Shown piece by piece: positions 1-24,659 of a stretch of 24,659 bases of DNA (the stretch's first letter is position 1; each line of letters opens with the position of its first letter). The DNA is from a virus: positions 1-24,659 of IMG/VR virus record IMGVR_UViG_3300048919_000254; one strand, given 5' to 3'. Position numbers and translations under genes: made by a program. A model generated the notes under the pieces. That model saw only the letters and a list, made by a program, of their open reading frames with translations. It had not been told where the DNA came from and made no database searches.

Positions 1-437
1 ATACTATCTCTGTCAGCAGCAAGCTGTTTAAAGCGAAGCTGCTGGATTACTACTACATCCGTCGCGCTGAATCCTCCATCGGCAAGGGTTCCCGCTTCCA
101 GATGGTGAAAGCCTACTGGGGCAAGTCCACACTGGTCAGCAGTAACGCCGCTGGCGGCTGGAACATCGCGGATATTCCCTCCACGTTCAGCAATGACAAC
201 CTTACCGGTAAATTCACTGAAACGCCTCTGGTCCTCACCAGCACGGGCGCTGATATCTCGATCACCATTCAGCTGGATGAAGCCATTCTTCCGGAAGGCA
301 AAGCCTATGATCTCAATACGCTGACGCTGGTGGACGCTGACGGCAATGCGTTTGCTGTGCTATGCCTGCAGCAGGACACCGTATTCCGTGGTAAGGCCTA
401 CCGTCTTATCGTCACCATCGAACAGAAAACGGCGTAA
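1..437 (+). CDS. R: Tail/baseplate protein R-like (5'-truncated by window)
   Basis: The frame is open from the first codon of the window (starting at base 3), so the gene begins upstream. The internal ATG at 102 is probably not the true start, because the upstream codons read as ordinary protein (..SSKLFKAKLLDYYYIRRAE..). At least 144 residues are visible. The chain is beta-rich and polar with no membrane segment or enzyme motif. The identification rests on position: it ends 5 bp before the tail-fibre gene, as gene R precedes S in P1. In P1, R is regarded as a tail structural protein that probably links the fibre to the baseplate. Translation of S is likely coupled to it, since the junction has no strong ribosome site. 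The gene symbol comes from synteny and is not based on a recognised motif. Confidence 0.6.
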   Translation, partial: TISVSSKLFKAKLLDYYYIRRAESSIGKGSRFQMVKAYWGKSTLVSSNAAGGWNIADIPSTFSNDNLTGKFTETPLVLTSTGADISITIQLDEAILPEGKAYDLNTLTLVDADGNAFAVLCLQQDTVFRGKAYRLIVTIEQKTA

Positions 438-442
438 CGCAC

Positions 443-3400
443 ATGAGCAGTAATGAAATTACCGATATCGGCGTTATGGCGGGGAAAGCATATGGCACCG
501 CACCGCTGTCGGCGGATATGCAGTACCTGGAGACTTACACCAGTTCCGCTTTAAACCGCAAACTGAAGGGCATTGTGCGATCCGGCTTTTACCTGGGCTT
601 TGCGCCGGTCGCCGGTTCCGGTATGAATGTCGTCGTTACCTCAAAAGGGGCGGAAGGCGGGCAGGGCGCGGCCTCAATCGACGTAAACGCCCACCAGATC
701 ACCATACAGCACCTGGCCGATCTGACGTTGCCGGTCGTGGCGGGCAAAACTACCCGTATCGTGCTGGAAGCAAACTACAAGCTGGGCGTGAAGACAGATC
801 AGGTAGATATCACTTCCACAGTTGAGGCCGCACGCGTCTTTGCGCAGGATATCTCAGTTGCGCTGACGCCGAACCAGCTGGAGCTCTGCCGCGTACTTGT
901 GCCAACTGGCACCACGCAGGTTACGCAGGCAATGATCGTCACCAACTACCGTATCAACCGGCAGGTCGGTATCACGCTGGATTCGATTTACACCAGCGAC
1001 GATGAGCTGATTGCGGCTAACCTCAAGGGGCTGAAAATCCTTAAAGGCATGATCGATAAAAACATGGTCATTGCCAATAACGGCTCGGATATTCACGACA
1101 AAGCGATGTTCCGTAAAAACATCGAGCTGGATCAGCTGGTCAACGAGAAACAGCTGGTTGCAAGTGAGAATCTGGCTGATCTGCCGGACGTGCCGGAGGC
1201 GCGGGAAAATCTCGGTCTCGGTACCGCCGCACAGGCAGACCAGCAGACAAACCCTCTGGATATGACGCCGGGTGCGCTGATGGCCGTGGGTGCGTTTGGT
1301 GTGGGCGCGCCGTCTCTGGTACTGGACAGCAAAATCACCTCACTGGCCGACGTATCAGTGACTGAGCAGAATGCCTTCTGGACACTGAGCGGCACCTTCA
1401 ATGACGGTCCGGTTGATCTTGGCAAAACTACGCAGACACTGCGTGGCCAGCTATTCAACATGCGCCGGAAATATGATGCCGACGCTGCACTCCTACAGCT
1501 GCTGGTGGCGCAAGGTGGCGTGATGTATCTGCGTTTGGCAGGTAAAGTTTCAGGCGACTGGGCGTGGTCCGGGCTGTCAGCCGGTGCGGATAAAAACGGC
1601 TGGCGGAAGGTGATGGACAGCGCCAGCATGACACTGGCGGACCTGGTTAATCTGGGCGCGGCAAAGGCAGGCGATAACAACGATATCACCAGCTTGAACA
1701 AGCTGACCGATATCAACACGCCAAAGCTGACGGTCTCAAAAAATCTGGACGTTGGTTCTCAAATCAGCGCTGGATACCGTATTGGTGTGATCCGTTCTGA
1801 GCCGTCTGTACCGTCGATGACATTTTTGCGGACCGACCAGCTGGATGACAAACCTCCGGCATACGAAACAGACATCATGCAGATTGTGGGCCGTGTGGCG
1901 GCAGTAAGTGGTGATGCCTGGAGCGGCAGGATCCTCGGCGGCATTACCACTACCAATATGACGCACGGCGGCGGAAAAATAGTGATAGATGCGCGTGCGT
2001 CAACCGGCGTGGTTACTGCACGCCTCGCTCTTAATGGCGGAGACGGCTTAGCCACACTGCAGGGTGCTGGCGGACTGGCTATCACCGGTGGTGGAGGCCT
2101 GTCGTCGGATGGAGCCGGACTCTTTGCCGCTGACGCAATTACGCTGCAACTGAAGCCCAAAACTAAAGACAAAGCCTACTATCTGCGCGGTAAAAAGTCA
2201 GATGACACGCTGCACTGGTATTTTGGTCAGTCCAAAGACAGTAACGATGCCGTGACGTGGGGTAACTCAATCACGAGTACATGGCTCACCCTGTCAGGCG
2301 ACGGTACGGGCGAAACTAACGTTTCAACAATGAACCTCCTGAACAATGCGATTATCGGCGGCAACCTCACGGTAAACAGGGGAGCTGACTTTACCGGCCC
2401 GGTAAACGTGTTGGCGAAGGGCGCAACAGCGGTAGGCGATCTGACCAATGCCGCGCTGGTGGTAACGGGCAGTAACAGTGATGGCACTCAGGGGATCACA
2501 GTTAACAGCTTTGCACCTACCGTCTCATTCATTGATCGTGACGCAGACGCAGCTGGCTTTCGCTTGAGAGGCGAGGGCAATAGCCTGCGCCTCGATGTGG
2601 ATAGCCGGAATAATGGTGTAACGTGGAACCAGAATATCGCGCTTTTCAGCGACAAAGGCCACCTTGCACTTGGCGGTGGCAGTGACAGTACTGGACGCAT
2701 GCTGACGCTTGGAAACACAGCACCTGGCAAAGGCAATCTGACAGGAGCGACGCAGATTGCTGCAATGGCTTACACCAATATTGGTGCAGACGCGACAACT
2801 CGCGGTATTGGTTTTGGTGTGGAAATGTCAGTAGGTGACGGAAGCACTGGTCAAAACGTGCCGGAAGTTGTTGAGTTCTGGAGTAACAGCACAGTTGTTA
2901 ATGCTAACGCGACTGTAGGGCTAATGTCGTCGTTCCGTGTTTTTGACAAAGCCAATCTCAACATTAAAGCGGCCTTTGCGTTTGAAGGGATGATGACGCA
3001 ACGCGCAGGATTAAATCGGTGGAACCTGTATATGCAGGGAACGGCACCAAACTATCTGCGCGGTCAGACAATTATAGGCGGTGTGGATACTGCCACTCCA
3101 GCCAGTTATATCGCGTTGTCGGTAAAAGGCGGACTGGAAGTTAGCGATATATTAAGGGCTTCTAATGCTGCGGAGTTCAGAGGCCAGGTCAGCCTTATTT
3201 CAGCAAACCCTTATATCGACTTTAATTCATCAACTGCGAAGCTGAATGACTACGACGCCCGTATTGTGGTCGATGCAACTGATGCGGCTGTTACGGGGCA
3301 GGCAACCATGAATATCGTTGCCGGTCGTCTTAATATCAGTGCAGCGTCGCATTTGACGGGGACGCTTACAGTTGATCAAGATGCACATTTTAATAATGGC

Positions 3401-4174
3401 GCTTATGTAACGGGGCCATTTTGGGCATCAAACCATATAAATATTGGTAGCTTCGGAACAGGTGCTTTTGCTGGCTCTGCAGCTTCCATCAACATTGGGG
3501 ATTCGGATACGGGTTTAATTTGTCCGTCTGATGGAATGCTTGACTTTTATTCCAACAATACCCGCTTCTTCACTTTGGATGGTTCTGGACCACGCGTTTA
3601 TTTTGATAAGCCGATAGCCTCTGGTACTCCGGATACTTTTCGAATCATTAGCGGAGGATTTGGTGTTTTCCAGCGTTTCGATGGTACTAACTTCTATTTC
3701 ATGGCAACGAACCAAAATGATCCGATGGGGACGTGGAATAATCTCAGGCCTCTTTATTTTAATGCTAGAACCGGCAGGGTCGATATGGGTCACGACGTTG
3801 CTATCGGTGGCAATTGCTACTTCAATCAGCAACTCAATGTGGGCGGCAACATCGTCGCTGGTGATCGTGTTTATACCGGCAATGGTGGCTCATTTGTTCA
3901 GAGCGACGGTAATGTTTACGGCGGATGCTGGGGGGGATACTTAAGTAACTGGATAAGCGGAACTTTCTTTCAACGTGGTTCAGGCGACATCGTTTCGGAC
4001 GTACGTCTGGCAGGCGAGGGAGGAGGAATACTTAACGGGACTTATAAGGTGCCTGGTGGCTGCGTAATGACAGGATGGTATACGGAAGGCTCAACACCAG
4101 GCGGCGATACGATTTTTTATCGTGCAATTCAAAAAGCCGTGAACGGTAACTGGTACACTATTGGACAATTGTAA
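443..4174 (+). CDS. S: Tail fibre protein S-like
   Basis: A 1243-residue phage tail fibre that recognises the host surface. The N-terminal 70 residues (IGVMAGKAYGTAPLSADM.., RKLKGIVRSGFY..GF) resemble the baseplate-attachment part of Mu/P1-type S fibres. The middle and distal parts are Gly/Asn/Thr-rich beta-structure with recurring modules such as GGNLTV, TGTLTV and GGNIVAGD. The C-terminus (GGCWGGYLSNWISGTFF.., FYRAIQKAVNGNWYTIGQL) resembles the terminal tips of P2/Mu-family fibres. The start follows R by 5 bp; U begins 2 bp after the stop. From roughly base 3100 onward codon use becomes AT-richer than the N-terminal part, a usual sign of exchanged host-range segments. A run of seven G at 3930-3936 lies about 80 codons from the end. 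The fibre is longer than the P1 S protein as I remember it. Confidence 0.88.
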   Translation: MSSNEITDIGVMAGKAYGTAPLSADMQYLETYTSSALNRKLKGIVRSGFYLGFAPVAGSGMNVVVTSKGAEGGQGAASIDVNAHQITIQHLADLTLPVVAGKTTRIVLEANYKLGVKTDQVDITSTVEAARVFAQDISVALTPNQLELCRVLVPTGTTQVTQAMIVTNYRINRQVGITLDSIYTSDDELIAANLKGLKILKGMIDKNMVIANNGSDIHDKAMFRKNIELDQLVNEKQLVASENLADLPDVPEARENLGLGTAAQADQQTNPLDMTPGALMAVGAFGVGAPSLVLDSKITSLADVSVTEQNAFWTLSGTFNDGPVDLGKTTQTLRGQLFNMRRKYDADAALLQLLVAQGGVMYLRLAGKVSGDWAWSGLSAGADKNGWRKVMDSASMTLADLVNLGAAKAGDNNDITSLNKLTDINTPKLTVSKNLDVGSQISAGYRIGVIRSEPSVPSMTFLRTDQLDDKPPAYETDIMQIVGRVAAVSGDAWSGRILGGITTTNMTHGGGKIVIDARASTGVVTARLALNGGDGLATLQGAGGLAITGGGGLSSDGAGLFAADAITLQLKPKTKDKAYYLRGKKSDDTLHWYFGQSKDSNDAVTWGNSITSTWLTLSGDGTGETNVSTMNLLNNAIIGGNLTVNRGADFTGPVNVLAKGATAVGDLTNAALVVTGSNSDGTQGITVNSFAPTVSFIDRDADAAGFRLRGEGNSLRLDVDSRNNGVTWNQNIALFSDKGHLALGGGSDSTGRMLTLGNTAPGKGNLTGATQIAAMAYTNIGADATTRGIGFGVEMSVGDGSTGQNVPEVVEFWSNSTVVNANATVGLMSSFRVFDKANLNIKAAFAFEGMMTQRAGLNRWNLYMQGTAPNYLRGQTIIGGVDTATPASYIALSVKGGLEVSDILRASNAAEFRGQVSLISANPYIDFNSSTAKLNDYDARIVVDATDAAVTGQATMNIVAGRLNISAASHLTGTLTVDQDAHFNNGAYVTGPFWASNHINIGSFGTGAFAGSAASINIGDSDTGLICPSDGMLDFYSNNTRFFTLDGSGPRVYFDKPIASGTPDTFRIISGGFGVFQRFDGTNFYFMATNQNDPMGTWNNLRPLYFNARTGRVDMGHDVAIGGNCYFNQQLNVGGNIVAGDRVYTGNGGSFVQSDGNVYGGCWGGYLSNWISGTFFQRGSGDIVSDVRLAGEGGGILNGTYKVPGGCVMTGWYTEGSTPGGDTIFYRAIQKAVNGNWYTIGQL

Positions 4175-4176
4175 AA

Positions 4177-4716
4177 ATGCTGACTCTTAAAAAACTAACG
4201 CCGTATGATCATGAACACCGCGACTTAATCATGCCTGGTGCATATTTCCTGCAAACGGAAGACGGCCTTGATTGGTACTATCATCTAACACGATTTGCGG
4301 AAGATACAATTAAAATTGCTTACGACGATGCTGGTGTCGTTCGGTTTATTGAAACAGATGCATCTAAGATCTGGCCCGCGAATTTAAGTGTGGTTGAGCT
4401 GAGTCCTGACAATGTACCAGCAGAAGCGAACAACACCGGTAACTGGTCATATAGCAACGGTAGTGTGGTTCCGCGTATTTATAGCGAAAGTGAGCTAATC
4501 ATCAGAGCAGAAGCTGAGCGTGACAAGCTAATTGCTGCAGCCCGTGCAACTATGAATGAATGGCAAAATGACCTGTTACTTGATGAAATCAGCGATGAAG
4601 ACCGTGCATCTCTGAAGATGTGGAATGGCTATATAAAAGCACTTAAAGCCGTCATTACTTCATCACCTGCAGAAATTGTCTGGCCAGCACCCCCTGAGCC
4701 AGTTTCAATCCGATAA
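4177..4716 (+). CDS. U: Tail fibre assembly chaperone U-like
   Basis: A 179-residue tail fibre assembly protein (caudo_TAP family), which helps the adjacent fibre fold and trimerise. Typical features are an N-terminal beta-rich half with a WYYHLTRF segment, a helical region with AEAERDKLIAAARATMNEWQ (about residues 110-130), and a C-terminal WPAPPEP tail near residue 169, which matches the P-rich ending of the family. It starts 2 bp after the S stop with little Shine-Dalgarno sequence, so translation is probably coupled to S. It shares the AT-richer composition of the S tip, suggesting that tip and chaperone were acquired as one unit. A strong terminator follows. Confidence 0.87.
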   Translation: MLTLKKLTPYDHEHRDLIMPGAYFLQTEDGLDWYYHLTRFAEDTIKIAYDDAGVVRFIETDASKIWPANLSVVELSPDNVPAEANNTGNWSYSNGSVVPRIYSESELIIRAEAERDKLIAAARATMNEWQNDLLLDEISDEDRASLKMWNGYIKALKAVITSSPAEIVWPAPPEPVSIR

Positions 4717-4745
4717 AAAGCATTTAATACCTGCCTTTCACTCTA

Positions 4746-4773
4746 AACAGCGCCCGGAGGCGCTGTTTTTCTT
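4746..4773 (+). terminator. Intrinsic terminator after U
   Basis: A perfect 9-bp stem, AACAGCGCC (4746-4754) with GGCGCTGTT (4759-4767), four-base loop CGGA, is followed by a T-rich tract (TTTTTCTTT). It ends the tail-fibre transcript before the lysis/Dar operon. Confidence 0.9.
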
Positions 4774-4782
4774 TACCTCTCT

Positions 4783-4800
4783 AAATTACAGACTCCTTAC
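4783..4800 (+). promoter_or_regulatory. Shared 18-bp leader motif, copy 1 (upstream of lydA)
   Basis: AAATTACAGACTCCTTAC differs by one base from the copy at 10743-10760 upstream of the endolysin. Copy 1 ends 38 bp before the lydA start and copy 2 ends 37 bp before the endolysin start. The conserved spacing suggests a common control element for the lysis genes, possibly part of a late promoter. No convincing -35/-10 pair accompanies it. Its function is inference. Confidence 0.5.
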
Positions 4801-4833
4801 CCTCACGCCACCTGATTACCAGGTGCTAAGGGG
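4793..4833 (+). promoter_or_regulatory. lydA leader hairpin covering the ribosome site
   Basis: The perfect inverted repeat CACCTG (4809-4814) / CAGGTG (4820-4825), loop ATTAC, is nested inside a second possible pairing, CTCCTTA (4793-4799) with TAAGGGG (4827-4833), with one G-U pair. The outer 3' arm includes the lydA Shine-Dalgarno sequence (TAAGGGGGG), so the fold would hide it. A regulatory role in holin timing is inference. Confidence 0.45.
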
Positions 4834-4838
4834 GGTAT

Positions 4839-5156
4839 GTGACCGATGTAGAAAAAATGCTCGCGGTTTCGCTTCTCCTGTCTTTGCTGAGCGGCACAGG
4901 CGTATTCCTGCTGGGAGTACGCGAATACCGGATCAAACCAAACGTATTCAATTTCACCACTGAGTTGGTGCTGGCGCTGATTACCGGACTGACGGCTTAT
5001 TTTTTTGCGCGACAGCAGGGACTGGACGAAATCGTGATTTACCTCGCCGTGTTGGTTTCAAGTAACAACTGGCGTGAACTTTCAACTGTGTTTAAAGAAC
5101 GACTCATTGCGGCAATAAACGGCGTATTTGGGTCAAAAGGAGGCTCCGGCCAATGA
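4839..5156 (+). CDS. lydA: Holin LydA-like
   Basis: A 105-residue holin of the P1 LydA family, forming lesions in the inner membrane so that the endolysin can reach the wall. Three hydrophobic segments are visible: about residues 8-26, 39-57 (ELVLALITGLTAYFFA) and 64-77 (EIVIYLAVLVSS), followed by a charged C-terminal tail (VFKERLIAAING..). The start is GTG, chosen because a strong ribosome site (AAGGGGGG) lies 3-5 bp upstream; the next in-frame ATG is six codons later. An out-of-frame ATGTGA start-stop overlaps the initiation codon. The gene opens the operon after the U terminator and overlaps lydB by 4 bp (ATGA). In P1, LydA action is held back by LydB. Confidence 0.85.
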   Translation: MTDVEKMLAVSLLLSLLSGTGVFLLGVREYRIKPNVFNFTTELVLALITGLTAYFFARQQGLDEIVIYLAVLVSSNNWRELSTVFKERLIAAINGVFGSKGGSGQ

Positions 5157-5608
5157 TTGATTTCCAGAACCTGTTTATGACAGCAATGGCGGCGGCGATG
5201 GTTATCGATCGCTGCGCATTCGCACGTAAAAAAGTGGCATTACTGGGTTGCGGTGTAGCGGTAGTGCGTGACAATGCGCTGGCCTTCCCGGTCCGCTTTA
5301 ACATTGCGTGCGCGGGCAAACTGGCGGGGGCAAAAATTGAGTACTGGCTGCGCGACAGTAACGATCCGACAGTGGTTATCTCCGGCAAGCAGCGCACACT
5401 CGACCTCTCACCCAAAGGCGTGAGTGAGGAATTTCTGCTGATCGACACGCGCTATCTAGAGCCGGGTGAATGGTATCTGACGGTGCGCGTCACCCACGGC
5501 AACAGCCGCCTGAACCCGCTTTACCGAATCTTCCCACTGCAGGATACCGTCACCAGAACTTATCAGCTTAGCAAGTCAGAGCAGGGAGAATATCGTGTCG
5601 AATCCTAA
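5153..5608 (+). CDS. lydB: Antiholin LydB-like
   Basis: A 151-residue protein directly overlapping the lydA stop (ATGA), preceded by AAAGGAGG at 9 bp spacing. In P1, LydB blocks premature LydA-dependent lysis. The N-terminus is moderately hydrophobic (LFMTAMAAAMVI about residues 7-18, VALLGCGVAVV about 28-38) and could associate with the membrane. The rest is a beta-rich globular part (KIEYWLRDSNDPTVVISG.., GEWYLTVRVTHG). The assignment rests mainly on position and size rather than on a sequence motif. The stop overlaps the hdf start by 14 bp, consistent with coupled translation through the operon. Confidence 0.75.
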   Translation: MIDFQNLFMTAMAAAMVIDRCAFARKKVALLGCGVAVVRDNALAFPVRFNIACAGKLAGAKIEYWLRDSNDPTVVISGKQRTLDLSPKGVSEEFLLIDTRYLEPGEWYLTVRVTHGNSRLNPLYRIFPLQDTVTRTYQLSKSEQGEYRVES

Positions 5609-6212
5609 GACTTACGTCCTGCTGAGCTTTGATGAACTCAACGAGAAGGGACTGGCGAAGCTGAAAAAGGCGATCGCTACCAGCGGCTTTGAGATAGCCA
5701 AAATCACCGCCGCCGGCGCAGCCCGGAAAAAGGATGGTGTACTCACTAAAACCTTCAGCCTTACCGGCATGGACGAGCAGGTTATGACCGTGCAGGTCAA
5801 CGACAGCGGCGACATTTCCGGCCTGAAACTGAACGGCAAAAACGTGCCGTTTACCCACGTCACAACAATCCCCGATCTGGGACGCCAGCTGGCCGCGCTG
5901 TTTAAGAAAGGCTCAACGGCATTTCAGAAGGCGCTGGCGCGCAAGATGGCACGCGTCGCCGCCAGTAAGGACGATTCGCCGCAGCCAAAGCGCGGCGTGA
6001 AATCGTCGGTACAGCTGCTGGCCGAAGTGCGCCAGCAGCGTGACGCGTACAAAGCGGGAATCGCAGATACCCAGGCGAAAGCTGACCAGCTGACACGGGA
6101 TGCCGACGTGGCACAGAAAAAAGCGGACAGCTTACAGACCGAGCTTAATCAGGAGCAGGCGATCACCCGCCAGCTGAAAGAGCAGATCGCCCAACTGGAA
6201 GAGGCAGCATGA
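5595..6212 (+). CDS. hdf: Hdf-like Dar antirestriction/head protein
   Basis: A 205-residue protein at the position of P1 hdf, which is of similar size (about 203 residues as I recall) and is related to the N-terminal part of DarA. In P1, Hdf is a virion component needed for incorporation of the other Dar proteins and influences head size. The N-terminal half is alpha/beta (TYVLLSFDELNEKGLAKLKKA). Residues about 140-203 form a long Gln/Glu/Ala-rich coiled coil (QQRDAYKAGIADTQAKADQL..). It starts with GTG at 5595 behind CAGGGAGA. It overlaps lydB upstream and darA downstream by 4 bp (ATGA). There is no signal peptide or membrane segment. Confidence 0.75.
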   Translation: MSNPKTYVLLSFDELNEKGLAKLKKAIATSGFEIAKITAAGAARKKDGVLTKTFSLTGMDEQVMTVQVNDSGDISGLKLNGKNVPFTHVTTIPDLGRQLAALFKKGSTAFQKALARKMARVAASKDDSPQPKRGVKSSVQLLAEVRQQRDAYKAGIADTQAKADQLTRDADVAQKKADSLQTELNQEQAITRQLKEQIAQLEEAA

Positions 6213-8422
6213 TGAATGAGATTTTAAGCAACCGTATGGTGCTGGACCTCCAGAGCCGCACACCTGGCGCAGTGCTGGCGCAGGCGGTTTATGACGGCCT
6301 GATGACCGGCAGCAGCGCGGATATGATGCTGGAAAGCGCCACTATCGACGATATCGATCACACCTACCTGGGAAATAAAAGCCTGGTGCCGGGTGCGATG
6401 TTTGAGGCGATCAGCACCGAGCGCATGCGTCTGGCGCAGACCATGCGCGCCTTTGTGAAAGCGTTAAACCGTGGCCTGAACGGGACCAATATCAGCGCCG
6501 GTACTGATGATGCAGGCGCGGATACAACCGGGCAAAAAACCGTGGGCGGCGCGGTGATTGGTAAAGTGCGCCGTGTGGCCAGCATACCGGTTATGAGTGC
6601 GCTGATCCCGTTATCAGACGGACAAAGCGTGTCGCTGGTTTTCCACTCTCCAACTGCTGACAACGGTAAGATCCGCAATCAGGATACGCTGGTGGCGTTC
6701 CAGTTCCTGATCAACAAGCGCGATGTGACACACATTGTGGCCCCTATTGGCGGACGGGATGTGTCGCTACAGCAGGTCACGCAGGCGCTTTCAAACCTGA
6801 TCGAGAAGAACAGCGGCAAATTCACAAAGCAGAAGGACGCCCAGGCTAAGCTGCGCGCCGAAGTGGAAACTACCCAGGCGGAAACGGACAAGCTGGCAGA
6901 GCAGCAATCGGCACTACTGGAGGTGGTGGATACACAGACCGCACGCGTGCAGACGCAGCAAGACAATGAGCAGACGCTGCGCGGCAAAGTCGCAGCCCAG
7001 CGCCAGATTAATGCCGACCTTACCGGCCAGCTGGCGGCACTGCAGCAGGCGAAAGCCAGTGAGCCTGCAAGCACGGACACTTTCAGCGATCGCACTATCC
7101 AGGTTAAAGCGCGCCTGAACATAGACGGACAGGCGACGCTGAGCAACGGCGCGACGGTCCGCTATCACAGCTATGAACAGGACGGCGAGCTTAAAGGCAA
7201 GGTGATCATTACCGAGGCAGACGGCACCATGTATGAAATGCTGTCCAAATCCAGCCAGGGCGCGGAAATGGGTAAAGCAGCGACCAAACTGCTGAAGGCT
7301 TACCGCACCGGCGCGGCAGAGCCATATAGCGTTGCTGCAGCGCCAGTAGAGCCCACACCACAGCCGCAACCTGAACCACAACCTGAACCACAGCCAGAAC
7401 CACAGCCAGAACCACAGCCAGAACCACAGCCTCAACCCGACACACCCGCAGCCGTCTGGCGCTATGCGCTGGTAAACCGGCCAGTGGGTATCGGCGCGGT
7501 ACCGCCTGAATATGCCTCCGTTGCCGACCAGCCAGCAGAAGGCCAGCCATATAGCGGCGTTGCGCGTAACGGCATCATTTCCTACGACCGTCCGCTTACT
7601 GACAAAGAGATTGCTGACTTTGAGCTGAAGCTGATCCCGACGCATGCTGATCTCGATGCGCTGGCCGTAACTGTGGCCGACAAGATGAGCGATTACGCCG
7701 CACAGTATCTGGAAATGTCCTCAGAAGACCCGGACACCTACGCAAAACAGGTGCGCATGGTTGCCCGTAAAAACCTGACTGGCGTGGCCTACCCGGAAGG
7801 TGAAGACCTGACCTATTTCAATCAGGCCATTAACGCCAGATTGCAGATCCTGGAAGCAGGTGAACCAAAGCAGGAAGAGACCGACGTGATTGACGATCGT
7901 GAAAATACTGACCCGTTCTGGATAGCGGCGAAACGCCTGGGCGATCTCGTAGGCTGGGCGTCTGACCTGGTAAATGCTTGGGCCGAAGCGCTTGGTTATG
8001 GCATTGAGCAGATGAAGCAGGCGGCGGACTATGTGGAGACTAATCAAAGCCCTGAGTATCTGAAGGCTGTAGAAGCCGCGATGATCACCGGCAAGCGTAT
8101 TCCGCTGGTTGAGGAATTAAACACCTCTGAGCCAGAGCCAGCCCCGCAGCCAGAGCCACAACCAGAACCGCAGCCGGAGCCGGAGCCAGTGCCGGAAGCA
8201 GACACCGAAGCGCAGAAGGCGATTGATTACCTTCAGGGGCTGACCTCGCTCGATACCGACGACATAGACGTGATCCGTGCTGGCCGTACCCAGGTCCGTG
8301 AGGCCATTGCCGCACTGACGGCCGCGGGTGTATTCGATGAAAACGAATCACTGATCAATGATGCCGTGCAGCATCTGAGCGATCTGCTGGTGGCCGTACA
8401 GCGTAACGGGGTGGCCGCATGA
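6209..8422 (+). CDS. darA: DarA-like defence-against-restriction virion protein
   Basis: A 737-residue DarA homologue; the P1 protein is about 640 residues. DarA is packaged in the head, cleaved near its N-terminus by Pro, and co-injected to protect DNA from type I restriction. The order seen is an N-terminal globular domain (about 1-190), a Gln/Glu-rich coiled coil (about 195-275), a beta region (RTIQVKARLNIDGQATLSNG..), a first Pro-Gln-Pro-Glu repeat (about 383-410), an alpha-helical domain (about 411-635), a second Pro/Glu/Gln repeat (about 640-662), and a C-terminal helical domain. Extra length compared with P1 may come partly from the repeat linkers. The start is ATGATG overlapping the hdf stop; the end overlaps ddrA by 4 bp. 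Confidence 0.8.
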   Translation: MMNEILSNRMVLDLQSRTPGAVLAQAVYDGLMTGSSADMMLESATIDDIDHTYLGNKSLVPGAMFEAISTERMRLAQTMRAFVKALNRGLNGTNISAGTDDAGADTTGQKTVGGAVIGKVRRVASIPVMSALIPLSDGQSVSLVFHSPTADNGKIRNQDTLVAFQFLINKRDVTHIVAPIGGRDVSLQQVTQALSNLIEKNSGKFTKQKDAQAKLRAEVETTQAETDKLAEQQSALLEVVDTQTARVQTQQDNEQTLRGKVAAQRQINADLTGQLAALQQAKASEPASTDTFSDRTIQVKARLNIDGQATLSNGATVRYHSYEQDGELKGKVIITEADGTMYEMLSKSSQGAEMGKAATKLLKAYRTGAAEPYSVAAAPVEPTPQPQPEPQPEPQPEPQPEPQPEPQPQPDTPAAVWRYALVNRPVGIGAVPPEYASVADQPAEGQPYSGVARNGIISYDRPLTDKEIADFELKLIPTHADLDALAVTVADKMSDYAAQYLEMSSEDPDTYAKQVRMVARKNLTGVAYPEGEDLTYFNQAINARLQILEAGEPKQEETDVIDDRENTDPFWIAAKRLGDLVGWASDLVNAWAEALGYGIEQMKQAADYVETNQSPEYLKAVEAAMITGKRIPLVEELNTSEPEPAPQPEPQPEPQPEPEPVPEADTEAQKAIDYLQGLTSLDTDDIDVIRAGRTQVREAIAALTAAGVFDENESLINDAVQHLSDLLVAVQRNGVAA
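7354..7437 (+). repeat. 12-bp tandem repeat encoding a PQPE linker in DarA
   Basis: Near-identical units of CCACAGCCAGAA repeat in frame, giving (Pro-Gln-Pro-Glu)n. The strand opposite reads as a long LWFWLWF ORF, which is an artefact. The repeat can change copy number by slippage without breaking the frame. Confidence 0.9.
8130..8196 (+). repeat. Second Pro/Glu/Gln repeat tract in DarA
   Basis: Imperfect 6- and 12-bp units (CAGAGCCA, CAGCCGGAGC) encode EPEPAPQPEPQPEPQPEPEP. The tract is more diverged than the first and separates the helical domain from the C-terminal domain. Confidence 0.85.
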
Positions 8423-8814
8423 GCTTAACCGCACTGCAAAAGTTGGATTTAGCCGATCAGCTGGACGAGCTGATTATCAAAGCCCCGACCGTTAAGGGGC
8501 TGGACCTTCTGGATCTGAATGACCAGATGGAGGCGATCATGCTCCAGCTGGGTTATGGCGTTGCGCCAGCACCCGCCACCAGCGAACCGGCACCTGCGCC
8601 GGTCACTGAGCCACAGCCGGAACCCGTGAAGGAAGATCAGCCCGTTCCCGAAGTGGTTACTGACTTTCTGGCCGGTAAATTCACCAGCCAAGCGCAGCTG
8701 GATTTTGTTGAGACGCTGCGCCGTGTCGGTGACTACATCGGCGTTTATCTGGAGCTGGACGACGCGAGACAACAGACCGCCAGCTGGATAGCCGCCAGCG
8801 GCCTCGCTGCTTAA
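8419..8814 (+). CDS. ddrA: DdrA-like Dar-operon protein
   Basis: A 131-residue acidic protein overlapping the darA stop by 4 bp, at the position of P1 ddrA. There are two helical parts: residues about 4-45 (LQKLDLADQLDELI.., LLDLNDQMEAIMLQLGYG) and about 78-131 (FLAGKFTSQAQLDFVETLRRVGDYIG..). They are joined by a Pro/Ala/Glu linker (residues about 50-77) of the same style as the linkers in DarA. In P1, DdrA is reported as a component of the Dar system carried in the virion. The final helical part has a plan similar to the DarA C-terminus (both follow a Pro-rich linker), which may reflect a shared packaging domain. A terminator follows immediately. Confidence 0.65.
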   Translation: MSLTALQKLDLADQLDELIIKAPTVKGLDLLDLNDQMEAIMLQLGYGVAPAPATSEPAPAPVTEPQPEPVKEDQPVPEVVTDFLAGKFTSQAQLDFVETLRRVGDYIGVYLELDDARQQTASWIAASGLAA

Positions 8815-8819
8815 ACATC

Positions 8820-8844
8820 AACCCCGTTTCGGCGGGGTTTTTTA
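8820..8844 (+). terminator. Intrinsic terminator between ddrA and ddrB
   Basis: Stem AACCCCG (8820-8826) / CGGGGTT (8833-8839) with loop TTTCGG is followed by six T. It lies 15 bp before the ddrB start, so ddrB is probably expressed by read-through or from a promoter not recognised here. Confidence 0.88.
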
Positions 8845-8858
8845 TTCCTGGGAACAAA

Positions 8859-10235
8859 ATGCTTAACGAGAAATTACGAAATCTGCTGAGCGATGCTGGC
8901 AGCATATTTGCCCTGATCGGGCTGGTGGGCTCACTGCGTAAAGCGCAGACTACAACAGGGCGATCGTCATATGTCGTCACCGGCAAAGGGCAGGAGGTAA
9001 AGACGGCGTTTAAGGTGGTGGATGCGCGCCACCTGATTATCTCTAACAACCTCGACGGCACCATAAACCCGCTTTTTCCGGCTGAGTTGCAGCCACGCGA
9101 CCGCACGCGCCTGACCAGTAAAGTGCAGGTATCCAAAATCGCGGGCAACCTCCGACCGGCAAAGCTGACTAATTCAGGCATGAGCAGCCACGGCGCGCCA
9201 ATCGTGGGCGCAGATAACGTGGTTGAGTCGGGTAACGGGCGTTCGATGGGGATCACCCGCGCCTATGAGCAAGGGCAGGCCGACGATTACCGCCAGTATT
9301 TGATCGAGCACGCAAAAGATTACGGCCTTAAAGCGTCGGATATCGAACAGATGGATATGCCGGTACTGGTGCGTGAACGCATCACCGACGTTGACCGTGC
9401 GCAGTTTGCAAAAGACTCCAATCTCTCTGACTTGCAGGAAATGGCGGCGAGTGAGAAGGCATTTGTCGATGCCGAAATGCTCGACGAGCGTCTGATGGCC
9501 ATATTCAATCCGTCCGACGACGGCAACCTTCTGGCACACTCAAACGACGGCTTTATCCGGGCATTCATGAAAGAGATTGGCGATACAGCGACCGCAGGCC
9601 TGCTGACCGAAGACGGGCGCCCGACGAAGCAGCTGATTGACCGTATGCAAAATGCGATCTTTGCCCGTGCCTACAAAGACGAGCGGCTGGTTAAGCTGGT
9701 ATCCGAAGAGCCGGACCCGGAAATGCGCAATATCCTGACAGCGCTCAACACGGCGGCAAGCGAGTTTGCACAGATGCAGATGCTATCCGGAGACGTACAC
9801 CGGCAGGCCGTCACCGGGCTGGTGGATGGGGTACAGTCGGTTGATGGTCTCGATCAGCAGGCAATCGCCGCGCTGCAGGATGCTATCAAGCTGGTGCGCC
9901 AGGCTAAAGATAGCGGACAGGCCATACAGGAAGTACTGGCGCAGCAGGGATTATTTGAAGAATCCAGCAAAGAGGCCGAAGCGCTGGCGCTGTTTATCGT
10001 GGCAAACAACCGCAGCGCGAAACGTATCGGGGCCGCGTTTAAAAAGATGGCACAGATGATCAACGACGAGCTGTTACACCAGCAGCAGGCGCTGGGGGAT
10101 ATGTTCGGCGGGGGAGAGCTGACGCTGACCGACGTCCTGACTGCTGTATCCGGTGAAATAGAAGAGGAATTTGGCGAAGGCAAAGGCATGAACTTTGCCA
10201 TGTTTGAATCTTCTAAGCATGACACCGAAATTTAA
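8859..10235 (+). CDS. ddrB: DdrB-like protein with ParB-superfamily domain
   Basis: A 458-residue protein with a DdrB-type ParB/sulfiredoxin-fold domain. Residues about 50-190 contain VVDARHLIISNN.., ELQPRDRTR, KIAGNLRPAKLT, GAPIVGADNVVESGNGR and ITRAYEQGQADDYRQYL. ESGNGR corresponds to the conserved GxGR box of this domain class, which in ParB relatives binds nucleotide. The remainder is helical (residues about 195-458), ending acidic. P1 DdrB is, as I remember, about twice this length, so the distal part is missing or encoded elsewhere. The ribosome site is modest (CTGGGAA). In P1 the protein belongs to the Dar antirestriction set. A long hairpin follows the stop and separates it from the convergent membrane-protein gene. 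Confidence 0.75.
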   Translation: MLNEKLRNLLSDAGSIFALIGLVGSLRKAQTTTGRSSYVVTGKGQEVKTAFKVVDARHLIISNNLDGTINPLFPAELQPRDRTRLTSKVQVSKIAGNLRPAKLTNSGMSSHGAPIVGADNVVESGNGRSMGITRAYEQGQADDYRQYLIEHAKDYGLKASDIEQMDMPVLVRERITDVDRAQFAKDSNLSDLQEMAASEKAFVDAEMLDERLMAIFNPSDDGNLLAHSNDGFIRAFMKEIGDTATAGLLTEDGRPTKQLIDRMQNAIFARAYKDERLVKLVSEEPDPEMRNILTALNTAASEFAQMQMLSGDVHRQAVTGLVDGVQSVDGLDQQAIAALQDAIKLVRQAKDSGQAIQEVLAQQGLFEESSKEAEALALFIVANNRSAKRIGAAFKKMAQMINDELLHQQQALGDMFGGGELTLTDVLTAVSGEIEEEFGEGKGMNFAMFESSKHDTEI

Positions 10236-10244
10236 AGGCCAGGT

Positions 10245-10269
10245 AATGGGCTGAACATATCAGCCCATT
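10245..10269. terminator. Hairpin between convergent genes ddrB and membrane protein
   Basis: A perfect 10-bp stem AATGGGCTGA / TCAGCCCATT with loop ACATA sits between the ends of two convergent genes. Neither side has a U-tract, so it may act as a Rho-independent-like pause, an RNA-stabilising end, or a bidirectional barrier. Confidence 0.6.
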
Positions 10270-10277
10270 AATGGAAA

Positions 10278-10679
10278 CTAATCTTCAAAATTAGGGAATT
10301 TTTTCTTAAACCAGTTATAGGCTATTGTGCCTGAAAGCAACTCAACAATTGCATGTCCGGCAGCATATGCCAGAGGGAAACGATATCGCTCTGCCACAAA
10401 GTGGCCAGCCGTCTCAACTAAAATCAGAAAGACAATAAAACCCCCTATAACGAGCCAGGGGATTCTTGGATAATTATACTTAGCGTTGAAGCTACAGCCG
10501 ATAAGCATAAATGTAATTAAAGTTGTACCTATCATTTCCAAGTACTTCATGTCAGTGATGGCAAAATAAATCATTACAAAAAGCGCACCTACGAAAAAGA
10601 ATAAGTACATGATTTCAAGGTATTTTGGACCGTAATTATTATTGCTATTTGATGGGCTAGGGCCAGGGCGATTATTCAT
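10278..10679 (-). CDS. Four-helix inner-membrane protein, probable moron
   Basis: A 133-residue protein that I do not recognise. After a hydrophilic Asn/Pro/Ser N-terminus (1-20) there are four predicted membrane helices: about 23-42 (MYLFFFVGALFVMIYF), 46-64, 73-95 (IPWLVIGGFIVFLILVETAG) and 103-123. The tail is basic then acidic (KKKFPNFED). The start has a good ribosome site (AAGGA, 8 bp spacing). It is on the opposite strand to its neighbours, much AT-richer than them, and flanked by a hairpin on one side and the endolysin leader on the other. This is the signature of a moron: an added gene expressed independently of the late operon, often in the lysogen. Superinfection exclusion is one possibility but nothing in the sequence shows it. 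Confidence 0.7.
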   Translation of the reverse strand: MNNRPGPSPSNSNNNYGPKYLEIMYLFFFVGALFVMIYFAITDMKYLEMIGTTLITFMLIGCSFNAKYNYPRIPWLVIGGFIVFLILVETAGHFVAERYRFPLAYAAGHAIVELLSGTIAYNWFKKKFPNFED

Positions 10680-10742
10680 ACGTCATCCTTATGTATTTTT
10701 GAATCAGTAGAATAGACATTTACGAGAATGTGGTCACGCTAA

Positions 10743-10760
10743 AAATTACAAACTCCTTAC
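10743..10760 (+). promoter_or_regulatory. Shared 18-bp leader motif, copy 2 (upstream of endolysin)
   Basis: AAATTACAAACTCCTTAC matches the lydA copy (4783-4800) at 17 of 18 positions and lies 37 bp before the endolysin ATG, almost the same distance as in lydA (38 bp). The surroundings are otherwise unrelated, so the conservation is local. Confidence 0.5.
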
Positions 10761-10797
10761 AGTCCGACTCTTCATCAACACAGAGAGCGGAACCACC

Positions 10798-11289
10798 ATG
10801 GACCAACCCCCAAACCGTAAAGCCTTTGGCGACATGCTGGCCTTTTCCGAAGGCACAAGCACACATCCCTTAACCCGTATGAATGGCTATGACGTCATTG
10901 TGACAGGGCTGGGCGAAAAGCAGGGCGAAGTCTTTACCGACTTCAGCGATCACCCGTTTACACATCGCCGCGCAAAAGAGCTTAACAGCCATGGCCTGGC
11001 ATCCACTGCAGCGGGCCGTTATCAGCAGCTTTACCGCTACTGGCCTGCCTACAAAAAACAGCTGAACCTGCCTGATTTTAGTCCTGCCTCACAAGAGCGC
11101 TTACTCGATCAGCTGCTGAAAGAGCAGGGTGCCTATGCGGACGTACTGGCCGGACGTATCCGCACGGCAATTGGTAAAACTAACGATATCTGGGCCTCAC
11201 TGACAGGATCGCCGTATGGTCAGAAAACGCATGTCATTGAGACGCTACTCAATGCCTACCAGAAAGCCGGAGGTGTAATTACCGACTAA
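10798..11289 (+). CDS. Lambda R-type endolysin (lytic transglycosylase)
   Basis: A 163-residue endolysin that cleaves the glycan strands of peptidoglycan, producing 1,6-anhydro ends. It aligns by eye along its length with lambda R: NRKAFGDMLAFSEGT, NGYDVIV, FTDFSDHP, AAGRYQ, YKKQL.L.DFSPASQ, IRTAI.., NDIWASL and YGQ. The catalytic Glu of the SEGT motif is residue 18. A short insertion (GLGEKQGE) precedes FTDFSDHP. There is no N-terminal signal or signal-anchor helix, so the enzyme should be cytoplasmic and depend on a pore-forming holin such as LydA. P1 itself uses an unrelated T4-type lysozyme with a signal-arrest-release helix at this map position, so this is a replacement. No Rz/Rz1 spanin pair is found next to it. 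It overlaps the convergent gene at its stop codon. Confidence 0.92.
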   Translation: MDQPPNRKAFGDMLAFSEGTSTHPLTRMNGYDVIVTGLGEKQGEVFTDFSDHPFTHRRAKELNSHGLASTAAGRYQQLYRYWPAYKKQLNLPDFSPASQERLLDQLLKEQGAYADVLAGRIRTAIGKTNDIWASLTGSPYGQKTHVIETLLNAYQKAGGVITD

Positions 11290-12179
11290 CAGCCGCGCCA
11301 GCCTTCAGGGATCGCATAGTCCACGTTTGAGTAGTCGCCGCTTAACGAGTCAACATAGCGGCGGCTTTTTGGGCTTCGATCACCAGTGGACTTAGTTTTA
11401 AAACTGGACTTTAGCAACTGATACGCTTCATGCAGTATTCCGCCTTTGCGCTGAAATTCTTCTGCGCGCCGTTCGTTCTGTGCAGCTGACGATGCGGCTG
11501 CCAATTGCTTCTGTGTATTCTGGTAAAAACCAAACTTTTTAGCAGGTGCTGACGTCTCAGGCTTGTCTGTAGTCATTTCCAGCGTGTCAGAATTTGATTG
11601 TTCCCCATTTAGTATTTTTCTTTTACTGGAGTGATCTCTTACTTCTTGTTGGTCACTTTGACCAGGGGGGGGCTGTTCATTTTGACTAGGGGTGGCGTGG
11701 AGAAAATCGTTTTTAAAGAATACTTTAGCAACAATTTTCCTTACAATAGTTTGACGTCCTGAAGGCTCCAGATTGGCCTCTTTCAGTGCATCCAGACTTG
11801 CACGAACAAACGACAGCGCTTTGCTGGTGAATGTGTATTTACTGGGCTTGCTGACGCTATGATTTTTAACGTCTCGCTGTTCTTCATAGCTGAGGATACC
11901 CAGCTTGACGGCTAAGCGATAAGCGCGCTGAACGGTAGAGATACTGCACCCTGCATCTTCAGCCAGATTTCTGAGTGACTTAACGATGATGAAGTCAGAC
12001 GTTGAACCAGCCAGGTTGCAGGCAAATTTTAAAACGCGTGTGAGTGATTTTGGTAGTGGGGAAAGTTCAATTATATGAGTGAGATTGAAGCCTGAAATTC
12101 GGATAGATCTGTGTTCGTTATTTGAGCGATGTGCGGGAAATGTGTTGCCGGGATCGGCGCTATTAGATACTATAGGCAC
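11286..12179 (-). CDS. Winged-helix protein, probable plasmid replication initiator
   Basis: A 297-residue basic protein. Residues about 42-125 form a winged-helix DNA-binding region (LPKSLTRVLKFACNLAG.., SLRNLAEDAGCSISTVQRAY, LAVKLGILSYEEQ, KYTFTSKAL). The plan of helix-turn-helix, LG(I/L)..Y, then (T)FTS recalls the N-terminal half of IncFII-type RepA initiators, but I cannot confirm the family. The C-terminal half is Ser/Lys/Gln-rich and low in predicted order. The start is GTG with AGGA 9 bp upstream. The context supports a replication role: a leader ORF ends at the ribosome site and a probable antisense RNA lies across the leader. An eight-G run (11665-11672, C8 in the mRNA) sits mid-gene. 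A transcription regulator is the main alternative. The stop overlaps the endolysin stop. Confidence 0.55.
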   Translation of the reverse strand: MPIVSNSADPGNTFPAHRSNNEHRSIRISGFNLTHIIELSPLPKSLTRVLKFACNLAGSTSDFIIVKSLRNLAEDAGCSISTVQRAYRLAVKLGILSYEEQRDVKNHSVSKPSKYTFTSKALSFVRASLDALKEANLEPSGRQTIVRKIVAKVFFKNDFLHATPSQNEQPPPGQSDQQEVRDHSSKRKILNGEQSNSDTLEMTTDKPETSAPAKKFGFYQNTQKQLAAASSAAQNERRAEEFQRKGGILHEAYQLLKSSFKTKSTGDRSPKSRRYVDSLSGDYSNVDYAIPEGWRGC

Positions 12180-12190
12180 GTCTTTTGTTC

Positions 12191-12256
12191 CTAATTGTTC
12201 GGCACAGAGACACGTCTCAGTTCCTTTTTAGGTCGGGAACTAAGGCACGTTGTCAT
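12191..12256 (-). CDS. Candidate leader peptide upstream of rep-like gene
   Basis: A 21-codon ORF (MTTCLSSRPKKELRRVSVPNN) whose TAG stop overlaps the ribosome site TTAGGAA of the following GTG-started gene. This matches the design of IncFII tap or IncI/IncL repY-type leader peptides, whose translation opens the rep ribosome site. The frame stays open upstream to about 12409, so a longer form starting at GTG 12358 (55 residues) is possible. The Shine-Dalgarno sequence for the 21-codon form is weak. Confidence 0.4.
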   Translation of the reverse strand: MTTCLSSRPKKELRRVSVPNN

Positions 12257-12305
12257 CCACGAGACACAAGGTGCAATGCCTGCGTCACAGTGGTTTAAAT
12301 GGCAA

Positions 12306-12402
12306 CTTCCTGTCAAAGAAGCTGTTCGGCACAACGCCGGTGTGGTCCGCAAAACCACGCAAAGTTGTTGAAAATCGTCTGCGCTAACAGGCGATTTTTT
12401 TT
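12306..12402 (+). ncRNA. Candidate antisense RNA over the rep-like leader
   Basis: The + strand carries an intrinsic terminator (12373-12402) inside the leader of the minus-strand gene, with no + gene that needs it. Upstream is a possible extended -10 (TGGTTTAAAT, 12291-12300), predicting a start near 12306 and an RNA of about 97 nt. The RNA contains a hairpin CGGC-ACAAC-GCCG (12327-12339) and another of GTGGT/ACCAC. Size, orientation and position copy CopA/Inc RNAs. The 5' end is inferred. Confidence 0.5.
12373..12402 (+). terminator. Terminator of candidate antisense RNA
   Basis: Stem AATCGTCTG (12373-12381) / CAGGCGATT (12388-12396), one G-U pair, loop CGCTAA, then a run of eight T (12395-12402). 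Confidence 0.88.
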
Positions 12403-12411
12403 CGTCCTCTC

Positions 12412-12507
12412 ATTCAGTCGCTAAACTGAATTTGAGCGCGGATGATAAACGCGATCCGAAAAAGGATCAACACTCAGTTTTTTCCTAATTTTTAGTTTTG
12501 ACTAAAA
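12412..12507. repeat. Series of inverted repeats downstream of the rep-like leader
   Basis: Three perfect inverted repeats follow one another: ATTCAGT/ACTGAAT (12412-12431), GATCC/GGATC (12453-12468) and TTTTAGT/ACTAAAA (12490-12507). They lie between the antisense terminator and the Pro terminator. They could be operators, structured leader elements or origin-associated sites; no iterons are seen. Confidence 0.55.
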
Positions 12508-12537
12508 CGTGCCCCAGTTTTCAGGGCACGGTTTTCT
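12508..12537. terminator. Bidirectional terminator after pro
   Basis: Stem CGTGCCC (12508-12514) / GGGCACG (12524-12530). On the minus strand it follows the pro stop by about 20 bp and is succeeded by TTTTAGT; on the + strand it is followed by GTTTTCTTCTT. Confidence 0.75.
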
Positions 12538-12547
12538 TCTTGCCTTA

Positions 12548-13549
12548 TTATTTTGGGTTAATCCATAGCAGTGGTGTTGAGTCCACAGCTGGCGGGCGCG
12601 TTTGTGGTAATGTGTGCTGGTGGGCTGATCCGATTGGCAGTGTTGCCGTCGCATTTGTGCCGATTGATTCCAGCATTGCAGCGACAATCTGCGCATCTTC
12701 AGGCGTATCCATACGGCATAATGCCGCCTGCTGGGCTTTACTTAAAAACAGCGGCATGTTAGCCAGCGCATCCTTCATAATCCGGCGTCGCGCCTTTGCC
12801 ACGGTGCCTGCACTCTCGATCATCAGCTGCGCGCTGCGCAGACGTTCCTCCAGCTCCAGACGCTTGCCGTGCTCGATGTGGAGCGCCGATTCCAGCAGCG
12901 AAGAATCCGCAGATTCCAGCATGGCCGTCTGGCTACGCAGGGTTTCAAAGTGCTGGATAATGTCAGCCGCCTGATTTTCTGAATACCCCTTTTCCATTAG
13001 CCCCGCGTGAATGGCGTCGGCGCGTTCATTGGCCGATTCCAGCAGCAGTGCAGGGTGATCCTGGCTGATATAGTTCGGATTGGTCACGTAGTCGAAGCCG
13101 TGAAAGCTGGTCACTTTTGAAATGGCGTTATCGTCGCCGCCAGTCGCCCAAGACCAGCCACCAGCGCGGGAACGGTTCATGCCGTCAACGATGTTGCCAG
13201 GCTCGGTGTCCAGAATCTCCTGAACGTGAGTCACGATGCCGTTATCATCCACGCTGGCCTCCAGCGTACGGTTTGATGGTACGTTTTCCAGCGTGACCGG
13301 CTTACCGTCAATCATGACGACTGCAAATTCCGGCAGGTTTAGCCGTCCGGTCTTCGCGTAATAGGCGGCGCGACGTCCGTGGCCGTAATAGCCGAACATT
13401 TCTCCCAGCTGAATGCGCTCCTGAGTTTCGGGGCTGGCGAACGTTTCGCGCACCGATCGCAGCAGGTAATTGCGGTCATTCTGTGGAGTAAAGCGGCGGA
13501 TTTTATCAATCAGGGAAAAACGATCCGTTACCGTGCGGAGTGCTTCCAT
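12548..13549 (-). CDS. pro: Prohead maturation protease Pro-like
   Basis: A 333-residue protein at the position of P1 pro. It resembles T4 gp21-type prohead serine proteases, which digest scaffold and trim head proteins (in P1 also DarA) during maturation. The N-terminal protease region (about 20-165) has a candidate triad in the expected H-S-D order: His57 (YYGHGRR), Ser133 (AGGWSW) and Asp153 (FHGFDYV). Triad residues are my inference from spacing. Residues about 170-275 are a long helical/coiled region (ESANERADAIHAGL.., HIEHGKRLELEERLRSAQ), as in proteases that carry a scaffold-like tail, followed by a Thr/Pro-rich end. Start ATG with AGAGGAAG close upstream. A terminator follows. In P1, the portal gene lies directly next to pro; here about 2 kb separates them. 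Confidence 0.8.
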   Translation of the reverse strand: MEALRTVTDRFSLIDKIRRFTPQNDRNYLLRSVRETFASPETQERIQLGEMFGYYGHGRRAAYYAKTGRLNLPEFAVVMIDGKPVTLENVPSNRTLEASVDDNGIVTHVQEILDTEPGNIVDGMNRSRAGGWSWATGGDDNAISKVTSFHGFDYVTNPNYISQDHPALLLESANERADAIHAGLMEKGYSENQAADIIQHFETLRSQTAMLESADSSLLESALHIEHGKRLELEERLRSAQLMIESAGTVAKARRRIMKDALANMPLFLSKAQQAALCRMDTPEDAQIVAAMLESIGTNATATLPIGSAHQHTLPQTRPPAVDSTPLLWINPK

Positions 13550-13707
13550 AACTTCCTCTTAATTACTATGGGATGCCCCGTAAAGCGGCGGCAGTGCTGG
13601 CGGTTGCCTGCACGAAAGGATGGTAGAAAGGTTGTAATTTATGGGGTTAGTGATTCTTTAATAATGGCTGGATCTATTGACCAGTGGATAATTTCACATA
13701 AGACATA

Positions 13708-13735
13708 TTGAATTTATCAGCACGGTGGCTATAGT
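13708..13735 (+). promoter_or_regulatory. Promoter of the C4-like RNA / Tad2-like operon
   Basis: TTGAAT (13708-13713), 16-bp spacer, TATAGT (13730-13735). The predicted start is near 13742, just before the C4-like RNA. This is the best sigma70 match in the accessory island. Confidence 0.65.
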
Positions 13736-13741
13736 GTGCGC

Positions 13742-13927
13742 GCCGCTGAAGAGATCCAGCGGCCAGGCTTGGAACCCTGAAAAAGCATGAGAACTGGCAC
13801 ATTGTGCCTTCGGCGCTACCACGTCCGGATTACTCCGGGCGTATCTATGGTGGCGTTGGTGGGGCTACCTTCGGGTAGGCCGGTTTTCTTGTGCACCGGT
13901 AGTTCCAACCCTGTCAACGTCACCACC
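13742..13927 (+). ncRNA. c4: C4-type antisense RNA element
   Basis: The region resembles the C4 antisense RNA family known from P1, P7, P4-like and lambdoid prophages. Landmarks in order: CCAGGCTTGGAACCCTG (13764-13780), GCGCTACCAC..TCCGG, ATGGTGGCG, hairpin CTACC-TTCG-GGTAG (13865-13878), hairpin CCGGT..ACCGG (13880-13899), AGTTCCAACCCTG (13901-13913) and a final GTCACCACC. TTGGAAC can pair with GTTCCAA within the element, and a second TTGGAAC (13934-13940) lies downstream in the leader of the next gene. In P1, C4 is processed from the same transcript as its target and blocks translation of icd/ant. Here the gene downstream is the 85-residue Tad2-like protein. Family recognition is from memory. 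Confidence 0.72.
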
Positions 13928-13928
13928 C

Positions 13929-13973
13929 GGAGATTGGAACCTCCTGTAGTGACGCTTCTTTTCGCACAAGGAG
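13929..13973 (+). promoter_or_regulatory. Alternative hairpins over the Tad2-like ribosome site
   Basis: CTCCT (13941-13945) can pair with the Shine-Dalgarno AGGAG (13969-13973) and hide it, or its CTCC can pair with GGAG (13929-13932) and leave the site free. The two pairings exclude each other. The segment lies between the C4-like RNA and the start codon, where C4 targets usually lie. Confidence 0.45.
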
Positions 13974-13979
13974 CATTTC

Positions 13980-14237
13980 ATGCCTGACATCCCCGACACG
14001 CCACCCCCGGCGACACTACTGTTTGAGCGTGCTATGACCGCTATCAGCCAGACTGAAAGCGTCATCTGCCGTCGTGCCAAATGGGGTAATACACCCGTTC
14101 ACGTTTTTACTCAGAATGACGCTGACAGCCAGAAGACATTTATCGTCATGGGTGAAACGGGCGTGCTATTTTTCTATGATCCTACGCCTGAAGATATTCT
14201 ATCGTCAGACTGGCAGGTCATTTCGCTGCTACACTGA
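13980..14237 (+). CDS. Tad2-like (DUF2829) candidate anti-Thoeris protein
   Basis: An 85-residue protein with a strong ribosome site (AAGGAG, 6 bp spacing). The pattern fits the DUF2829/Tad2 family: F15-xx-A18-M-xx-I22, then R31-R-xx-W35, a central beta hairpin (KTFIVMGETGVLFFY), and a closing signature Y66-x-P-T-P-x-D72-I-L-xx-D77-W78-x-V. Tad2 proteins are small phage sponges that bind the cyclic ADP-ribose signal of Thoeris and so block the defence. Family members normally begin almost at the F..A motif; here a Pro-rich stretch of about 12 residues precedes it. It lies directly downstream of the C4-like RNA, so it may be controlled by it. Membership is by motif only; ligand-binding residues were not mapped, so anti-Thoeris activity is inference. 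Confidence 0.62.
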   Translation: MPDIPDTPPPATLLFERAMTAISQTESVICRRAKWGNTPVHVFTQNDADSQKTFIVMGETGVLFFYDPTPEDILSSDWQVISLLH

Positions 14238-14331
14238 ATCGGCAATTTGTCATAGTGTCGCAAATTAGAGCTGATTCAGGTTTCAGCGGTTAATTCAGTT
14301 TAAATAACTCCGCTTGCCAGATCGTCTCTTT

Positions 14332-14381
14332 CGGGCGTATATATGTCAGTACCAGGCTGAATATATAGTAGTGTCTGCCCG
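14332..14381. repeat. Long imperfect inverted repeat in the accessory island
   Basis: CGGGC (14332-14336) pairs with GCCCG (14377-14381), and inside it GTATATAT (14337-14344) can pair with ATATATAG (14361-14368). There is no U-tract. It lies between the Tad2-like gene and the promoter of the Cys/His protein. Confidence 0.5.
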
Positions 14382-14427
14382 CAATTTAAGATTAATAATA
14401 AGAATCAATATCACTATCCTTTTCCTG

Positions 14428-14433
14428 TATAAT
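14428..14433 (+). promoter_or_regulatory. -10 box for the Cys/His protein
   Basis: A perfect TATAAT 28 bp before the start codon, directly preceded by TG. The -35 region is poor, so it may need an activator. Confidence 0.5.
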
Positions 14434-14461
14434 CAGGATCATCCTTGCTTAAGGAATTAAC

Positions 14462-14941
14462 ATGTTAAAAGCAAAGAAATACTACGTGTCTTTTCATTAT
14501 GAAAGCGGCACGCTGCTGCACAGGGAAGGCTGTAACTTACTCCCGAAATCGCCTGAAAGCCGGACTTTTATCGGCACCCTCTATACGTCGCAGCAGGCAA
14601 TGACAGTAGCGGTGGTACATCATCGTAATACTGAACACTGCCCGGTATGTCTCAAGAAACAGAACCCCGAAGAGGCTGATGCCCGTAAAGAGCAGTTCGC
14701 AAGCCTCAGCCAGAAACGGCGCACCGTAAATACAAAGAGACCTGTGTCTAAAGCAAAACCGGAGGTAGTGATAGCGACACAGAAATGCCAGTCCGATGGG
14801 GGGGCAAAAGTTATGCCAGCAGCAGCCGTAATGAAGAGCGCAATGGCTCAGCCGCAGCACGGCCCGCAGCAGGTTGTGAGAATTAAAAAAGGTGTTGAAG
14901 CTGTTGCTGTGCAGCACTTTGTTTACAGTTGGCCTGATTAG
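14462..14941 (+). CDS. Cys/His-containing hypothetical protein
   Basis: A 159-residue protein that I cannot name. The N-terminal 65 residues look like a compact zinc-binding fold: YYVSFHYESG, H20-R-E-G-C24, GTLYTSQQAMTVA, then C60-P-V-C63. The His/Cys spacing would give one metal site. From residue 66 onward the chain is Lys/Arg/Gln/Ala-rich and likely disordered (RKEQFASLSQKRRTVNTKRPVSK), which suits nucleic-acid contact. The ribosome site is good (TTAAGGA). It has its own -10 box upstream and its own terminator downstream, so it is a stand-alone unit. A seven-G run (14798-14804) falls in the second half. A regulator or host-takeover protein is possible; nothing fixes the function. Confidence 0.7.
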   Translation: MLKAKKYYVSFHYESGTLLHREGCNLLPKSPESRTFIGTLYTSQQAMTVAVVHHRNTEHCPVCLKKQNPEEADARKEQFASLSQKRRTVNTKRPVSKAKPEVVIATQKCQSDGGAKVMPAAAVMKSAMAQPQHGPQQVVRIKKGVEAVAVQHFVYSWPD

Positions 14942-14990
14942 CTGCATCTGATACCACAAAAACAGTCTCCTGATAACTGGCTGTCTGTTA

Positions 14991-15026
14991 CCGCATGAAG
15001 GCTTACCTGCGTGCGGTTTTTTTTCC
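14991..15026 (+). terminator. Terminator after the Cys/His protein
   Basis: Stem ACCGCATG / CGTGCGGT (one G-U pair) with a 12-base loop, followed by a run of eight T ending near 15026. Confidence 0.85.
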
Positions 15027-15027
15027 T

Positions 15028-15552
15028 GCAATTAATACGTTAACAAGTATTCATGTAATAACGCTTATTAATAATCAGCGTGATTTACTAAGCCAGTAAT
15101 AGTCATTTTAATTATCCGGGCAAAATTACCTCTTGTTTTGTCCATGGAAATTAGATAACACCGGGAAGTACAACCTTGTAAGGCTTAACTCTATATGGTT
15201 TTTTTGGTCTGGCATTATTCTCAAAAATTATGCTGAATTGGCTATATATTTATGAAGTGAAAATTTAAATTCAGTCACTTACATGTTGCTGAATGGTGAG
15301 GTTTTAAACAACGCGATTAATAATTAGTGCAGGGTAAATCTATAGTTCGTTAAAAAATGTTTTTAAAAGTAAAACTAAAATGCTAAGTTTTGTTAACGCA
15401 GGCGGGCTAATGTGAAAAAGGTTGTTATATAAATTTTACATACATTCATCTGTCGCTATTACGGGTTATGGATAGCCATGAATAGTACCAATTCCGAATG
15501 ATAATTTCGTTACGCACAGCACCTCTGTTTTTGTCATCCAGGTATATCCGCA
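15028..15552. other. AT-rich gap with no recognisable gene
   Basis: About 525 bp with no ORF of useful length or clear ribosome site on either strand. It is AT-rich and contains short imperfect repeats such as ACGCT..AGCGT near 15061-15082 and CCTTGTAAGG near 15173. It could be leftover DNA from an insertion, a binding region for a silencing protein such as H-NS, or a regulatory zone. I see no tRNA, IS end or attachment site. Confidence 0.5.
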
Positions 15553-15571
15553 TTGATAAGATTTTTATCAA
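15553..15571. promoter_or_regulatory. Perfect inverted repeat, operator-like
   Basis: TTGATAA (15553-15559), spacer GATTT, TTATCAA (15565-15571). It abuts the following terminator hairpin. It could be a protein-binding site or part of a compound 3' end. Confidence 0.5.
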
Positions 15572-15608
15572 CCGCACACCCCCTGAAAGTGGCGTGCGGC
15601 CTTTTTTT
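15572..15608. terminator. Terminator at the portal-gene end
   Basis: Stem CCGCAC (15572-15577) / GTGCGG (15594-15599). The long T run (15602-15608) is on the + side, so the strongest action would be to stop + transcripts from entering the portal gene antisense. On the minus side, where it follows the prt stop, the tract (TTGATAAAAAT) is weak. Confidence 0.7.
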
Positions 15609-15616
15609 ATTGGTTG

Positions 15617-17314
15617 TCAGCTGCCGGGTGTCGTCACGTAACGCGCAAATGCCACCAGCTCTTCATGCGTCCAGCTGGCCGGATCGGAGCCGTCAGGCGC
15701 GGATTCATTCATCATTCCGCTGCCGCCTTCATCCTCCTGCGCATCCGCTTTCTTCCTGCTCTTCTCAAATTCCGCCAGCATCTTGTCGAGCGTGCCGCCG
15801 TCCATTTTCAGCTGATCGCTGAACAGGTAGCGCATGAACGTGTCATTTTCCGCCAGCTTGTTGTTGGCCTGTAGCGCGTCCATGACCTGCACCATAAGGG
15901 TAATGAAGTTGGCGCGGGCGTCCATTTCGCGGCTTTCTTCTTCCTGAATGGCGGTGTTCATGGAGTTAAACTGCACGACATAGGGCCGATCGTTAACCGG
16001 GTACACCTTGCCGTATTTGAACGCCAGGTGAATATCGATCAGTCGGTAAATCATTTCCTGCGCACTCTGTCGCAGCCACTGCGCCCGGAGTGCCGCCTGA
16101 ATGGCCGTCTGAATCCAGCCGCCTTCACCCAGTCCGCCAGCCATCTGATCGGCCCAGCCCAGCATAGTTGAGTCTATACCGAGCGCGGCGCACAGCTGGC
16201 GCAGGTGAAACATCACGTCCTCAATGCCGGTAATGTCGGCGGGTATCGACTGCGTATCAATCGTAATACCGTTTTTACCATCACCCATCACCGGGATCAC
16301 ATGGTTCATCACGGTTGGCATGGTGTTACCGTTCACGGCTTTTTTCTGAAGCGCTTCGCCATGGCGCTTAAGCGTCTGCGATACGGTGCGGGTATAGTTC
16401 GCGCCTACAACCGGATCGAGTGAGTTGGTAGTCAGGGCAATCAGGCGGTCAATTTTTGCGGCATTATAGCGCGTTGCCTTCAGCGCATTCAGCGCCCCCA
16501 CAAGATTCAGGAAGGGTTCATAGGCATGCGCCAGGAAGCTGGTGCCATAGTTCTGCGTCTCCGCAACCTCCTTATCTTCTTCCTCCGACAGCAGAGAGTA
16601 ACCGCGATTCCCGGACGTCACAGGCTGAACGTTGCGCGTGGGCGTCCAGTACGGATTTTTCATCGGGACCAGTGACCACGGCGTAGACAGTGTGCGGGTA
16701 TGGGTATCAGGTGCCAGCACGTAATCACCGCCAAAACCCACCAGCTGATCGCCTTTATAAAACTCTTGAATGAAGTAGGGCAGCGAGTAATAGCTATTTT
16801 CCAGACTGGTGATCCCCTTGCCGGTACGGGCATAGGGGCGGACATAGGAGACGCCGAAAATCGCCATGGTCATAGCCAGCGACGGCAGATGCCGGTTAAT
16901 CATCGCGCCGAGATCGTCCTGCAATTCTTTAGCCCGCGCCGTGCCTTCTGCGTCAGACGGATCAACCGGCACGATAGAGAACGCCAGACCGGTTTTTTTG
17001 TCCGGCGCGAGTGCGTGGCCAATGTGGATATTCAGTGCGGCTGAGCACGTCGGGCTGTTAGCCATTTCCTCCAGAATCGCATAGCGCTGCAGCCGGTCCA
17101 GTGGCAGCTCCGCGCCCAGGTAAAGACTGTCGCCGGCAGAGGTCATTTCCCCCGCCTTCCCCTCGTTGTATGCCATTGCCGCCAGCCCGGAGCGAGAGAC
17201 AACCACGTTTTGCCCGTTAGTCCAGGCGAGGCTTTGCGGTGCATCTGCTGCAGCGCCCCGGAATGCCTGCCTCAGTGCGCCTAAAACAGACAATGCCTTT
17301 TTTTTAGTAGCCAA
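15617..17314 (-). CDS. prt: Portal protein Prt-like
   Basis: A 565-residue portal, the dodecameric vertex ring through which DNA enters and leaves the head. The identification comes from overall character and synteny next to pro and darB as in P1. The clip/stem/wing pattern is consistent: LPLDRLQRYAILEEM..SPTCSAALNIH near 75-100, a central domain (HAYEPFLNLVGALNALKATRYNAAKIDRLIALT), then GIEDVMFHLRQLCAALGIDSTMLGWADQM, RAQWLRQSAQEMIYRLIDIH and QEEESREMDARANFI typical of large portal proteins. The C-terminal tail is acidic and Gly/Ser-rich (ADAQEDEGGSGMM). The start is TTG at 17314, chosen for AGGG 9 bp upstream and because the frame begins with the expected Lys-rich N-terminus. It is divergent from darB. 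Confidence 0.78.
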   Translation of the reverse strand: MATKKKALSVLGALRQAFRGAAADAPQSLAWTNGQNVVVSRSGLAAMAYNEGKAGEMTSAGDSLYLGAELPLDRLQRYAILEEMANSPTCSAALNIHIGHALAPDKKTGLAFSIVPVDPSDAEGTARAKELQDDLGAMINRHLPSLAMTMAIFGVSYVRPYARTGKGITSLENSYYSLPYFIQEFYKGDQLVGFGGDYVLAPDTHTRTLSTPWSLVPMKNPYWTPTRNVQPVTSGNRGYSLLSEEEDKEVAETQNYGTSFLAHAYEPFLNLVGALNALKATRYNAAKIDRLIALTTNSLDPVVGANYTRTVSQTLKRHGEALQKKAVNGNTMPTVMNHVIPVMGDGKNGITIDTQSIPADITGIEDVMFHLRQLCAALGIDSTMLGWADQMAGGLGEGGWIQTAIQAALRAQWLRQSAQEMIYRLIDIHLAFKYGKVYPVNDRPYVVQFNSMNTAIQEEESREMDARANFITLMVQVMDALQANNKLAENDTFMRYLFSDQLKMDGGTLDKMLAEFEKSRKKADAQEDEGGSGMMNESAPDGSDPASWTHEELVAFARYVTTPGS

Positions 17315-17350
17315 AGTTATACGCCCTATTTAATAAACCTTTAGAATCAA

Positions 17351-17370
17351 ATAAAGCATATTCGCTTTAT
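17351..17370. promoter_or_regulatory. Inverted repeat in the prt/darB divergent promoter region
   Basis: ATAAAGC (17351-17357) / GCTTTAT (17364-17370) with spacer ATATTC lies in the 79-bp gap between two divergent starts. Both promoters must lie here; I cannot fix -35/-10 pairs with confidence. It is a candidate operator that would control both genes. Confidence 0.5.
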
Positions 17371-17393
17371 GCAATCTGAGGGAAAGTTACACA

Positions 17394-20300
17394 GTGGAAA
17401 ATCCAGCAAATAGGGCGGTGCAGGAGGCGGGATCGGTTGAGGAACTGATCCGGCTGGTCATGCGCTTGCACAAACAGCGGACCGTAGTCGCGTTTGGCGT
17501 GACCAAGCGTGAAGGCGTGAGTCTTCAGCGTGAGCGCCGGAGTGCAAACGACAATGCGATCGCACTGCTTAACTCACTGCCGCAGGGCTTCGACGGCAAC
17601 AAACTGACTGATGAACAGCGCCGGGTACTGGCGGGCTACAGCGGTGAGGGCGGTCTGGAAGGAAGCGGCGGCAGTCAGTATGAGTACTACACACCGCCAT
17701 TCATGGCCGAGGGTATATGGGATCTGTTTTCGGATTACGGTATTACCAGCGGTCACATGCTGGAGCCGTCAGCCGGTACCGGCGTTTTTCAGGAGACAAA
17801 ACCAGCTGGCGCTATGATGACGTCAGCAGAGATTTCTGACACGTCCGGACGTATCAACCAGCTGCTGCACCCGGAGGATGATGTTCGCCTGAGCGCATTT
17901 GAGAAGCTGGCGGCATCCGTGCCGGATAACAGCTATGACCACGCCGTAGGTAACGTGCCGTTTGGCGACTCGCGCACAGGCTTTGCCGAGCTCGACCCGG
18001 CTTACCGCGATGAAACCAACGTTGGCCATTACTTTGTGATGCGCACCATCGACAAGGTGAAGTACGGCGGGCTGGTGGTGCTGGTGGTTCCTAACGGCAT
18101 GACCGACGGCGGCGGCAACAACAAGAAGCTGCGCGATCGCGTCTCCCGCGTGGCGGAGTTCCTGGGCGCGCATCGCATGCCGTCCGGCACTTTTGCCGAA
18201 AGCGGCACCGCAACGGTGGTGGATGTGTGGGTACTGCGTAAGCATACCGAGGCGCTGACTCAGCTGGTTCATGACAGCGATGATCAGTCTCTTGAGGCGG
18301 CAAGCGTGCTGTGGCCAACGTTCATCCGGGGCAAGTGGTTTGAAACCGAAGGCCGTCGCTTTGTTCACGGTGAAACCGAGCGATCTGACTTCAATAATAT
18401 TCTGGTGGTCAAAAAAGATGGCCAGCTGACTAATGAGGCCATGAAGGCCGCACTGTCACGCCGCTTTGACAGCCGCATTGACTGGGATCAGCTGGGTACC
18501 GCTGCTGCTGTCTGGCAGTCGCCGGTTGAAGGCGACAAGCGCCTCCTGGCTGGCGTCTGGCACACCTACGACGGCACCCGGTTTATCAAAGACGCCACCA
18601 CGGCATCGAGTGGGATTGATGCGAACCGGTTCGGCGCGGCCACGTTTGGCGATCTCCAGACAAAAACGCGCACCATTAACGGCATGCTGTCGCTCGATAG
18701 CCGCGAACTGTACGCCGCCAGCATCGAATACCCCCAGCTGTTTGACGATCGCACCCATGCTGCGATCCGTTTCGCCATGCAGCAGAAACCGGGCCACCGC
18801 TGGCGCGTTATGCGTGCCTCGATCATCGGTTTGCGTATCAATGACGCGCTGAATACGCAGATGCTGGGCGGCGACGCCAGCGGCATCATTGCCGACGCTG
18901 CCCGCCTGGTGAGCGAAGAAGTGGGCCAGTACGGCACGCCGAAAGGCCTGAAACTGGCGGGGCTGTCTGACGCCAGCGCGAAAGGCTGGCTGAGTTTTCA
19001 GGCCAACGTGAGCCGTGAGGGCGATCTGTCAGCGCTGCTGAACGGCACAATTGACCGCAGCGAAGCCGTGGCAGTCGATTTCTCCAGCCCGGAGCAGGTG
19101 GTATCACACCTTTTCAGCGACGTTGATATGGTCCCGGTTGCGCTGGCCGCTTTCCGTGCCGCGTTTACCGGCCAGCTGCCGGAAGATGACGACGCGCTAC
19201 TGGCGCACCTGGCGACGTTCCCGGAGATCGCCCTTGATGGCAACGGCAACATCATGCCGCTGGCACGCGCCACCAGCGGCAACGTGCGTGGCAAAGTCTC
19301 CCGCCTGGCGGGGCTGATTGATGATGCGCCGGACGGCCCGGTAAAGGCGAACTATGTCCGCCAGCTGGAAGCCATTAACGAGAAGCGCAAGCACACGCCG
19401 GTTGAAGACATTACGGTAAACCTCAATGCCCGCTGGCTGGACCGTCGCCTGATCAAAGAGTTCCTGATCGAGCAGGGCTTTGATGACTTCAAATACTCGC
19501 AGGATCTGGAAAACGACAATGGCTATCTGACCGCAGAAGACAACTACGCGGGCAAGGACGGCGTTTTCTCTGGCTATCAGGTTCGATCTGTCACCAGCAA
19601 AGGCGGCGTGACCGAGTTCAAGCGCGCCAGCTACAAAGACGGCTTCTACAACCAGCTGGAAAATTACCTCAACGGCGTGAAGCCACGCGGGGTAAACGCC
19701 AATGTGTACCTGAAGCGAATCAGTGAGCTGGAGTCGCATTTCAATGACTGGCTTCGCACGCATCCGGACGTGGAAAACGTTGTCAGTGATTACAACGACG
19801 CCTTTAACGGCTACGTTCCGTTTGAGCACTCTTCTTCCTCGCTGCAGCTGCAGCAGATCAGCGGCAAACGTCTCCCGCTGAGCTATCAGAATGCCGAAGT
19901 CCGGCGCCTGTCAGAAGACGGCCGCGGCATCATGGGCTTTGGAACAGGCTTGGGTAAAACCACGACGGCGCTGGCGCTGGAAGCCTACAACTACGAGGTA
20001 GGGCGCAGTAAGCGTACCGTTTACGTCGTGCCGAAAGCCGTCCTCCAGAACTGGTATCACGAAGCGCAGAGCTTCTACAGTGCCGAAGCCTTCCAGAACA
20101 TGCTGTTTGTCGGGCTGGATGAAGTGCGCGGTGAAGATGGCCAGATCATGCAAGCCCAGGAGCGTGACGAGAACAACGAGCCGAAACTGGACAAAGACGG
20201 CCAGCCGGTGATGCGTAATGTGGTGAAAGAGTCCGCGGCCGCCACTGTGCTTGAGCGCATGAACATGATCCCGGTCTCCAACTACCGCGCCGTGGTAATG

Positions 20301-23300
20301 ACTAAAGAGCAGTTTGGCGATATCCCGATGCGCCCTGAGACTATTGAGGAAAACTCCAGCCAGGCAGTCTTTAACCAGATTGAGAATGGCCGCACGGACC
20401 TGATGAAGTCCACGCACCGCGCCGCCACGTCCCGTAACAAACTCCGCGACAAAGCCGCCGATACCGGCACGAAGAAAAAGAGCCAGATCCCTTACTTTGA
20501 GGATATGCACTTTGACAGCGTGATCGCAGACGAAGGGCATAACTACCGCAACTCGCACAGCGCCGGACGCGAAGCAGGCCAGCTGGCCTACCTGCCTAAT
20601 CCGTCTGTCTCCAAGATTGCCCGCGATATGGCCGTAAAAAGCCAGTACATGATGAAAAAGTACAACGGCCGCGGCGTCGTTATGCTGACCGCAACGCCGC
20701 TGGTTAACTCACCGATTGACGCCTTTAACATGCTGTCACACGTCGTGTCGCTGGATGAGTGGAAGGCGATGGGGATACTGACGCCGGATGACTTTGTGCG
20801 CGTATTCGGTGAAACCGACACTGTTACTGTCCAGAAGATTTCAGGCGAACTGGAGGACAAGCAGGGGCTGGTAGGCTTCAAAAACCTTGATGGTCTGCGC
20901 GGCATCTTCCATCGCTGGACGACGCTTAAATCTGCTGCTGACGTGAAAGACAGCGTGAAGATCCCAGGCCTCGACGAGAAAACCGTTGGCGTGCCGATGA
21001 CGCGGGACCAGAAGGAGCTTTATGAAGAGCTCCGCGTGCGCGCCAGCCGTATCGGGCAGAAGGAAATCGTACAGGACAATGGTGACGGCCACATTTCCAT
21101 TGTGCAGAACGACGACGATTTCATTTTCTCTGTTATCCGCGACATGGATAAGGTGGTTATCGATCCGGACCTGTACCGCTCCGCTATCACGTTCCGCTTC
21201 CGTGAAGAGGACGTAGAACTAGCGAAACAGGTGGCGCGTGCGCTGCCGGGTGAGGCCGGTGGCCAGCTGCTTGCCGGTGATGATGAAGAGACAGCTGAGG
21301 ATGCGGAAACCGGCCTTACCGATACGCGCACCAGCAAGGTAGTCAAAACCACGCTGAAGGATCGCGGGGGCGTCGTGGAGCTGGTGGTGAGCGACATGCT
21401 GGAGCAGCAGGTACTGGACGCAATCGCTGCTGCCGGTATCAGTATGCAAAACGTCTCACACCCGGTACCGCCAAAGTATGCCGCGCTGATTGATAACCTG
21501 AAGGCAGGCCTGCCGGACGGTAAGCAGATCATTTTCATGGATGAGAAGTCCCAGCACAACAAGCTGCGCCGCATTATCGCCAGCGCCTTGGGCCTGACAG
21601 AGCAGCAGATAGGCATTATCAACGCTACAACAGTCAGCCAGGCGTCCGGCGTGAAAGTGAAGCCTGTGAAGAAACCGGTTGAGCCGGTGGAGAAAGCGGA
21701 CGGCAGTTTTAAGGACGGTGCATGGGACAAGTATTATCAGGATCTGGCGCGCTATGAGGATTATCAGGCCGCAATGAGTGACGCCTCGCTGGCCGGTATG
21801 GAAGGGATCGCCGCCGACTACAACGAAGGCCGCACGCCAATCATCATCTGCAATAAAAAGGCCGAAGTGGGGATCAACCTGCACAAAGGCACCGCCGATA
21901 CGCACCATCTGACACTCCCCTGGACGCCAGCAAGTATCGACCAGCGTAACGGACGCGGCGCCCGCGTGGGCTCTGAGCGCGACACCATGCGCGTGCATTA
22001 CTACTGTGGCAAAGGGTCATTTGACGAGTTCCGCCTGGAGACGCTGCAGCGCAAGAAAAACTGGATCAACGACGTCATGAAATCTGACGTATCCAGCATC
22101 AGAAACGGTGATGTGGAGTCCAAAGAAGAGCAGAGCCTGCTGCTGGCCGCTAACCCGGAAGAGCGCCGCGCTCGCGTGGATGCACAGCTGAAAGCTAAGC
22201 GTGAAGCGGACCGCCAGCAGGCCGAGCGTGAAGCCGCTGCCGCGCTGGATATCTACCTGAAGGCAAGCGTTGCGGCTGCTACCCCCGTAGAAGTACTGGA
22301 AGACAACATTACCAAGCTGTCTGCTGCCTTTGATGCGATCAACGGCGATGTTGATGGCTTTCGCGAGGATGTCACCGAAGCTGAAGCCGCCTATAACCTT
22401 GAAGTTGAGAAGTATGGCAAACGGTCAGCGGATCAATGGCGCGGTCAGGATCGTCGCGTAGCGCGTGCTGCACTGCGTGATGGCCTGGCGAAGCAGAAGA
22501 AGCTGGAGCAGGAGCTGGGCGGCGCACGTAAGGCACTCACTCGTTCCAAAAGTGCGGCCAGCACCATCAAGCGCTCCCGCGGGGAAGTAGAGCGCGCCAT
22601 TAAGTCAGGCACACTTGAAGTCGATCCGGACGTGCTGCGCGCCCCGGAGCAGTACATGAAACTGCCTGATGGCCAGCTGCTACGAATTGGCGCGACATAT
22701 GAAATCTGGCTCAACGATGACCGCGAAGAAAAGGGCGTATTCCAGATTCGTAAATTCTTCCCGGAGAAAAATACGGTTGAGGTAGAGCTTATCCATAAGC
22801 CGCTGCGCTGCTATACCGGTCCGAACGTAGGCGCCTTAGCTGAAATGCCGTCTGCGCTGGTGGGCGATCGCGTGGATATCACCAGTGACCAGGCAAAAGC
22901 GCTCCAGACAGCTGCGAAAGGCATCGAGCCGACAGACCTGGCTGACACGCTGAGCCGTGCTGACTTCTACGCGGCCATTCACGCGGGCGTCCTGAATGTG
23001 CGCACAGACGGATGGCTGTACCGCGACAGTGACGGCAGGCTGAAACTGGCTTACCTCAGCGGCACGATCAGCGCCAGCGAAGAGCGACCGGCTGAAACGT
23101 GGCTGTATCCGGACCACAGCGACGAGCAGCTTAAGCGCGAGCTTTATCAGTACAGCGTGGATAACAACATCTACAGCGCGCAGGGTTTCTTTAAGGCGAT
23201 GTTTGGCCGCAACTACGACACGGCATTGCAGGCTTACGGGAAGCAGGCGGGCATGGCGGACGTGGTTAAAGTCTTTAAGCGGCTGGTGGCTGAGTTTGAA

Positions 23301-24263
23301 GCAAACGACTCCAGAAAGCGGACGATGACCGGCGCAACGGATGAAGAAGCGCACGCCGCTTTCCTGGGCGCAGCGCAGGATCGTTACTACTGGAGCAACG
23401 TGATCAGTGTTCGCCAGTTCCGTAACGGTATGGAAGGTTTCTCCAACCGTAACGAGTATGAGGTGATATTCGATCAGCTGCGTAACGAGATGGCCGACGG
23501 CAAGATGCAGGCAATCAGGTCACTGACAGAGCAGTATGCCGCCGCGGCGCTGCAGCAGTTCCGCCAGATGAGCGAAAGTGACAGCCAGGCAGGGGTTGCT
23601 GTGCTGCTGGTTAAGTCAAAGTTTGACGCACAATCTGACATTACACGACCGGCCACCATTACCGAATCGCCTGCGGCAGTTTATCTGCGTGCCGGCGTTT
23701 CACTGGGCGCGCTCGATGAAGCAGCGATCAGTGCCGAAACGTTTACCTCATCCTCCGCCATTATGAGCCGGTTAAATGAGGTTTATGCGTGGCTGGAGCA
23801 GATCGAGAAAGGCGGATACCGGGATTACGCTGTAACGTGGGATGACTACAAAGGGATGATTACCGGCAAGCTGTCACCTGATGCTGTGAAGGCGCGCCGC
23901 GACGAGGCTCAAAGACTAGCAGCGGCAGCGGCAACGACCGTGCGCACCGCACAGGTACATAAGCAGTCCGATGGCTTCCAGGTCATGAAAAACGAGCAGG
24001 AGCTGGTGGCTTCGCGCAAGTGGAGGAACCGCACCTTTAAAATCGACTTCCCGGCTGGTGGTGCCTACGTGCTGACGGATACCAGCGACACGCCGGTACT
24101 CAAGCGTAAAGCAGTGCGTGACCTCATAAAGGAGAAATACGGCGCGAAATTCTGGAACTTTGAAGAAGATCCGGTAGCCGGAAACGAGTTCACACAAGCC
24201 GCCTGGCTTATCCCTTCCTCCCATGATCTCGATGCGTTACGCAGCGATATTGTAAACGCATAA
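17394..24263 (+). CDS. darB: DarB-like methyltransferase-helicase antirestriction protein
   Basis: A 2289-residue protein, about the length of P1 DarB (about 2255 as I recall). In P1, DarB is a virion protein injected with the DNA that blocks certain type I restriction enzymes. Domains in order: an N6-adenine methyltransferase region with SAM motif EPSAGTG (124-130) and catalytic NVPF (187-190); a linker domain to about 800; then a superfamily 2/SNF2-like helicase with Walker A GTGLGKT (Lys855), VYVVPKAVLQNW (motif Ia), DEGH (1046-1049), TATP (1099-1102) and arginine-finger segment QRNGRGARVG (1517-1526). A charged coiled coil occupies about 1580-1730 (KREADRQQAEREAAAAL..). The C-terminal 550 residues carry no motif I recognise. 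The start is GTG behind GAGGGAAAG. No frameshift or truncation is seen; all key residues appear intact. Confidence 0.88.
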   Translation: MENPANRAVQEAGSVEELIRLVMRLHKQRTVVAFGVTKREGVSLQRERRSANDNAIALLNSLPQGFDGNKLTDEQRRVLAGYSGEGGLEGSGGSQYEYYTPPFMAEGIWDLFSDYGITSGHMLEPSAGTGVFQETKPAGAMMTSAEISDTSGRINQLLHPEDDVRLSAFEKLAASVPDNSYDHAVGNVPFGDSRTGFAELDPAYRDETNVGHYFVMRTIDKVKYGGLVVLVVPNGMTDGGGNNKKLRDRVSRVAEFLGAHRMPSGTFAESGTATVVDVWVLRKHTEALTQLVHDSDDQSLEAASVLWPTFIRGKWFETEGRRFVHGETERSDFNNILVVKKDGQLTNEAMKAALSRRFDSRIDWDQLGTAAAVWQSPVEGDKRLLAGVWHTYDGTRFIKDATTASSGIDANRFGAATFGDLQTKTRTINGMLSLDSRELYAASIEYPQLFDDRTHAAIRFAMQQKPGHRWRVMRASIIGLRINDALNTQMLGGDASGIIADAARLVSEEVGQYGTPKGLKLAGLSDASAKGWLSFQANVSREGDLSALLNGTIDRSEAVAVDFSSPEQVVSHLFSDVDMVPVALAAFRAAFTGQLPEDDDALLAHLATFPEIALDGNGNIMPLARATSGNVRGKVSRLAGLIDDAPDGPVKANYVRQLEAINEKRKHTPVEDITVNLNARWLDRRLIKEFLIEQGFDDFKYSQDLENDNGYLTAEDNYAGKDGVFSGYQVRSVTSKGGVTEFKRASYKDGFYNQLENYLNGVKPRGVNANVYLKRISELESHFNDWLRTHPDVENVVSDYNDAFNGYVPFEHSSSSLQLQQISGKRLPLSYQNAEVRRLSEDGRGIMGFGTGLGKTTTALALEAYNYEVGRSKRTVYVVPKAVLQNWYHEAQSFYSAEAFQNMLFVGLDEVRGEDGQIMQAQERDENNEPKLDKDGQPVMRNVVKESAAATVLERMNMIPVSNYRAVVMTKEQFGDIPMRPETIEENSSQAVFNQIENGRTDLMKSTHRAATSRNKLRDKAADTGTKKKSQIPYFEDMHFDSVIADEGHNYRNSHSAGREAGQLAYLPNPSVSKIARDMAVKSQYMMKKYNGRGVVMLTATPLVNSPIDAFNMLSHVVSLDEWKAMGILTPDDFVRVFGETDTVTVQKISGELEDKQGLVGFKNLDGLRGIFHRWTTLKSAADVKDSVKIPGLDEKTVGVPMTRDQKELYEELRVRASRIGQKEIVQDNGDGHISIVQNDDDFIFSVIRDMDKVVIDPDLYRSAITFRFREEDVELAKQVARALPGEAGGQLLAGDDEETAEDAETGLTDTRTSKVVKTTLKDRGGVVELVVSDMLEQQVLDAIAAAGISMQNVSHPVPPKYAALIDNLKAGLPDGKQIIFMDEKSQHNKLRRIIASALGLTEQQIGIINATTVSQASGVKVKPVKKPVEPVEKADGSFKDGAWDKYYQDLARYEDYQAAMSDASLAGMEGIAADYNEGRTPIIICNKKAEVGINLHKGTADTHHLTLPWTPASIDQRNGRGARVGSERDTMRVHYYCGKGSFDEFRLETLQRKKNWINDVMKSDVSSIRNGDVESKEEQSLLLAANPEERRARVDAQLKAKREADRQQAEREAAAALDIYLKASVAAATPVEVLEDNITKLSAAFDAINGDVDGFREDVTEAEAAYNLEVEKYGKRSADQWRGQDRRVARAALRDGLAKQKKLEQELGGARKALTRSKSAASTIKRSRGEVERAIKSGTLEVDPDVLRAPEQYMKLPDGQLLRIGATYEIWLNDDREEKGVFQIRKFFPEKNTVEVELIHKPLRCYTGPNVGALAEMPSALVGDRVDITSDQAKALQTAAKGIEPTDLADTLSRADFYAAIHAGVLNVRTDGWLYRDSDGRLKLAYLSGTISASEERPAETWLYPDHSDEQLKRELYQYSVDNNIYSAQGFFKAMFGRNYDTALQAYGKQAGMADVVKVFKRLVAEFEANDSRKRTMTGATDEEAHAAFLGAAQDRYYWSNVISVRQFRNGMEGFSNRNEYEVIFDQLRNEMADGKMQAIRSLTEQYAAAALQQFRQMSESDSQAGVAVLLVKSKFDAQSDITRPATITESPAAVYLRAGVSLGALDEAAISAETFTSSSAIMSRLNEVYAWLEQIEKGGYRDYAVTWDDYKGMITGKLSPDAVKARRDEAQRLAAAAATTVRTAQVHKQSDGFQVMKNEQELVASRKWRNRTFKIDFPAGGAYVLTDTSDTPVLKRKAVRDLIKEKYGAKFWNFEEDPVAGNEFTQAAWLIPSSHDLDALRSDIVNA

Positions 24264-24266
24264 TTC

Positions 24267-24293
24267 AGGAGCGGCCCGCAAGGGCCGTCTAAT
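24267..24293 (+). promoter_or_regulatory. Hairpin between Shine-Dalgarno and start of ulx
   Basis: The only good Shine-Dalgarno, AGGAG (24268-24272... reading CAGGAG), lies over 20 bp before the ulx ATG. Between them is a perfect stem CGGCCC (24272-24277) / GGGCCG (24282-24287) with a GCAA tetraloop. Folding would bring the site to an effective distance of about 6 bases from the ATG. Confidence 0.5.
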
Positions 24294-24659
24294 ATGACCA
24301 CACTGATTGATACCATTAAACCGACTGAAACCTACATCGAGAGCCTGCTACCGCTGGCACTGGACGGGCGAACCGAAGAAGCATTTTCACTAAACTATCT
24401 GGAAAATTTAGTAAAGCGCGTCAGCAGTGCGAGACTCGCATACCGGGCTTTCGGCCCATGGTGGCCTGCGATTAAAACGTTATTGCTGGAACGTACTACT
24501 AAATTTGGGCAGGTAGTTGAAAGTGACATCGCTGAGATATATTCACTTTCACGTCCTGCCCTCACGATCATTGCTGCTCATCTGTATGCTGACGAGCGCA
24601 CTGAGAACGATGCAGTATTCAGTGCTTACCATCTGCTTCCTGTTGTGCCGTCCGCGGAT
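24294..24659 (+). CDS. ulx: Ulx-like Dar-associated protein (3'-truncated by window)
   Basis: An ORF open to the end of the window, 122 codons visible, beginning MTTLIDTIKPTETYIESLLP. It is mainly helical (LNYLENLVKRVSSARLAYRAF.., RPALTIIAAHLYADER) with no catalytic motif or membrane segment. It starts 30 bp after the darB stop on the same strand, the position of P1 ulx, which genetic work in P1 places in the Dar antirestriction set. The name rests on synteny and size only. Co-transcription with darB is likely, as no terminator with a U-tract lies between them; the hairpin there has another proposed role. Confidence 0.6.
   Translation, partial: MTTLIDTIKPTETYIESLLPLALDGRTEEAFSLNYLENLVKRVSSARLAYRAFGPWWPAIKTLLLERTTKFGQVVESDIAEIYSLSRPALTIIAAHLYADERTENDAVFSAYHLLPVVPSAD

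Follow-up and report, generated by a model that had tools for sequence, protein, structure and literature searches.

Operons under the antisense RNA C4 are classic instruments of lysis/lysogeny control, in which C4 - an RNA that acts in trans in P1 - normally silences a prophage antirepressor. Tad2, a sponge against host immunity, has been described only recently; its known structures bind nucleotides, and we are not aware of C4 control over the Tad2 genes SPO1 gp34.65, HgmTad2/AcrIIA7, ModTad2 or SptTad2. In the immI operon of P1 (C4-icd-ant1/ant2), a promoter, the a1/b1 target pair, C4 and the a2/b2 target pair precede the first gene, and a RepL-type gene lies nearby. RNase P cuts C4 from the leader, and C4 represses Ant synthesis (PMC8546580, PMC5320573). 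A C4 motif whose a' and b' loops vary is also seen in the Acinetobacter Group 1 C4-like sRNAs, for which their authors propose phage or host targets (PMC5320573).

The locus analysed here lies in a window of 24,659 bases (the whole stretch of DNA studied, an IMG/VR record) and shares with immI C4, the a2/b2 target pair and the nearby RepL-type gene, along with a predicted promoter and an a1/b1-like element. In contrast to P1, neither icd nor ant was found, and the sole gene directly behind C4, sited between pro and portal, encodes a Tad2-like protein of 85 residues. While C4 RNA, C4 operons and Tad2 each are known kinds, their combination did not turn up: consistent with the preliminary description, which knew of no example, we found no report, in the literature searched (subscription papers were mostly outside its reach), of C4 followed solely by a Tad2-fold gene and none of a similar domain in C4 antirepressor operons (the D6 genome paper probably lying outside that reach). 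An identical copy of the 85-aa protein is encoded by pEuc3 of Pantoea eucalypti (NZ_CP045723.1, 94,967 bp, circular). The parts of the window locus and its neighbours are these:

11286..12179, minus strand: neighbouring gene for a RepL-like lytic replication protein, a member of the P1 and D6 immI neighbourhood (D6 synteny)
12548..13549, minus strand: neighbouring pro (head processing) gene (phrog_1801, E 1.9e-140; pEuc3 annotation)
13672..13696, plus strand: operator-like dyad with 14/17 specified positions of TGNAATNNNCCASTGGNNNATTNCA, a motif that recurs upstream of other pEuc3 genes
13708..13735, plus strand: sigma-70-type promoter TTGAAT-16-TATAGT (consensus scan; hexamers invariant in 8 aligned sequences)
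13729..13783, plus strand: c4-a1b1 upstream target element, the first of two sets of C4 target sites (RF03163, 39.0 bits)
13843..13930, plus strand: C4 antisense RNA (RF01695, 84.2 bits, gathering score 45, model 1-87 complete)
13884..13895, plus strand: C4 b' loop UUUUCUUGUGCA (predicted duplex with b2, -13.8 kcal/mol)
13900..13911, plus strand: C4 a' segment UAGUUCCAACCC (predicted duplex with a2, -10.2 kcal/mol)
13934..13941, plus strand: a2 target TTGGAACC within the Tad2-like gene's leader, complementary to a' and nearly invariant in relatives
13964..13973, plus strand: b2 target GCACAAGGAG, complementary to b' and including the Shine-Dalgarno of the Tad2-like gene
13980..14237, plus strand: Tad2-like protein, 85 aa (PF11195; Tad2 fold by AlphaFold2 model; purifying selection)
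15617..17314, minus strand: neighbouring gene for the portal protein (phrog_1497, E 1.2e-209)

Homologues of the 85-aa protein occur on five plasmids besides pEuc3. Because they and pEuc3 carry a P1-type gene set (ddrA, a darB-like SNF2 protein, pro, portal, a late promoter activator), the window replicon and the homologue plasmids are P1/D6-type phage-plasmids; pEuc3 encodes in addition a C1-like repressor (77283-78398, E 2.4e-12) and a RepL-like protein with 35% identity to P1 RepL (E 2e-19, match at 52070-52555). The C4 locus of the window is close to repL, as in P1-type immI operons, and the window order (lyz, repL, pro, C4-Tad2-like gene, portal, darB) is the neighbourhood of phage D6 - where repL, pro, portal, darB and a lysozyme gene likewise accompany C4-icd-ant - with a local rearrangement. 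Between the Tad2-like gene and portal, some relatives only share with the window a 159-aa protein (14462-14941, plus strand) with no family assigned. As a separate observation, the phage-plasmid region of the Acinetobacter venetianus plasmid unnamed3 (CP060164.1, our L005) matches pPSP-26e of Pantoea sp. PSNIH1 in Tad2-like protein and gene layout, a likeness that speaks either for a very wide host range or else for a mixed assembly.

In the preliminary description, the RNA had been taken for a C4-type element directly upstream of the 85-residue gene, and both parts hold: the Rfam match to C4 came at E 1.6e-15 in a search of the whole window, and C4 ends at 13930, the reading frame starting at 13980. 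A single C4 was present in each of the 13 (of 13) records holding the Tad2-like gene, five complete plasmids among them. The a1b1 element was matched at E 2.8e-8 in a laxer search of 701 bases (13600-14300), its score staying below the gathering score of 46.7. As to the promoter, previously called good, its hexamers are conserved as listed above and position 13742 agrees with the predicted transcription start, but the consensus scan found 4 sites against 4.5 expected and is, alone, not above chance. D6-type loci with a fused Ant (e.g. L290, L295) have the order isrK, C4, icd, Ant of the isrK-C4 antirepressor operons (Gifsy-1 type); the window differs from the latter in having no icd or ant and only a weak match to the isrK model (23 bits, cut-off 50).

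One candidate gene was discarded. The frame at 13787-13987 (plus strand) scores 26.4 bits against Pfam 'Ash' PF10554 (cut-off 26), yet we rejected it: it runs across C4, and in most relatives stop codons interrupt it. Translated C4 RNA seems to be behind some of the 'ash family protein' annotations (CP060164.1).

Just upstream of the C4 promoter stands a motif made of a 17-base half-site and a 25-base dyad, the right half of which is invariant in 8 aligned sequences. Dyads with at least 14/17 positions of TGNAATNNNCCASTGGNNNATTNCA occur at 7 sites in pEuc3 as opposed to 0.15 expected from shuffles, the pattern being derived from the same sites; copies lie near 1402, 3641, 22607, 54129 and 74189, before umuD, a parM-like gene, the capsid gene and other genes. 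This repeated dyad may be an operator of a phage regulator. The scan of pEuc3 listed none before the C1-like gene, and a P1-type C1 operator, looked for at the promoter of the C4 locus, was not found.

To relate C4 to its downstream gene we compared cognate with permuted pairing between C4 loops and leaders, using a sample of at least about 255 C4 sites, most of which came from a DNA pattern blind to the downstream sequence. Over 109 distinct loops, cognate b' pairing averaged -11.83 kcal/mol, some 33 SD beyond the permuted mean of -5.79 (SD 0.185), and cognate a' pairing averaged -10.06 kcal/mol versus -7.85 permuted (SD 0.171); none of 2000 permutations reached the cognate value for a' or b'. 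This excess of cognate over permuted pairing indicates that C4 loops track the leader of the gene behind C4, and the Tad2-like gene, with a median pairing rank of 0.048 for its cluster, is no exception. In L003 and L007, loop and target have changed together (b' UCUCCUCGUACG, b2 target GTACGAGGAG); in the divergent members L090 and L096 the b' pairing is weak. C4 control of the Tad2-like gene, as predicted from these duplexes, is thus well supported.

The Tad2 signature of the 85-aa protein, likewise part of the preliminary description, was recovered by the Pfam Tad2-like (DUF2829) model PF11195 with 29.6 bits (E 9.9e-7), only just above the cut-off of 25. dN/dS values of 0.06-0.49 between relatives place the frame 13980-14237 under purifying selection. 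In the structural comparison with Tad2 that had been proposed, an AlphaFold2 model (mean pLDDT 81.6) retrieved Tad2 on all Foldseek ranks from 1 to 20, and 9 of 10 Tad2/AcrIIA7 entries superimposed in VIA-align over 67-69 residues with Z 9.0-10.3 and an rmsd of about 2 Å; the remaining entry, 8wje, aligned at 8.3 Å, and the next unrelated row had Z 3.8. On the strength of these Foldseek and VIA-align results, membership in the Tad2 fold is solid on the predicted model. Sequence similarity is far lower: identity to solved Tad2 proteins, the SPO1, Hgm, Mod and Spt members named above being the reference, is 15-19%; the core motifs differ, as the subfamily has CRRxxWG and Y-PT/S in place of the canonical R-GWNGKG and W-PS; and the clade-invariant residues (A18, C30, R31, R32, W35, G36, H41, G61, L63, P68, D77, W78) include a His (H41). 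In the short protein, the cyclic-dinucleotide insertion is not evident. Searching the PDB with the single sequence gave chance matches only and with a profile reached Tad2 entries at E 0.37-0.56 only, PADLOC and NCBIfam had no useful match for the protein, and a search of it against genome contigs had none. So of the earlier proposal that C4 controls an anti-Thoeris protein, the control part is borne out by the predicted loop-leader pairing, but anti-Thoeris identity is not established, the Pfam domain being broader than Tad2 proper and GWNGKG lacking.

Two further Tad2-like domains are found in pEuc3, at the C-termini of larger proteins, and most of its relatives have three such domains, too:

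L268 19016-19534 (= pEuc3 66516-67034): Tad2-like protein, 172 aa
L268 23578-24162 (= pEuc3 71078-71662): Tad2-like protein, 194 aa

Elsewhere, the first genes behind C4 fall into at least about 47 sequence clusters, from which we conclude that the C4 RNA is a transferable module. Matches of the cluster representatives are to Icd-like, Rha, Bro-N, P22_AR_N, ORF6N, DUF6124 and Tad2-like proteins; among the matches listed, Tad2-like ones are confined to one first-gene cluster, to which 14 of 119 viral and 0 of 118 genome stretches listed by the pattern scan belong (not to be read as frequencies). In up to 2.5 kb downstream of at least about 255 listed C4 sites, defined by a rigid C4 pattern, no Tad2-like gene stood behind C4 outside P1/D6-type phage-plasmids. 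A search with the family alignment gave 29 loci, and those read have C4-type sequence directly upstream of a standalone gene. The exception, L290, is a D6-type locus with the domain fused to Ant.

It is this exception that leads to a link overlooked in the preliminary description: among C4-linked relatives outside the clade, the closest, from phage D6, have a similar domain either within Ant or encoded immediately behind it, in operons of the C4-icd-ant type. Behind the C4 of L290 come a P1-like icd and then the gene of a Rha-type antirepressor of 313 aa, which in its C-terminal part is similar to the Tad2-like protein of the window. These Icd-like and Ant genes are also annotated in phage D6 (NC_050154), and the L290/D6 Ant tail has matches in 123 plasmid records. 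A second D6-type locus has the order a1b1, C4, icd, ant (235 aa) and a separate gene of 65-66 aa, the start of which overlaps the ant stop. In D6 itself the latter is:

L376 5790-5987 (= phage D6 19789-19986): H7U15_gp110, a 65-aa 'hypothetical protein', Tad2-like subfamily by profile

Next to this gp110 lie ant (gp109), icd (gp108), repL, pro and portal; darB flanks it from the opposite side. So in D6, one operon has gp110 as its last gene, and the Ant of the other has a similar domain at its end. The contig IMGVR_UViG_2579778606_000002 (L290; L294, L331) also carries two C4-icd-ant operons, with the Tad2-like domain fused to Ant in one and encoded by a separate gene in the other.

Whether window and D6 forms belong together was judged by profiles. 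The two groups align in hhalign with a probability of 94.7 and E 5.8e-8; against a profile built from the D6 forms, the window protein scored E 5e-6, and the other two Tad2-like proteins of pEuc3 scored 0.15 or were absent from the hits listed. With the window-family profile, E values were 6e-6 to about 1 for D6 forms and 3e-5 for the 172-aa paralogue. The C-terminal domain of D6 Ant did not reach the Pfam Tad2-like model at E under 1, its tail modelled with low confidence matched no Tad2, and a PDB profile search with the Ant-tail group found none either. Hence the link between the groups is one of profile similarity, by which the window protein and the D6 forms are likely homologous. As for the missing genes, tblastn and profile searches found neither icd nor ant in pEuc3, and ant was not found in nine clade records. 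D6 keeps icd and ant and has the domain last in the operon or fused, whereas in the window the domain comes first. Since D6 has C4-icd-ant with a similar domain inside or after Ant, the window arrangement looks to us like an immunity operon in reduced form, and less like an RNA and an anti-defence gene brought together by chance: judging from gene content, it probably is an immI operon of the C4-icd-ant-Tad2 kind minus icd and ant, although the direction of change (loss of icd and ant) is our inference.

Our preferred explanation, which as a whole we hold to be probable, sees here a reduced immI-type operon with a C4-controlled Tad2-like gene that has an early nucleotide-binding role. From one promoter would be transcribed a leader with the first target pair, C4 and the second target pair, and then the single 85-aa gene. 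By analogy with P1, RNase P would cut C4 from this transcript, and b' would pair with b2 and a' with a2, around the ribosome-binding site, so that translation of the Tad2-like protein is blocked and transcription ended early. A resident prophage would in this way keep the Tad2-like gene off - in trans, the copy of an incoming relative included - and expression would occur upon entry into a naive host or upon induction; processing, repression and timing at the window locus are all modelled on P1. The protein itself would most likely be an early small-molecule binder of the Tad2 type that sequesters a nucleotide immune signal. Given the rest of the explanation, we see the chances of such ligand binding and counter-defence, as read from the model, as roughly balanced; we favour the sponge because the timing under C4 would suit it and the fold points the same way.

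A different view of the D6 loci, unlikely in our opinion, would make the Tad2-like protein an accessory of the antirepressor system, whose standalone form acts on the phage repressor or another immunity component. That D6-type phages fuse the domain to Ant or let the 65-aa gene overlap ant fits with this, and so do the C1-like repressor of pEuc3 and the other C4 operons that start with Icd-like, Rha, Bro-N, P22_AR_N and ORF6N proteins. However, Ant homologues without the tail (230-239 aa) are common, and the domain is therefore probably dispensable for antirepression; moreover, it is nucleotides that known Tad2 structures bind, and we know of no Tad2-fold regulator of repressors. Combining both roles, the domain might be the ligand sensor of an antirepressor switch, which binds the nucleotide signal of a host defence and alters antirepression, and fused, overlapping and standalone forms would then be variants of one C4-controlled sensor. 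We deem this rather improbable.

Similarly doubtful to our minds is that the protein replaces Icd as a growth inhibitor, with C4 serving as antisense RNA in a toxin-antitoxin pair of type I. Its gene does occupy the place of icd directly after C4, and the RefSeq product name of several homologues, 'MW1434 family type I TA system toxin', would then be apt. Against this, NCBIfam listed no toxin model for the 85-aa protein up to E 1, the predicted fold is that of Tad2 and not of a small membrane peptide, and the profile search of pEuc3 showed no icd-like sequence. Finally, that C4, transferable as it is and acting in trans as in P1, is kept only for immunity against related incoming phages with the gene behind it as incidental cargo seems very improbable, as the cognate loop-target pairing is retained for the Tad2-like gene, matching changes included, and this gene is under purifying selection and accompanies C4 throughout the clade.

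Returning to the reduced immI-type operon with its C4-controlled Tad2-like gene, it seems that a single operon combines a lysis/lysogeny switch with a possible counter-defence protein. One clade has a lone Tad2-fold gene behind C4, another a similar domain in or beside the antirepressor, which suggests that the RNA switch into lysis also times a nucleotide-binding protein in some phages. Hypothetical proteins such as D6 gp110 thereby gain candidate functions, and the locus provides a small, testable case in which counter-defence genes may be silent in the lysogen yet available on infection.
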